Positions 1-64,000 of a DNA stretch of 64,000 bases are shown here, piece by piece. Source of the stretch: Verrucomicrobiia bacterium DG1235 (GTDB taxonomy: Bacteria > Verrucomicrobiota > Verrucomicrobiia > Opitutales > Opitutaceae); contig DS990592.1 of assembly GCA_000155695.1 (NCBI GenBank), positions 2,651,973 through 2,715,972 of the forward strand, read 5' to 3'. The position numbers and the translations under genes are program-made. Positions within the stretch are counted from its first letter, which is position 1; the number at the start of each line of letters is the position of its first letter. Under the pieces are notes generated by a model. It searched no databases. It had not been told where the DNA came from and saw only the letters and a list, made by a program, of their open reading frames with translations.

Positions 1-1299
1 CAGCGATCCGAAGAGATCGCCCGAAGCGCCGGACGAAACGTCTTCTTCGCTCGCTCCCTTTGAAGAACCCGCGAGCGCATCCTTCAAAACCAACCGATCC
101 CAAAGAAAGGTTTTCGGCAAAAAGCGAGCCAGCACCAGAATCATAATGATTCCCAGCAACCCACCTCCCAGTAGATTCTGCAAGGGACGCTCAAACATCG
201 CCCAATTCCATTCGAAGTCTGGCGTCTCCGCCGGCCAGATATCCGTCATCGCCCAAATCAAGCTGAATATCATTACCAGAAATCCGGGAATCGCGAAAAT
301 CAGAGTTCCCGGAGCCACAAACACCTCCAAGCCCAACAGAATGATCCCTATCAAGAAAAGCAACAAGGGCTCATGTCCCGAAAGCCCGGCCACGTTGTGC
401 CCGAAGATCGCAATAAGGAAAAACACGACGCCTATGATCCCGAAGATCCCAAAGCCTGGCGTCTGAAACTCGATATAAACCGTGATCACCGCCACCGCCA
501 AAAGAAACGGCGCCAAGGCAACGATAAACTCCGCCAAGTTCAGCGACCAAGTCGCCTCGAAGCGAGTAACGGTTGGCTCGGTATCCATCGCCAAACTACG
601 AAGAAGCATGTCGAGATCTTCGACGATTCCAGACCCCAGCAACGGCGTTGGCGGTTCGCCGTACTCTTCATGAGCTCGCTTCGCAGTCAGATTCAGCAGC
701 TCGCCCTTTGGAGAAATCACTTCCTCGCCAACCTTAAATTCAAACTCCGGATCCATCATGGCCCGAATCACATCGCTCCGGTATGGATACTCGTCCGTGT
801 ACGCCTCCATCTTCGCATTCAGATAAGACATCAGCTTACGCTTCATCGACTCGTTGATATCCTGCCCCTGACCAGTCACCGGCTCCGCGCTCCCGATCAC
901 CGCCTTCGAAGTGAAGTAAATCTCATCCGTAACCGAAGCGATGATCGCTCCAGCCGAAATCGCCTCGTCATTTACGAAAGTCATCGTTCGTCCCGGAAAC
1001 CGATCCAAGATCTCCATGATCTCGAGCGTCGAATCCAAACGGCCGCCCGGCGTATCCATGTCGAGAACAACCGCATCGTAACCCTCGTCAATCGCCGTCT
1101 TAACGCCACCCCTTACCGCAAAAAGCGTCGGTTGGCCAATCGGTCCCTCCACCGGAATAACGTAAAACTTGCTCCCGGCCGATTCAGGCGAGACCAAGGC
1201 TGCCTCCGGCTGCTCCGCGTCCTCTTGAGCCTGCAGCTGCAGGCTCGAAAAGGACGCCGCTAAAACGAGGCAAATCAGGGTATAGCAACGAATTATCAT
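1..1299 (-). CDS. NfeD-type membrane-bound ClpP-class serine protease (C-terminus cut by window edge)
   Basis: The minus strand is open from an ATG at 1299 to the window edge (433 codons). Residues 1-25 form a signal peptide ending in LQAQ. A ClpP/crotonase-like domain follows, with MDTPGG (about 81-86) and the AISAGA motif. Its Ser115 matches the catalytic serine of NfeD/STOPP proteases, and Lys155 in MKRK is a likely partner at the expected distance. After about residue 265 there are several hydrophobic segments (VITVYI, GIIGVVFFLIAIF, LLLFLIGIILLGLEVF, LLGIIMILVLA), typical of the long NfeD form. Family members cleave hydrophobic segments of stomatin partners and act in membrane quality control. 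A stomatin gene or the C-terminal OB domain would lie beyond the left edge. The family call is firm, the substrate unknown. Confidence 0.88.
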   Translation of the reverse strand, partial: MIIRCYTLICLVLAASFSSLQLQAQEDAEQPEAALVSPESAGSKFYVIPVEGPIGQPTLFAVRGGVKTAIDEGYDAVVLDMDTPGGRLDSTLEIMEILDRFPGRTMTFVNDEAISAGAIIASVTDEIYFTSKAVIGSAEPVTGQGQDINESMKRKLMSYLNAKMEAYTDEYPYRSDVIRAMMDPEFEFKVGEEVISPKGELLNLTAKRAHEEYGEPPTPLLGSGIVEDLDMLLRSLAMDTEPTVTRFEATWSLNLAEFIVALAPFLLAVAVITVYIEFQTPGFGIFGIIGVVFFLIAIFGHNVAGLSGHEPLLLFLIGIILLGLEVFVAPGTLIFAIPGFLVMIFSLIWAMTDIWPAETPDFEWNWAMFERPLQNLLGGGLLGIIMILVLARFLPKTFLWDRLVLKDALAGSSKGASEEDVSSGASGDLFGSL

Positions 1300-1456
1300 G
1301 GGATCCACTATGCTGTTACAGAGAAACACGAAAAGCAAGACCCAGACATTGCAGAAGACCCACATCAAGGAAGCCTTTTCCACCCGAGCTTACATTCTTT
1401 CCTAAACTTTTCGTTTCCCAATTTCCGAAAAACGCACTTTGATCCTTCCCACTGAA

Positions 1457-2374
1457 ATGGAGGAAATAGAGTACCTTGGAGAAACCATCTATCGCTGGGA
1501 AGTCGGAGCGTCGACCTTCCTAGCCTCGCCCCGTCGCGGAGCGCGCCTGATGAACTGGAACCTCAGCTATCCGGACGGGACTTTCCGAGATATCATCCAT
1601 TGGCCAAGCATCGATTCAATCGACCGCCTCGTCAAAGCCCGTGGCGGAAATCCCATCCTCTTCCCCTTTTCCGCCCGCACCTACTCCAAAGGCGAATTCC
1701 AAAAATGGGAACCCAACCCCGGAAAGCCCCTTCCCATGCCCATGCATGGCTTTGCCCGCCAAGGAGTCTTCGAAATCACCCGAGTCGACAAGACCGGTTT
1801 CGCCGCCTCCCTCATACCGGATAAAGCCGCTCAAGAAGCCTACCCCTTCGACTACGACTTCGAGGTCATCTACCGCTTTCAGGAGAAAGAGCTCAACGTC
1901 GAGCTGCGCCTCTCAAACCGCGACAAAGTATCCATCCCCTGGTCCGCCGGACATCACTTCTACTTCACCATACCCTGGCTCGACGGCACGAAACGCTCCG
2001 ACTACGAGCTACGAATCCCCGCCAAAAAAGCGGCGCGCCACGCCAGCGACGGCAGCCTCGACCCCGTCAAAGGACACAAGAAGCTGGAGCCCATATCCAG
2101 CGCCTCCCTCGTCGACCGTATCCACTATCACCTGACAAGCTCCCTTGTCGAATGCGTATGCAAGACCGACGACTCTCGCCTCACTATCGAAGTCGGCACG
2201 CACGCAACCCCTAATCCCGGGTACGCCATAGTGACATGGACCGAATCACTCCACTCACCCTTTTTCTGTATCGAACCATGGATGGGGCCGCCCAACGCCC
2301 CCGAGAACGAAGTCGGACTTCACAAGGTCGGCCCCGGCGAAACCCAGGCCTTCTCCGTGACCATTCGCGTATAG
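1457..2374 (+). CDS. Aldose 1-epimerase-like protein (galactose mutarotase fold)
   Basis: About 305 residues from the ATG at 1457. An in-frame TTG at 1439 is possible, but neither start has a clear Shine-Dalgarno sequence. The family signatures run in order: an N-terminal beta segment with SPRRGARLMNW, the MHGFAR histidine motif near the middle, GHHFYFTIP with the second conserved histidine, and a C-terminal CIEPWMGPPNA motif with the catalytic glutamate. Together these fit the galactose mutarotase superfamily, which interconverts alpha and beta anomers of free sugars or sugar phosphates. No signal peptide is visible, so it should act in the cytoplasm. It ends one base before the stop of the opposing small gene at 2376. 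The exact sugar cannot be told. Confidence 0.82.
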   Translation: MEEIEYLGETIYRWEVGASTFLASPRRGARLMNWNLSYPDGTFRDIIHWPSIDSIDRLVKARGGNPILFPFSARTYSKGEFQKWEPNPGKPLPMPMHGFARQGVFEITRVDKTGFAASLIPDKAAQEAYPFDYDFEVIYRFQEKELNVELRLSNRDKVSIPWSAGHHFYFTIPWLDGTKRSDYELRIPAKKAARHASDGSLDPVKGHKKLEPISSASLVDRIHYHLTSSLVECVCKTDDSRLTIEVGTHATPNPGYAIVTWTESLHSPFFCIEPWMGPPNAPENEVGLHKVGPGETQAFSVTIRV

Positions 2375-2375
2375 C

Positions 2376-2669
2376 TTAGCCACCAAGAAGCTCGCTCGCC
2401 ATCACCGCCCACTCCTCTTCGAGCCCGCCCGCGAAAAAAGGCTTCCGACTCCGAGCATACCAATAGCGAGCATTCCCCTCGTCGCCTTCTTTGCGATGCA
2501 AATAGGCATGAACCCAGTCCCCCTCTCGGCTCCCCGCGTCCTTCGCCAAGGCATGAGCCTTTTCCCAGTCGCCCTTCCCATCCCACCAAAGCGCCGCTAA
2601 AGCAGCATCGATACCCGCAGGCGGCGTCTCCTCACTTCTTACTGATTGCTGAAACTCCTCAAAATTCAT
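2376..2669 (-). CDS. Small conserved protein, function unknown
   Basis: A 97-residue protein starting at the ATG at 2669. The reading frame stays open upstream, but that part would run into nadC. The sequence has a helical alternation with GDWEKAHALAKD, WVHAYLHRKEGDEGNARYWYARS and a C-terminal EEEWAVMASELL. It resembles a widespread bacterial family of about 100 residues usually left as hypothetical, whose helix pairs look like a single TPR/Sel1-type unit. No signal peptide or membrane segment is seen. It is divergent from nadC, with start codons about 90 bases apart, and converges with the epimerase gene. No function is claimed. Confidence 0.7.
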   Translation of the reverse strand: MNFEEFQQSVRSEETPPAGIDAALAALWWDGKGDWEKAHALAKDAGSREGDWVHAYLHRKEGDEGNARYWYARSRKPFFAGGLEEEWAVMASELLGG

Positions 2670-2757
2670 AGCTCCCAGCCTAAGAGCTTTCGACTTCATT
2701 CCCATCAAAACTTGTCCCCGCAAACACTTCCCCCCACTCTCCTCGCCACTGTCGCAA

Positions 2758-3681
2758 ATGAACCCGCCCAACAAACAACCAGACCGCTGCTGCCAACGCC
2801 TCGCATGGAGCGACCTCGACCTTGCTCCCATCCAAACCCTCATCCAGCTCGCCAAGGCCGAGGACCTCGAAGCGGGCGGCTTGAAAAGCGGCACTTCGAC
2901 TCCCGGCGACCACTCCGCAGCCCTCCTAAACAGCGGCCAAACCGTCAACGCCACCCTGCGAGCTCGCAGCCCCATCACCCTCTGCGGCACCGTACTCGCC
3001 CCATACATCCTCGCCGCCTACGACCGCCAACTCGTCTTCGCTCCCTCCGCGCGAGACGGAGACACGCTCTCACCGGGCGATGCCATTGGCGCCGTGTCCG
3101 GCCCCGTTCAAAGCCTGCTCAGCGCCGAACGCCCGCTTTTGAACTTCCTGCAAAAACTATCCGGCGTATCCACCCTTACACGACAGTACGTCAACGCTCT
3201 TGGAGATTCGAAAACCCGACTCCTCGACACGCGCAAGACGACCCCCGGCTACCGCGCCCTTGAAAAATACGCCGTCGCCTGCGGAGGCGGCTGGAACCAT
3301 CGCATCGGCCTTTTCGACCGCATCATGCTGAAAGACAACCACCTCGCCGCTTTCGGCTCCGACGCCCGCCAGTCCGCGATCGACGCCGTATCCGAATCTC
3401 GAAGACGCAATCCCTCCCTCCTCATCGAGATGGAAGTCGATACCATCGAACAAATCGAACACGCCCTCGCCGCCAAGGTAGACGTCATTCTCCTCGACAA
3501 CTTTTCAATGGAAAATCTATCCGAAGCGATTGAGCTCATCGGCGACCAAGCTGTCACCGAAGCAAGCGGCGGCATCACCATTGAAACCCTGCCAGCTCTC
3601 GCCAAACTCGGACTCGACTTCATATCGACGGGAGCCACCGTCCATCAGTCCACCTGGATCGACATTGGCCTCGACTCCTAA
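2758..3681 (+). CDS. nadC: Nicotinate-nucleotide pyrophosphorylase (carboxylating), quinolinate phosphoribosyltransferase
   Basis: A 307-residue protein matching NadC along its length. It converts quinolinate and PRPP to nicotinate mononucleotide in de novo NAD synthesis. Visible signatures are ERPLLNFLQKLSGV, LLDTRKTTPGYRALEKYAV with the substrate-binding Arg/Lys residues, the GGGWNHRIGLFDRIMLKDNH loop, EMEVDTIEQ, ILLDNFS, and the C-terminal EASGGIT and ISTGATVH phosphate-binding stretch. It starts at ATG 2758 and is followed six bases later by birA, so the two are probably co-transcribed. The quinolinate-making genes nadA and nadB are not in the window. Confidence 0.96.
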   Translation: MNPPNKQPDRCCQRLAWSDLDLAPIQTLIQLAKAEDLEAGGLKSGTSTPGDHSAALLNSGQTVNATLRARSPITLCGTVLAPYILAAYDRQLVFAPSARDGDTLSPGDAIGAVSGPVQSLLSAERPLLNFLQKLSGVSTLTRQYVNALGDSKTRLLDTRKTTPGYRALEKYAVACGGGWNHRIGLFDRIMLKDNHLAAFGSDARQSAIDAVSESRRRNPSLLIEMEVDTIEQIEHALAAKVDVILLDNFSMENLSEAIELIGDQAVTEASGGITIETLPALAKLGLDFISTGATVHQSTWIDIGLDS

Positions 3682-3687
3682 CTTCCC

Positions 3688-4677
3688 ATGATCGACTCGT
3701 CCGTACTCATTATTCGCGAATTCCTCGCCGCCGATGGAGACTTCGTCTCCGGTAGCCAACTTGCCGAGCTCATTGGAGTTTCCCGCGTATCCGTCTGGTC
3801 ATACATGGAAAAGCTCAAAGCACAGGGATTCGATTTCGACGCAGTCCGCAGCAAAGGCTACCGGCTCACTAAAATGCCCAGCGAACTCAACGAATCGCTC
3901 ATCCAAGCCCGACTCACCCACGCCGCCGCAAGCTTCACCGCAACCGTGCTCGACGAGGTGGACAGCACCAACTCCGAAGCGGAGCGACGCATCGCAAACG
4001 GCGAGCCCACCCCCTTCGTCGTCCTGTCCCGCCTGCAAACCATCGGCCGCGGACGGCTCGGACGCGTCTGGCATAGCCCGCAAAACGGAAACCTCTACGC
4101 CAGCTTCGCTTTTCGTCCCCAGATTTCTCCTACACAGATGTCTCTCTTCACGCTCTGGATGGGCATCAACATTTGCGAATGCATCAACTCCGTCTGCCGC
4201 GTCAGCTGCAAGGTCAAATGGCCCAACGACCTCCACATCGAAGGAAAAAAAATCGCCGGCATATTGACCGAAGCGCGCATGGAAGCAGACCAAGTTCGCG
4301 ATGTCGTACTGGGAATTGGACTCAATGTAAACAGCGACGGAAAAGACTGGCCCGAAGAGCTCAAATCCATCGCCACCTCGCTCCGTCAAAGCTCAGGAGA
4401 AACCTTCGACATCAATCGGCTCGTATCCGCAATCACAGGACGAATAGCCATCGCCTACAAACAGCTCGAGGACGGATCACACAAAAAAGCGCTCAAGGAC
4501 AAATGGCCTCGCTACGATTCCCTCGTCGGAAAACAGGTCAGCCTCCTGCAAGGCGAAAGCCGAATCTCCGGAACGGCCAACGGCATCGACGCCAACGGCT
4601 CCCTCGTCATCGAGCGCGAGGACGGCACCCGCTACCTCGCCCGCGCCGGGGAGGTGACCATCGAAAAAAAGGTCTAA
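3688..4677 (+). CDS. birA: Bifunctional biotin-protein ligase / biotin operon repressor BirA
   Basis: A 329-residue protein of the long BirA type. Residues 1-60 form a winged helix (GSQLAELIGVSRVSVWSYMEKL), followed by the ligase domain with the biotinyl-AMP loop GRGRLGRVWHS, KVKWPNDLHI and KKIAGILTEA. A small SH3-like C-terminal domain follows. The enzyme activates biotin with ATP and attaches it to a lysine of biotin carboxyl carrier proteins. The winged helix suggests it also represses biotin genes, as in E. coli, though no bio gene or operator is in the window. It lies six bases after nadC; the broken dehydrogenase starts five bases after its stop. Confidence 0.95.
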   Translation: MIDSSVLIIREFLAADGDFVSGSQLAELIGVSRVSVWSYMEKLKAQGFDFDAVRSKGYRLTKMPSELNESLIQARLTHAAASFTATVLDEVDSTNSEAERRIANGEPTPFVVLSRLQTIGRGRLGRVWHSPQNGNLYASFAFRPQISPTQMSLFTLWMGINICECINSVCRVSCKVKWPNDLHIEGKKIAGILTEARMEADQVRDVVLGIGLNVNSDGKDWPEELKSIATSLRQSSGETFDINRLVSAITGRIAIAYKQLEDGSHKKALKDKWPRYDSLVGKQVSLLQGESRISGTANGIDANGSLVIEREDGTRYLARAGEVTIEKKV

Positions 4678-4682
4678 TCCGC

Positions 4683-5383
4683 ATGCACCTCATCTTCGGC
4701 AGCTCCACGGGCATTGGCCTAAGCCTAGCCGAGTAGCTGTACGAAAAAGGCATTTCCCTCGAACTCCTAAGCCACCGCCCCGATTCCCTACGCGCTCGAT
4801 TTGGCTCAAGCGAAAAAGGCCGAAGATATCACCCTTCGACGCTCAAGATCTAGGTTCTCAACTCGACTCGATTTTCACCGCCGAGCGAGAAATCAGCGCT
4901 GTGTACATCGTCTTCGGCACTGGACACCTCAACCACGCCCTTGAGCCCACCTTGGAAATCGAAACCATCCAAATCAACGCCCTAGCCTTCGCCGCAGTCG
5001 CCAGCCACGCGATGGGCCACTTCACTAGACAAGGCCACGGAACGATCGTCGGCATCAGCTCCGTAGCCGCCGCGCGAGGCTCAGCACACGTTCCGGCCTA
5101 CAACGCCAGCAAAGCCTTCGTCGCATCCTACCTCAAAGAACTTCGACTTCGAACCCTCAAGCAAAGCACTCCCATCCAAATCACCGAAATTCGTCCTGGA
5201 TCCGTGGATACTGCTATGATGAAAACCGAGAAACCCTTCTGGGTTGTCTCACCCGATATCGCAGCCAAACGCATTCTCTCTGTCGTAGAGAAAGGCAAGC
5301 CTGTCGCATATGTCCCAAGACGCTGGGCATTCATAGCGGTCCTCCTAAGATGCCTTCCTGAATTCATCTACAAAAAGCTCTAG
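4683..5383 (+). pseudogene. Short-chain dehydrogenase/reductase, broken by a stop codon and a frameshift
   Basis: The N-terminal Rossmann motif is intact (MHLIFGSSTGIGLSLAE, from ATG 4683), but a TAG follows at 4734-4736. The same frame then resumes with sensible sequence (LYEKGISLELLSHRPDSLRA). Between about 4800 and 4835 the coding potential moves to the -1 frame (FDAQDLGSQLDSIF), which runs to 5383. The downstream part is a good SDR: GTIVGISSVAA, the catalytic YNASK motif, and RPGSVDTAM. The last stretch, RRWAFIAVLLRCLPEFIYKKL, is hydrophobic and resembles a membrane-proximal tail. One nonsense change plus a one-base deletion would explain the pattern. It was probably a third gene of the nadC-birA unit. 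A GTG at 4901 could still start a fragment, but that fragment would lack the NAD-binding loop. Confidence 0.8.
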
Positions 5384-5395
5384 GTAGACTAGAGC
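5372..5395 (-). terminator. Hairpin terminator of the S9 peptidase gene
   Basis: A 7-bp perfect stem (GCTCTAG at 5377-5383 with CTAGAGC at 5389-5395, loop of five) is followed on the minus strand by a run of five T. It lies just after the peptidase stop and overlaps the end of the dehydrogenase pseudogene. Confidence 0.65.
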
Positions 5396-5401
5396 CGCAA
5401 G

Positions 5402-7285
5402 TCATCGGGTATTCTCGACCAAAAACGAATACACCTCGCGGTAGAAATCCACTCGTCGATCTTCGTCGACAAACCCATGCCGGCCCCAGGTATCGAGAAT
5501 CAGCCGACTCCGACCTCCAGCCTTATTTATCGCCTTATGCATTGCTTTCGACTGAGCTTCTTCCACTCGAAAATCAGCTTTTCCGTGTATCAATAAAACA
5601 GGCACAGAAATCTTGTTCGCATAGCGAACTGGCGACAACGAATTGTACACGGCTTCATTTTCTTTCAAATCTCCGTACATTTCGCTGCCAAACCAATCCC
5701 AATTCGATCGGTTCTGGTTTCGCGACGTTCGAAGCTGCTTGGGCCAATCATAAACTCCCGCAAACCCTACGCTGCAACGGTAAAGGCCAGGCTCCCTCGC
5801 AACCGCTTCGACCGCCGCATAACCACCATAACTTCCACCCATGATGGCGACACGCCTTTCATCAATCTCGTAATTCTCGAATGCCCAACGCGTACCATCG
5901 ATCACATCGTCAATGGATCGACGCAAAATCGATTCAAAGCCGTCCTGCTCCCAAAAAGACTTACCAAAACCTGAAGAGCCACTGTAGTTGACATTCAATA
6001 CCGCAAACCCTTTGTGAGCGAAAAACTGACGCTCCGGACCGTATTGCCACTTATCCAAAGAATGCGGCCCACCATGTACAATTACGAGCAAAGGCACAGG
6101 CGCATCATTCTCTCGATGCGGCAGCGTCAAGTATCCATGAATCCTTACACCTCTTCGATTCTCGAAAGAAATCAATTCAGTCCGTGGCAATTTATAGCGC
6201 AACACCTTCGAATTCACATGCCCGAGCGGAGTGACTTTGCCTTCTTGCGAAATCGCAAATAGAGATCCCGGATTAACGTCACTCTCTACCTTGAAGAATA
6301 TATCGTTGTTCACAGAATTTGCTCCGAGAAAGGTCACTAACGCTCCAGCAAACGACTTCTCCAATTGAATGGCCAGCGAAGCGATCCCCGAATCAAACCA
6401 CTGAATCCGGGGCTTGGGCTCCTCTATCCTCAATCCCAGAATCGCACTTGTAGTGGGATCATGGATAAAACCGTCCACTGTCACATCCGCCAACTCGCTT
6501 CCGAGCGGAGTCCCCACAAACGCTCCTTTCTCTAAATCAAACTGCTGAAGCTCCACACGTTCTCCGCTCGTCAACTCCGCAAATGCTATAGGCCCATCAT
6601 CGAAAAACCTCCAATCCGCAACGTCCCGATCAATCGCCATCTTCGACCACGCGCTAGATTCACTATCGTATAGGAGCCAATCCTTTTCGCCTTCCTCCTC
6701 TCCTTTTACTAAACCCAACCGAACATCGCCCTTTGTATCCAAAAAATACCGGAGCACATTACCGGGGTTTTTCACTCTTCTTACGTATTCACCGCGAGTT
6801 ACATTCAAGTACTGTAGATCCTTATATGTACCTTTCTCTCTCACATCAAACACCGCGCAAAGCTCCGGATCTTCCGGCATAGGGTGAATCACCTTTGGCA
6901 ATATATCTATCGTATCGAGTTTTCGAATATCATGTATCAAAGTCTTGCAGACAAAAACCCCTGCATAACGCGTACTGCCGAAAGCGGCCTTCGTGTAAAC
7001 CAAACGATCAGGGCTAACCCAACCACTGGAGTAGATATCCTCTCCTGCCCGAGCTTCTAACCCACGCTTCTCGCCTTTCTCAAAGTCTATCGTAATCAAC
7101 GAACGCCGACTCTTACCAAAATATTCGGCATAGCTAACATTCACTCCGCCGGGCGCTATCCTAAAATCAAAAACCTCCGGATCATGGAAAAAATCGTCAA
7201 TCTCTTCGGACAAATCGGGACTACCGAATCCTTGGAGTTGAGAAAGCGAAAAAACGAGGATAAGGGTAACAAGCTTATAGGGCAT
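5402..7285 (-). CDS. Secreted S9-family prolyl oligopeptidase-like serine peptidase
   Basis: A 627-residue protein from ATG 7285. This start gives a clean signal peptide (MPYKLVTLILVFSLSQLQGFG); a frame extension to 7315 would bury it. Residues of about 30-370 look like the beta-propeller that gates access in this family. The rest is an alpha/beta hydrolase with HGGPHSLDKW as oxyanion region and a catalytic triad readable as Ser485 (GGSYGGY), Asp571 (HGKADFRV) and His603 (GRHGF). Family S9 enzymes cut short peptides, commonly after proline or acyl-amino acids. Export suggests a periplasmic or extracellular role in peptide use. It stands alone, converging with the pseudogene and followed by its own hairpin. 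Confidence 0.9.
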   Translation of the reverse strand: MPYKLVTLILVFSLSQLQGFGSPDLSEEIDDFFHDPEVFDFRIAPGGVNVSYAEYFGKSRRSLITIDFEKGEKRGLEARAGEDIYSSGWVSPDRLVYTKAAFGSTRYAGVFVCKTLIHDIRKLDTIDILPKVIHPMPEDPELCAVFDVREKGTYKDLQYLNVTRGEYVRRVKNPGNVLRYFLDTKGDVRLGLVKGEEEGEKDWLLYDSESSAWSKMAIDRDVADWRFFDDGPIAFAELTSGERVELQQFDLEKGAFVGTPLGSELADVTVDGFIHDPTTSAILGLRIEEPKPRIQWFDSGIASLAIQLEKSFAGALVTFLGANSVNNDIFFKVESDVNPGSLFAISQEGKVTPLGHVNSKVLRYKLPRTELISFENRRGVRIHGYLTLPHRENDAPVPLLVIVHGGPHSLDKWQYGPERQFFAHKGFAVLNVNYSGSSGFGKSFWEQDGFESILRRSIDDVIDGTRWAFENYEIDERRVAIMGGSYGGYAAVEAVAREPGLYRCSVGFAGVYDWPKQLRTSRNQNRSNWDWFGSEMYGDLKENEAVYNSLSPVRYANKISVPVLLIHGKADFRVEEAQSKAMHKAINKAGGRSRLILDTWGRHGFVDEDRRVDFYREVYSFLVENTR

Positions 7286-7410
7286 CCCTAACTCTTTTTG
7301 CGAACAATCCTCCAATCAATCTCGCAAAACGCCAATCCTGCCGGACAGTCAGATGCAATCCCGCTCTCGGCTCATTCGTGGAAAACAGGGACTCCAGCCC
7401 ATCCAAATTT

Positions 7411-7956
7411 ATGAAAGTCCACCCCGAGCTCTCCCCGAAACACGCAGCCTGGATCGAAAAACAGAAAATGTTCTTCGTCGGCACAGCCCCCCTCTCCGCA
7501 GCCGGCCACATAAACCTGTCACCAAAAGGTGGGGACAGCTTTCGAGTTCTCGGTCCACCCGAAGTCGCCTACCTCGACTTTACCGGAAGCGGGGCTGAAA
7601 CTATCGCCCACCTTCGGGAAAACGGCAGAATCGTCGTCATGTTCAACGCCTTCGAAGGCCCTCCGCAAATCCTACGCCTTCACGGCACCGGTACCGTCCA
7701 CCTAAAAGGCAGCGAGCGCTACCAACAGCTCGCCAAACACTTTCCGGCGAACCCGGGAGCTCGCTCGATCATTCACATATCCGTCCAGCGCGTCGCGGAC
7801 TCCTGCGGATACGCCGTGCCGAACTACGATTACATCGGAGACAGAGAGGGCCTAGACAAGTGGGCCGCTAAAAAGGGCGACGAAGGAGTGAAGTCCTACA
7901 AAGCGGAAAACAATCGCGCTAGCATAGACGGCCTTCCTTCCATAGACCTCACGTAA
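7411..7956 (+). CDS. Pyridoxamine 5'-phosphate oxidase-family (FMN-binding split barrel) protein
   Basis: About 181 residues from ATG 7411 (MKVHPELSPKHAAWIEKQ); a GTG at 7378 is in frame but less likely. The pattern is that of the PPOX-like split barrel: KMFFVGTAP, GHINLSPKGGDSFRVL, VAYLDFTGSGAETIAHLRENGRIVVMF and RLHGTGTVH. A C-terminal part follows with SCGYAVPNYDYIGDR. Members of this branch bind FMN, heme or F420 and have varied redox roles; true PdxH activity is not implied. It has no signal peptide. Its upstream end faces the S9 peptidase start. Substrate unknown. Confidence 0.82.
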   Translation: MKVHPELSPKHAAWIEKQKMFFVGTAPLSAAGHINLSPKGGDSFRVLGPPEVAYLDFTGSGAETIAHLRENGRIVVMFNAFEGPPQILRLHGTGTVHLKGSERYQQLAKHFPANPGARSIIHISVQRVADSCGYAVPNYDYIGDREGLDKWAAKKGDEGVKSYKAENNRASIDGLPSIDLT

Positions 7957-8001
7957 GTCCGGTCAGAAAAACGACTGCTCCCCCATCCCCTCTTTGAAAA
8001 C

Positions 8002-8021
8002 AAACGTCAAAATCGACGTTT
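8002..8021 (+). terminator. Possible weak hairpin after the oxidase gene
   Basis: AAACGTC (8002-8008) and GACGTTT (8015-8021) pair over seven bases with a six-base loop, 45 bases after the stop at 7956. Only a short T run follows, so it may be a weak terminator or chance. Confidence 0.3.
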
Positions 8022-8168
8022 AGAATCCGTCCCCATGGCCGATTTAAAGAGAACTATTTCCTTAAATCATCTCCTCGCGTCGACCGACCGCCGAGAATGA
8101 TTCGAAGCCCAACCGATCCTCCTTAATTCTAACACCTTAGACACGAGCCGTCCCGATCAGCAAATGTC

Positions 8169-9632
8169 ATGAAAGTCCAAACTGTAAAAGCGACTGGAGC
8201 TGAGCAGCACTTTGAAATCAACGAGACCTTTTTCTCCACAACGGATCAAAAGGGACTGATCACGTCCGGAAACAAAGTCTTCTCCCGCACAAGCGGATAC
8301 GCCTTCAAAGAGCTCATCGGCTCAGCCCACAACCTGATACGCCATCCGGACATGCCGCGCTGCGTCTTCGCCATGCTCTGGGATCGCGCCCAGCAAAAGC
8401 TGCCTTTCGCCGGATACGTCAAAAACCAAGCAAAGAACGGAAACCACTATTGGGTCTTCGCCTTAATCGAGCCGCTCGGCGAAGAACTCCTCTCGATCCG
8501 CATCAAGCCAAGCTGCGGAATCCTCGCATCCGTCGATAGCCTTTATCAAACCCTCCTTGCAAAAGAAGAAGATGCGATCGGAAACGGGCAAAGTCCAAAA
8601 CAGGCGATAGCCCAATCGAAAAAAGCGCTCATAGCCGCCATCGAAGAACTCGGTTTCCCCACTTATGAAGCCTTCAGTCAACACTGCCTAAATCAGGAGA
8701 TCAAAAGCCGCGACCAACTGGTATCAAAGCGGGGGCTACCTCTCTTCCCCTCGACGATCGATGCAAAGGCTAGCGCCGCTTCCGCCGACACCTTCGAGAA
8801 AGTCCAGACGGCCTACGCCCACCTCGGAACGGTTTTCTCCGATTTGGATACCTTCCTCGTCATGGCTGACGAAATCAGAAAAGGACGAAACGCAGTACGA
8901 GTCATTGCAGACCATTTTCGCCTCAACGCCCTCAACGCCAATATCGCCGCCACCCCACTCGGCGCTCAAGGCGCTACCATCGAGACCATCACTCAATTCC
9001 TACACACTCACGCCGGCAACTTTTCGACAAATGCCGGCATCCTCGCGAAGCAGGCTAACCACACAACCCTCGCAGTCAGCGAAATCGTCGCTCGCCTCGC
9101 CTCCGCCCGAATTCAAATGGAAATGCTCATCAGCTTCACCGCGGAAATGGCGAGCAACGACGAAGTCGAAATCCAAAAACAGCTTCACAAAATGGCGTCG
9201 GACCTGCAGGCCGCCTTTTCCTCGAGCATCCAGCAAGCATCTCTCGCTGTTGATACCGTCCGAAAAACGCTGCCCGAACTGGGCCGGAAAACCGCTGAGC
9301 TGTTCAAGGCGATCGTCTCTTTCAACGTCGCCCAAATCACCGGCCTCATGGAATGCGCCCGCTTGGCCGACCCCCAACACCTCACCGGCATGTTCACCGA
9401 CCTGCGCCAGCGGATCGAATCCGCCAAAACGGAAATCTCGAAGTCAGACAAGATCGTGGCCGAACTCACCAAGCTCGCAGATGCGACCCCGCCGAAAATT
9501 TCAAAAGTCATGAGCTCGCTCGGCGACGACAGAAGCGAATCACCGGAAACAAGCTCTCAAGGCACGCCGCAAGCCATGACACTCAAGTCAACCGAGCCGA
9601 GTCATCGCCAAGCAAACGTTTTAGCGATCTGA
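8169..9632 (+). CDS. Soluble PAS-domain sensor with a degenerate chemoreceptor-like domain
   Basis: A 487-residue protein without signal peptide or membrane segment. Residues 15-120 are an Aer-type PAS domain (ETFFSTTDQKGLITSGNKVF, IRHPDMPRCVFAMLWDR, GYVKNQAKNGNHYWVFA), the kind that often binds FAD or heme to sense redox state or oxygen. A helical linker follows. Residues 205-460 are long helices with a hairpin-tip-like motif, RLNALNANIAATPLGAQGATIETI (252-275), which resembles but departs from the tip of methyl-accepting chemotaxis proteins. Residues 460-487 are Ser/Thr-rich and disordered. No cheA, cheW or flagellar gene is near. It may be a cytosolic redox receptor feeding a che system elsewhere, or a sensor that has lost that link. 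Confidence 0.78.
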   Translation: MKVQTVKATGAEQHFEINETFFSTTDQKGLITSGNKVFSRTSGYAFKELIGSAHNLIRHPDMPRCVFAMLWDRAQQKLPFAGYVKNQAKNGNHYWVFALIEPLGEELLSIRIKPSCGILASVDSLYQTLLAKEEDAIGNGQSPKQAIAQSKKALIAAIEELGFPTYEAFSQHCLNQEIKSRDQLVSKRGLPLFPSTIDAKASAASADTFEKVQTAYAHLGTVFSDLDTFLVMADEIRKGRNAVRVIADHFRLNALNANIAATPLGAQGATIETITQFLHTHAGNFSTNAGILAKQANHTTLAVSEIVARLASARIQMEMLISFTAEMASNDEVEIQKQLHKMASDLQAAFSSSIQQASLAVDTVRKTLPELGRKTAELFKAIVSFNVAQITGLMECARLADPQHLTGMFTDLRQRIESAKTEISKSDKIVAELTKLADATPPKISKVMSSLGDDRSESPETSSQGTPQAMTLKSTEPSHRQANVLAI

Positions 9633-9644
9633 ATCACCCAAGTT

Positions 9645-12386
9645 TTAGGCAACTCCAACCGGAGCCCAAGGATCCGGAACGTTCTCCTCCTCGACCGGTT
9701 TGTTTTCTCTGCGTTCCGGCTCTTTATAGCGAACGCCATAATCTCGCAACAGCATACGCGCTTCGCCTGAACCAGAATCCACCAACGCTTTCAGCCAGGA
9801 AATAACAAGATCCCGCTCCAATCCTGCCACCGGTTTCGCCAAATAAAGACGGGCAACTTTCATCTGCGAACGGTCATCCCCAAGCCGAGCCGCACGCGCC
9901 AACCAGCGGATCCCCGAGTCGCCATCCAAATCCTTTTCCTCCAAAAAAGTCCCCAATTCGTACTGCGCATCGACCCACTCCAAACGAGCCGCTTCCTCCA
10001 ACCAATCCAACCGACTAGACTCGCTCGCCTTCATTCCGAATCCTCGCTTGCAACACCGACTCAACAAATACGCCGCCTCTGCCGCATAACGCCGACGCCC
10101 TTCGAAACCGTTTTCATGATTCGCCGAGTACAAGGCCTTCAGCGACGATACTATTTTCTTCGCGTCTCGGCTACTCGCTCCATCCTTCAAACGCAGCCGA
10201 GCAATCCGAAGCACCGGCCCCATCGCTCCCTTACTTGCCAGTTTCGCGTAAATCTCAGCCGCCTGTCCTCGATCTGACCCCGACCATCCTTCCTCCGCCA
10301 GCAAATCAGCGCCAACCAGCTTCAACACGTAATCTTCAGGCAAAAAACTCTGCACCACGCTCAGTTCCTCGTATTCACCTGGCAAGTACATCGGTCCTGA
10401 GCCGACCGGTCCAGGTTGAGACTGATAGAGTTCCAGCCAATCCAGCGCCTTGCCCCGATTGCGAGGGTGCCCATTTCCCAAGAAATAGTTCAGAGCGGTC
10501 TCCTTCATCGCTGCCTTGTCGCCCATCTCCGCCGCACGCTCCAACCAATAGGCGACTTCCACCAGATCCTTGTCCACCAAAAGATCCTCTCTGTAAACTT
10601 GAGCCAGCTGGTAGCACGCGCTCAAGTTCCCTAGCTCTGCGGACTTTGAGACCCAGCGAAGCCCCTCCTCCGTACTCATCCTCACTCCGATACCTTTCAG
10701 GTAGCAATTTCCCAAATTCTGAGCCGCTTCCGCATCGCCCTCATCCGCAGCATCCAAATAAAGCTCAGCAGCCTTGTATTCATTTTTAGGAACAAGAATC
10801 CCGTAGAAGTGAAAGGCCGCCAAACGATTGTTCGCATTGCGAAAGCCTAACTTCGACGCGCGCAAAAATCCATCATACGCCTTCACCGGGTTTGGCTCCA
10901 TTCCAATCCCACTCAAATGACATTCCGCGATCGCATAGACTGCCTCCGGCAAACCCGCGTAAGCAGAAGAGCGGAGCCAAGCTAAGCCCGCCAAGGGATC
11001 CGAGGAAAGACCATCGCCTGTCATTTGCATCATCCCCACCATATACTGGGCTCGGGCAAAGCCCGCTTCAGCCGACTTCAGATACAATTCGGCAATCTTA
11101 GAAAAATCCAGTTCCGGAGCCATCAACCATCCAGAACTTTTTCGAATCGCTAGGCTGAACAATGCCCGAGCATCGCCCGCTTCCGCTTCAGCGATACACT
11201 TATCACGCGCCTCTTCGGGACTTGTAGGGGAAAAATCACTACGATTATCCAATGCCAACTGAGCAAGGAAAAGTCCATTCGCAGCCGCTTTCTCCAGCAA
11301 GTCCTTTAAGGAAACTCCTTCCACCTCTTCCGTCTCCTTTGCATGGAGCATCGCCGCCAAATTATACTGGGCCAACATCCAATTCTCACCAGCTGCAGAT
11401 CGAAACAATTCAGCCGCCTTCGCTTTATCTTCATCAACCCCTAGTCCACGATAGTACAACACGCCTAAGCGGACCTGCGCTTCCGCATGCCCCCTATCGG
11501 CCGCTAGCTTCAGCAATGTCGCGCCAAAAGCCGGATCATAGTCCTCGCTCTCCTCATCAAGCACTTCCCGAGCAAAATCCGTTTGAATGACGCTCACCAT
11601 TTCCGACACCGCCTTTCCCGCATATTCGCTCGACTCTACCAAATTTTGTCGATCTCCGGAATCTTCCGATCCACCTAGAAAACCCTCAAGCGAGCGGTTC
11701 ATTTCATCCACCGACTGCAGATCGTAGAGGTCAAAAAACTCCTTAGCTCGGCCCGCGTCCCGCTCCACCGCTTCGCCTTTTGCGTAAGCGATCGCCAATA
11801 TCATACTCGCGTCCTTGTCGCCCATCCGTGACGCCTCCAAAAAGAGCTCTACCGCCTTCGCCTTATCTTCCAGAACGCTCCAGCCATGGTGATAGAACAT
11901 ACCAATCAGATAGCTGGCACGCGACTTCGATCTACGATAAATTCCAAATTCCTCTGGTGGCACCTGAGCCGACGTCTCCGGAGCGATCACTCCCTCCAGC
12001 AATGCCAAAACTGCTTCGTAATCACGCGAGTCTTCTTCCTCTTCGAGCAACAACTCTGCCTGCGCCAACATGGCGATCGGATAACCCGACACCGCCGAGC
12101 GCTCCATCCAAAGCTTTCCCTGCGGCTGGCTTTCTCCCACACCAATTCCCTGAAAATAAAGCTGAGCCAACCAATACTGCGAACGCGCATGACCGCTAAC
12201 TGCCAATTTCTTCAGCTGCTGAGCCGCTTGCTTGCGCTCCCCTAAGTCCCCATTGCTCAAACGTTCCATTGCCTCGCCAAAAACGTAGCTCGAATCGTCC
12301 ACCTCATTCTGGGAATAGCTCAGCTCGGGCAAACCGATCAATAGGCAAACAAAGAAAAGAGACAGATCCGCTAAACGATTTTTCAT
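9645..12386 (-). CDS. Large exported Sel1-repeat (SLR/TPR-like) protein
   Basis: A 913-residue protein with signal peptide MKNRLADLSLFFVCLLIGLPELSYSQ. The rest is built of Sel1-type helix pairs of about 36 residues, for example AQYWLAQLYFQGIGV-like units, AEAQVRLGVLYYRGLGVDEDKAKA, AEAAQNLGNCYLKGIGV and AQYELGTFLEEKD. Well over ten repeats are visible. Such solenoids are protein-protein scaffolds; exported bacterial examples take part in envelope complexes, exopolysaccharide control or host interaction. The C-terminal tail is proline/glutamate-rich (EPERRENKPVEEENVPDPW). It converges with the PAS gene with 12 bases between stops, and lies downstream of dprA on the same strand. No enzymatic domain is seen. 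Confidence 0.88.
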   Translation of the reverse strand: MKNRLADLSLFFVCLLIGLPELSYSQNEVDDSSYVFGEAMERLSNGDLGERKQAAQQLKKLAVSGHARSQYWLAQLYFQGIGVGESQPQGKLWMERSAVSGYPIAMLAQAELLLEEEEDSRDYEAVLALLEGVIAPETSAQVPPEEFGIYRRSKSRASYLIGMFYHHGWSVLEDKAKAVELFLEASRMGDKDASMILAIAYAKGEAVERDAGRAKEFFDLYDLQSVDEMNRSLEGFLGGSEDSGDRQNLVESSEYAGKAVSEMVSVIQTDFAREVLDEESEDYDPAFGATLLKLAADRGHAEAQVRLGVLYYRGLGVDEDKAKAAELFRSAAGENWMLAQYNLAAMLHAKETEEVEGVSLKDLLEKAAANGLFLAQLALDNRSDFSPTSPEEARDKCIAEAEAGDARALFSLAIRKSSGWLMAPELDFSKIAELYLKSAEAGFARAQYMVGMMQMTGDGLSSDPLAGLAWLRSSAYAGLPEAVYAIAECHLSGIGMEPNPVKAYDGFLRASKLGFRNANNRLAAFHFYGILVPKNEYKAAELYLDAADEGDAEAAQNLGNCYLKGIGVRMSTEEGLRWVSKSAELGNLSACYQLAQVYREDLLVDKDLVEVAYWLERAAEMGDKAAMKETALNYFLGNGHPRNRGKALDWLELYQSQPGPVGSGPMYLPGEYEELSVVQSFLPEDYVLKLVGADLLAEEGWSGSDRGQAAEIYAKLASKGAMGPVLRIARLRLKDGASSRDAKKIVSSLKALYSANHENGFEGRRRYAAEAAYLLSRCCKRGFGMKASESSRLDWLEEAARLEWVDAQYELGTFLEEKDLDGDSGIRWLARAARLGDDRSQMKVARLYLAKPVAGLERDLVISWLKALVDSGSGEARMLLRDYGVRYKEPERRENKPVEEENVPDPWAPVGVA

Positions 12387-12442
12387 ACGAGCTGGTACTC
12401 AATAGCAGCCGCGTCCGCCCGCATCGTCAAGCTACCTCACGC

Positions 12443-13573
12443 TTATCGCAAGGCCCACTCGAACCGACCATCCAAACGCTTCGCTAGAAGCCCCTTCAAT
12501 TCCATCGTCATCGCTAAGACTGAAATTTCCGATATCCCTTTGCCCAATTTCGTGCCGAGCTCTTCCAAGCTCAAAGACTCTCCACCTCCAAGCGCCTTCG
12601 CGACCAAGCCCTCATCTCCCTCTAAAGCTGGAAGCCTCATCTCCGCTTCCAAGCTGGATTCGCCTAGATTCAACTCCGGAGCCAACCGCAAATGATCAAG
12701 CTCCTCGAGCAGGTCGTCCACGCTACGCAGCAAAACCGCTCCATCCCGGATCAATTGATGGCTTCCGCGACTCGCCTTCTGGTCGATCCGTCCTGGGATT
12801 GCGCATACAACGCGGCCCTGCTCGCCCGCGAAGCGTGCCGTGATCATCGACCCTCCCGCATCGTCCGACTCGACGACGATCACCGCGTGCGACATCCCGC
12901 TCACCACGCGATTCCGCATGGGAAAGGTCTGCCGATCCGCCCGCCGCCCAAAAGGAAACTCGGATACCACCGCCCCATTCACCTGAGCCTGGCGAAACAA
13001 GTCTACATTCTCCGGCGGATAAACGATATCGATACCGCAGCCAAACACGCAGACGGTCGAGCCGCCTTCCACTTCCAAAGCTCCCTTATGGGCAAAAGTA
13101 TCGATGCCTCTGGCCATGCCACTCGTTATGCAAAACCCCATTTTCGCCAAGTCCCGAGCGAAGCTCTGAGCCACCGACTGGCCGTAGAGCGTACAATGCC
13201 GCGTACCTACGATCGCCACCGAAGGCTTTCTAAAATCGTAATTGCCCAATCGATACAAACCAATTGGCGGATCCGATATTTCCTTTAAAAGCGGCGGATA
13301 CTCGGCGTCCTCGCAAGATACGAAATCCACTCCTCGCTGCTCCGCCTGTCCCATTTCGCGCTCCAGGTTAAAATGCCGCTCCCAATCGAGCAAGACGTCG
13401 ACCGCCTTCGAACTCAAACCCTTGATCGATCCCAGCTCAGCACGCGACGCCGCCAAGGCTCGACATGGGTCACCCGAAAACGCGGATAGGAGTCGATTGA
13501 GCGATACCGGCCCGATCGCCGGCAGCCCGTTCAAGACCCAAAAGGCCTGCTTGCGGGAGAGTTGGAGTTCCAT
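12443..13573 (-). CDS. dprA: DNA-processing protein DprA (natural transformation)
   Basis: The ATG at 13573 (MELQLSRKQAFWVLN) gives a normal 376-residue DprA; the frame runs further upstream but would overlap the lyase gene. An N-terminal helix-hairpin region (GLPAIGPVSLNRLL, IKGLSSKAVDVLL) precedes the Rossmann-like core. The core carries AIVGTRHCTLYG, SGMARGIDTFAHKGAL, FGCGIDIVYPPEN, FPMRNRVVSGMS and EQGRVVCAIPG. The C-terminal winged helix is also present (LSLEELGTKLGKGISEISVLAMTM-type pattern). DprA protects incoming single-stranded DNA and loads RecA during natural transformation. No other competence gene and no topA, a frequent neighbour, is in the window. Confidence 0.95.
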   Translation of the reverse strand: MELQLSRKQAFWVLNGLPAIGPVSLNRLLSAFSGDPCRALAASRAELGSIKGLSSKAVDVLLDWERHFNLEREMGQAEQRGVDFVSCEDAEYPPLLKEISDPPIGLYRLGNYDFRKPSVAIVGTRHCTLYGQSVAQSFARDLAKMGFCITSGMARGIDTFAHKGALEVEGGSTVCVFGCGIDIVYPPENVDLFRQAQVNGAVVSEFPFGRRADRQTFPMRNRVVSGMSHAVIVVESDDAGGSMITARFAGEQGRVVCAIPGRIDQKASRGSHQLIRDGAVLLRSVDDLLEELDHLRLAPELNLGESSLEAEMRLPALEGDEGLVAKALGGGESLSLEELGTKLGKGISEISVLAMTMELKGLLAKRLDGRFEWALR

Positions 13574-13634
13574 ACCTCTCCAAATTGGAGAGCGAATCGA
13601 AGAAAGTCCAACACCTCTGAACCCGTCTACCGAG

Positions 13635-14975
13635 TCACCAATTCGACTCGAAGGCGCCCAGATCCGGAGCCTTCCCCTCAAACGGAAAGCCAAGCTCCGC
13701 GCCCGCGTCAATCGCGTCACTATCCGGCTTCAAGCGTAGGAAATCCACGATCGGCAAGTCTCCGCTGGCCTGGCGAGGCTTGGTCAGAGCTTCCTCGTCT
13801 AGACTCATGAAATCTTCGGCGGAAATCGATACCGGCAAGGAAAAGTAATTAAACGCCACATCGCTTGCGTCGAAGTCCAGTTCCGCCACTTCGGCGTCGC
13901 CAGCGAAGCCAAGATTGTTTCTGAGAAAGTGCCCACGCCCGGGAATAATCGTCTTATTGTCCGCCGGATCCCGCCCTCGCAGATTGAAGTTCGTGGCATT
14001 CCGGTAAGCAGTGTTGTTCAACCAAGTAATTCCGCCGGGATGATGATTTGCGTAGAAGCCGTTCACCTTATTGCCCACCGCAACGCTCCCGACAACCACA
14101 TGCCGAGGCAGCGGATCAGGCATGTTCGCCACTGTTTTCCCCGCTTCGCCCGCCGCCTTGAAACCGTTGCCATCGCCCAACGGTTCAAACGCGCTCGAAA
14201 ACCCGTTATAGAAGGCCCAGCAATTTTCAATCCGAGCCGCCTCACTGGAATTTATAAAATTGAAGCCGTCATCGCTATTAAACCAGGCGCGACACCCGCG
14301 AAACACATTGTTCACGCTCCCCTTCGGCCCGTGGTAGCCAAAGCCGTCGACATTGCCCCCCATCTTGTTTTGCGACACGTCGTCATGATTCCGATACGCG
14401 TCACAATTAAGGACCAGATTATTGGAGCCATTGCCTATCCAAAGCCCGATCGCCTTTCCATCGTGCATGCTGAGCTGCTCGTAGATATTGTCGCTGCCCT
14501 GATTATCGAAACAGATCGACTGCGTGTGCGTCAAAATCGTCACTTGCACCCCGACCACTTCGATCCCCTTCAAGTGCAGCCAAGAACCATCAATACGAAA
14601 GGCCGTAATCCGACGCCCCTCAGGCTTCACGTCAGAAAAATCGAATACAGGCGACTCTCCCGGATACGCCCAATAGTTAATTCGTTTCCCGGGCGCCCCG
14701 CTTCGGTCCAGAAACGTGACACACGCATAAGGCCCGACCTGCTTCGAAATCTGCTCCTCGCGCATTTCGTAAATTCCGCCGCGGATGTAAACCGTGTCAC
14801 CGGGCGACACCAAATCCTGCGCTCGCTGGACCGTCGCTAAAGGCGCGTCGATTCCACCCGAGCGCGAATCATCCCCATTCGGGGCAACATAATAAGTAGC
14901 TCCCCAAGCGGAAGACACCGAAAACAACAACACAACCGATTCCACGACCAATCGGCCAAAGCGAGAAATCATCAT
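13635..14975 (-). CDS. Secreted right-handed parallel beta-helix protein, PL9-like pectate lyase candidate
   Basis: A 446-residue protein with signal peptide MMISRFGRLVVESVVLLFSVSSAWG followed by the lyase-type opening ATYYVAPNGDDSRSGG and APLATVQRAQDLVSPGDTVYIRGG. The centre has beta-helix rungs with NHDDVSQNKMGGNVDGFGY and CRAWFNSDDGFNFINS. The spacing of N, D and G resembles the calcium-binding and catalytic region of polysaccharide lyase family 9. The C-terminus ends AIDAGAELGFPFEG-type, as in many secreted polysaccharide enzymes. Likely role: beta-elimination of an acidic polysaccharide outside the cell. The substrate (pectate or another uronate polymer) cannot be fixed from sequence. 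No sulfatase, transporter or sugar-use operon sits beside it. Confidence 0.8.
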   Translation of the reverse strand: MMISRFGRLVVESVVLLFSVSSAWGATYYVAPNGDDSRSGGIDAPLATVQRAQDLVSPGDTVYIRGGIYEMREEQISKQVGPYACVTFLDRSGAPGKRINYWAYPGESPVFDFSDVKPEGRRITAFRIDGSWLHLKGIEVVGVQVTILTHTQSICFDNQGSDNIYEQLSMHDGKAIGLWIGNGSNNLVLNCDAYRNHDDVSQNKMGGNVDGFGYHGPKGSVNNVFRGCRAWFNSDDGFNFINSSEAARIENCWAFYNGFSSAFEPLGDGNGFKAAGEAGKTVANMPDPLPRHVVVGSVAVGNKVNGFYANHHPGGITWLNNTAYRNATNFNLRGRDPADNKTIIPGRGHFLRNNLGFAGDAEVAELDFDASDVAFNYFSLPVSISAEDFMSLDEEALTKPRQASGDLPIVDFLRLKPDSDAIDAGAELGFPFEGKAPDLGAFESNW

Positions 14976-15033
14976 ACCTTAGCAATGCTTATCTGACCGC
15001 CCCTGACGACCAGAGAAGCATATGACAGTCCGA

Positions 15034-16575
15034 CTACGTCCGAAGCGCTGGCGCCAGATAATCCAACAAGTCCGTCGTTCGCGCTGCCGTCTGTCCCTTC
15101 GCCATCGCTAGCAAATCCGCCGCCTTGCCATGCCAGTAAACAGCTCGACATGCGGCCAACAACGGTTCGCCACCTTGAGCCAAAAGCCCCGCGATTAATC
15201 CTGCCAACAAGTCACCGCTCCCGCCTCGAGACAAAACCGCATTCCCAGTAGCGTTTACGAAAACCGTCTCTCCATCGGTCACCCTAGTCGCCGAACCCTT
15301 TTTAACAAGACACAGCTCATTCGCTTTAGCGTACTCGAGCACAGCTGTATCCGAACAATCGCTACAACCGGTCAACCGCTTGAACTCCCCATCGTGAGGA
15401 GTAAGCGCCAGATCACGATTACCCGCATCACTAAACGCTGCCACGATTTCCGGCCGCAAGGCATCCGCGTCCAAGACGGCCGGCTTGTCCCATTGCTTCC
15501 CTATCTCGCAAAGCAATGCATGCGTTTCCTTCTCCGTCCCCATTCCCGGTCCTAGCAACAAACAGGAAGCTTTCGCCAGCATCGGTTTGATTTGCCAAAG
15601 CCCTTCCAGGGCAAGCCCGCCTTCCGGAGTCTCAGGCCAGCTCCGCCACATCGCTTCCGACAAATTGCATGCGAGCTGCGACGCTACGGATTCAGGAGCA
15701 TAGACTGTCACGAGCCCCACTCCGCTTTGTAACGCGGACCTCACACACATCGCCAAGGCTCCCGGCATTCCTCTCGAACCAGCCAATATCGCGAGGTGCC
15801 CGAAATCTCTCTTCTCACTGTCAGCAGGTCGAATTGCCCGCAATGGATTCAGTATCTCATCTATCAATACTCTCTCGGGCACGACTAAATCGTCATCAAA
15901 AAATCCAATATCAAGATAGCGAGCCAATCCCGCAGAAGCCGCCCCCAGCAAGGGCCGCTTAAATATCCCAGTAGCAAAAGTAAAATCCGCCCAGAATGGT
16001 TCCGCATCGGATTCGTCCCCCACTCCCGAAGGCAAATCGACAGCGACTCGAAGCCGAATCGATGAGCACGCATTCACAGCATCGATGATACCTCGCGCCA
16101 CGTCTCTCAACGGCGGGCGAAATTGCATGCCCAGCAAGCCATCGATACAGATATCAAAGCCACCTTTCTCGACGAGAGTTGTCGCGTCTAAGGAAGGCCA
16201 AATCCCAACACTCAGCTCTAGCTGACTCTCCAGTAGTTTGAAAGCGCGCCGGGTATTCGGCCTCAAATCATCAAGCGGAGCAGGGAGTATCAATCCGACT
16301 TGTTTAATGTACCCCTCCCTCCGAACGAGCTCCCCGATCGCAAGCAAAGCATCACCGCCATTGTGGCCCTTTCCAATCAAGCCGAGAACCGAAAGCTCCT
16401 TTTGCGGAAAACAGGTCATAGCGTAGGCCCGCCGAATCTCATTACCGACCCTCTTTCCCGCCGCTTGCATTGCCATCCAGGAGTCATTCTCGGATCCAAG
16501 CAACTTCGACTCCCACTCTACAGATTGGGAACAACTCAAAATCGGGTGCGAAGCTGGATAATCTTCTGAACGCAT
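15034..16575 (-). CDS. nnr: Bifunctional NAD(P)H-hydrate epimerase / ADP-dependent NAD(P)H-hydrate dehydratase
   Basis: About 513 residues from ATG 16575 (MRSEDYPASH); ATG 16590 is equally in frame. The N-terminal YjeF_N epimerase half has MAMQAAG, GKGHNGGDALL and VDLPSGVG. The C-terminal ribokinase-like dehydratase half has AGSRGMPGALAM, LLLGPGMGTE, VLDADAL, LTPHDGEFKRL and the catalytic SRGGSGDLLAGLIAG. Together they repair damaged NADHX and NADPHX, the first by epimerising and the second by ADP-driven dehydration. In many bacteria this gene follows pdxJ-acpS. Here it has the same strand and order but is separated from acpS by two opposite-strand genes. Confidence 0.93.
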   Translation of the reverse strand: MRSEDYPASHPILSCSQSVEWESKLLGSENDSWMAMQAAGKRVGNEIRRAYAMTCFPQKELSVLGLIGKGHNGGDALLAIGELVRREGYIKQVGLILPAPLDDLRPNTRRAFKLLESQLELSVGIWPSLDATTLVEKGGFDICIDGLLGMQFRPPLRDVARGIIDAVNACSSIRLRVAVDLPSGVGDESDAEPFWADFTFATGIFKRPLLGAASAGLARYLDIGFFDDDLVVPERVLIDEILNPLRAIRPADSEKRDFGHLAILAGSRGMPGALAMCVRSALQSGVGLVTVYAPESVASQLACNLSEAMWRSWPETPEGGLALEGLWQIKPMLAKASCLLLGPGMGTEKETHALLCEIGKQWDKPAVLDADALRPEIVAAFSDAGNRDLALTPHDGEFKRLTGCSDCSDTAVLEYAKANELCLVKKGSATRVTDGETVFVNATGNAVLSRGGSGDLLAGLIAGLLAQGGEPLLAACRAVYWHGKAADLLAMAKGQTAARTTDLLDYLAPALRT

Positions 16576-16788
16576 AACGGCCAAAACCATGACGCGCGGC
16601 CGGCGCGCAAACAAACACAATACACTGCTGGAAAAACGAGGACCGAGCCAACACTCCCCCAAAACGGATTTAAAAAAATCAAATTCCTAACGCGAAACGC
16701 TTCAGCAAACGCTTTGAGAACGCTCAATCCCTATTATACGGAAAATCCAACTTCAGAGAGCACACGTGCTTTCTATTAATCAACTCGA

Positions 16789-17673
16789 ATGAAAAGCCTC
16801 CCAAAATTCTCCCGTGCATGCGTCCCAATCGTAGCTCTCTTCCCTATTTATATCTACTGCCTCAATGGCCAAGCAGTAGAAGTTCCGGATCCTGCCTACG
16901 CCTATTCGGCCAACGTTGGCTGGATCGCCCTACAGCCGACACCGAGCTCTCGCATCCTTGCTGAAGACACCCATCTGGCAGGATACCTTTATGGAGCGAA
17001 TATCGGTTGGATAAATCTCGGCGAAACGCCAACCGACGGCGAAAGCTATTCAAACGCGGCGGAATCAGACTTCGGCATCAACCGCGATCCAATCGGAAAC
17101 CTATCTGGCTACGCCTATAGCGGAAACATCGGTTGGGTAAACTTCGAATGGGCGGCACTAAACGATCCCAATCGTCCTCGTATAGATCCCGACACGCACG
17201 AGCTGCTCGGATATGCCTACTCAGGTAATATCGGCTGGATCCAGCTCGGCACCGCCTTTCCTGCAAGGTTTCACAAAGGCGACACCGATGGAGACTCCAC
17301 TCCTGACGATTGGGAACGGGAGCACTTTGGAGAACTTGGAATCATCGGCGTGGGATCAGACTTCGACAAAGACGGTCAGTCAGACGCCGCAGAAGCGATA
17401 TCCGGCAGCGATCCACGCGACGCTTCCAGCTACTTTCGAATCGTCGAATACACTTTCACCAAGTCTTTCCTGTCCGTCACGATCGAGTTCACCACGCATC
17501 CAAATCGCCAATACAGGATCGAACGCTCGGACTTCAGCAGTGAAATCTGGACCGACGCCGGTTTAGGAACGTTCACACCCGACCAAGGCGAAACGACCAC
17601 ACGTACCATTCCTCTCTCAACTGAAACCGCAGAATTTCTACGCGTAGTGGTGTCGGATCCCAACACCCTTTAG
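16789..17673 (+). CDS. Exported protein with four GYAYSGNIGWI repeats and calcium-type loops
   Basis: A 294-residue protein with an N-terminal hydrophobic export signal (VPIVALFPIYIYCL). Four copies of an 11-residue motif of the form GYAYSGNIGWI lie at about 36-46, 65-75, 107-117 and 141-151, separated by 18-32 residues. Two Asp-rich loops follow, GDTDGDSTPDDWE (164-176) and SDFDKDGQSDAAE (190-202), of the thrombospondin type-3/dockerin-like calcium-binding kind. The last 80 residues are beta-rich (TIEFTTHPNRQYRIERS), as in domains next to autosorting tails in this phylum. It is followed 46 bases later by another exported repeat protein, so the two may be one unit. No known function. Confidence 0.68.
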   Translation: MKSLPKFSRACVPIVALFPIYIYCLNGQAVEVPDPAYAYSANVGWIALQPTPSSRILAEDTHLAGYLYGANIGWINLGETPTDGESYSNAAESDFGINRDPIGNLSGYAYSGNIGWVNFEWAALNDPNRPRIDPDTHELLGYAYSGNIGWIQLGTAFPARFHKGDTDGDSTPDDWEREHFGELGIIGVGSDFDKDGQSDAAEAISGSDPRDASSYFRIVEYTFTKSFLSVTIEFTTHPNRQYRIERSDFSSEIWTDAGLGTFTPDQGETTTRTIPLSTETAEFLRVVVSDPNTL

Positions 17674-17719
17674 ACGGGAATCATTACCTATCGATATACG
17701 AACGCGAAGCATCCAACCA

Positions 17720-19000
17720 ATGAATACATTTTTAAAAATAGCCACCTTCTCGATCCTCATTTCCGCCCCAGTTGTAGCGCATGCGCAGGGAAGCTTGAAG
17801 CCTCCTGCTGCACCCGCCCCTACCCAAAAATCACTTCAAGAGATATGGGAAAAAATCGAAGACCTGTCTGAACAAAACGATCACCTTAAGACCGAAATCG
17901 ACAAACTCAGCGAATCCCACAATCATCAATCGAACTATCTGGCAGCGCTTTTCCAAGATCAACTGCCTTGGGAAAACACTTTGGTAGATGATGAGCGAGA
18001 AGCAGGGCTATATTCATCTTTGGCATTCAACAGTTTAGGACACCCTGCAATTTCGTATCTTCGCTTTACACGCGGCGATTTATATTTCGCTCAATTCGAC
18101 GGTTCGGAATGGACTAAGACTCTTGTAGACCCACAAAATGCAGGCTTCCACTGTTCGCTCGCATTCAATTCTAATGACCAACCCGCAATTTCATATTTAG
18201 AGAATATCAACAAAGACCTCAAATATGCCGAATTCAACGGAAGCGAATGGGTTCGAACAAGAGTCGATAGTGAAGGAAATGTAGGCTCTTTTACGTCATT
18301 GAAGTTTAGCCCGAATGGAGCACCTGCTATAGCATACTTAGACACGGACAGTCGAAGAATTAAATTCGCTCAGCGACTACGTTCCGTGTGGGAAACATCG
18401 TTCGTCGAGCCAAAGGTCGAAGCTACCGGGAACCCCTCTTTTGCCTTCTCTCCAAGCGGCATCCCCACAATAGCCTATGTCGATTCTATATCCTCTACGC
18501 TCAGGTACGCACAGTACGACGGGAATAAATGGATCGTAGACGAAATCCTAACAGCGCATCCTCAATCTGCCGCATCGCTCGCTTTCGGACCTAATGGTAA
18601 AGCCACAATAGCTGTTTCCGAAGGAACAACCGAGCAACTAATTCTTACGAACCCTGAAGCCCTCACTGCGAATTCAATGACAGTTGATTCTCTTGATGGC
18701 TCCGGCCCCGATATCTCACTCGTTTTTGATCCCTATGGACACCCATCTATAGCATATACTCACTCAGGCACCAAAAGTTTGAGGTTTGCTCGCTACGACG
18801 GCTCGGAATGGAATATAAAAACGGTATACACTTCGGATGAATCCACTATATTCTACGCATCCCTAGCATACGACTTGGACGGACAACCTGCAATATCCTA
18901 CTACGAAAGAACAGAAGGTGATTTATATCTAGCATGGAGAAAAATCCCAACGAAAAACCGCGTACCCGTCGTCATCCGACCACCACTGCAAAGGCAATAG
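17720..19000 (+). CDS. Exported protein with coiled coil and a seven-repeat beta-propeller
   Basis: A 426-residue protein with signal peptide MNTFLKIATFSILISAPVVAHAQG and a Pro/Ala linker. A short coiled coil follows (IWEKIEDLSEQNDHLKTEID, about residues 42-70). From about residue 93, seven repeats of 40-50 residues follow the pattern SLAFNSLGHPAISYL...LYFAQFDGSEW (versions: SLAFNSNDQPAISYL, SLKFSPNGAPAIAYL, SFAFSPSGIPTIAYV, SLAFGPNGKATIAV, SLVFDPYGHPSIAYT, SLAYDLDGQPAISYY). Seven copies fit a seven-bladed propeller, and the N-terminal coiled coil could trimerise it as in tail-fibre or adhesin stalks. Its 3' end overlaps that of acpS by 29 bases. Function unknown; a binding or adhesive role is inference. 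Confidence 0.7.
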   Translation: MNTFLKIATFSILISAPVVAHAQGSLKPPAAPAPTQKSLQEIWEKIEDLSEQNDHLKTEIDKLSESHNHQSNYLAALFQDQLPWENTLVDDEREAGLYSSLAFNSLGHPAISYLRFTRGDLYFAQFDGSEWTKTLVDPQNAGFHCSLAFNSNDQPAISYLENINKDLKYAEFNGSEWVRTRVDSEGNVGSFTSLKFSPNGAPAIAYLDTDSRRIKFAQRLRSVWETSFVEPKVEATGNPSFAFSPSGIPTIAYVDSISSTLRYAQYDGNKWIVDEILTAHPQSAASLAFGPNGKATIAVSEGTTEQLILTNPEALTANSMTVDSLDGSGPDISLVFDPYGHPSIAYTHSGTKSLRFARYDGSEWNIKTVYTSDESTIFYASLAYDLDGQPAISYYERTEGDLYLAWRKIPTKNRVPVVIRPPLQRQ

Positions 19001-19379
19001 CACTGTCTTCAGTGTGCGAAAGGCTAATAGCTACATGCTCGCCGCCGACTTGGTAGAGCAGCAGCTTCCCCTTCTCATCAAGCTCGACTTCCGGCTGTCC
19101 ACGCTCTCCGGATACGACTCCCACAGACGTCCAATTCAGGTGCTCGCCGATGCCGGTTGAAAACGCCTTGGCCACCGCCTCCTTAGCCGCAAAGCGCGCC
19201 GCGAAGCGCTCGCTCGGATCCTTAAACTTCGAGCAATACTCGAGCTCCGCCTTGGTATAGACACGATTCAAGAATCGCTCGCCTTGTCGTTCGATCAGCT
19301 CACGAATCCGAGAAACGGATACGATATCGACACCGATACCGAGAACGGGACCTTTGAAAGGCAAAGAAATCGCGTCCAT
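18972..19379 (-). CDS. acpS: Holo-[acyl-carrier-protein] synthase
   Basis: A 135-residue AcpS. It moves 4'-phosphopantetheine from CoA to the serine of acyl carrier protein, giving active ACP for fatty-acid synthesis. Signatures are LGIGVDIVSVSRI (magnesium-binding Asp), the FAARFAAKEAVAKAF motif with catalytic Glu and Lys, and ISLSHTEDSAIAFAVV at the C-terminus. It follows pdxJ by 10 bases, the common bacterial arrangement, and is probably translated from the same mRNA. Its last 29 bases overlap the convergent propeller gene. Confidence 0.95.
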   Translation of the reverse strand: MDAISLPFKGPVLGIGVDIVSVSRIRELIERQGERFLNRVYTKAELEYCSKFKDPSERFAARFAAKEAVAKAFSTGIGEHLNWTSVGVVSGERGQPEVELDEKGKLLLYQVGGEHVAISLSHTEDSAIAFAVVVG

Positions 19380-19389
19380 TCGAAATCGA

Positions 19390-20148
19390 TTAAACGCCGG
19401 CGATCAAGGCCTTCATCTCACGCACCGCTTCATCGATGCCAAAGAAAAGAGCACGACTGATGATACTATGACCAATATTCAATTCGTTGAGAAATGGAAT
19501 GGTGATAACCTCGCTAACGTTGACGTAATTGATGCCATGGCCCGCGTTTACAACCAGCCCGAGCTCCGCCGCCAGCTCCGCGCCTGCAACTAACCGATCG
19601 TACTCCGGACCGCGCTCTTTCGAGTAGTAGGCATTGGCATACGCGCCAGTGTGAAGCTCCACGTATTTCGCTCCCGTCTTTGCGGAAGCCTCGATCTGAT
19701 TCTGATCCGGATCGATGAACAAACTCGTCTCAATCCCTGCATCCGCAGCCGCCTTGACGATCCGCTCGATACGGTCGAACTGGCCCGCCACATCTAGGCC
19801 GCCTTCTGTCGTCACCTCCTCGCGGCTCTCAGGCACGACACAGATCGTCTCCGGCAAAATCTCTAGCGCGAACGCGAGCATCTCGTCAGTCGCCGCCATC
19901 TCCATATTGAGACGCGTCTGAATGCACTCCCGCAAACGGCGGACGTCTGCTTTCTGAATGTGGCGAGCGTCCTCTCGCGGATGAACGGTTATCCCATGAG
20001 CTCCCGCCTTCTCGCAAAGCAAGGCGATCGTTACCGGATCGGGTTCTACGAATTGGCCGCAAGCTCGCGGACTTTCTTTATAACGGGCTTCGCGAACGGT
20101 GGCGACGTGATCGATGTTCACGCCCAGAAGAATACTTTGACTAGACAT
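19390..20148 (-). CDS. pdxJ: Pyridoxine 5'-phosphate synthase
   Basis: The ATG at 20148 (MSSQSILLGVNIDHVATVREAR) gives a standard 252-residue PdxJ; the frame extends upstream without family sequence. PdxJ condenses 3-amino-1-hydroxyacetone phosphate with deoxyxylulose phosphate to make pyridoxine 5'-phosphate. Visible signatures are GVNIDHVATVR, EKAGAHGITVHPREDARHI, LNMEMAAT, TSLFIDPDQNQIEAS, VELHTGAYA, and GLVVNAGHGINY near the C-terminus. It is the first gene of the pdxJ-acpS pair and divergent from the VC0807-type membrane gene 62 bases away. Confidence 0.96.
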   Translation of the reverse strand: MSSQSILLGVNIDHVATVREARYKESPRACGQFVEPDPVTIALLCEKAGAHGITVHPREDARHIQKADVRRLRECIQTRLNMEMAATDEMLAFALEILPETICVVPESREEVTTEGGLDVAGQFDRIERIVKAAADAGIETSLFIDPDQNQIEASAKTGAKYVELHTGAYANAYYSKERGPEYDRLVAGAELAAELGLVVNAGHGINYVNVSEVITIPFLNELNIGHSIISRALFFGIDEAVREMKALIAGV

Positions 20149-20210
20149 ATTCGTATTTTCCGCAAGGTATAGTGCTCGCCTACTCCCAACGCAACCCAAG
20201 CTTCTAAAGA

Positions 20211-20939
20211 ATGAGCGACGCTCACCACCCTGCCGCATCCCAGAAAAAGACGGAGAATTTCTTCGTAAATCTCGTCTGCAATCTCGCCCTCCCCATCATG
20301 GTTCTAAAATACCTGAGCGGGGAGGATAAGCTAGGCCCGGTAGCCGGGCTCATAGTCGCCCTCGCCTTCCCCGTTGGCTACTTCCTGTACGATTTTGCCC
20401 AGCGAAGAAACTACAACATCATCTCCATATTCGGCTTCCTGAACATTCTCCTTACGGGCGGAATAGGACTGATGGAAGCCGAGCCAAAATGGATCGTGCT
20501 CAAGGAGACAGCCATGCCGCTGATGATCGGTATTCTCGTCCTCGCCACCGCTAAACGAAAAAACTCCTTGCTCAAGACCTTCCTTTTCAACGATCAGATC
20601 TTCGATGTCGAAAAGATCGAAAGCCATGTTGACACGCCTGAGAAGAAGGTCGCCCTCGAAAGCCAATTCAAGGTGGCGAATTGGCTGCTTGTATTCAGTT
20701 TCCTGATCAGTGCCGCCCTGAACTACGTGCTCGCGGCGTGGATTGTGAAAAGCCCCGGCGGCACCGAAGGATTCAATCAGGAGATCGCCACTCTTACCTG
20801 GGTCTCTTGGGTAGTCATCACCGGCCCGACCATGGCCATTCTCATCTTCGCCCTCTGGCGACTCATCACCGGACTGAAGAAGCTCACCGGCCTCGACTTC
20901 GAAGGTCTTCTCCATGAGCAACACACCAAGGGCAAATAG
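20211..20939 (+). CDS. VC0807-family integral membrane protein
   Basis: A 242-residue protein with about six hydrophobic segments: ALPIMVLKYL, AGLIVALAFPVGYFLYDF, SIFGFLNILLTGGIGL, AMPLMIGILVLA, WLLVFSFLISAALNYVLA and ITGPTMAILIFALW. The pattern resembles the VC0807 family, a group of inner-membrane proteins of unknown role related to the six-helix half of some transporters. A cytoplasmic loop with DVEKIESHVDTPEKK sits in the middle and a short charged tail ends the protein. It is followed by a terminator at 21025-21058. Function not known. Confidence 0.72.
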   Translation: MSDAHHPAASQKKTENFFVNLVCNLALPIMVLKYLSGEDKLGPVAGLIVALAFPVGYFLYDFAQRRNYNIISIFGFLNILLTGGIGLMEAEPKWIVLKETAMPLMIGILVLATAKRKNSLLKTFLFNDQIFDVEKIESHVDTPEKKVALESQFKVANWLLVFSFLISAALNYVLAAWIVKSPGGTEGFNQEIATLTWVSWVVITGPTMAILIFALWRLITGLKKLTGLDFEGLLHEQHTKGK

Positions 20940-21024
20940 CCCTCCGCGAATCCCAAGACACCAGCTCGCCCCTCAAAAGGCTAGCGAGGGCGATCTCTCG
21001 AAACTGCCACTTCCCTAGCCACAA

Positions 21025-21058
21025 AAAAACGGCTCCGGAAAACCCGAAGCCGTTTCTT
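21025..21058. terminator. Bidirectional terminator between the membrane gene and gltA
   Basis: AAACGGCT-C-CGG (from 21027) pairs with CCG-A-AGCCGTTT (to 21055), with A's before and T's after on both strands. It can end both the plus-strand membrane gene and gltA. Confidence 0.8.
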
Positions 21059-21079
21059 AAAATCTGAGCCTAGCGAGTG

Positions 21080-22384
21080 CTACTGGCCACGACGGTCATA
21101 GTCCTCAGGAAGATTCCGTTCGACCGGACCTTGGTAAACCTGACGCGGTCGATTAATCTTACCCTTGGTCTGAGACGCGACTTCGTGCCAGTTCGCGATC
21201 CACCCCGGCATACGACCGATCGCAAACATGACCGTAAACATATCGAGTGGAATCCCGATCGCCCGCATCATGATGCCGCTGTAGAAATCCACGTTTGGAT
21301 ACAAGTTGCGACTCACAAAATAGTCGTCGTTCAAGGCGCTTCGCTCGAGATTCCGAGCGATTTCCAAACACGGATCGTCGACGCCGAGAGCATCAAGCAG
21401 ACGCTCACACGCTTGACCGATGATCTTAGCGCGCGGATCGAAATTCTTGTAAACGCGGTGGCCAAAGCCCATGAGACGCTTGCCGCTATTGCCGCTCTTC
21501 GCTTGCTCGATGAAACGGCTTCCGTCGTCTCCCTCCGCATGAATAGCCTCAAGCATCTTGATCACACCCATGTTGGCTCCGCCGTGCAACGGCCCCCAAA
21601 GCGCGCAAACGCCAGCAGTGATTGAGGCGAAAAGGTTCGCCCCACTCGATCCAACCATTCGAACCGTAGAAGTGGAGCAATTCTGCTCGTGGTCAGCGTG
21701 CAGGAGCAGGATCAGATCAAGCGCTTCGTAAACCGCTTTCGGAGCCGTGTACTCGTCGTTCGGACTTGAAAACATGAGATGAAGAAAATTCTCGGCATAA
21801 CCGAAGTCCTTCCTCGGGTAGTTGATCGGCAAGCCGTTCGCGATGCGGTAGGACATCGCCGCAACCGTCATCACCTTGGAAATCGCCGACGCTGAAGAAC
21901 GGTCGAAATTTTCCAAATCCAATACGCGGTCATTCGTCGAAAGCTCCGGATAATAGCTGCTCAAAGAGCCCATCATCGACGTGAGAATTGACATCGGATG
22001 AGCAGACGGCGGAAACGCCTCGAACTGGCGCACCATGCGCGTATCGATGTTGGTCGTCTTGATGAGGTCGCGCGAAAAGCGAAGGCGCTGAGTCTCCGTC
22101 GGCAATTCGCCGTAGATGATCAGATGAGCAGAATCGAGAAAATCCGCCTTCTGAGCGATCTGCTCGATCGGATAGCCGCGATAGCGCAAGATTCCCTTTT
22201 CACCATTGATGAAGGTGATCTCACTCTGACAGGAGCCAGTGTTACCAAAACCCTCGTCGAAGGTGATGTAGCCGGTCTGAGCACGCAGGGTGCGCAGATC
22301 GATCGCTTTCTCATTCGCAGTTCCCTCGATGATCGGGAAGGTTAACTCAGTGTCCTCGATTTTGAGAATGGCCTCTTTACTCAT
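21080..22384 (-). CDS. gltA: Citrate synthase (type II)
   Basis: A 434-residue citrate synthase from ATG 22384 ([17 protein letters not shown]); 14 further in-frame codons upstream look non-native. It condenses oxaloacetate and acetyl-CoA to citrate at the entry of the TCA cycle. Signatures include the N-terminal domain of hexameric enzymes ([29 protein letters not shown]), [32 protein letters not shown] and [17 protein letters not shown], which carries the catalytic histidine. A sigma70-like promoter and a perfect palindrome lie upstream (22428-22490), suggesting regulated transcription. The gene stands alone between hisH and a terminator. Confidence 0.97.
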
Positions 22385-22427
22385 TGTCAGGCGGAAATTA
22401 GTTATTGGATCAAGTATTGGCGGCAAG

Positions 22428-22449
22428 CGGATTAGAATTATCTAATCCG
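22428..22449. promoter_or_regulatory. Perfect 9+4+9 palindrome, operator candidate for gltA
   Basis: CGGATTAGA, four bases, then TCTAATCCG: a perfect 9-bp inverted repeat 44 bases before the gltA start. It sits just after the predicted transcription start, a usual place for a repressor site. It has no T run, so a terminator role is unlikely. It could instead be a 5' leader hairpin. Confidence 0.55.
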
Positions 22450-22461
22450 AAGAAACACAAC

Positions 22462-22490
22462 TAATTAGCCCGAATCAGCTCCCGTGTAAA
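22462..22490 (-). promoter_or_regulatory. Sigma70-like promoter of gltA
   Basis: On the minus strand TTTACA (22490-22485) is followed after 17 bases by TAATTA (22467-22462). This predicts transcription start near 22455, about 70 bases before the gltA start codon and directly before the palindrome. The -35 box matches five of six consensus bases; the -10 box is weaker. Confidence 0.5.
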
Positions 22491-22546
22491 GTGCTGGCTG
22501 GCAAGATTCTAACTATTAGCAAAACTACAGGCCAAAAACAGCCTCA

Positions 22547-23170
22547 CTAATCACACTGAGCGACGAAATTCGCGTAGAGCTGCAAGCCCTTGGCCTGACT
22601 CTTCTCCGGGTGAAACTGGCTAGCCATCAAGGAGCCGACCGCCACCGAACTCGCGAAGGCGCCGTCATAGTCGGTGGCAGTAAGCACGATTGACGAGTCC
22701 TCCGGCACGATGTGATAGCTGTGCACGAAGTAGAAGCGGTCCTTTTCAGGATCCAGTTCGTTCCAGTAAGGCGAACCTGCCTGCACGAGCTTCGCGTGAT
22801 TCCAGCCCATGTGCGGAATGGTGAGGCCTGGACGCGACTTGAAACGCACCACCCGGCCGGATAAGACGCCCAGTCCCGTGACATCGTCTTCTTCCGAATG
22901 CTCGAACAATGCCTGCAAGCCGAGGCACACGCCCATGAACGGACGCTGCTCTTTCACCCAGGAGTGAATCAAGTCGTCGAACTTCACCGCTTTCAGTCCT
23001 TCCACGCAATCGCGCAAGGCCCCGACCCCCGGTAAGATCAGTCCATCTGCCTCGCCCACTTCCGCCGGGTTAGCGACGATGCGCGGCTTGGCTCCAATCT
23101 TCAGCAAGGCGTTCTCCACGCTGCGAAGATTGCCCATGCCATAGTTTATGACAGCAATGTCTTTGCTCAT
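22547..23170 (-). CDS. hisH: Imidazole glycerol phosphate synthase, glutaminase subunit HisH
   Basis: A 207-residue class-I glutamine amidotransferase. With HisF it supplies ammonia for making imidazole glycerol phosphate and AICAR in histidine synthesis. Signatures are AVINYGMGNLRSV, LILPGVGALRDC, the nucleophile motif GVCLGLQALFE, PHMGWN, YFVHSY and SQFHPEKSQAKGLQL with the catalytic His-Glu pair. It is the last gene of the hisD-C-B-H run, 39 bases after hisB. Its usual partner hisF is not in the window. Confidence 0.95.
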   Translation of the reverse strand: MSKDIAVINYGMGNLRSVENALLKIGAKPRIVANPAEVGEADGLILPGVGALRDCVEGLKAVKFDDLIHSWVKEQRPFMGVCLGLQALFEHSEEDDVTGLGVLSGRVVRFKSRPGLTIPHMGWNHAKLVQAGSPYWNELDPEKDRFYFVHSYHIVPEDSSIVLTATDYDGAFASSVAVGSLMASQFHPEKSQAKGLQLYANFVAQCD

Positions 23171-23209
23171 CCCAAATTTCCTCTCGTTCCGAAGGCGGCA
23201 GCTCGGCAG

Positions 23210-23806
23210 CTACAGCATTCCCTTTGTCGATGGCAAGCGGCCTTCCATACGCGGATCGACGCGCGATGCGGCATCGATTGCCCGCGCCATGCACTTGAAG
23301 ATGCTCTCCACGATGTGGTGCGGCTCTTCCCCGTACTCGAGTTCGATGTGCAGATTCGCCCCTAAGGTATTCGAAAAGGAACGACAAAACTCCTTGATCA
23401 GGATGATGTTGAAATCGCGGACGTAGTTCGTCGGAGACTTAACATTGTACTGGAGAAAGGGCCGGTTCCCAAGGTCGATAGCCACGCGCGTCAGGCACTC
23501 ATCCATCGGTAGAATGAAAAAGCCATAACGCGTGATGCCAGCCTTGTCGCCAAGCGCTTGCTTGAAAAGATCGCCCAGAACGATGCCTACGTCTTCCACC
23601 GTATGGTGGTAATCCACCTCGATATCGCCATCCGCTTTAACCTTCAGATCAAAGAGTCCATGACCAGCGAACAATGTAAGCATGTGGTCGAAGAAAGGAA
23701 TGCCTGTATCAATATCGGCACTACCCTTTCCATCGACAGTTAACGCGGCTACGATCGAAGTTTCCTTCGTCTCGCGCGTGAGAGATGCTATCCGTTCTTC
23801 AGCCAT
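23210..23806 (-). CDS. hisB: Imidazoleglycerol-phosphate dehydratase
   Basis: A 198-residue monofunctional HisB, without the phosphatase domain found in E. coli. It dehydrates imidazole glycerol phosphate to imidazole acetol phosphate using manganese. Metal-binding motifs are clear: [43 protein letters not shown] and [17 protein letters not shown]. The C-terminus [13 protein letters not shown] is typical. Its start overlaps the end of hisC by 19 bases, which suggests translational coupling. Confidence 0.96.
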
Positions 23807-24873
23807 TTTTGGATGGTTTCGCTCACATGGAGCATTTGATCTTCGTCACCCACACTGATACGCAAGAATGTGTCAGTCAAGGGACTGGATGGGAAATAAC
23901 GAATCAAGATCTTGTTCGCCTTGAAAAACTCGAAGAGTGATTCAGCTACTTCGCGGCCCGCCTCCCCTTTCGCGTTCTTCGGCTCGACGAACAGAAAATT
24001 CGCCGCAGACGGATAGCAAAACCAGCCTAGGTCCTCCCACTCCGCCCGGTAGAAGTCACGGGTACGCTTCAGCTTCTCGACCACAGCTTTGAGATAGCTC
24101 TGATCCCGGAGCGCTGCGAGCCCGCCTGCTTGAGTGAGACGATTCACATTGTAACTATCGCGAACCCGATCGAGGACATCGATAATCTCCTCGTTTGCCA
24201 TAGCGTAGCCAAGGCGAATCCCAGCCAAACCGTAAGACTTGGAAAACGTGCGAGTTACCACGAGATTCTTGAACTTTCCGAGCAGCTCCACCGCGTTTTC
24301 GTTCGCAAAATCCGCGTATGCTTCATCGACTACCACGATCCCATCGAAGCTCCCAATCACCCGGGAAAGATCTTCATTCGAGAAACCCACCCCGGTCGGA
24401 GCGTTCGGAGACGTAATGAAAAGAATGTTCGCGTCCAAATCCGCCAACGCGTCAAAAGGCAAGCTCATCGAGCGATCAAACGGCACCTCTACCGTGCCCG
24501 AATCCTGAATACCGCAAAGCACAGGATACAGCGAGTAGCTTGGCATTAGGTAGCTAACCGACTTCTCGTTCGCAAACGAACGCACGAGCAGATTCAATAG
24601 ATCGTCGGACCCATTACCGAAGATCACTTGCTCCGGCTTCAAGCCATGCAGTTTCGCCGCCTCCTCGCGCAAGGGGATCGCCTTCGCGTTTGGATAAAGT
24701 CGAAGCGACTCGTTCGCCGCCTGACAAACCGCCTCTGCTACCGCAGGACTCGGTGGATATGGGCTCTCATTGGTGTTGATCTTTATCCAACCCTCGCCAG
24801 TCGGCTGAAAACCGGGCGTATAGCCGTGGAGCTTCTGGATGTGAGGAAGAGCGTATTCAGAAGGTGAATTCAT
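23788..24873 (-). CDS. hisC: Histidinol-phosphate aminotransferase
   Basis: A 361-residue PLP aminotransferase of fold type I. It converts imidazole acetol phosphate to histidinol phosphate. Visible signatures are [51 protein letters not shown] and the PLP-lysine motif [19 protein letters not shown], with [12 protein letters not shown] at the C-terminus. It lies five bases after hisD and overlaps hisB. A related aromatic aminotransferase is the only alternative, and the his context makes HisC secure. Confidence 0.95.
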
Positions 24874-24878
24874 AGAGC

Positions 24879-26174
24879 TCAGCCCTCCTTCTCCAAGCGG
24901 GAGCTCACAGAACGCCCGTGCGCATCCAAGCCCTCCATGCGAGCAAAGGCCTCAACCGTTCCAGCCGCCTTTTTCAAAGCAGACTTAGAATAGCGGACAA
25001 GACTGGAACGACGCATAAAGTCACTGATCTGCAAGCCACTGAAGTGGCGTCCCGAACGACCGGTTGGCAACTCGTGACTCGGACCTGCCACGAAATCGCC
25101 CAATGCAGTCGCAGACCAGCCGCCTTGCATTATCGCTCCCGCCGTCGTGATCGACTTGATAAGCGGTTTGAACTGCTTCGGATCCACCTCAAGCTCCATG
25201 TGCTCTGGGGCAACATAGTTCGCTACTGCAGCCGCTTCCTCGTAATTCTGAACCACTACAGAGAAGAATCCGTCTTTGAGAACCGACTTAATCGCATCCT
25301 TACGCGGAAGCGACTTCAATTGCTCGCGAATCGCTGCTCGAATCGCCTTCGTCTTCTCCCTTGAGAGACTGACGAGAAAGATCTTTTCGCGCCCGGAACC
25401 ATGCTCAGCCTGAGCCAACAAATCGGAAGCCACAAAATCCGCATCCGCATGGTCGTCGGCAATGACGAGCAGCTCACTTGGTCCCGGCAATAAATCGACT
25501 CCAATGGTTCCGAAAACCTGGCGCTTCGCTTCTACCACGAACGCATTGCCCGGACCGTAAACCTTCAGAACCGGCTTAATTGACTCAGTCCCGTAAGCGG
25601 CGGCCCCGATCGCCATGATCCCACCAAAGCGATAAGCTTCGGTCACTCCCGAAAGATACATGGCCGCTAAGCAACCATCGGTGACCTTGCCGTCCGGACC
25701 ACATGGAGTGAAGGCAACGATCTCCTTCACCCCAGCGAGCTTCGCCAATGCAGCCGTCATAACGACCGTCGACACGAGATCGCGGGGGATGTAGAGACCC
25801 ACGCGCTCGAGCGGATAAAAGCGTTCGCCAATCGTCGCTCCATGAGCGTTTTTGGCTGTCCATGACTTTGGCAGAGCGTGCTTGTGAAATTCAGTCACGG
25901 AAGCAACGGCATCCTTTATCGCTTGCGCGTCTCCCTTCGCGAGACGCCGAACCGCAGCTTTCATTTCTTCACGGCTGATGCGGAACGCTTCCGGGGGAAG
26001 CGACACCTTGTCGATGCTCTTGAGAGCCCGCGCCACTCCAGCGTCACCATGCTCGCGGACTTCTCCGAGCACAGATGACGCCGCGTCTACGATCGACTGA
26101 GGTACTTCAGCGGATTTGCAAAAAGCGGAAAGCTTATCCCAAAAAGTTCGTGAATTATAGGCCAAGTCTGGCAT
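24879..26174 (-). CDS. hisD: Histidinol dehydrogenase
   Basis: About 431 residues from ATG 26174 (MPDLAYNSRTFWDKL); an ATG at 26210 is also in frame. HisD performs the last two NAD-linked oxidations from histidinol to histidine, with zinc. Signatures are YPLERVGLYIPRD, STVVMTAALAKLAGV, VYGPGNAFVVEAKRQVFG, DLLPGPSELLVIADD, LLAQAEHGS, the VAPEHMELE motif and AGPSHELPTGR. It is the first gene of the four-gene his run. TTGACG at 26241-26236 upstream could be a -35 box, but no convincing -10 follows. Confidence 0.96.
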   Translation of the reverse strand: MPDLAYNSRTFWDKLSAFCKSAEVPQSIVDAASSVLGEVREHGDAGVARALKSIDKVSLPPEAFRISREEMKAAVRRLAKGDAQAIKDAVASVTEFHKHALPKSWTAKNAHGATIGERFYPLERVGLYIPRDLVSTVVMTAALAKLAGVKEIVAFTPCGPDGKVTDGCLAAMYLSGVTEAYRFGGIMAIGAAAYGTESIKPVLKVYGPGNAFVVEAKRQVFGTIGVDLLPGPSELLVIADDHADADFVASDLLAQAEHGSGREKIFLVSLSREKTKAIRAAIREQLKSLPRKDAIKSVLKDGFFSVVVQNYEEAAAVANYVAPEHMELEVDPKQFKPLIKSITTAGAIMQGGWSATALGDFVAGPSHELPTGRSGRHFSGLQISDFMRRSSLVRYSKSALKKAAGTVEAFARMEGLDAHGRSVSSRLEKEG

Positions 26175-26266
26175 GACGACACTTTTGCTACGCCCCTTCG
26201 CCCAAGGCAAAGAGAAAGTTTGGAGACCGAAACGCCGTCAAGAGGCGCGCGTTCACGCGAACTCAA

Positions 26267-27055
26267 CTATTCGTATGTTGTCGGCACACGGAATCGTTCC
26301 GTATCGATCGATTCGTTGATCTTAATTGATGAATATGAGATTTCCATCGTCTGCTCTCCGAACTGAGTGACTGACCGGACAATCGTCGTCTTCGGAAAGA
26401 CCACTCCATCCACCTCGAGTTCTCCCTCGTACGAGAAAACGACTCCCTTGTCGTTTACCATATGCATGACTCGACCGGTTTCAGGATCTATGAACCGACG
26501 AAACCAAATTCGGTCGCTGTGAATATACTGCAGCACTATCGCTTGCTCGCCTTTCACCTCTCCCGTGCCCAGATACTCGATACGTCCATTACGAGTCGGA
26601 GGTATTTTTAGGAAACTCAAAGAATCGATGACTGTAGCCTCGAGATGCCTGACGTCATCAACTCCGTAGAAATCTAAACTGTAGGTATTCGGGGAACTAA
26701 GGCTTTCGACTTTTATCCAGGCCTCAGTTCGATTGAGGCTAGTAGTCTCCTTGCTACCGTTAATCACTGAAACGAACTGATGATAGTTCGGGCTTTTGAA
26801 AACAGATTCTACCGTTCCCGAAGCCCCATTCCCGTAAACGAGCACCCCCTGCGAATGTATGGTTTTAATCGCATCCAATTTAGCAGCGCCGCCCAGGTAC
26901 TTGCGGGCAAGAGCAACTGTCTCCTCTACTTTCTGAGCGCGTTCCGCCTCTGTAAGCTCCGGCTCGTCGGACGAGTCTTGAGCCTGTGAGAAAAACGGCG
27001 AGAGTACGAGAAAGGCCACTGTAAGGGCAAAGGGCTTAACTAAGAATCGATTCAT
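26267..27055 (-). CDS. Exported protein of the LolA/outer-membrane lipoprotein-sorting fold type, role unknown
   Basis: A 262-residue protein with signal peptide MNRFLVKPFALTVAFLVLSPFFSQAQ. After an acidic helix (DEPELTEAERAQKVEETVALARKYLGG) comes a beta-rich domain with AIKTIHSQGVLVYG, NRTEAWIKVES, YLGTGEVKGEQAIVLQY, RFIDPETGRVMHMV and FPKTTIVRS. This layout resembles secreted LolA-like proteins of unknown function in which a concave beta-sheet binds a lipid. The assignment is by pattern only. It stands alone between hisD and guaA. Confidence 0.6.
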   Translation of the reverse strand: MNRFLVKPFALTVAFLVLSPFFSQAQDSSDEPELTEAERAQKVEETVALARKYLGGAAKLDAIKTIHSQGVLVYGNGASGTVESVFKSPNYHQFVSVINGSKETTSLNRTEAWIKVESLSSPNTYSLDFYGVDDVRHLEATVIDSLSFLKIPPTRNGRIEYLGTGEVKGEQAIVLQYIHSDRIWFRRFIDPETGRVMHMVNDKGVVFSYEGELEVDGVVFPKTTIVRSVTQFGEQTMEISYSSIKINESIDTERFRVPTTYE

Positions 27056-27139
27056 AATAACTGGGGCTTGAAATCTAGGCTTCTAAAATGCGGGGACAGC
27101 CGTTCTGTGTTTTCCGAATGTAATCAAAAAAGGAATACG

Positions 27140-28681
27140 CTATTCCCACTCGATAGTGCCAGGGGGCTTCGAGCTAATATCGTAGACGACGCGATTAACG
27201 CCTTTTACTTCATTGATGATTCGAGTGGAAACGCGTTGCAGCACTTCGTAGGGGACGCGCACCCAATCAGCAGTCATGGCATCCTTGCTTTCGACGACTC
27301 GAACAGCGATGACGTTGTCATAAGTGCGCTCGTCTCCCATGACGCCCACCGTGCGAACCGGGAGGAAAACACAGAACGACTGCCACACTTTATAGTAGAG
27401 ATCCGACTCCATCATTTCCTCGTGCAGAATCGCATCCGCTTTGCGAAGAACATCTAGATTGCGCTTGTTGATCTCTCCGAGAACGCGAACACCGAGACCG
27501 GGTCCGGGGAATGGCTGACGCCAAACGACTTCCTTCGGAAGGCCTAACTCGGCGCCAAGCGCTCGGACCTCATCCTTGAAAAGCTCGCGAAGCGGTTCGA
27601 GAAGCTTAAACTTCATGTTCTTCGGCAGACCACCAACATTGTGGTGACTCTTAATCGTCGCGGCCGGGTTCCCGTCAATGGAGATACTCTCAATCACGTC
27701 CGGATATAGCGTGCCTTGCGCGAGAAACTTAGCATCACCGATACGCTTGAGAGACTCCTGAAAAACCTTAACGAAGGTTTTGCCGATAATCTTTCGCTTG
27801 CGCTCGGGCTCGCTAACGCCCTTAAGAGCCGCCAAAAACTTCGAGCCGGCCCGCGCCACTCGCACGTCCATGTTGAAGTGACGCTTGTAGAGGTCCACCA
27901 CGAGCTCGCGCTCGTTGAGACGAAGCAGACCATTGTCAACAAATACACAGGTGAGCTGACGTCCAATCGCCTTATGAATAAGAGCCGCCGCAACCGATGA
28001 ATCGACTCCGCCACTCAAACCAAGCAGGACTCTATCTTCACCAACGGTTTCACGAATTTTCTCGATGGACTCGCGGGCCAGATCAGCCATCGACCAATCG
28101 CCTTTGCAGCCGCAGATCTTACGAAGGAAATTTTCCAGGATATTGATGCCACCCTGGGAATGATCGACCTCTGGGTGAAACTGGATACCATAAATCTTGC
28201 GCTTCTCGTCAGCAATCGCGGCGTAACTAGAGTTTTCGGTAGACGCGACTGCCTGAAACCCAGTCGGCATCTTGGCGAGACGATCGCCATGGGAATTCCA
28301 AACACGGAGTTTGTTCGGCAGCCCGCGAAAGAGGCTTCCTTTTTTCGAGACGGTCAATGTACCGTGACCATATTCGCGTTCGTTGCTCTTCTCTACTTTC
28401 CCATCCAACAAGTGCGCGATCAGCTGCACTCCATAGCAGATTCCAAGTACGGGCACACCAAGCTTAAAAATCGCCGCATCCGCCTTGGGTGAATTCGGAG
28501 CAAGAACACTCGACGGTCCGCCTGATAGAATGACTCCAATCACGCCATCCTTCTTCAACTGCTTCGCAGTCGCCTTGTAGGAATAGATTCTCGAATAGAC
28601 ATTGCACTCGCGTATCCGTCGAGCGATTACCTGCGTGTATTGTGATCCGAAATCGAGTACCGCGATGGTCTGGTGCTTCAT
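27140..28681 (-). CDS. guaA: GMP synthase (glutamine-hydrolysing)
   Basis: A 513-residue two-domain enzyme that aminates XMP to GMP using ATP and glutamine. The N-terminal class-I amidotransferase has [25 protein letters not shown], the nucleophile motif GICYGVQL and [10 protein letters not shown]. The ATP-pyrophosphatase domain has the P-loop [18 protein letters not shown], and the C-terminal dimerisation domain ends [14 protein letters not shown]. Length is normal. No purine riboswitch or partner gene guaB is visible nearby. Confidence 0.97.
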
Positions 28682-28755
28682 GATAAAGGTGGGGAATTTT
28701 TAAGGTTACTTATTCGCCTGTCACTCGCATTCTGCGAGAACCCTAAGACTAGAGA

Positions 28756-28989
28756 TTAAAAGGATAGTTCGAAATTGTTGTATTCGCATTTTGGGCATGG
28801 CTGCCCGTCTGATACGTCTTTTTTGCGAACGGAATAGAGCTCGCCGCATCTGACGCAGTGAAAAATTCGCCGCTTACGGCGAACGTCGAACACCCTTTTC
28901 TCCCGCTTCTCATAGTAGAACCATAGGCCAGCAATCGCAAGGAGAGCAGAGCCCGTGTAAAGTATGAGAAACCAAGTGAAGGGATGCAT
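28756..28989 (-). CDS. Small membrane-anchored zinc-ribbon protein
   Basis: A 77-residue protein. An N-terminal membrane helix (FLILYTGSALLAIAGLWFYY) is followed by a basic stretch (EKREKRVFDVRRKRR) and a four-cysteine zinc ribbon, CVRC-x12-CPKC-type. The positive stretch after the helix places the ribbon in the cytoplasm. It lies between the end of the ribosomal block and guaA, same strand as both. Similar small proteins are common and uncharacterised. Confidence 0.65.
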   Translation of the reverse strand: MHPFTWFLILYTGSALLAIAGLWFYYEKREKRVFDVRRKRRIFHCVRCGELYSVRKKDVSDGQPCPKCEYNNFELSF

Positions 28990-29010
28990 GGAAATGCTTG
29001 AAATTAAAAA

Positions 29011-29043
29011 CGCGAAAATGCGTTCTTCGCGGAAGAACGCATT
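29011..29043 (-). terminator. Strong terminator after the ribosomal protein block
   Basis: A perfect 12-bp stem (AATGCGTTCTTC at 29017-29028 with GAAGAACGCATT at 29032-29043, three-base loop) lies 37 bases after the rplQ stop. On the minus strand it is followed by TTTCGCGTTTTT. It should end the long str-S10-spc-alpha transcript. Confidence 0.85.
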
Positions 29044-29079
29044 CTCAGAAAAAGTGAAAGATTAGCGATGAGACTGGCC

Positions 29080-29598
29080 TTACTTGGCTTCGTCTTCCTG
29101 CTTGGTCTTTTCAGCTTTGGGAGCTTCTTCCGTAGCAGCTTCTACCTCAGCGACTTCCGCTTCTACTACAGGAGCTTCTTCAGCAGCTGGCTTCTCAGCC
29201 TTCTTCGCCTTTGGCTTGCTCTTCTTAGCGTAGCCTTCGTCGTCCGCGTCGATGAGCTCGATGAGAGCCATTTCCGCTGCGTCGCCGCGGCGTGTACCGA
29301 TTTTGTAGATACGAGTGTATCCACCATTGCGGTCAGCGAACTGTTCAGCCTTTTCGTCGAAGAGCTCGTGCACCGCACCTACGTCACGAACGCGAGAAAT
29401 CGCGATACGGCGGTCGTGGAGAGTACCCTTCTTGGCGAGCGTGATCACCTTCTCGACGAAAGGACGGAGCGCCTTTGCCTTCTTAAGGGTGGTCTTGATG
29501 CGCCCGTGCTGGATGAGCGCAGTTGAAAGATTGGCGAGGAGAGCTTCGCGGTGCTCCTTCTTTACGCCGAGTTGATTACGATGCTTGCGGTGTCGCAT
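29080..29598 (-). CDS. rplQ: 50S ribosomal protein L17 with acidic C-terminal tail
   Basis: A 172-residue L17. The core (MRHRKHRNQLGVKKEHREALLANL, LITHGRIKTT-type and RAGDAA-type segments) is standard and ends near residue 125. A tail of about 45 residues follows, first Lys/Ala-rich (KKSKPKAKKAEKPAAEE), then Glu/Ala/Val-rich. It closes the alpha cluster, 25 bases after rpoA, and is followed by the strong terminator. Confidence 0.95.
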   Translation of the reverse strand: MRHRKHRNQLGVKKEHREALLANLSTALIQHGRIKTTLKKAKALRPFVEKVITLAKKGTLHDRRIAISRVRDVGAVHELFDEKAEQFADRNGGYTRIYKIGTRRGDAAEMALIELIDADDEGYAKKSKPKAKKAEKPAAEEAPVVEAEVAEVEAATEEAPKAEKTKQEDEAK

Positions 29599-29623
29599 GG
29601 CTGTTTAGTCTAAATTGTTGTGC

Positions 29624-30625
29624 TTAGAGCTCCTTCTTACTGTCGAGGAGGCGTTCGTCAAATTTCATGCCAAGCGAGAGACCGAGGGACTCGAGCTTGT
29701 CTTTGATTTCGTTGAGAGACTTCTTACCGAAGTTACGGTACTTGAGCATTTCTTGCTCACTCTTCATCGCAAGTTCACCAACGGTGGTGATGTTCGCGTT
29801 ATTGAGGCAGTTAGCGGCACGTACTGAAAGCTCGATTTCGTTAACGCTCATATTGAGCAGCTTGCGGAGCTTGTTCTGCTCTTCACTGACTTCTCCACCC
29901 TCGTCTTCGAACTCGTAGTTCTCGTCGGAGACGTTGTCGAAAACGTCGAGGTGATGCTTCAATATCGCAGCAGCCTGCTTGAGAGCGTCATCTGGCGTAA
30001 TACGGCCATCAGTCCAGACTTCGAGGAGAAGCTTATCGTAATCAGTGATCTGGCCCACAAGAGTTGCTTCGACCGCGTACTTGACCAAGCTAACCGGGGA
30101 GAAAAGCGAATCGATAGCGATAACGCCGATCGGATCTTCTTCGTCCTTGTTGTCGTCGCCTGGGCAGTAACCACGTCCCACCTTGATCTCGAGCTCTGCC
30201 GTGAAAGGCATTTCGCGATCGAGCGTACAGATGATCTGATCCGGATTGATCACTTCCACATTGGAATCCGGCTGGATATCCGCAGCGGTGATCGCGCCAG
30301 AACGGTTCGTGTTAATCATCAACTTTACGCCTTCGCGCTTGTGGCAAACCAGAAGAACCTTCTTCAAATTCAGCACGATGTCCGTGATGTCTTCAACAAT
30401 ACCGTCCACACTCTGAAACTCGTGGCTCACACCCTCTATTTTAACAGAGGAGATGGCGGCGCCTTCAATCGAGCTGAGAAGAATGCGACGGAGCGAGTTG
30501 CCAATGGTGTGACCATAACCCGCTTCGAAGGGTTCAGCATGGAACATCGCGTAAGTCGAAGAGGATCCCTCTTCTACTTTGACAAGGCGGTTTGGCAGTT
30601 CGAACTTTCCAATACGTTTCGGCAT
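29624..30625 (-). CDS. rpoA: DNA-directed RNA polymerase subunit alpha
   Basis: A 333-residue alpha subunit. The N-terminal domain (YGHTIGNSLRRILLSS, VDGIVEDITDIVLNLK) forms the dimer that nucleates polymerase assembly. The C-terminal domain (ELSVRAANCLNNANITTVGEL, RNFGKKSLNEIKDKLESLGL) binds UP elements and activators. Length and order are normal for the alpha operon (rpsM-rpsK-rpsD-rpoA-rplQ). Confidence 0.97.
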   Translation of the reverse strand: MPKRIGKFELPNRLVKVEEGSSSTYAMFHAEPFEAGYGHTIGNSLRRILLSSIEGAAISSVKIEGVSHEFQSVDGIVEDITDIVLNLKKVLLVCHKREGVKLMINTNRSGAITAADIQPDSNVEVINPDQIICTLDREMPFTAELEIKVGRGYCPGDDNKDEEDPIGVIAIDSLFSPVSLVKYAVEATLVGQITDYDKLLLEVWTDGRITPDDALKQAAAILKHHLDVFDNVSDENYEFEDEGGEVSEEQNKLRKLLNMSVNEIELSVRAANCLNNANITTVGELAMKSEQEMLKYRNFGKKSLNEIKDKLESLGLSLGMKFDERLLDSKKEL

Positions 30626-30698
30626 GTTGCGTTATGGTCTACGGATGGGTCTAAATTAGTGGGTCGGAAATGAAGTAGGATAAAACGTACAGACGCGA

Positions 30699-31310
30699 CT
30701 AGAAGCGGCTGTAGAACTCAACGATTAGCTGCTCGTTGATGCTTGGCTCGAGCTCTTCACGAGTTGGCTCGCGGTTTACCACCCCGCGGAATGCATCGTC
30801 CTGACGAGTCAGCCAGTCAGGAACGTTACGGAGGCGATTCGCTTCCATGTTGCGCGTCGCTAGCTGACGGGAAGAGGTGGTGTTGCGAACTTCGATTTCG
30901 TCGCCAACCTTTACCTGATAGCTCGGGATGTCTACCTTTTGGCCGTTCACGCTGATGTGTCCGTGGTTAACGAACTGACGAGCCGCCTTGCGAGTCTTGG
31001 TGAAACCAAGATCGTAAACGATGCTGTCAAGGCGCGTTTCGAGAAGCTGCAGGAAAATCGTGCCGGTTACACCACGAGTCGCCTTCGCCTGTTCAAACGT
31101 ACGGCGGAACTGCTTCTCCATAAGGCCGTACATGAAGCGAAGCTTCTGCTTTTCGCCTAGGCCAATAGAGTACTCAGAATGCTTGCGACGTAGACGCGGA
31201 CCGTGTTGGCCTGGCGGATAGTTGCGCTTTTCAAGAGACTTGCTGGTGCCGAAAATAGGCTGACCGAAACGTCTGCTGATCTTGGTAGTAGGACCGGTAT
31301 AACGAGCCAT
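30699..31310 (-). CDS. rpsD: 30S ribosomal protein S4
   Basis: A 203-residue S4, a primary 16S rRNA binder that starts 30S assembly. It has the standard RNA-binding fold (NYPPGQHGPRLRRKHSEY, ETRLDSIVYDLGFTKTRKAARQFVNHGHISVNG) and lacks the N-terminal zinc cysteines. It lies between rpsK and rpoA. Confidence 0.97.
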   Translation of the reverse strand: MARYTGPTTKISRRFGQPIFGTSKSLEKRNYPPGQHGPRLRRKHSEYSIGLGEKQKLRFMYGLMEKQFRRTFEQAKATRGVTGTIFLQLLETRLDSIVYDLGFTKTRKAARQFVNHGHISVNGQKVDIPSYQVKVGDEIEVRNTTSSRQLATRNMEANRLRNVPDWLTRQDDAFRGVVNREPTREELEPSINEQLIVEFYSRF

Positions 31311-31354
31311 GATCTTCTTAAATTTGTGATTTCAGAGTTTGAAGCGATTCGCGA

Positions 31355-31882
31355 TTAGACGCGACGACGCTTAGGAGGACGGCAGCCGTTGTGAGGAATT
31401 GGTGTCGTGTCTGTGATCGATGAGATTTCCAAACCAAGAGTCTGGAAGGCGCGGATTGCGGAATCACGGCCCATGCCTGGACCCTTAACTTCGATCGATA
31501 CTTCCTTCAGTCCGTGAGCCATGGCCGCTTTCGCAGCGTTCTGCGTAACGATCTGAGCCGCATAGGCTGTAGACTTGCGGGAACCGCGGAAATTCATCTT
31601 ACCGGCGCTAGCCCAAGAAACCGTGTTTCCCTTGAGATCCGTGATGGTTACGATCGTGTTGTTGAAAGTGGCGCTTACTTTGGCGATACCTGCGGTGACG
31701 TTCTTGCTTCCCTTAGCCTTGCGGATCTTAAGGTCGCCAATCTCCTCCTTGAGAAGATCCTGAGCGGTTGGCTGCTTCTTGACGCCTCCAATAAGCTCTT
31801 CTTCCACAGGTGCTTCAGTCTCGGCGGAGACTTCCTTCACTTCTTCTTCTTCAGCTTCAGCTTTTACGTTTTCTTCGGACAT
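31355..31882 (-). CDS. rpsK: 30S ribosomal protein S11 with long acidic N-terminal extension
   Basis: A 175-residue S11. The conserved body begins near residue 55 ([25 protein letters not shown]) and ends CRPPKRRRV as usual. Before it stands an extension of about 50 residues, rich in glutamate ([27 protein letters not shown]) and ending in [16 protein letters not shown]. Typical bacterial S11 has about 129 residues. It lies 18 bases after rpsM. Confidence 0.95.
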
Positions 31883-31900
31883 GACGTGATAGACCTATGG

Positions 31901-32272
31901 TTATTTGCGGAGCGACCCAATTGTCTTTAGCTTGCCCTTGCGAGTACGAGCATTGGTCTTGGTACGCTGACCACGAACAGGAAGACCGCGACGGTGGCGA
32001 AGGCCACGGTAGCAATTGATCGCCTGAAGACGCTTCATATTAGAAGTCAGTTCGCGACGGAGGTCGCCTTCTACTACCAACTGAAGCTCTTGGATCTTCG
32101 CCATAATGGCATTGATCTGCTCTTCGTCCAAATTCTTCGCACGCATGTCTGGATCGATACCAGTCTGGGCGAGAATAGTTTTTGAACGTGTTGGACCGAT
32201 CCCGTAAATATAACGGAGAGAGTACTCGAGCTTTTTGTTGGCTGGAATGTCAACGCCTAGGATACGTGGCAT
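31901..32272 (-). CDS. rpsM: 30S ribosomal protein S13
   Basis: A 123-residue S13 ([56 protein letters not shown]). It sits in the head of the 30S subunit and contacts tRNA and L5. It is preceded by a 171-base gap after secY in which rpmJ would usually be found. Confidence 0.97.
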
Positions 32273-32443
32273 GGTGTTCTAGCAAGTTATTGGTTATGAA
32301 ATGATTGTGGAATTCGGAAACAATTTCGCGGGTTTCGCGGCGTGTTCCCTGTTTCTTGGAGGAAGAAATTGTCTTACGCCCAAACGGGTGGTCGGAAGAA
32401 AAAAGAGCAACGAAATGAGCCCTCCTCGTCAGAAAGTAAAGAT
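32273..32443. other. secY-rpsM spacer without rpmJ
   Basis: No L36 reading frame is seen: the minus strand has no ATG in this gap before that of rpsM. TTGTTT followed after 18 bases by TCATAA, close to rpsM, is a weak promoter candidate for the alpha cluster. Confidence 0.5.
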
Positions 32444-33949
32444 TTAATTTGTAGCTATCTGTATGAAATAAGCCGCAAGGCCTACGAGAAAAATGATTAG
32501 GACCGCTACATAGAGTGGACCGACATTCTTAAGTTCAGTCGCTCCTCCGAGAGCAGCTTCGGCTCCACGTCCCTGATTGCGCCCACGGATGCGTCCCTTC
32601 TTGAGGAATCCATCGTAGTGGCGTTGCAGGAGGTGAGTTTCGATTTGCTTCATCGTGTCAAGCGCTACGCCGACAGTGATGAGCATCCCCGTACCGCCGA
32701 AGAAAATGGCGACACGCATCGGTATCCCATAGAGATACAACAAGACGTCTGGAAATACGGTGATGACCGTGAGGAAAAGAGCCCCAGCGAGCGTGAGGCG
32801 TGTCATGACAAAATCTAAGAACTTTGCCGTTGGTTGACCGGGACGTACTCCGGGGACATAACCGCCATACTTCTTCAAATCGTCAGCGATCTGGATGGGT
32901 CGAAACATAACCGATACCCAGAAATAGCTGAAGAAGAGAATCATGGATCCAAAAATCAGGTAGTAAGTCTTGGTGCCGTGGACAAGGTACCCTGCGAAAT
33001 CAACCATCCATGGCAGATTCAAGGATGCACCAATCTGCGAAATTATTTGCTGTGGGAACGACAAAAGAGCCGAGGCAAAGATGACGGGCATAACGCCAGC
33101 GTAGTTCACCTTCAACGGCATGAATGAACTCTGACCACCGTAAACTTTTCGTCCAACAACACGCTTGGCGTACTGGACCGGAATTTTACGAACGGCCTGA
33201 ATCACCATGATGAGTCCCGCAGTCACCAGTATCAGAAGAGCGATCAACAGAATGCCATGGCCGAAAACGAGCTTTTGCACCCCTACCGGACCGAAGAACA
33301 GATCGTAAGTCGCCTTTGCTGCACCCGGAAGATCCGAGATGATACCGATCGTGATGAGAATCGAAATACCGTTACCAATGCCGAGCTTGGTTATCTGCTC
33401 GCCGATCCACATGAGCAGAACGGTTCCCGCAGTCAGGAAGACAGTGGACGAAACCAGGAACCAAAACTTGTCGACGATCACGATTTGCCCGAAGCTATCT
33501 GTAGAGAACCCGGGAAAGAGCGTGCCCGGATTTTGCAATCCGAGAATCAGTAAGACCGCTTGCACCGCACAAATGATGACGGTGGCGTAACGCGTGTACT
33601 GAGAAAGCTTTTGACGACCCGACTCCCCTTCTTGCTGCAAGCGAGCGAGAGCTGGAAAAACCGCTCCCATCAATTGGAAAATGATAGAAGCGGAAATATA
33701 AGGCATGATTCCCAACGCAAACACGGCACCGCGCAAAAACGCTCCACCTGTGAACATGTTGTAGAGTCCAACCAAGCTTCCACCACCTGTAGCCGTCTGC
33801 TCGGCGAAATAGTCCTGCAGCGGCTTCATATCGAGACCGGGAAGAGGAATGTTCGCGCCGATACGGGCGATAAACAGAAGAGAGAGCATCAGAAATATTT
33901 TCTGACGTAGCTCAGGAATCTTCAAACAGTTGGTGAACGCGGAAAGCAT
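32444..33949 (-). CDS. secY: Protein translocase subunit SecY
   Basis: A 501-residue SecY with about ten membrane helices. It forms the channel of the Sec translocon with SecE and SecG. Recognisable stretches are RIGANIPLPGLD near the N-terminus, ALGIMPYISASIIFQLM, LLMWIGEQITKLGIGNGISILI, RRKIPVQYAKRVVG-type, KVNYAGVMPVIFASALL and a long cytoplasmic C5 loop. It is a little longer than E. coli SecY (443), mainly in loops and a C-terminus with an extra hydrophobic segment (LYVAVLIIFLVGLAAYFI). It lies 29 bases after rplO. Confidence 0.96.
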   Translation of the reverse strand: MLSAFTNCLKIPELRQKIFLMLSLLFIARIGANIPLPGLDMKPLQDYFAEQTATGGGSLVGLYNMFTGGAFLRGAVFALGIMPYISASIIFQLMGAVFPALARLQQEGESGRQKLSQYTRYATVIICAVQAVLLILGLQNPGTLFPGFSTDSFGQIVIVDKFWFLVSSTVFLTAGTVLLMWIGEQITKLGIGNGISILITIGIISDLPGAAKATYDLFFGPVGVQKLVFGHGILLIALLILVTAGLIMVIQAVRKIPVQYAKRVVGRKVYGGQSSFMPLKVNYAGVMPVIFASALLSFPQQIISQIGASLNLPWMVDFAGYLVHGTKTYYLIFGSMILFFSYFWVSVMFRPIQIADDLKKYGGYVPGVRPGQPTAKFLDFVMTRLTLAGALFLTVITVFPDVLLYLYGIPMRVAIFFGGTGMLITVGVALDTMKQIETHLLQRHYDGFLKKGRIRGRNQGRGAEAALGGATELKNVGPLYVAVLIIFLVGLAAYFIQIATN

Positions 33950-33978
33950 GCCTTTTTGAGTCGGGGATCAGAATCGAA

Positions 33979-34431
33979 TTAAGCTTCTACAACGATGGCT
34001 TCGCCGCCGGCCTTCTCGATCTTCTCCTTTGCGGAGGCGCTGAACTTTACAGCCTTGATCTTGAATGCCTTGGTGATTTCGCCTTCGCCCAAAATCTTGA
34101 GCGGCTTATCGTTCAGGCGAACCAAGCCAGCGATTGCGAGAGCTTCGCGATCAACGTCGGTGACCGAGTCGTCAAGCTTGGCGAACTCGCCGAGGTTAAC
34201 TGTTTCGTACTCGGTACGGAAGTTCTTGTTGTTGAAACCACGGATCGGAAGTCTACGAAAGATCGGCATCTGTCCGCCTTCGAAACCGATACGGATACCG
34301 CCTCCGGAACGAGCAGTCTGACCTTTGCCACCGCGACCAGAAGTCTTGCCGTGGCCGCCGCCTTCACCGCAACCGACGCGCTTGCGACGATGCGTCGCGC
34401 CTTTAACATTAGATAAATTATGGAGTCTCAT
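33979..34431 (-). CDS. rplO: 50S ribosomal protein L15
   Basis: A 150-residue L15 (MRLHNLSNVKGATHRRKRVG, GHGKTSGRGGKGQTARSGGG, FEGGQMPIFRRLPIRGF). It lies 28 bases after rpsE, leaving no room for rpmD (L30), which is usually between them. Confidence 0.97.
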   Translation of the reverse strand: MRLHNLSNVKGATHRRKRVGCGEGGGHGKTSGRGGKGQTARSGGGIRIGFEGGQMPIFRRLPIRGFNNKNFRTEYETVNLGEFAKLDDSVTDVDREALAIAGLVRLNDKPLKILGEGEITKAFKIKAVKFSASAKEKIEKAGGEAIVVEA

Positions 34432-34459
34432 TTTGAGGCTTTCCTCTTAAAGATTAATA

Positions 34460-35155
34460 TTAGCTGCGGAGACGCTTGTAGTCTTCGTAGGTCTTGAGCT
34501 GCTTCAGGCCATCAAGCGTGGCCAGAACAATAGCATTCGGGTTGTTGGAACCAAGCGACTTAGTGAGAACGTTCTGGACGCCTGCCGCTTCGAGCACAGC
34601 GCGAACGCCGCCACCGGCGATAATACCGGTACCTGTCGTCGCCGGGCGAAGGAGAACCTTGCCGCCATCGAACTCGCCAATGACTTCGTGTGGAATCGTG
34701 TCACCCTTGAGCTTCACTGGCTCTAGATTCTTGCGGGCTTGCTCGGTGCCTTTGCGGATCGCTTCCGGGACTTCGTTCGCCTTGCCGTAGCCGACTCCGA
34801 CCTTGCCGGACTGATCGCCAGCTACCACGAGAGCGGAAAAGCTGAAACGACGACCGCCTTTCACGACCTTGGCGCAACGATTGATGAAAACGACCTTTTC
34901 GGAAATGCCATCGTCTTCGCGCTCTTCGCGTTGACCACGAGGACCGCCACGGTTGCCGCCAGGACCACGATTGCCGCCGGGGCCACGGTTTCCACCAGGG
35001 CCGCGATTGCCGCCAGGGCCACGATTGCCACCAGGGCCACGATTGCCACCAGGACCACGATTACCGCCTGGACCACCGGGGCCGCGATTGCCACCTGTGC
35101 CAGCGCCGGAATTGGTGTTGGCAGGGGCGTTAGTATTTTGCTGTGTAGTCGTCAT
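34460..35155 (-). CDS. rpsE: 30S ribosomal protein S5 with GGNRGP-repeat N-terminal extension
   Basis: A 231-residue S5, against about 166 in E. coli. The normal body starts near residue 85 ([42 protein letters not shown]) and is complete, including [19 protein letters not shown]. Before it stand an Asn/Thr-rich start ([16 protein letters not shown]) and residues 21-71 made of seven GGNRGP hexapeptides plus GGNRGG, then an acidic REEREDDG link. The extension is basic, Gly/Arg-rich and certainly disordered, like the RGG tails of RNA-binding proteins. S5 lines the mRNA entry channel and affects fidelity, so the tail could contact mRNA or rRNA; that is inference. Spacing to rplR is seven bases. 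Confidence 0.95.
34943..35095 (-). repeat. 18-bp tandem repeat inside rpsE coding GGNRGP
   Basis: About eight imperfect 18-bp units encode GGNRGP (last one GGNRGG), broken once by an extra GGP. Unit differences are mostly at third codon positions, which suggests selection on the peptide after repeat growth. It is coding DNA, not a CRISPR array. Confidence 0.9.
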
Positions 35156-35162
35156 AGGGCAA

Positions 35163-35525
35163 TTAGAAGTCTAAGCCAGCCTCGCGGGCAGCGTCTGCGA
35201 ATGTCTTGACGCAACCATGATACTTGCGTCCGTTGCGGTCGAATACCACCTTGCCGATACCGGCTTCCTTGGCCTTTTCACCGAAGGCCTTGCCAAGAGC
35301 GGCAGCGCCATCGTTGTTTGCCTTGAGGTTCTGCGAGCGCAGGTCTTTGCCAAGGGTGGATACGAATGCGAGCGTTGTGCCGGACTCGTCGTTGATGGCT
35401 TGAGCGTAAATGTGCTTGTTGCTGAGGTGCAGGCTGAGACGTGGACGCTCTGGAGTGCCAATAACCTTTTTGCGCACGCGCCAGCGGCGCTTTTGCACGA
35501 GGTCGTTTTTCTTCTGAATTTTCAT
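35163..35525 (-). CDS. rplR: 50S ribosomal protein L18
   Basis: A 120-residue L18, the 5S rRNA binder ([54 protein letters not shown]). Standard size and position between rplF and rpsE. Confidence 0.97.
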
Positions 35526-35573
35526 CTGTTAACTCTTCTTTCTGAGTTTGCGGTTCAAATCCTAAGTCTACTA

Positions 35574-36107
35574 CTAGACGGACTTGCCCTCCTTGCGGAT
35601 TACATGCTCGCCGATAATGCGAACGCCCTTGCCCTTGTACGGCTCGACTGGAGAGAACTTCTTTATAGAAGCTGCAGCCTGACCGACCATGTGCTTGTCG
35701 ATGCCGGAAACCTTGAGTTTAGTTCCGCCCTCGACCGCAATCGTGACGCCCTCTGGGATGTCGTAATTGATATCGTGAGAGAAGCCTAGCTTCAGGTTGA
35801 GCACCTTGCCCTTGAGGTTCGCCTGAAAGCCAACGCCAGAGATCTCGAGATCCTTGGAGTAGCCCTCGACTACGCCCTGCACCATATTTCCGATAATGGA
35901 ACGAGTGGTGCCGTACATAGCGTTTGCGAAACGGGTGCTATCCGATGGGCTAACCTTGACCTGGCTATCCTCGACCTTGATTGCGACCGCTGAGTTAAAA
36001 GTCTTTTCGAGTTTTCCCTTGGGACCTTCCACCTTCACGGTGGTGCCGCTTACGTCTACTTTGACGCCAGCTGGGATATCGACTGGAAGTTTTCCGATTC
36101 TGCTCAT
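35574..36107 (-). CDS. rplF: 50S ribosomal protein L6
   Basis: A 177-residue L6 (MSRIGKLPVDIPAGVKVDV, NMVQGVVEGYSKDLEI, the C-terminal EPYKGKGVRI). Two-domain protein near the sarcin-ricin loop. AAAGGA precedes the ATG by eight to ten bases, a fair ribosome-binding site. Confidence 0.97.
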   Translation of the reverse strand: MSRIGKLPVDIPAGVKVDVSGTTVKVEGPKGKLEKTFNSAVAIKVEDSQVKVSPSDSTRFANAMYGTTRSIIGNMVQGVVEGYSKDLEISGVGFQANLKGKVLNLKLGFSHDINYDIPEGVTIAVEGGTKLKVSGIDKHMVGQAAASIKKFSPVEPYKGKGVRIIGEHVIRKEGKSV

Positions 36108-36123
36108 TGTTGGTTTTCCTTTC

Positions 36124-36519
36124 TTACCAAACGTTACAGATCAGTTCTCCACCGAGCTTTTGGCGGCGGGCTTCACGATCTCTCATCACACCTTTAGGAG
36201 TGGTGAGGATACAAATTCCGAGTCCGTTCAATACGCGGGGAATCTCAGTGCTTTTTGCGTAAAGGCGAAGACCAGGCTTGGAAACGCGCTCGATGCCGTT
36301 GATCGACGCTTGGCCGTCTACGTACTTAAGCACGACGACTAGGGTCTTGTGACCGTTCTCGTCCGTACCGTCTTTAATTTCGCTGATGAAACCTTCCTGT
36401 AGAAGGATCTTCGCGATGGCTGCCTTGAGCTTAGAGTGCGGCGACGCGCATTCGGCTTTGCCGGCGGTCGACGCATTTCTGATGCGCGTTAAGAAGTCGC
36501 TGATTGGATCAGTGTGCAT
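36124..36519 (-). CDS. rpsH: 30S ribosomal protein S8
   Basis: A 131-residue S8 (MHTDPISDFLTRIRNAS, RVSKPGLRLYAKSTEIPRVLNGLGI, STPKGVMRDREARRQKLGGE-type ending). In E. coli S8 represses the spc operon by binding its own mRNA. The 114-base gap before it, after rpsN, is larger than others in this block; its AT-rich end holds no clear signal. Confidence 0.97.
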   Translation of the reverse strand: MHTDPISDFLTRIRNASTAGKAECASPHSKLKAAIAKILLQEGFISEIKDGTDENGHKTLVVVLKYVDGQASINGIERVSKPGLRLYAKSTEIPRVLNGLGICILTTPKGVMRDREARRQKLGGELICNVW

Positions 36520-36633
36520 ACTATTATTATTGGTTTGTGAGCCGCGCGATATCCAAACTCGCGACTCGAGATGTAATTTTTGGAAAAGCGGAGGATTTGA
36601 TAGTCTTATCTCAGTTCGTCAACGCCCAATCGT

Positions 36634-36939
36634 CTACCAAGACGACTTAGTTACGCCAGGAATCTTCCCCTGAAGCGCGAGTTCACGGAAGGTGAGGCGA
36701 GAAAGACCGTAGCGACGGATGAACGCGCGGGGGCGCCCCGTGATGTTGCAACGATTCTTGATACGGATCGGCGAGGAGTTGCGAGGCAACTTGCAGAGCT
36801 TGCGCTGAGCTGCGTAGAACTCTTCGTCCGTGCTTTCTGGATTAGCCATAATGGCCTTCAAGGCGGAACGCTTTTCAGCGTACTGAGCGACGAGACGTTC
36901 GCGCTTCTTGTTGCGGGCGATAGCTGATTTCTTTGCCAT
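36634..36939 (-). CDS. rpsN: 30S ribosomal protein S14 (zinc-independent long form)
   Basis: A 101-residue S14 of the long type without the CxxC zinc motif ([46 protein letters not shown]). The zinc-free form fits low zinc demand. It lies 13 bases after rplE. Confidence 0.97.
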
Positions 36940-36952
36940 ATCTAAAAAATAA

Positions 36953-37531
36953 TTAAGCTGCGGTTTCGTCTGTCTTCTTTTCTTGCTTGCGGAAAGGCAT
37001 GCCGAGAAGCGAGAGCAGCTCCTTGCCTTCTTTGTTGGTCGCGGCAGAAGTCACGATAGTGAACTCGAGGCCGGACTGGTACTTGATCGCATCCGTAGAA
37101 ATTTCAGGAAAGATCGTGATATCGGTGATACCCAGGGAGTAGTTACCATTTCCGTCAAAGCGGGAATGCACGCCACGGAAGTCACGGATGGACGGGAGTC
37201 CCACCGCGAGAAGACGATAGAGGAAGTCCCACATGCGAGCGCCACGGAGAGTGACCTTGCAGCCGATCGGCATGTCTTCGCGCAGCTTGAAGTTCGCGAT
37301 GCTCTTGCGAGCGTAAGTGCGAACGGCGGCTTGACCAGCGATCGCGCTCATGTTCTTGACCGCCTCTTCGAGTACCGACTTGTCTGCAGCCGCATTGACG
37401 CCGATGTTGAGGACGACCTTTTCGATCACTGGGATCTGCATGTCGTTCTTGTAGCCGAGCGACTTCTTAAGGCCTGGTGCTACGACGTCGTCGTAGAATT
37501 TCTTGAGTGCTGGAGTTTCTTGAGAGCTCAT
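36953..37531 (-). CDS. rplE: 50S ribosomal protein L5
   Basis: A 192-residue L5 ([45 protein letters not shown]-type, [27 protein letters not shown]). It binds 5S rRNA and contacts S13 across the subunit interface. A short Lys/Asp/Thr tail ends the protein. Confidence 0.97.
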
Positions 37532-37610
37532 TGGTTTTTACGAATCCGGATTTCCGACCCGGATTTCTTGGTTCTCGGTGTCTCGATTAAGACAAATTTT
37601 GGTGAATTGA

Positions 37611-37862
37611 TTACTTGGCTTGGCGAGCATCCCACTTCGCCGCCGCCATAAGATTTGAAACGTGGATGGAACCTTCGCGTTCTACGATGGCGCCTTCCGG
37701 CTTTTCCTCGGACTTCTTCTCGTGACGCTTGATCATCATCAAGCCTTCGACAATCGCCCGGTTCTTCGCGGGAAGGAGCTGCAAGATCTTACCGCGCTTT
37801 CCCTTTTCTTTGCCTGCGAGTACTACAACTTCCTCGCCCTTCTTAATGTGTGCCTTAGCCAT
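37611..37862 (-). CDS. rplX: 50S ribosomal protein L24
   Basis: An 83-residue L24 with the KOW motif (GEEVVVLAGKEKGKRGKILQLLPAKNRAIVEGL). Assembly initiator protein of the large subunit. It begins one base after the rplN stop. Confidence 0.96.
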   Translation of the reverse strand: MAKAHIKKGEEVVVLAGKEKGKRGKILQLLPAKNRAIVEGLMMIKRHEKKSEEKPEGAIVEREGSIHVSNLMAAAKWDARQAK

Positions 37863-37863
37863 C

Positions 37864-38229
37864 TTAGAGAACCTCCGGTGCTAGTGATACAATCTTCATG
37901 AACTTCTTGTTGCGAAGTTCGCGAGCAACTGGACCGAAGATGCGTGAGCCCTTCGGATTGCCGTTGTTGTCGAGGATGACGATAGCGTTAGAGTCGAAAC
38001 GCAGATAGCTGCCGTCCTTGCGACGGATGGGAGCCTTGGTGCGAACGACAACCGCCTTAACGACCGAGCCCTTCTTCACGGAAGAGTCGACGCTTGCCTC
38101 CTTGATGTTGACGACGATGACGTCGCCTACATGAGCTGTCTTCTTGTTTTGACCGAGTCGACGGATCATCGAAGCGCGCTTGGCGCCGGTGTTGTCCGCG
38201 ATCTGGATGGATGAACGTAATTGAATCAT
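37864..38229 (-). CDS. rplN: 50S ribosomal protein L14
   Basis: A 121-residue L14 ([47 protein letters not shown]). Conserved in length; part of the intersubunit bridge. Confidence 0.97.
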
Positions 38230-38250
38230 GGTTGTATAACCTCCCCTGCT

Positions 38251-38586
38251 TTATGCTTCCGTGCCGGATTCGGAAGCGTGGGCTTCCTGCTCCGCCTCAA
38301 CTTCGGCGAGTGTCTTCTTGCCGAGCATTGGAGCGCGTTCCGTGACCGATACGAGGCGCCAGCGCTTGAGGCGGCTGAGTGGACGTGTCTCCATGATCTC
38401 AACCTTGTCGCCTAGGCGCGCGGTGTTTTCCTCGTCGTGTACGTGAACGACGGTTTTGCGGTTGATCACCTTGCGGTAGCGAGGGTGAGCCTTCTTGTAG
38501 CTGTACGTGACCTTGATGGACTTGTCGCCCATGATGCTGGTTACGACGCCGGTGAGATCTTTTCTCTTGTTACGTGAATTTTCCAT
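38251..38586 (-). CDS. rpsQ: 30S ribosomal protein S17 with acidic C-terminal tail
   Basis: A 111-residue S17 (RKDLTGVVTSIMGDKSIKVT, HDEENTARLGDKVEIMETRPLSRLKRWRLV). The core ends near residue 88; a tail with LAEVEAEQEAHASESGTEA makes it longer than the common 80-90 residues. Confidence 0.96.
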   Translation of the reverse strand: MENSRNKRKDLTGVVTSIMGDKSIKVTYSYKKAHPRYRKVINRKTVVHVHDEENTARLGDKVEIMETRPLSRLKRWRLVSVTERAPMLGKKTLAEVEAEQEAHASESGTEA

Positions 38587-38605
38587 TGCCTGATATTATT
38601 TGATG

Positions 38606-38812
38606 TTAGGCGGACTTCTTCTCAGCGGCGACTTTCTCCGCGCGGATCGTCTCCATACGGGCGATGCTCTTGCGTAGAGATGTGATCTCGTGAGTCTTTT
38701 CAACTTGGCCAGTTTGCTTCTTAAGCCGGAGGTCGAGCAACTTTTCGCGGGTCTCGCGAACCTTCTTTTCGATCTCTGGGAGGGAAAGTTCCTTTATGTC
38801 TTTTGTCTTCAT
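38606..38812 (-). CDS. rpmC: 50S ribosomal protein L29
   Basis: A 68-residue two-helix L29 ([45 protein letters not shown]). Normal place between rplP and rpsQ. Confidence 0.96.
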
Positions 38813-38833
38813 TCTCGTGGTGTCCTTTCCGGT

Positions 38834-39253
38834 TTAGTCGCGATCGCGCTCGATGAAACGAGTCTTGAAAGGGATCTTCGCGTCAGCGAGTGACATTGCC
38901 TGACGAGCTACGGCGATAGGCACGCCGGCGAGCTCGAAAAGAACGACGCCTGGCTTGACCGCGGCGACGTAATGATCGACAGGTCCCTTACCCTTACCCA
39001 TACGGGTTTCGAGCGGCTTCTTAGTGATTGGCTTGTGAGGAAAAACGCGAATCCAGAGCTTTCCCTTACGCTTCATGTGACGAGTGATCGCAACACGAGC
39101 GGCTTCGATTTGACGACCGGTGAAGTGACCACGTTCGAGCGCCTGGATAGCGAAATCGCCGAAAGCGATTGTGTCGCCACCTTTCGCGTTTCCGCGAAGG
39201 CGACCCTTCATGACCTTACGGTACTTGGTGCGAGATGGTGTTAGTGGAGGCAT
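38834..39253 (-). CDS. rplP: 50S ribosomal protein L16
   Basis: A 139-residue L16 ([72 protein letters not shown]). It lies at the base of the central protuberance near the A site. Confidence 0.97.
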
Positions 39254-39272
39254 GGCTTGTTACCCTTTCGGC

Positions 39273-39896
39273 TTAGTCTTCCTTGTTGAATACCCAGCAC
39301 TTGATGCCGATGATACCGTAGACGGTACGCGCTTCAGCTGTGCCATAGTCGATTTCTTCACGGAGCGTGTGGAGAGGCACGGAACCCTGACGCTGTACTT
39401 CCGTACGAGCGATGTCCGCGCCGCCGAGACGACCACCTACTTGAATTTTGATTCCGTTCGCGCCCAGAGACATGGCCATTTGCACGGCTTTCTTCATGGC
39501 GCGGCGGAACGCGATGCGACGCTCGAGTTGAAGCGCGACGTTTTCAGCGACGAGTGTAGCGTCTAGCTCAGGCTTCTTTACTTCCTGAATGTCGAGGAGG
39601 ATCTCCTTGCCGGTTGCCTTGGAAAGCTCGTCCTTGATCTTCTCGATTTCCTGGCCCTTGCGTCCGATAACGATACCGGGACGAGCTGTGAAAATCTTGA
39701 CGCGAACACGAGACGAGGCGCGTTCGATGAAAATGCGGGGAACGCTCGCGAACTTGAGCTTTTCCATGAGCTTCTCGCGGATGATGTGATCCTCGTAAAG
39801 CGTTGACGCGAATTCATTCTTGCGAGCGAACCAGCGAGACTGCCAGTTACGATTTACGGCGAGACGAAATCCGATTGGATGTGTTTTTTGACCCAT
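39273..39896 (-). CDS. rpsC: 30S ribosomal protein S3
   Basis: A 207-residue S3 ([23 protein letters not shown], the KH motif [40 protein letters not shown]). Part of the mRNA entry helicase with S4 and S5. It ends soon after the conserved domain, so it is on the short side for the family. Confidence 0.97.
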
Positions 39897-39910
39897 ATTG
39901 CGTAATTTCT

Positions 39911-40246
39911 TTAGGCGTTATCAGAGAGGACGATGCGGATGTGAGACATACGCTTCTTGCGCTTTGCAACGCCACCGCGAGCGGCAGCCTTGAATCGCTT
40001 GAGCGCAGGCCCTTGCTCGACCGTTGCCAACTCTACGACGAGGGAATCGCCAGAGAGGTCGTGATTGTTTTCTGCGTTAGCGATCGCCGACTGCAGCGTC
40101 TTGGAGATCAGAAACGCGGACTTGCGAGGGATGAACTTAAGCAGCTCGAGAGCTGCGTTTGCGTTCTTGCCGCGAATCGTGCGAGCGACCTCGATCACCT
40201 TCTTCGGTGACATACGAGCGTATTTTGTGCGTGCTTGTACTTGCAT
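39911..40246 (-). CDS. rplV: 50S ribosomal protein L22
   Basis: A 111-residue L22 ([50 protein letters not shown], the exit-tunnel loop with [13 protein letters not shown]). Standard. Confidence 0.97.
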
Positions 40247-40266
40247 GGCTATGATTGCTCCTCGCG

Positions 40267-40533
40267 TTATTTCTTACCGCCACCGTGCGCCTTGAAAGTG
40301 CGAGTCTGCGAGAACTCGCCCAACTTGTGGCCCACCATGTTTTCGGTCACGTGGACAGGAATGAACATCTTGCCGTTGTGTACGTTAATATTCAGTCCAA
40401 CGAACTCAGGAGTGATGGTTGAGCGGCGAGACCATGTCTGGATCGGCTTGCGATCGTTTGCGGTCTGGGCGACATCCACCTTTTTGAGAAGGCTGGGGTC
40501 TACGAAAAATCCTTTTTTGATTGAACGAGCCAT
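40267..40533 (-). CDS. rpsS: 30S ribosomal protein S19
   Basis: An 88-residue S19 ([57 protein letters not shown]). Standard. Confidence 0.97.
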
Positions 40534-40548
40534 ATTCTATTTCCTCGC

Positions 40549-41403
40549 TTACTTGTTTTTCATTTTCCGCCCGTTGCGACGGACGAGGATGAGGCTGTTG
40601 CTCTCCTTGGATTTGCGGCGGGTTGGGAAGCCCTTCGCCAACTGACCCCATGGGGACACGAGCATCTGGCGACCGCCACCACCCTTGGACTTAGCTTCAC
40701 CACCACCATTGGGGTGATCGACTGGATTCATCACAACACCGCGAACGCGTGGGCGCTTGCCGAGCCAGCGACTGCGACCGGCCTTGCCGATGACGACATT
40801 CTTCTTCTCGGCGTTTCCGACGATGCCGACGGTTGCCATGCACTTCTTGGATACGAGTCGCATTTCACCGGAAGGCATCTTGATCTGAGCCGAGTCGCCA
40901 TCGATTGAAATGAGCTCAACCGAATTGCCTGCGGAACGAGCGATCTGAGCGCCTTTGCCTGGAAGGAGCTCAACCGCGTGCAACTTGGTGGACGGCGGGA
41001 TGAACTCGAGAGGCATCGAATTGCCGGAATCGAAAGCGATCATCTTCTGGGAAGACAGGACCGAATCGCCAGCCTTGATCCCTGCCGGAGCGATGATGTA
41101 ACGCTTTTCGCCATCGGCGTAAGCCAAGAGAGCGATGTAGGCGGAACGGTTCGGATCGTACTCGATCGCCTGTACCTTGGCGGGGATATCGAACTTGTTA
41201 CGCTTGAAGTCGATGATGCGGTAGAGCTGCTTGTGCCCTCCGCCGCGACGACGCATCGTGATGCGACCGTAGCAGTTGCGACCTGCTTGCTTGCTCTTGG
41301 AAGTCGTGAGCGCCTTCTCAGGACGCTTGTTTGCAACATCCTTAACCTGGATGGCAGCGAAGCGAAGGGTCGGCGTGACTGGATTAAAACTCTTGATAGC
41401 CAT
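40549..41403 (-). CDS. rplB: 50S ribosomal protein L2
   Basis: A 284-residue L2 with the peptidyl-transferase-proximal segment RGVVMNPVDHPNGGGE and the conserved histidine, plus GRITMRRRGGGHKQLYRIIDF. Essential for subunit joining and tRNA binding. Normal length and position. Confidence 0.97.
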   Translation of the reverse strand: MAIKSFNPVTPTLRFAAIQVKDVANKRPEKALTTSKSKQAGRNCYGRITMRRRGGGHKQLYRIIDFKRNKFDIPAKVQAIEYDPNRSAYIALLAYADGEKRYIIAPAGIKAGDSVLSSQKMIAFDSGNSMPLEFIPPSTKLHAVELLPGKGAQIARSAGNSVELISIDGDSAQIKMPSGEMRLVSKKCMATVGIVGNAEKKNVVIGKAGRSRWLGKRPRVRGVVMNPVDHPNGGGEAKSKGGGGRQMLVSPWGQLAKGFPTRRKSKESNSLILVRRNGRKMKNK

Positions 41404-41422
41404 GTTTAGTGATCTCCTTCGT

Positions 41423-41713
41423 TTAGGCTGTGAAATCGATGACGTCGCCCTGCTTTAGGGTAACGATCGCTTTCTTTGTGCCACCGGTGCTTGATGTCTT
41501 GCCGGTCTTGCGGTTGCGACTTGGCTTGCCGATCTGGTTGATGACGTTCACGCGCTTGACGGATACGTCGAATGCCTTCTCGACTGCTGCCTTGATGCTG
41601 TCCTTGTTCGAGCTTTTGAACACTTGGAAAGTGTACTGTCCCATCTCAGAAGACTGGATGTTGCTCTTTTCGGTCAGGTGTACGGATTTGATGATTTTAT
41701 CTGGCTGAATCAT
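41423..41713 (-). CDS. rplW: 50S ribosomal protein L23
   Basis: A 96-residue L23 (LTEKSNIQSSEMGQYTFQVF, AVEKAFDVSVKRVNVINQIGK). It docks trigger factor and SRP at the tunnel exit. Its ATG overlaps the rplD stop by four bases, so the two are translationally coupled. Confidence 0.96.
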   Translation of the reverse strand: MIQPDKIIKSVHLTEKSNIQSSEMGQYTFQVFKSSNKDSIKAAVEKAFDVSVKRVNVINQIGKPSRNRKTGKTSSTGGTKKAIVTLKQGDVIDFTA

Positions 41714-42345
41714 TTCGAGCCTCCTTTCGCCCGCTCTACGAGGACGTCTAGTCCCGAGCGAGTTACGATAATTGTTTTGAACTGACAGAGGTCGGTCACG
41801 CTTACGAGTGAAGCCTCTTCGAGATCGACACCAACAAGATTGCGAAGCGCGAGCACCGAGGTGTCACTAAGCTCCTTGTCGATGACGAGCACCTTGCCCT
41901 TGGGAGCGATGCCACGTACCAGGCCTTCGGCGACCTTCGTCTTGGCAGGAGCGATATCGAGAGAGTCGATAACGACGATGGACTCGTCGCTGATGCGGTC
42001 CACTAGAGCGCGGCCGAACGCGAGGGTCTTAACCTTCTTGTTGATCTTCTTCGAGTAGTCGCGAGGACGTGGACCGAAGACGATACCACCTCCGACCCAG
42101 ATCGGGGAGCGATTCGAGCCTGCGCGAGCGCGGCCGGTACCCTTCTGGCGCCATGGCTTCTTACCACCACCGCGAACTTCGCCGCGAGTCTTCGTGCTGG
42201 CGCTGCCTTGACGGCCGTTTGCCGCCTGGGCGACTACTACTTCCTTAACAGCCTGCAGGCCTTTGTCACCTTCGAAGACGGGGAGTCCGTCTACTTCAGT
42301 TTCGCCGCCTTCGCTGCCGTCGTTTTTGAAAAGCTTAAGTTTCAT
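41710..42345 (-). CDS. rplD: 50S ribosomal protein L4
   Basis: A 211-residue L4 ([32 protein letters not shown]-type tunnel loop, [25 protein letters not shown]). In E. coli L4 also represses the S10 operon; no matching leader can be shown here. Confidence 0.97.
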
Positions 42346-42362
42346 GGTCGATCAGTCCTTTC

Positions 42363-43001
42363 CTATTTCTTGGCCTTGATCGCGGAACGGATCATCACGG
42401 TGTCGCCATTCGCGCCCGGGATGCCACCCTTAACCAAGATTAGGTTCTTCTCGGCGTCGATGCTGACGATCTCGAGGTTTTGAATTGTGCGCTGCTTCGC
42501 GCCCATGTGGCCAGGCATCTTCTGGTTCTTGAATACGTGACCAGGCCATTGGCACAGGCCGATCGAACCGATGCGGCGGTGGAACATAGAGCCGTGAGAA
42601 GCGGGACCGCCCTTGGTGTTGAACCGCTTCATAACACCAGCAAAGCCTTTACCCTTTGTGTTGCCGATGACGTCAACCTTCTTGCCGACTTCGAATTTCG
42701 AAACGTCGAGCACGTCACCCGCAGTAGCGTCAATCGCCTCTGGGCTGCGCACTTCGCGAATCACTCGGGGAGCGTGAGCGACGCCTGCCTTCTTGGCATG
42801 GCCAATCGCAGCCTTGCTCGCGTTCTTATCCTTCTTGGAATCGAAACCGATCTGGATGGCATTGTATCCATCGGACTCGACAGTCTTTACTTGTAGCACT
42901 GGACAGGGACCTGCCTGCAGCACGGTGACAGGAACAACTTGGTTGTCGCTGCCATAAACCTGGGTCATTCCCAGCTTTTTGCCTAATAGCGTATAGTTCA
43001 T
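42363..43001 (-). CDS. rplC: 50S ribosomal protein L3
   Basis: A 212-residue L3 (MNYTLLGKKLGMTQVYGSD, KGKGFAGVMKRFNTKGGPASHGS, GSIGLCQWPGHVFKNQKMPGHMG). Assembly initiator near the peptidyl-transferase centre. It is separated from rpsJ by 107 bases that contain a small hairpin. Confidence 0.97.
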   Translation of the reverse strand: MNYTLLGKKLGMTQVYGSDNQVVPVTVLQAGPCPVLQVKTVESDGYNAIQIGFDSKKDKNASKAAIGHAKKAGVAHAPRVIREVRSPEAIDATAGDVLDVSKFEVGKKVDVIGNTKGKGFAGVMKRFNTKGGPASHGSMFHRRIGSIGLCQWPGHVFKNQKMPGHMGAKQRTIQNLEIVSIDAEKNLILVKGGIPGANGDTVMIRSAIKAKK

Positions 43002-43018
43002 AGTTCTAAGAGGTAGGT

Positions 43019-43034
43019 GAAGGCGTCCGCCTTC
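43019..43034 (-). promoter_or_regulatory. Hairpin in the rplC leader
   Basis: GAAGGC and GCCTTC pair around a four-base loop, 17 bases before the rplC start codon. There is no T run on the coding strand, so it is not a terminator for this operon; it could influence L3 translation. Confidence 0.3.
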
Positions 43035-43108
43035 GTTTTTATTAGACCCACATTAGCGTCCGACGGAGTTGCCGAACGAAAGTCTGTGTTATTTGGTACC
43101 CGTGTTTC

Positions 43109-43417
43109 TTAAACGTTGATGCTGATATCTACGCCGGATGGTAGGTTAAGCTTCTTGAGTTCGTCGACGGTCTGAGCGGTCGGCTCGATGATGTCGAGCA
43201 AACGCTTGTGCGTTCTGATCTCAAACTGCTCCATGGACTTCTTGTCCACGTGCGGCGAGCGGTTAACGGATATCTTCTCGATTCGCGTAGGGAGCGGCAC
43301 TGGCCCGGAGACACGAGCGCCTGAGCGCTTCGCAGTATCCACAATCTCTGACGCGGACTGATCGATTACTCGATAGTCGAAACCTTGAAGTCTGATACGG
43401 ATTTTTTGTCCTGTCAT
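43109..43417 (-). CDS. rpsJ: 30S ribosomal protein S10
   Basis: A 102-residue S10 ([65 protein letters not shown]-type). It also takes part in transcription antitermination with NusB. It follows fusA directly: the usual tuf gene is missing at this place. Confidence 0.97.
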
Positions 43418-43450
43418 GTTAGTTCGGTAGAAAAGTTACGGCGGCGATGA

Positions 43451-45592
43451 TTACCAACCTTGGTTTAGAATCTCTTCGAGTAGTTTCGGAGCAACTACCT
43501 CGTAATTTGACCACTCCATAGTGTAGCTGGCGCGGCCTTTTGAGAGAGAACGAACGTCGGTCGCGTAACCAAACATGGTTTTGAGCGGAACGGTCGCGTA
43601 AATGTAAGCCAAATCACCCTTTGTCTCCAAATTCTGGATCTGACCACGGCGGCGGTTTAGGTCTCCGACCACATCGCCTTGAAATTCAACAGGAGTCACA
43701 ACCTCCACTTTCATCACTGGCTCAAGAAGCACAGGTGCGGCCTCTTTCATCGCTTCTTTCAAAGCGAAGATACCTGCCATTTTGAAGGAAGTTTCGGACG
43801 AGTCCACTTCATGAAAAGACCCGTCAACCAGACGAACCTTAAGATCAATCACCGGATAGCTCGCGACCACGCCATTAAGCGTCGCTTCGCGAATGCCATC
43901 GATAGTGGGCTTGATGAACTCCTTCGGAATAGACCCGCCAACTGTTTCGTCAATTATCTCGATCCCCTTCCCCGTTTCCTGGGGCTCGATCTCAATAATC
44001 GCATGACCATACTGGCCCTTGCCGCCGGTCTGGCGGACAAACTTCCCTTCGGCGCGAGCGGAAGCTGTGATCGTTTCGCGGTAGGCGATTTGCGGCTCGC
44101 CTGAGCGGGCGCTGACCTTGAACTCGCGGAACAAGCGGTCGCGAATGATCTCGAGGTGAAGCTCTCCCATACCCGAGATGATCGTCTGGCCGGTCTCAGG
44201 ATTGGAGCTAACGACAAAGGTGGGATCCTCTTCGGAAAGACGAGCAAGACCCGCTGCCAACTTTTCTTGGTCGGCGGAGGTCTTCGGCTCAATCGTCATC
44301 GAAATGACAGGCTCTGGAAAACTTGGCGGGATGAGCGAAACATCGTAGCCCTTAGGAACCAAGGTATCGCCTGTAGCCACATTCTTGATACCGACCAAAG
44401 CGCAGATATCGCCCGAACGCACCTCCTCGAGATCTTCGCGGCTATCGGCCTTCATCTGAAGGATTCGGCTCACGCGTTCGGATTTACGGGTACGTGGATT
44501 GTAAAGGGTGTCGCCCTTCTTAATCGTTCCGCTGTAAACGCGAACAAAGACGAGCTTCCCAACATAAGGATCGCTCCAAAGCTTGAAAGCGAGGGCTGTC
44601 GGCTTGCCTGCGTCATCAGCCTCAATTTCGACGATCGACTCGTCTTCGGCATGACCCTTGGTCGCTGGCAGATCAAGCGGGCTTGGCAGGTAGTTTACCA
44701 CTGCGTCGAGCACGCACTGCACGCCCTTGTTCTTGAATGCGGATCCTGGGATCACGCCTACGAACTTCAAGGCTACGGTGGCTTTTCGGATTGCGAGGAT
44801 GAGCTGGCTGGCGGAAATGTCTTCTCCGCTCAAATAGGCTTCTGCGAGCTCATCGTCGAAATCAGCGACTGCCTCGATAAGGGATTCCCGAAGGCTGGTT
44901 GCCTTGTCCGCGAGCTCCGCTGGTATCTCGACCGGATGGACCTTCACTCCCATTTCGTCAGAGTCGTCGAACTTGAGAGCAACATTCTGCACGAGATCGA
45001 CAAGACCGGAGAATCCATCTTCAGCGCCGATATTGAGGAAAAGCGGGTGAGCGTTCGCTCCCAGCTTTTGTCGCATGTCCTCGACGGCCCCGAGAAAGTC
45101 AGCTCCGACACGATCCATCTTGTTGATGAATGCGATGCGAGGCACCTTGTACTTGTCAGCCTGACGCCAAACCGTTTCCGACTGGGGCTGCACGCCGGCG
45201 ACCGCGCAAAAAACGGCTACCGCTCCATCGAGCACGCGGAGGGAACGCTCCACTTCCGCGGTAAAATCTACGTGACCGGGGGTGTCGATGATGTTGACCA
45301 AATGATCAACCCCCTCGAAAGGACCAAAACTTGCCTTCCAGTGACAAGAGATCGCGGCTGAGGTAATTGTAATACCGCGCTCACGCTCCTGCTCCATGAA
45401 GTCAGTGACGGAATTGCCGTCATGAACTTCTCCAACCTTATGAACTACGCCTGTATAATATAGAATGCGCTCTGTAGTAGTAGTCTTCCCAGCATCAATA
45501 TGGGCAGCGATGCCAATATTACGCGTCCACTCCATCGGCACCGGTCTGTCGGCGCCGTTTTTGGGCGAATGCACTGTGAGGGAAACTGTCAT
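43451..45592 (-). CDS. fusA: Translation elongation factor G
   Basis: A 713-residue EF-G. It moves tRNA and mRNA after peptide bond formation, using GTP. G-domain motifs are [15 protein letters not shown] (P-loop), [11 protein letters not shown] (switch I), DTPGHVDFT (switch II) and NKMDR; later domains carry [10 protein letters not shown] and [10 protein letters not shown]. An N-terminal addition of about 20 residues ([19 protein letters not shown]) precedes the usual start. A later ATG at residue 20 (MEWTRNIGI) could be the true start. Confidence 0.97.
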
Positions 45593-45622
45593 TTACAAAG
45601 AACAAAACAGGCGAAGCTGCGA

Positions 45623-46096
45623 TTACCAACGAAGGTGTGCAAATGCGCGATTGGACTGGGCCATCTTGTGAGTGTCTTCCTTCTTCTTAACAATAGAACC
45701 TGTGTTATTGTAAGCGTCGATGATTTCAGATGCGAGAGCATCCTTCATGGGAAGACCACGACGAGCAGCGGCACCATTGACGATCCAACGGAAAGCGAGC
45801 GACTCTTGACGGTCATAGGAAATTTCAACTGGCACCTGATAAGTGGCGCCACCAACACGGCGGCTCTTCACTTCGAGGCGAGGACGAGCGTTTTCGAGAG
45901 CTCCAAGAAGAAGATCGATAGGATCACCCTTGCCTAGCTTTTCAGCTACCTTCTCGAAAGCGGAGTAGACGATACGCTCTGCGACAGTCTTCTTACCATC
46001 ACGCATGACGGTGTTGACGAGGCGACCTACGAGTACGCTGCCGTAGCGGGCGTCTGGCTTTGCTGGTCTTTTAGTGGCTCTTCTGCGACGTGACAT
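45623..46096 (-). CDS. rpsG: 30S ribosomal protein S7
   Basis: A 157-residue S7 ([38 protein letters not shown]-type, [40 protein letters not shown]). Primary binder of the 16S 3' domain and, in E. coli, str operon repressor. 30 bases separate it from fusA. Confidence 0.97.
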
Positions 46097-46110
46097 GGTC
46101 TAATAATTCC

Positions 46111-46491
46111 TTATTTCTTATCCTTAGGACGCTTTACTCCATACTTGGAGCGACTGCGGCGACGCTTATCAACGCCTTGCGCGTCGAGCGTTCCACGAAC
46201 GATGTGGTAGCGAACACCTGGAAGATCCTTAACACGACCACCGCGAACGAGCACGATGCTGTGCTCCTGAAGGTTGTGCCCTTCGTCTGGGATGTAAGCG
46301 ATCACTTCGTAACCGTTGGTCAGACGAACCTTAGCCACCTTACGGATAGCGGAGTTTGGCTTCTTCGGCGTACGCGTCATGACTTGTACGCACACACCGC
46401 GTCGGAACGGGTTTGCTTCGAGGGCACGTGATTTAGACTTAGACTTAATCACTTTGCGCCCCAATCGGACTAACTGGTTAATAGTAGGCAT
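46111..46491 (-). CDS. rpsL: 30S ribosomal protein S12
   Basis: A 126-residue S12 ([65 protein letters not shown]). The decoding-site lysines in TPKKPNS and [10 protein letters not shown] are the wild-type, streptomycin-sensitive residues. First gene of the str cluster. Confidence 0.97.
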
Positions 46492-46543
46492 GGTGTGAAA
46501 TTTTGAGAAAAGAGCGTGAACGTATCGTTTGAAGGTGCTTCGG

Positions 46544-46570
46544 CAAGTATTTTCTACCGAAATAGGTCAA
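46544..46570 (-). promoter_or_regulatory. Possible promoter of the str operon
   Basis: On the minus strand TTGACC (46570-46565), a 15-base spacer, then TACTTG (46549-46544). The spacer is short and the -10 box poor, but it lies about 50 bases before the rpsL start. Confidence 0.3.
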
Positions 46571-46612
46571 AAAGCAGAACCAGCCCGTTCACTGGCCGAA
46601 TCTGCTCTTTTT
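46569..46612. terminator. Hairpin with flanking A and T runs upstream of rpsL
   Basis: AGCAGA (46573-46578) pairs with TCTGCT (46601-46606) and, inside, CCAG (46580-46583) with CTGG (46592-46595). Five T's follow on each strand. It may be an attenuator in the str leader, or an insulator between the divergent operons. Confidence 0.5.
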
Positions 46613-46899
46613 CTACGCGTTTTGTTTGGGCGGAAAGCTCGTGAGTAGCCTCCTATGTAGCGGAAAAAATTGAAGGACGAACGGTTTGGGGCGCGGTTGC
46701 TCACGCATCAAGCACAAATCGGCGAAATGATGCATAAAAAAGCGGGGCTTCTGATCTTATGGAAAAATCATATCCGCAATGGGAAGAGTTACTAGCAGTG
46801 AACGTCCCGCGAACTTGTGATTGAAGCCGACGCCTGCCTCGCCACACTCCGAACCTTCTTTGCCTTTGGTTTCTTAGAACCAACCACCCCAACTGCCCC

Positions 46900-48351
46900 A
46901 TGACACTTGATATCCCCGTATTATTCGCGGCCGGAGCCACTGACCTGACACCCTTTCTCGTCCTGCTCGCCGGCATCGCCCTCGTTATCATCTCTATCGC
47001 CGCGCTGAGAATTCATCCGTTCGTGGCTCTGATCCTCGCCGCCGCCTTGGTGGGATCCTTGACAAACCTCATCAACGGCTCCGGCGGAAACCCTATCACC
47101 ACTGCGATTAGCGACACCATGAAGCAGCTGGGCAATACGGCCGGCGGCATCGCGTGGATTATCGCCCTCGCCGCCATTATTGGACTTTGCCTCATGGAAA
47201 GCGGAGCAGCAGACCGCATTGTGCGCGGCATGATTCGCGCCTTCGGCGAAAAGCGGGCCGGCTATGCGATGCTCGCCTCCTCTTTCTTCCTCTCAATCCC
47301 CGTTTTCTTTGACACTGTATTCTACCTCATGGTCCCACTGGCTCAGGCCCTCGCGTTCCGCTTGGGGAAAAACTACGTCTATTTTATAGTAGCAGTCTGC
47401 ATGGGCGGAGCGATTACCCACAGCCTTGTCCCCCCAACACCGGGTCCGCTCATCGTCGTTGAAGCGCTGGGCATCAACCTCGGATTCACCATCATTGGCG
47501 GCATCGCGCTCGGCCTGATTCCCGCCTTCGTCGGCTTGAAGTGCGGAGGCATTCTCGACAGCCGACTCAACATCCCTCTGCGCGAGGGCGGTATGGTCAA
47601 GATCAAGGACCTCGAGGAGATCGTCGGAAAGGACGACTCCGAACTCCCAAGCTTTTTCGTCTCATCGCTTCCAGTCGCGCTACCTGTTCTGCTCATCGCT
47701 CTGGCCTCGGTCGTACAAGAGTTCTCGTCGCCGGACGCGATCGGCCCGCTCTACAGTATTATAGAAGTGTTCGGCCAAAAGCATGTCGCCATGTTTCTCG
47801 GGGCACTCATCGCCATCACTCTCATGGCTCGACAAAAGAAGCTCGACAAAACCGCCCTCTGGAAAGCCCTCGAAAGCCCGCTCGGAACTGCGGGGACCAT
47901 CATTCTCATCACTGCGGCGGGCGGCGCCTTTGGCGGCATGATCCGCCAATCGGGCATCGGCGACACAATTACCACGCTGACTCAAGGCACAGGCTTCTCT
48001 TTCATTCTGCTAGCCTGGATCGTCGCCGCAGTTATGAAGGTCGCCCAGGGCTCGTCGACCACATCGATGATCACCACATCGGGAATCATGGCAGGTATAC
48101 TTGCTACGATCTCCGCAAGCGGAGCCACTCTCGGCTACGATCCCTTCTACCTTTTTGCCGCAATCGCCTTTGGAGCCATGTTCGGATCATGGATGAACGA
48201 CAGCGGATTCTGGATCGTGTGCAAGATGACTGGCTTCACCGAGGCCGAAACCCTCAAAACTTGGACCCTTTCTGTCAGCATCATCTCGCTGGTGGGAATT
48301 GTGCAGCTCCTGATTGTTTCCGCGCTCTTCCCGTTCCCTTTCGGAAAATAG
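46900..48351 (+). CDS. GntP-family permease (gluconate or similar sugar-acid:H+ symporter)
   Basis: A 483-residue protein with about 12-14 hydrophobic helices. It matches the GntP family in HPFVALILAAALVGSL, the conserved VPPTPGPLIVVEALG motif, GGAFGGMIRQSGIGD, KVAQGSSTTSMITT and AIAFGAMFGSWMNDSGFWIV. Members import gluconate, D-glycerate, fructuronate and related acids with protons. No kinase or dehydrogenase for such a substrate lies nearby, so the substrate is open. It is divergent from rpsL and 267 bases before the ATP-grasp cassette, with which it may or may not share control. Confidence 0.88.
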   Translation: MTLDIPVLFAAGATDLTPFLVLLAGIALVIISIAALRIHPFVALILAAALVGSLTNLINGSGGNPITTAISDTMKQLGNTAGGIAWIIALAAIIGLCLMESGAADRIVRGMIRAFGEKRAGYAMLASSFFLSIPVFFDTVFYLMVPLAQALAFRLGKNYVYFIVAVCMGGAITHSLVPPTPGPLIVVEALGINLGFTIIGGIALGLIPAFVGLKCGGILDSRLNIPLREGGMVKIKDLEEIVGKDDSELPSFFVSSLPVALPVLLIALASVVQEFSSPDAIGPLYSIIEVFGQKHVAMFLGALIAITLMARQKKLDKTALWKALESPLGTAGTIILITAAGGAFGGMIRQSGIGDTITTLTQGTGFSFILLAWIVAAVMKVAQGSSTTSMITTSGIMAGILATISASGATLGYDPFYLFAAIAFGAMFGSWMNDSGFWIVCKMTGFTEAETLKTWTLSVSIISLVGIVQLLIVSALFPFPFGK

Positions 48352-48464
48352 TCAGCTCGGCGAGCAAAAGAGCGCTAATCTCCTTCGTTCCAGCGCCTTA
48401 TTGATTTGCTTAATAGGCCGGTTCGGCAGAAGGATATCGCGACCCGACAAGGCGCGCTTTGATT

Positions 48465-48480
48465 CGATCAACTTTGATCG
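48465..48480. promoter_or_regulatory. Perfect palindrome CGATCAA-CT-TTGATCG upstream of the ATP-grasp cassette
   Basis: Seven-base arms with a two-base centre, 139 bases before the start of the cassette and 114 after the permease stop. An overlapping TTGAT-TCG-ATCAA repeat lies beside it. It has no T run; an operator is the simplest reading. Confidence 0.4.
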
Positions 48481-48618
48481 TAGGCAACACGTTTTCCCAT
48501 GCAAACGAAGTCTACCTCTCTTTGTGGCACAGTCGGTGCTATCGATAGTCTTTTTCACGAGGACGCGTTTTCCATGGAATCAAATTCATCACGCGCCCCC
48601 TAGCTTTGTTTCCTTCCT

Positions 48619-50058
48619 ATGCAGATCAAATACGACACGGGCCCCTTCTACGACGAAGCTTTCGACAAGCAGGGAACTCCTCGTCCGCACTATCAGAACT
48701 TCATCGAACGCTTGGACGAACTGACAGAGGCGGAATTCAACCGAAAAAGAGAAGCGATCGACCTCTCGTTCCTCCAGCAGGGAATCACTTTCACCGTGTA
48801 CGGGAATCAGGAAAGCACCGAGCGCATTTTCCCCTTCGATATGATCCCGCGCATCATCCCCAAGACCGAGTGGGATCACCTCGCGCTCGGATTGGAGCAG
48901 CGCCTCAAAGCTCTGAATCTCTTCCTCAACGACGTCTATCACGAGCAAAAGATCATTAAGGACGGAGTCGTGCCCGCGGAGGTGCTCAATTCCTCCAAGC
49001 ACTTCCGCAAGGAAATCATGGGCCTAGACGTCCCGCGTGACATTTACATACACATTTGCGGGACTGACCTGATCCGGGACGACGACGGACAGTACCTCGT
49101 GCTCGAAGACAATGGTCGCTGTCCGTCAGGCGTGTCCTACATGATCGAAAATCGCCAGGCGATGAAGCGAGCTTTCCCCCGCTTTTTCCCCAAGGCCGGG
49201 GTAAGAGCCGTCCTAGACTATCCCGAGAAACTCCTTTCCGCCCTCCAGTACATCGCGCCAAACGGCAAGCGAAACCCAACCGTTGCCGTGCTCACCCCCG
49301 GCGTCTACAACTCCGCCTACTTCGAGCACTGCTTCCTCGCCCGTCAGATGGGCGTAGAAATCGTGGAGGGGCGCGACCTCATGGTCGATAGCGACGACTG
49401 CGTCTACATGCGCACCACCGAGGGCCTCAAGCAGGTCGACGTACTCTACCGGCGCATCGACGACGATTTCATCGACCCTGAGGTATTCCGCAAAGACTCG
49501 CTTCTCGGCGTCCCCGGACTCGTGCGAGCCTACAAAAAAGGAAACCTCGGCCTCGCGAACGCTCTCGGCACCGGAGTCGCAGACGACAAGGTCATGTACT
49601 GCTTCGTGCCGGATATGATCAAGTACTACCTCGGCGAAGACGCCATCCTTCCAAACGTCGAAACCTGGCTACCCTACCGCAAGGCGGACCTCGACTACGT
49701 TTTGGAAAACGCCGACAAGCTCGTCATCAAGGCGGCCAACGAAGCCGGCGGCTACGGCATGCTCATCGGTCCGCACGCCACCAAAAAGGAAGTCGAGGAA
49801 TTCAAGGCCAAGGTGAAAGCAGCGCCACGGGAATTCATCGCCCAAACGCCAATCTCTCTATCCCGTCACCCGACTTATTGCGACGAAGGCTTTGGCGGCC
49901 GACACATCGACCTGCGACCCTACATCATTTGCGGCGAGAAGACCCGTATCATTCCCGGCGGCCTTACCAGAGTCGCCCTCAAGAAAGGTTCGCTCGTGGT
50001 CAACTCCTCGCAAGGCGGCGGCAGCAAAGACACTTGGGTACTCAATGCCGACAGCTAA
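48619..50058 (+). CDS. Circularly permuted ATP-grasp protein (type 2, DUF404/DUF407)
   Basis: A 479-residue protein of the circularly permuted ATP-grasp family (COG2308). Recognisable blocks are [15 protein letters not shown] near the start, [70 protein letters not shown], the [24 protein letters not shown] stretch, and [18 protein letters not shown] with a nucleotide-binding lysine and glycine-rich loop. [14 protein letters not shown], then [32 protein letters not shown] end the protein. ATP-grasp enzymes join a carboxylate to an amine through an acyl-phosphate, so an amide or peptide ligase is expected; the substrate is unknown. It opens the five-gene cassette and precedes the alpha-E gene by 53 bases. 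Confidence 0.9.
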
Positions 50059-50111
50059 GCAGCCTCCGAACCACTCCACTCTCAGTCACAAGCCCTAAGC
50101 CGAAAAACACC

Positions 50112-51122
50112 ATGCTTTGCCGCGTCGCAGACTCACTCTTCTGGATGGCCCGCTATATCGAGCGAGCCGAAAACACCGTACGCCTCGTAGACGTCACCCT
50201 CCAAACTCTGCTTGAATCCGAGCACTCAAACGATGAGGTACACTACGCCCACTGGAAGCCCATCCTCTCCAGCCTGGGAGACCTCGCCCTCTTCGAGACG
50301 CTCTACAGCGAGAAATCGAACACCGAAATTCCAGAGTTCCTCATTTTCAACAGGGAGAATCCCAGCTCGGTTATAAGCTGCATATCGGCTGCGCGGGAAA
50401 ACGCCCGCATGATCCGCGACCAGATTTCCTCCGAAATGTGGGAGGTCATCAATCGCACCTACCTCTGGCTCAAAAAGCAGGACCCCGAAGCCGTCTGCCA
50501 AGAGGCCGACTACTCCTTCTTCCAACACATCAAGGAATTCTCCCAGCTCTTCCAAGGACTCGTCGATACCACTTTTCCGCACCAAATCGGCTTCGAATTC
50601 GTCAAAATCGGGGCCAACATCGAACGAGCGGACAAAACCTGCCGCATCCTCGACGCCAAGCACTACATGCTTCAGCAAACAGAGGTCAAAGACGACGCCC
50701 TCGACAACGCCCAATGGACCGCCATCCTGCGCGGCTGCAGCGCCCACGAGGCCTACCGACGCGTTTTCGTGGCCGATATCGAAGGCGACAACGTTCGCGA
50801 ATTTCTCCTGCGCTCGCGCGACTTTCCGCGCTCGGTGCTCTACTGCCTCACGCGCGTTCAACTCGCCATGCACGCCATCTCGAAATGTCCGACATCCCAC
50901 TTCTCCAACGAAGCGGAGCGACGACTCGGTCAGCTCATAGCCAAGCTCAACTACGCCAACCCAAGCGATCTAAACGGTAAAGAAGTCGGCAAGCTCATTG
51001 AATCAATCGAAGAGGACCTTGGCGAAATCGCGGTCGAAATCAGCAAACGCTACATGTTCTCGGAGATCGTCGATCCCGCGGAAGAAGCCGACCAGACTCA
51101 AACCTCCACCGCTTCGGCGTAA
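50112..51122 (+). CDS. Alpha-E domain protein
   Basis: A 336-residue all-helical protein from ATG 50112; the open frame begins further upstream, inside the ATP-grasp gene. The hallmark SLFWMARYIERAENTVRLVDVTL of the alpha-E (DUF403) family lies at the N-terminus, and NIERADKTCRILDAKHY repeats a related pattern in the middle. The last helices have QLIAKLNYA and EEDLGEIAVEISKRYMF. The domain always accompanies circularly permuted ATP-grasp proteins and is thought to be their partner or substrate-holding subunit; no activity is proven. It lies between the ligase and transglutaminase genes. Confidence 0.9.
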   Translation: MLCRVADSLFWMARYIERAENTVRLVDVTLQTLLESEHSNDEVHYAHWKPILSSLGDLALFETLYSEKSNTEIPEFLIFNRENPSSVISCISAARENARMIRDQISSEMWEVINRTYLWLKKQDPEAVCQEADYSFFQHIKEFSQLFQGLVDTTFPHQIGFEFVKIGANIERADKTCRILDAKHYMLQQTEVKDDALDNAQWTAILRGCSAHEAYRRVFVADIEGDNVREFLLRSRDFPRSVLYCLTRVQLAMHAISKCPTSHFSNEAERRLGQLIAKLNYANPSDLNGKEVGKLIESIEEDLGEIAVEISKRYMFSEIVDPAEEADQTQTSTASA

Positions 51123-51169
51123 AACCCGGGCAACTACACCCGAGTCACTTAGACCTTCAATCCTTCACC

Positions 51170-54100
51170 ATGGCCATCCGAGTCGCCCTCAATCACAGAA
51201 CCTTCTACAACTATGACCGACTCGCCACACTCGGTCCTCAAGTCGTACGCCTGCGTCCCGCTCCACACTGCCGATCACGCATTGTAAGCTATTCGCTCAA
51301 AGTCACCCCTGCTGACACCTTCGTAAACTGGCAGCAAGATCCGCAAAGCAACTACGTCGCCCGCTTGATGCTGCAAGCCCCGACTAGAAGCTTCGGGCTC
51401 GAGGTCGATCTCGTCGTCGACCTCGCCCCCATCAACCCTTTCGATTTCTTCCTCGAGGAAAGCGCCACTTCCTACCCTTTCGAATACAGCACAATTCTCA
51501 AAAGAGAGCTCCGCCCCTATTTCGCGAAGCTACCCATGAGAGGCAGGTTCAAGGAGCTAGTCGAATCCATCGATCGAACTAAAGTCGATACCAACGACTT
51601 CGTCGCCCATATAAACCAAAAAGTAAACTCCCTCCTCGAGTACACGCTCAGGATGGACCCCGGCATCTTCACGCCGGAAAAGACACTGCGTGAAGGCAAA
51701 GGAAGCTGTCGCGACTTCGCGTGGCTTCTCGTCCACCTTTTTCGTCGGCTAGGTATCGCTGCTCGATTTGTATCCGGATACTCAATACAACTTAAGCCAG
51801 ACCAAAAACCAGTCAACCCGGACGATCCCGGAGGCGTAAGCGAAGACGTTTGCGACCTGCACGCCTGGTGCGAGGTCTACCTGCCCGGCGCAGGTTGGGT
51901 CGGCCTAGACGCGACAAGCGGACTTTTCTGCGGCGAAGGGCATATCCCGCTCGCTACCTCAGCCGACGCCAAAGGCGCCTCGCCCATCGAAGGAGGCATC
52001 ACGGCCTGCAAGACTGAGTTCGACGTATCCATGTCAGTCACTCGCATCCACGAAGATCCGCGAGTCACCAAGCCCTACACCAGCGCTCAATGGAGCTCGA
52101 TTCTCTCCCTCGGCGACATCGTCGACAAACGGCTCGAAGAGGGAGACGTCCGTCTCAGCATGGGAGGCGAACCAACCTTCGTTTCCACCAAAGACCAGGA
52201 AGGCGAAGAGTGGAATACCGGAGCAGTTGGCCCTACTAAGAAACCCCTTTCCGACAAGCTCATCCGTCGCCTTCGCAAGAAATTTGGCCCCCAAGGCATG
52301 CTCCATTACGGACAAGGCAAGTGGTACCCAGGCGAACCCCTCCCGCGCTGGGCCATCGGGCTCTATTGGCGAAAAGACGGTCAACCTCTTTGGGAGAAGG
52401 AAGAGCTCATCGGCGACGAGTCCAAAGACTATGGATACACTCATGAAGACGCCAGAGAGCTCGTCGAAGAGCTAACCCGCCAGCTGCGCGTCGACAAGGT
52501 CTACATCAATCCCGCCTACGAAGACCCAGTCCAGTTTTCCCTCAAAGAGCGAAACCTTCCAGTCAACATCAACCCGCTGGACAACGACCTCGACGACCCT
52601 CAGGAACGCGAGAATCTCCTAAACATATTCCAGCGAGGCCTGAACACGCCCGTTGGCTACGTACTCCCCTTGCAGCGAGGATACGACAAAGACGGCCCCG
52701 CATGGCACAGCGGCATTTGGATGCTGCGCGGCAAGCAGATGTTTCTCACTCCTGGCGACTCCCCCCTCGGGCTTCGACTCCCTCTCGACCGATTGCCTTG
52801 GGTACGAGAAGAGGACTATCCATACGTCCACCCGGCAGACCCTTCCGCTCGGTACCCGAATCTTCCGTCGCGCAGATCACTCATCGTCCCCCAACGCCGA
52901 GAAGACGACAACGCAGCGCGCACACTCGCCAAAGCTGCGGAAGAAGAACAAAAAGCTGCAGAGTCCTTCGAAGAAGAGCTTCGCAAATTACCGCAAAACC
53001 AAGTTCCCGACGAGGGCCAGTCCGCTCCATGGGTAATTCGTACCGCTCTCTGCGTCGAATGCAGAAAAGGAAGACTCTACGTCTTCATGCCGCCGACAGA
53101 GAAGATAGAGGACTATATCGACCTAGTCGCCGCCATCGAGCACGCCGCCTCCGTAGTTAAAAAACCAGTACTGATAGAAGGCTACACGCCTCCTCACGAT
53201 CCACGGGTCGAATACATGAAGATCACCCCCGACCCCGGGGTCATGGAAGTCAATATCCACCCTTCCTACGCATGGAAGGAACTCGTCAGCAAAACGGAGA
53301 TTCTCTACGAAGAGGCCCGTCAGCTCGAGTTGGGTACGGACAAATTCCAACTCGACGGACGCCACACCGGAACGGGTGGTGGCAACCACATCGTAGTCGG
53401 AGGATCGACCCCTGCGGACTCGCCCTTCCTGCGGCGCCCCGATGTCCTGAAATCGCTCATCGGCTTCTGGATGAACCACCCATCTCTGAGCTACCTGTTC
53501 AGCGGCCTCTTTATCGGCCCCACTTCACAAGCTCCCCGCGTCGACGAAGGTCGACCCGACGCTGCCTACGAGATGGAGATCGCTTTCAAGCAAATCCCTC
53601 GCGCGAGCGAACCAAACATCCCACCCTGGCTCGTTGACCGCGTTTTCCGGCACCTCCTCACCGACCTGACGGGAAACACCCACCGAGCAGAATTCTGTAT
53701 CGACAAAATGTTCTCGCCCGACAGCGCCACAGGGCGACTCGGCCTCGTCGAATTCCGAGGATTCGAAATGCCTCCACACGCCCAAATGAGCCTTGCCCAG
53801 CAATTGCTCCTGCGCGCCCTCATCGTCCATTTCTGGGAAACGCCCTATGAGCAACCCATCACGCGCTGGCTCACCAGCCTGCACGATCGCTTCATGCTTC
53901 CTCACTTTGTAAAGGAGGATTTCAAGCAAGTCCTTCAAACCCTGCACGCCGCGAAACTACCCGTGCAGGAAAGCTGGTTCACCACCCATTTCGAATTCCG
54001 TTTCGCCATCATCGGCTCCGCCGTATTCGACAACGTATCCATCGAACTCAGACAAGGCATCGAACCGTGGCTCGTCCTCGGCGAAGAAGCCGGCGGAGGC

Positions 54101-54541
54101 GGCACCGCCCGCTACGTCGATTCGTCAATCGAACGCATGCAAGTAAAGGTTTCGGGGATCGATCCGGAGCGCTATGCCCTTTCCGTCAACAAGATCGAAA
54201 TCCCCCTAACGCCGACCAATACTCCAGGCTCCTACGTGGCCGGAGTACGCTACCGAGCCTGGCAGCCGCCCAGCTGCCTGCATCCGACCATTCCCGTCCA
54301 CGCTCCACTCGTTTTCGATATCGTAGACCGCTATCATTCACGGGCAATCGGCGGCTGCACCTACTTTGTCAGCCACCCGGGAGGCCGCGGCCACGAACGC
54401 TTTCCAGTCAACGCTCTGGAAGCGGAAACGCGGCGAGCCGAACGATTTCACCCATTCGGACACACCACAGGACCCATCCAGATTCGCAACATCCCTGCCA
54501 GCTCGGAAATGCCAGTGACCTTAGATCTGAGAAGAATCTGA
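51170..54541 (+). CDS. Transglutaminase-like protease fused to a DUF2126 domain
   Basis: A 1123-residue cytoplasmic protein. Residues 1-90 are the bacterial transglutaminase N-terminal beta domain (IRVALNHRTFYNYDRLATLGPQVVRLRP-type). The papain-like core follows, with catalytic Cys180 (GKGSCRDFAWLL), His231 (DLHAWCEVYLPG) and Asp247 (GLDATSG). From about residue 310 to the end runs the DUF2126 region, with LSMGGEPTFVS, GKWYPGEPLPRWAIGLYW, LDGRHTGTGGGNHIVVGG, GPTSQAPRVDEGRPDAAYEMEIA and GLVEFRGFEMPPHAQM. The paired His and EFR-type motifs recall GCS2-like amide ligases, a resemblance and not proof. Such fusions would combine making and cutting, or crosslinking, amide bonds. Centre of the cassette. 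Confidence 0.9.
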   Translation: MAIRVALNHRTFYNYDRLATLGPQVVRLRPAPHCRSRIVSYSLKVTPADTFVNWQQDPQSNYVARLMLQAPTRSFGLEVDLVVDLAPINPFDFFLEESATSYPFEYSTILKRELRPYFAKLPMRGRFKELVESIDRTKVDTNDFVAHINQKVNSLLEYTLRMDPGIFTPEKTLREGKGSCRDFAWLLVHLFRRLGIAARFVSGYSIQLKPDQKPVNPDDPGGVSEDVCDLHAWCEVYLPGAGWVGLDATSGLFCGEGHIPLATSADAKGASPIEGGITACKTEFDVSMSVTRIHEDPRVTKPYTSAQWSSILSLGDIVDKRLEEGDVRLSMGGEPTFVSTKDQEGEEWNTGAVGPTKKPLSDKLIRRLRKKFGPQGMLHYGQGKWYPGEPLPRWAIGLYWRKDGQPLWEKEELIGDESKDYGYTHEDARELVEELTRQLRVDKVYINPAYEDPVQFSLKERNLPVNINPLDNDLDDPQERENLLNIFQRGLNTPVGYVLPLQRGYDKDGPAWHSGIWMLRGKQMFLTPGDSPLGLRLPLDRLPWVREEDYPYVHPADPSARYPNLPSRRSLIVPQRREDDNAARTLAKAAEEEQKAAESFEEELRKLPQNQVPDEGQSAPWVIRTALCVECRKGRLYVFMPPTEKIEDYIDLVAAIEHAASVVKKPVLIEGYTPPHDPRVEYMKITPDPGVMEVNIHPSYAWKELVSKTEILYEEARQLELGTDKFQLDGRHTGTGGGNHIVVGGSTPADSPFLRRPDVLKSLIGFWMNHPSLSYLFSGLFIGPTSQAPRVDEGRPDAAYEMEIAFKQIPRASEPNIPPWLVDRVFRHLLTDLTGNTHRAEFCIDKMFSPDSATGRLGLVEFRGFEMPPHAQMSLAQQLLLRALIVHFWETPYEQPITRWLTSLHDRFMLPHFVKEDFKQVLQTLHAAKLPVQESWFTTHFEFRFAIIGSAVFDNVSIELRQGIEPWLVLGEEAGGGGTARYVDSSIERMQVKVSGIDPERYALSVNKIEIPLTPTNTPGSYVAGVRYRAWQPPSCLHPTIPVHAPLVFDIVDRYHSRAIGGCTYFVSHPGGRGHERFPVNALEAETRRAERFHPFGHTTGPIQIRNIPASSEMPVTLDLRRI

Positions 54542-54671
54542 CCCATCAGAGCACGGGCCCACGCACCGAACGCGCCAGCGTCAGCAGTTTTACAGATTCC
54601 ACACGCTTGCACTTAGCCTTTTGACCCGTACTGAGTCTGTCATAAACACGCCCAAACAGACTACACAGACG

Positions 54672-57230
54672 ATGACTCAAGCTGGCCCCACTAACCTGCT
54701 CAACAACTGGATGGGCGGCTATGAGCCGAAGAGCGGGTCCTACGACGAGCTAGTCGACGAAAACGGCAAGCAGCGGCCCCATTGGAAATCGACTTCCGAA
54801 CACCTCGGAAGTCTCGATCAAACCCGTTGGCTTCGCCGCGAGCAGCAGCTTAATCGGCTCATAAACGACAACGGCATCACCTATAACGTCTACGACGAGA
54901 CCGCGTCAAAAACCCGTCCCTGGTCCGTCGATATGGTGCCGCTCGCCATCTCCCAAAAGGAGATGACCTCCCTAGAGGCCTCCCTCAGTCAAAGAGCTCA
55001 CCTACTGAATTTGATTCTCGGCGATGTCTACGGACGCCAGACCATGCTGCAAAGCAGCAAGATGCATCCGTATCTAGTATTCTCAAACCCCTCTTTTCTC
55101 CGCCCCTGCCACGGGTTACTTCCATCAAAACACAGCCACATCCAACTCTACGCAGCGGATTTGGTACGGGCCCCAGATGGGCAATGGAGAGTCGTAGCCG
55201 ACCGAGTCGAAGCCGCCTCCGGCCTCGGCTACGCCCTGGAAAACCGCATGCTCATGTCACGCATCTTCCCCAAGGCAATCTGGCAGGCCAACATCCTATC
55301 GCTTCAGCCCTTTATCCAGAAATTCTGCCAGCACATAGAGTCGATGGCAGCGTCCTCCGCAGAGAGCCCTACCATCGCCCTCCTGACCGCTGGCCCCAAG
55401 AACGAAAGCTACTTCGAGCAATCCTTCCTCGCCCGAAATCTCGGCTACACGCTCGCCGAAGGCGAGGATCTCACTGTCCGCTCCAACCGGCTCTACATGA
55501 AGACGATCAACGGCGTACAGCAAGTTCACGGCCTGCTTCGCCGCGTCGACTCGCCTTGGATCGACCCGCTCGAGCTACGAAACGAATCCCTACTCGGAGT
55601 ACCGGGAATCGTAAACGCGGTTCGCCAACGCAATCTCTCCCTCGTGAACGCGCTCGGATCCGGCTTCGTGGAAGCCCCCGCCTTGCTCGCCTTCTTGCCC
55701 TGGTTCTGCCGGAACTACCTCGGCGAAGGCCTAGAAATGCCATCGATTGGCACTTGGTGGTGCGGACAAAAAGCCGAACGCGACTATGTAATCGAAAACC
55801 TCGAAAAACTGACAATCTCCCCAACCTTCCGAAAGCATAGTCAGCCATCCTACTACGGGCCGAAGCTAAGCAAAACGGAAAAAGAAAACCTCACCAAGCA
55901 AATCCTCCGTTACCCCGAACGCTACTGCGGCCAGGAAATCGTCTCTCAAGCGACGACCCCTAGCTACGAGGACGGCAAGCTCCAGCCACGCAATTTCATC
56001 ATGCGTGTCTTCCTCGTCGCCGACGGAAACGGTTGGAAAATGATGCCCGGCGGACTCGTTCGCCATCCTTCCGGCGACGACTCCATGACCTTCTCCATGC
56101 AACACGGAGGCGAAAGCAAGGACGTTTGGGTCATCCGAGATCCTGCTCTCGAAAGCGGAACGAGAGCCGCAGCTCACATAAATTTAGACAAGCCGATCCA
56201 TCGCAACCACACGGACCTGCCGAGCCGAACCGCGGACAATATGCATTGGCTCGGACGCTATATCGAACGAGCCGAATCTCTCGCTCGCCTGCTGCGAACG
56301 CTCACCAACTTCCTAACCGAAGATATGAGCGGCGAGTCCCAAAGAGCCATCACTCCACTCCTCGATCAAATCCTCCCTACCGGCGAATCGACAGAAAAGC
56401 TCTTCTATCCGGAGACCGAACGCATCGATATCTCCGCCGCAGAACCCTTTCTCATCCGAGCTCTCTTCTCCGAAGAAAATCCAGAAAGCCTTGTAAACAA
56501 TCTCCACTTCGTCGAACGAGCCGGAGCCAAGGTCAAGGAGCGCTTTTCCATCGACACTTGGAAACGAATGCAACGATTCAGGGAGTTGGCCAATTCGTAT
56601 AGCGGTCGAACAATCAGCATTTTCGATGACGAAGTGAGTATTTTCATAGACGACACCCTCGAGAATCTCGCCATCTTCATCGGCAACGCCTACGAAAACA
56701 TGACTCGAAGCCAAGGCTGGAGCTTCATGCAAATCGGACGCCGTATCGAACGAGCGCTCGCCATCTCCTCGCTCCTCCAAACCTCGTACTCGCTGGCTAA
56801 ACCCTACGACGAGCGCCTCGACCTGCAGCTTCTCTACTGGGCCGACTCGAGCATCACCTACCGTCGCCGGTATCTGAATACGATCTCCTCAGAGCGCGTC
56901 ATCGACCTGCTTTGCTTTGACCCGATCAACCCGCGCTCTCTCGTATATCAAATCGAAAAACTACGCAAACTGTTGAGCACCCTTCCTCACGCCACGCTAG
57001 GACCTCGCAATACCATAGACACCCTTTCGCTTCAGCTTTTCAGCCGCATCGGGCTAAGCAGTCCGGAAGCGCTCTTTCCAGCAGACGTGCAGCTACGAAT
57101 GAAAACCGTGCACGAATTTTTCGGTGAAACCACCCAGAACCTGCTCGAACTAGCGACCGCTCTGCAGCGTCACTATTTCGCTCACACCATTCAGTCTGCA
57201 GCCAGCAAGCCCACCGCTTACCTCGGATAA
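54672..57230 (+). CDS. Fusion of a circularly permuted ATP-grasp domain and an alpha-E domain
   Basis: About 852 residues from ATG 54672; a TTG at 54621 is in frame. Residues 1-510 repeat the ATP-grasp layout of the first cassette gene (GITYNVYDETASKTRPWSVD, LLGVPGIVNAVRQRNLSLVNALGSG, MMPGGLVRHPSG). Residues 530-850 are an alpha-E domain opening with RTADNMHWLGRYIERAESLARLL. Two motifs differ from the stand-alone enzyme. The [10 protein letters not shown] segment reads VVADRVEAASG here. The [11 protein letters not shown] loop with its lysine is replaced by ISPTFRKHSQP, without the glycine run. This half may therefore be a non-catalytic partner or use another nucleotide mode. The fusion supports a physical ATP-grasp/alpha-E pair. 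Ten bases separate it from the last gene. Confidence 0.9.
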   Translation: MTQAGPTNLLNNWMGGYEPKSGSYDELVDENGKQRPHWKSTSEHLGSLDQTRWLRREQQLNRLINDNGITYNVYDETASKTRPWSVDMVPLAISQKEMTSLEASLSQRAHLLNLILGDVYGRQTMLQSSKMHPYLVFSNPSFLRPCHGLLPSKHSHIQLYAADLVRAPDGQWRVVADRVEAASGLGYALENRMLMSRIFPKAIWQANILSLQPFIQKFCQHIESMAASSAESPTIALLTAGPKNESYFEQSFLARNLGYTLAEGEDLTVRSNRLYMKTINGVQQVHGLLRRVDSPWIDPLELRNESLLGVPGIVNAVRQRNLSLVNALGSGFVEAPALLAFLPWFCRNYLGEGLEMPSIGTWWCGQKAERDYVIENLEKLTISPTFRKHSQPSYYGPKLSKTEKENLTKQILRYPERYCGQEIVSQATTPSYEDGKLQPRNFIMRVFLVADGNGWKMMPGGLVRHPSGDDSMTFSMQHGGESKDVWVIRDPALESGTRAAAHINLDKPIHRNHTDLPSRTADNMHWLGRYIERAESLARLLRTLTNFLTEDMSGESQRAITPLLDQILPTGESTEKLFYPETERIDISAAEPFLIRALFSEENPESLVNNLHFVERAGAKVKERFSIDTWKRMQRFRELANSYSGRTISIFDDEVSIFIDDTLENLAIFIGNAYENMTRSQGWSFMQIGRRIERALAISSLLQTSYSLAKPYDERLDLQLLYWADSSITYRRRYLNTISSERVIDLLCFDPINPRSLVYQIEKLRKLLSTLPHATLGPRNTIDTLSLQLFSRIGLSSPEALFPADVQLRMKTVHEFFGETTQNLLELATALQRHYFAHTIQSAASKPTAYLG

Positions 57231-57239
57231 AAAACGACT

Positions 57240-58115
57240 ATGGCAAGCTACCTAATACACCACAAGACGAGCTACGCCTACCGGTACCCTGTCACCTCTT
57301 CGCATCACACCGCGATTTTCAAGCCACAGGACAACGATACTCAGTCCTGCTCCCGTTACTCTTTGGACGTCAGCCCTGAGCACTCGGATATGATTGAGAG
57401 AAAGGACTACTTCGGAAACACAGTACAACTCTTCTCTATCCAAGAACTACATGAAAAACTTGTCGTCGAAGCCCAAAGCAGAGTCGAAACCAACACCGTT
57501 CCCGTAGATCTCCAAACTCTGAATACGCCGACAGACGAAATCCGAACCGCCCTCACTGACATCACACGAACCGACTTGATCGACGCCAAAGAATTCCTCT
57601 ACGAAACGGAATACACGCCCAAGACCGACGAGATCATTGCATTCGGAGAGCGCTTCTTCGGAGGTGATGCCCCTATCGGACCCGCCCTACTCGCTTTGCT
57701 AGCCGCATTTAAGGAGGAGTTCGAATTCGATCCGGAGGCCACCGATATCCATACGCCGATAACCGAGACGCTCGCCAACAAACGAGGCGTCTGCCAAGAC
57801 TTCGCTCAGCTCATGATCGGCACGCTACGCGCTCAAGGTCTAGCTGCGTGTTACGCCAGTGGATACATCCTTACCATGCCTCCGCCCGGCACTCCTCGCC
57901 TAATCGGAGCCGACGCATCACACGCTTGGGTCAGCGTCTTCGTACCTGAGCACGGTTGGATTGATGTCGATCCGACAAACAATATCGTATGCGGAGACCA
58001 GCACGTAACCGTCGCCTACGGTCGCGACTTCTCCGATGTCAGCATGCTCAGCGGAGCCGTCACCGGAGGCGGCGAGCACACGGTAAACGTAGAGGTCACC
58101 ATGCAGCCCGTGTAA
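57240..58115 (+). CDS. Transglutaminase-like cysteine protease family protein
   Basis: A 291-residue protein with the bacterial transglutaminase N-terminal domain (SYLIHHKTSYAYRYPV, YFGNTVQLFSI) and a papain-like core. Its triad reads Cys185 (RGVCQDFAQLM), His228 (DASHAWVSVFVP) and Asp244 (IDVDPTNN). No signal peptide is seen, so it acts in the cytoplasm. Relatives in this context are predicted peptidases or isopeptidases that process the product of the ATP-grasp ligases. It closes the cassette and is followed by the terminator at 58146-58178. Confidence 0.92.
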   Translation: MASYLIHHKTSYAYRYPVTSSHHTAIFKPQDNDTQSCSRYSLDVSPEHSDMIERKDYFGNTVQLFSIQELHEKLVVEAQSRVETNTVPVDLQTLNTPTDEIRTALTDITRTDLIDAKEFLYETEYTPKTDEIIAFGERFFGGDAPIGPALLALLAAFKEEFEFDPEATDIHTPITETLANKRGVCQDFAQLMIGTLRAQGLAACYASGYILTMPPPGTPRLIGADASHAWVSVFVPEHGWIDVDPTNNIVCGDQHVTVAYGRDFSDVSMLSGAVTGGGEHTVNVEVTMQPV

Positions 58116-58145
58116 GCCCATTCAGCACACGCTTTTAAAACAAAA

Positions 58146-58178
58146 AAAGGCCGTATCCCTTATCGGGATACGGCCTTT
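58146..58178. terminator. Perfect bidirectional terminator between the cassette and rpoC
   Basis: A 14-bp perfect stem (58146-58159 with 58165-58178, five-base loop), A-rich before and T-rich after. It can stop the cassette transcript on the plus strand and the rpoBC transcript on the minus strand. Confidence 0.92.
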
Positions 58179-58200
58179 GTTTTAAATTAACTTTCCTAGC

Positions 58201-62349
<4,149 letters not shown>

Positions 62350-62380
62350 TATATTATAAAATCCTCAGTCGGTTGGTTGA

Positions 62381-64000
62381 TTACTTGTAGTCGAGTTCGC
62401 TTTGGCGGCCGAGTTTCACGTCGAGACCAAGGGATTGGATTTCCTTGATCAAAACGTTGAACGATTCCGGCGTTCCGGCCTGCAGAGTGGAATCACCCTT
62501 GACCAGAGACTCATAGATTTTCGTACGACCTTGAACGTCGTCGGACTTGACCGTGAGAAGCTCCTGCAGCGTGTAAGCCGCTCCGTATGCTTCCAGGGCC
62601 CAAACTTCCATTTCCCCGAAACGCTGGCCACCATACTGTGCCTTACCACCGAGTGGCTGCTGCGTGACGAGCGAATAAGGTCCAACCGCACGAGCGTGGA
62701 TCTTATGGGATACCAAGTGATTCAGCTTGAGCATGTACACCCAGCCAACAACCACCTCGTTGTCCAGCTGTTCGCCAGTTCGACCGTCGAAGAGCTTGCT
62801 CTTTCCAGTGGTCGGAAGACCCGCATCGGCCAAGTGCTGACGCACAACCTTTTCCGGGATACCATCGAAGACTGGAGTCGAAACCTTCATGCCGAGCATC
62901 TTACACGCCCAACCCATATGGGTTTCGAGGACCTGACCAACGTTCATTCGAGAAGGTACGCCAAGTGGGTTCAAACAGATCTGAATCGGAGTGCCATCTG
63001 GAAGATAAGGCATGTCCTCTTCGGGTACGATCTTGGCGACGACACCCTTATTACCGTGGCGTCCCGCCATCTTGTCACCGACCTTGAGCTTTTCCTTGGT
63101 GGCGACGTAGACCTTAACCTGCTTGATTACGCCAGTTCCTGCATCTTCACCGGATTCGATGTTAGCAGTCTTGCGCTCGCGGTCGGACTCGAGCTCGTCG
63201 AACTTGCTCTGGTAGGAGCCGATGATCTCCATGATCTTGATACGAACCGGAGAAGGATCGATTTCAACATGCTTTGAAACCGCTGCGAGCTTGCGAAGAA
63301 GCGTCTTGGTGATCTTGCGGTTCGCTGGAATGATGATCTCGCCATTCTGCCCATTGACCACGTCGAGAGGGATCTTCTCGCCAAGCAGGATATTGGAAAG
63401 CGCCTCAGTCAGACCTTCGCGCAGCTTATCCATCTGCGTCTTGTAGTCTTCGTTGATTTGCTTCACCTGACGGCGACGATCCGATGGGCTAAGGCGTTCG
63501 CGCTCGTAGTCGAGGCGGCTGGAAACCTTCACGTCCATTACGATGCCGTCGACACCGGATGGTACGATGAGAGAAGTGTCCTTAACGTCGGCAGCCTTTT
63601 CACCGAAGATCGCGCGAAGGAGCTTTTCTTCCGGAGCGAGCTCAGTTTCAGACTTAGGAGTGATTTTACCGACGAGAATGTCGCCTGGCTTCACTTCCGC
63701 GCCGATACGAATAACGCCGTCGTGGTTAAGGTGCTTGAGCGCTTCCTCACCCACGTTTGGAATATCGCGAGTGATTTCTTCCGGACCGAGCTTGGTGTCA
63801 CGAGCGGTGACTTCGAACTCGGAAATGTGGATAGACGTGTAGATGTCGTCCTTGAGAACCTTCTCGGAAATCAGGATCGCATCTTCGAAGTTGTAACCGT
63901 TCCACGGCATGAACGCTAAGAGGATGTTCTTACCGATCGCCAACTCGCCGTCCTGCGTACAAGGGCCATCGGCGATGATTTGGTCGGCCTTGATCGGCTG
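62381..64000 (-). CDS. rpoB: DNA-directed RNA polymerase subunit beta (N-terminus beyond window edge)
   Basis: The C-terminal 539 codons of beta; the frame is open to the right edge at 64000 without a start. Signatures are [91 protein letters not shown]-type and the C-terminal [13 protein letters not shown]-type segment. The rifampicin-binding region lies outside the window. It is co-transcribed with rpoC. Confidence 0.97.

Follow-up and report, generated by a model that had tools for sequence, protein, structure and literature searches.

Which bonds would be made or cut by a cluster of two ATP-grasp proteins, alpha-E proteins and transglutaminases, and would such a cluster need the proteasome homologue Anbu to do so? 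The question is raised by a locus at 48619-58115 of the window, by which we mean the whole stretch of 64,000 nucleotides of Verrucomicrobiia bacterium DG1235 that was analysed. The five-gene, same-strand cassette described in an earlier note is real; the ORF coordinates reproduce five genes on the + strand with gaps of 9 to 130 bases (53, 47, 130 and 9 when counted from ATG starts), and permuted ATP-grasp, alpha-E and transglutaminase genes adjoin on that strand. The first gene (48619-50058, 479 aa) encodes a solo circularly permuted ATP-grasp protein, a likely ligase (CP_ATPgrasp_2, 536.8 bits against a gathering score of 32), and the second (50112-51122, counted from an ATG, the listed frame beginning earlier, at TTG 49878) a solo alpha-E protein (Alpha-E, 313.8 against 20.8). 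The third (51170-54541, 1123 aa) is a transglutaminase fused to DUF2126 (Transglut_core, 69.7 against 23; DUF2126, 1298.3 against 27), the fourth (54621-57230, from TTG 54621 as listed, or from ATG 54672) is an ATP-grasp/alpha-E fusion (440.1 against 32 and 216.2 against 20.8), and the fifth (57240-58115, 291 aa) is a stand-alone transglutaminase-like cysteine enzyme (Transglut_core, 62.7 against 23). All five proteins exceed their Pfam cut-offs, as the family assignments proposed earlier demand, and the proposed link to predicted amide- or peptide-forming systems is supported by those parts of the literature that were available. An NCBIfam search of the five proteins gave no match at E up to 0.001. 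A bidirectional intrinsic terminator at 58146-58178 (14-pair stem with 8 G-C pairs, loop of 5, T-rich tails on both strands) closes the cassette, as had been noted, and is common to it and the convergent rpoC. It accounts for 2 of 20 predicted terminator sites, one on each strand, a total near chance expectation (mean 14.7, sd 5.2); the other 18 have 3 or 4 G-C pairs. A GntP-type permease gene adjoins the cassette (Pfam).

The layout is not new. The alpha-E, ATP-grasp, transglutaminase and DUF2126 families are found in many phyla, and among 80 loci kept out of 591 relatives from a genome-wide scan, 18, from five phyla, have ligase, alpha-E and TG-DUF2126 (the transglutaminase-DUF2126 protein) together on one strand. 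One-strand cassettes of Marinobacter, Desulfobulbales, Burkholderiales and Kiritimatiellota (for example, L162, L178, L170 and L115) share parts, order and strand with that of the window but are diverged, their TG-DUF2126 proteins being 53-72% identical. In a tree, the TG-DUF2126 of the window clusters with Kiritimatiellota and phylum relatives (local support 99-100); because this tree lacks the close relative L234 (76-82% identical), we do not claim a recent transfer. The cassette is a widely conserved bacterial gene cluster of a biochemically unsolved kind, and among the papers searched none was found that names DUF2126 or at least two of four COG numbers. This distribution bears on the idea that the cassette makes a small secreted peptide or a secondary metabolite. 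Enzymes of types that form bonds and that cut them do share one cluster, and the adjoining permease could act as a transporter; but secondary-metabolite clusters are seldom conserved, as this core is, over several phyla, and the cassette gaps of 9 to 130 bases hold at most a tiny precursor gene (ORFs below 120 aa were not listed). Moreover, in 40 regions from the phylum, the 80 loci and two close relatives no GntP gene was found near the module, so that the permease was rejected as a cassette part. We regard such a pathway as quite improbable.

The earlier note took both ATP-grasp proteins for ligases, and this is where our reading departs from it. The solo protein is a nearly full-length homologue of PDB 3n6x (E = 7.9e-165) and has E163, N165, R167, K324, K371, G380 and D431 like other solo copies, so the cassette holds one ATP-grasp with intact catalytic residues. 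At these seven places the fused protein of the window reads A, R, E, P, S, P and I, and it therefore lacks the Mg/ATP-binding residues. We aligned 91 fused with 53 solo copies, the window and an earlier set of 20 versus 23 included. Every one of the 91 fused copies keeps 0 to 2 of the seven catalytic residues, with gaps counted as not kept: the solo residue is carried at K324 by 0 of 91, at D431 by 0 of 91, at N165 by 0 of 90 (one gap), at G380 by 2 of 86 (five gaps), at R167 by 3 of 91 and at E163 by 5 of 90, whereas K324, D431 and N165, the aligned Mg/ATP residues, are retained in 52-53 of the 53 solo copies. In an additional comparison beyond this set (4 fused versus 5 solo copies), the four fused copies also lack N165, R167, K324, G380 and D431 (one gap at D431). 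The old N165 and R167 places carry R in 70 of 91 and Q in 63 of 91 fused copies, respectively, and the scaffold residues R179, D253, D286, G297, G300, N314, G317 and D471 are kept in all 91. Solo and fused ATP-grasps part in a single split of the tree (local support 100). By these residue patterns the fused ATP-grasp has apparently been deprived of its ATP site and is a conserved pseudo-ligase, and only the solo protein is a plausible ligase. That both are ligases of differing specificity would agree with the CP_ATPgrasp cut-offs, which both exceed, with the scaffold residues and with K371, kept in 62 of 91 fused copies; given the nearly or wholly absent Mg/ATP-site residues, we consider it very improbable. 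Co-occurrence supports a link between the intact and the fused protein: all 30 genomes tested (of the 80 loci) that have the TG-DUF2126, pseudo-ligase/alpha-E and separate transglutaminase genes also have a solo ligase, which lies outside the fetched locus in 26.

The 1123-residue protein had been described as a cysteine enzyme. Its Cys-His-Asp triad (C180, H231, D247) is indeed intact and is kept in 90 of 90 relatives, but it is unlikely to be solely a cysteine enzyme, because DUF2126 is probably a second ligase domain, a glutamine synthetase-like (GS-like) amidoligase. This assignment is drawn from a structure model (pLDDT 69.7), for which Foldseek gave no match at E ≤ 0.001; among the matches listed, 49 of 50 were glutamine synthetase or gamma-glutamylmethylamide synthetase chains, a weak likeness with a best E of 0.026. 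Within DUF2126, 26 charged or polar positions are kept in 87-90 of 90 relatives, and matches of the 1123-aa protein in a PDB sequence search are confined to its transglutaminase part. The triad is likewise present in the stand-alone transglutaminase of the cassette (C185, H228, D244), and among its stand-alone counterparts at the fetched loci C is found in 88 of 91 (the other three have S), H in 91 of 91 and D in 91 of 91. The alpha-E protein consists of two homologous halves; Foldseek matched the AlphaFold model of the solo copy (pLDDT 86) to no PDB entry at E up to 0.001 (best E 0.46). Alpha-E might conceivably hold the substrate, as proposed earlier.

The Anbu operon comprises ATP-grasp, alpha-E, transglutaminase and Anbu (Iyer et al. 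2009, through PMC6376114 and PMC5666114; Pseudomonas putida PP_2685-2688). It shares these three partner families with the cassette, which has no Anbu and has an extra TG-DUF2126, a pseudo-ATP-grasp/alpha-E fusion and a further transglutaminase. The absence of Anbu from the window, already noted, extends to the whole genome (96.5% complete), in which a PF00227 profile search found no proteasome-family gene, and to 41 genomes of the family, this one included, which gave zero matches although alpha-E is found in 25 and DUF2126 in 22. The profile can detect Anbu, because it matches in Synechococcus elongatus, a cyanobacterium, and cyanobacteria are described as having Anbu without HslV (in the available text of PMC5666114). 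In the phylum sample, proteasome-family genes (Anbu, HslV or 20S) occur in 8 of 115 genomes, and six of these eight (G008, G038, G042, G054, G066 and G072) belong to the 26 genomes that carry alpha-E. Since the family has the system without a proteasome-family gene, Anbu cannot be an obligatory part; dependence on Anbu is ruled out for the family and, judged by gene content, Anbu is dispensable for the system. The same absence weighs against a role in protein tagging or turnover, in which the ligases would add a tag and an Anbu-like peptidase or the transglutaminases would remove it or degrade the target. Such proposals are published (cited in the available parts of PMC6376114 and PMC5666114, which report no physiological substrate), the three families are Anbu operon partners, and with intact transglutaminase triads tag removal by these enzymes is possible; on balance we think tagging unlikely.

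A sigma-54 (-24/-12) type promoter-like site, TGGCACAGTCGGTGCT, lies upstream of the cassette at 48525-48540 on the + strand, and rpoN is present in the genome. The consensus of such sites is TGGCACN5TTGCW, and this site, with one mismatch, is the sole one in the window with at most one on either strand; when the + strand of the 267-bp upstream gap is shuffled 20,000 times, a site of this kind arises in 0.3% of cases. A sigma-70 promoter scan of 46500-59500 detected none, against 4.7 expected. Counting gene heads, which are not independent lineages, 11 of 22 phylum relatives have a site with at most one mismatch ahead of the solo ligase, versus 3 of 598 control frames; among the 18 one-strand loci such a site precedes the ligase in only 3 (9 with at most two mismatches), and at TG-DUF2126 gene heads of the phylum set the counts are 0 of 10 and 2 of 10 for at most one and at most two mismatches. 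The low counts in these last two sets, and the poorer match in close relatives (2 and 3 mismatches), weigh against the promoter reading. A scan for NtrC sites used a very loose GC-N13-GC pattern and was uninformative.

Published data on related genes of two proteobacteria indicate, by analogy and as far as the available texts go, a link to nitrogen limitation. In Burkholderia cenocepacia, I35_5080-83, clustered genes for DUF404/DUF407, DUF403, transglutaminase-like and large transglutaminase-like proteins under sigma-54 and NtrC control, were expressed 6.0 to 9.4 fold lower when ntrC was mutated (PMC5491218); these are four genes against the five here, compared by annotation. In P. putida, whose operon is of the Anbu type, unlike the five-gene cassette, PP_2685 and PP_2688 showed log2 fold changes of 4.44 and 3.99 with nitrate instead of ammonium (PMC8050072), and PP_2686-2688 rose 11 to 15 fold in the nitrogen-limited wild type, in which the change of the proteasome homologue PP_2685 was only 1.12 fold (PMC7801951). 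The rpoN mutant result is contrary: under nitrogen limitation PP_2686-2688 were still up 14 to 20 fold in that mutant, in which urt genes were up 7 to 17 fold (PMC7801951).

Make-up, kept and lost active-site residues, co-occurrence and promoter-like sites are direct readings of sequence; on these we favor, with moderate confidence, an Anbu-less amide-bond system of two units that has a sigma-54-type promoter and is probably induced when nitrogen is limiting. Unit I would be the intact circularly permuted ATP-grasp ligase with alpha-E, and unit II the transglutaminase-DUF2126 with the ATP-site-dead ATP-grasp/alpha-E and the separate transglutaminase. The intact ATP-grasp would make an acyl phosphate and form one amide bond, DUF2126 may form a second, possibly of the gamma-glutamyl type, and the papain-like transglutaminases would cleave the acyl group or pass it on. 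As a partner without catalysis of its own, the pseudo-ligase/alpha-E fusion would bind the same substrate and would position or regulate the ligase, the presumed output being nitrogen recovered or re-routed from amines or peptides when nitrogen is short. In short, the cassette probably builds and cuts amide bonds under nitrogen scarcity. In support, a Yersinia ATP-grasp homologue releases orthophosphate from ATP; on the other side, neither glutamate nor glutamine stimulated it in the available text (PMC6376114).

Several known systems resemble this one in part. PDB 3n6x, the homologue of the intact ligase, is a putative glutathionylspermidine synthase, a name itself putative. RimK/RimB and RloABC pair an ATP-grasp with a cleaving or inactive partner, as here, but have aspartic peptidases, and no alpha-E was found in the available text of PMC12239564; the inactive member there is RloB, a transglutaminase, whereas here it is an ATP-grasp. 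More tentatively, and at somewhat less than even chances in our estimate, the two-unit system may be an active/inactive ATP-grasp pair that split once long ago, in which the inactive, alpha-E-joined member swapped its Mg/ATP site for another common residue set and serves the active one as a subunit that holds the substrate or regulates; the whole would be a nitrogen-starvation amide cycle without need for a proteasome-like particle. The conserved, probably catalytically dead partner makes the two ATP-grasps worth assaying jointly, and the nitrogen-linked promoter indicates a condition in which to seek the product. To a known type of system the cassette would add a pseudo-ligase that is conserved and a regulatory setting that can be tested.

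Profile searches support the cassette at 48619-58115 (plus strand), all five proteins scoring far over the Pfam cut-offs, and an ORF listing recovered the five genes on one strand in the order that the earlier note had described: solo ATP-grasp ligase and alpha-E (unit I), followed by TG-DUF2126, the ATP-grasp/alpha-E fusion and a separate transglutaminase (unit II). The best start of alpha-E is ATG 50112, where the alignment of its relatives begins; the fusion gene starts at ATG 54672 or TTG 54621, and a bidirectional terminator closes the cassette. When further alpha-E genes were sought in the source genome (5.78 Mb, 96.5% complete), as proposed earlier, just two matches were found, both inside the cassette.

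Alpha-E is present in 26 and DUF2126 in 16 of the 115 phylum genomes, and in 25 and 22, respectively, of the 41 family genomes (own genome included in each). Scanning genome contigs with a TG-DUF2126 alignment gave at least 591 confirmed relatives, the best 80 of which were kept as loci. Among these best 80 of at least 591, ligase, alpha-E and TG-DUF2126 follow the window's order on one strand in 18, from Pseudomonadota, Thermodesulfobacteriota, Planctomycetota, Kiritimatiellota and Verrucomicrobiota, with all five parts in 16 and a contig edge ending the other 2. The solo ligase lies elsewhere in the locus in 13 of the best 80 (12 divergent from TG-DUF2126) and is absent from the fetched locus in 49; a fused-kind ATP-grasp lies downstream of TG-DUF2126 on the same strand in 73. 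The order of the parts is fluid, close relatives arranging the same parts otherwise. Contig C6 of the same-genus relative G158 carries ligase, alpha-E, fusion and transglutaminase (75, 61, 56/41 and 56% identical) with DUF2126 on another contig, C11, and in the relative G148 TG-DUF2126 leads and the remaining four parts come after it. The cassette is a genuine, well-conserved gene cluster, of already known layout, belonging to an unsolved system.

Unit II accompanies unit I. When the whole genomes of 30 of the 80 loci were searched with the intact ligase, every genome gave two matches, a solo-like one at 52-62% identity and a fused-like one at 28-38%, and the solo ligase gene was outside the fetched locus in 26 of the 30. 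Unit I alone occurs in five genomes (G060, G001, G102, G047 and G052), with one alpha-E and no DUF2126; the solo-ligase check left out G008, G054 and G072. Two of the 41 family genomes (G154 and G173), both fragmented assemblies, show the fused type by score, with just a fragment of a second alpha-E. Because three others of the family set (G147, G152 and G172) have two alpha-E matches without DUF2126, DUF2126 is optional. Nor is Anbu, the proteasome homologue of related operons, needed for the system in this family.

The earlier note took both ATP-grasps for ligases, a reading that the alignments do not support for the fused one. Copies of at least 430-450 aa were sorted as solo or fused by an alpha-E in the same frame, residues ignored, and compared at seven positions that we take to be Mg/ATP residues from the ATP-grasp motifs (E-x-N, Lys, Gly-rich loop), not from a liganded structure. 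A first set, drawn from the phylum, comprised 23 solo and 20 fused copies; adding the named loci brought the totals to 53 solo and 91 fused, which contain the window and the first set, retain overlaps such as L063/L114 and include a fused row truncated at a contig end (L064). E163, N165, R167, K324, K371, G380 and D431 are all kept in 52 of the 53 solo copies, and the remaining one keeps five, with unknown letters at the other two. Fused copies keep none (26), one (58) or two (7) of the seven if a gap is scored as a loss; when gapped copies are excluded position by position, N165 (0/90), K324 (0/91) and D431 (0/91) are never kept and R167 (3/91), G380 (2/86) and E163 (5/90) seldom. K371 survives in 62 of 91, the window's fused copy not among them. 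Among nine further copies, all 5 solo ones keep every residue examined, and the 4 fused ones have lost all of the seven except K371, which is present in 3. Eight scaffold residues are retained in 91/91 fused copies, and fused frames of 829-901 aa are stop-free in 30 genomes; therefore, the fused domain is not simply decaying. In a FastTree tree, which gave long-branch warnings, one branch separates all fused copies with local support 100. On these alignments, the second ATP-grasp looks like a pseudo-ligase.

The Cys-His-Asp triad is intact in 90/90 TG-DUF2126 proteins; among the stand-alone transglutaminases found in the loci, which are not all orthologous to the final cassette gene, C is kept in 88/91, H in 91/91 and D in 91/91. 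A DUF2126 model (15 sequences, pLDDT 69.7) gave 230 structure matches with E up to 10, many from the same entries; of the 50 listed, 49 are chains of glutamine synthetase (GS) or of gamma-glutamylmethylamide synthetase, all weak matches (best E 0.026, target TM at most 0.28). A short DUF2126 variant in five loci (L085, L088, L089, L090 and L093; frames of 709-740 aa, two in L093) has no fused transglutaminase, a separate transglutaminase gene adjoining it, and leaves profile positions around 175-211 and 265-325 unmatched. The alpha-E model (21 sequences, pLDDT 86) had no PDB match below E 0.46. Its halves are homologous (hhalign E 9e-23; 20 column shuffles gave 0.027 at best), and alpha-E is, judged from sequence, a duplicated unit carrying two ER motifs. 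In the parts of the literature available to our search, which did not take in the field's main paper, no statement of a conserved pseudo-ligase or of an alpha-E duplication was found.

The cassette and the GntP-type permease gene that immediately precedes it on its strand (46900-48351, plus; Pfam 320.8 bits; NCBIfam gntP 275.7 bits, under the cut-off of 292.75) run opposite to the flanking minus-strand ORFs at 46111-46491 and 58201-62349, which we take to be rpsL and rpoC. No GntP permease gene was found near the module in the phylum regions and 80 named loci searched. Of the 30 family loci that were fetched, 10 have 309 to 1002 bases between the end of the rpoC match and rpsL; in the remaining 20, rpoC does not lie in the fetched 1.5 kb or the contig stops. 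Nine longer stretches had rpoC 0.8 to 6.2 kb from rpsL in 4 and not found in 5. In G158 this site holds 6.2 kb of other genes, including two neighbouring ORFs of 888 and 613 aa (L224, 2351-6863) that appear HSP70/DnaK-like by eye. The region 46111-62349 is a variable insertion site within a core gene cluster.

TGGCACAGTCGGTGCT at 48525-48540 alone in the window comes within one mismatch of what we take as the sigma-54 consensus, and shuffling the 267-bp gap 20,000 times gave such a site in only 0.3% of the shuffles; if two mismatches are allowed, the window's count rises to 18, vs 23.9 by chance, so no excess. Before the solo ligase of 22 phylum relatives, a site occurs in 11 (at most one mismatch) or 17 (at most two), against 3 and 23 of 598 control frames (putative genes that span 250 codons or more and match no cassette part) and 26 and 144 of 4000 random stretches. 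At the same two thresholds, TG-DUF2126 heads have it in 0 and 2 of 10 in the phylum set. In the named loci, TG-DUF2126 heads have it in 23 and 44 of 80, some being internal genes, and ligase heads in 8 and 19 of 30, both against 14 and 94 of 1468 controls. Just 3 and 9 of the 18 one-strand cassettes carry it ahead of the ligase, and the corresponding site has 2 mismatches in G158 and 3 in G148. The source genome has rpoN. According to the portions of the reports seen, loss of ntrC lowers a Burkholderia cenocepacia cluster 6.0 to 9.4 fold (PMC5491218), Pseudomonas putida genes of PP_2685-2688 go up under nitrogen limitation (PMC8050072, PMC7801951, PMC3325844), and these domains are associated with urea metabolism in marine metagenomes (PMC3597751); however, a P. 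putida rpoN mutant still induces PP_2686-2688, and PP_2685 is nearly unchanged in the wild type (PMC7801951). A Kozakia baliensis plasmid (L236, 3579-14141) carries two transglutaminases together with a permuted ATP-grasp and alpha-E, close to genes whose annotations read arginine deiminase family and amino-acid ABC transporter, a further, weak hint at nitrogen metabolism.

In the mechanism that we propose, amide bonds would be made by an intact ATP-grasp and by a GS-like domain, the two cysteine enzymes would carry out cleavage or transfer, and the pseudo-ligase/alpha-E protein may assist. For specialists, the finding would offer an apparently conserved pseudo-ligase, an alpha-E duplication, Anbu independence in the source family and promoter evidence.
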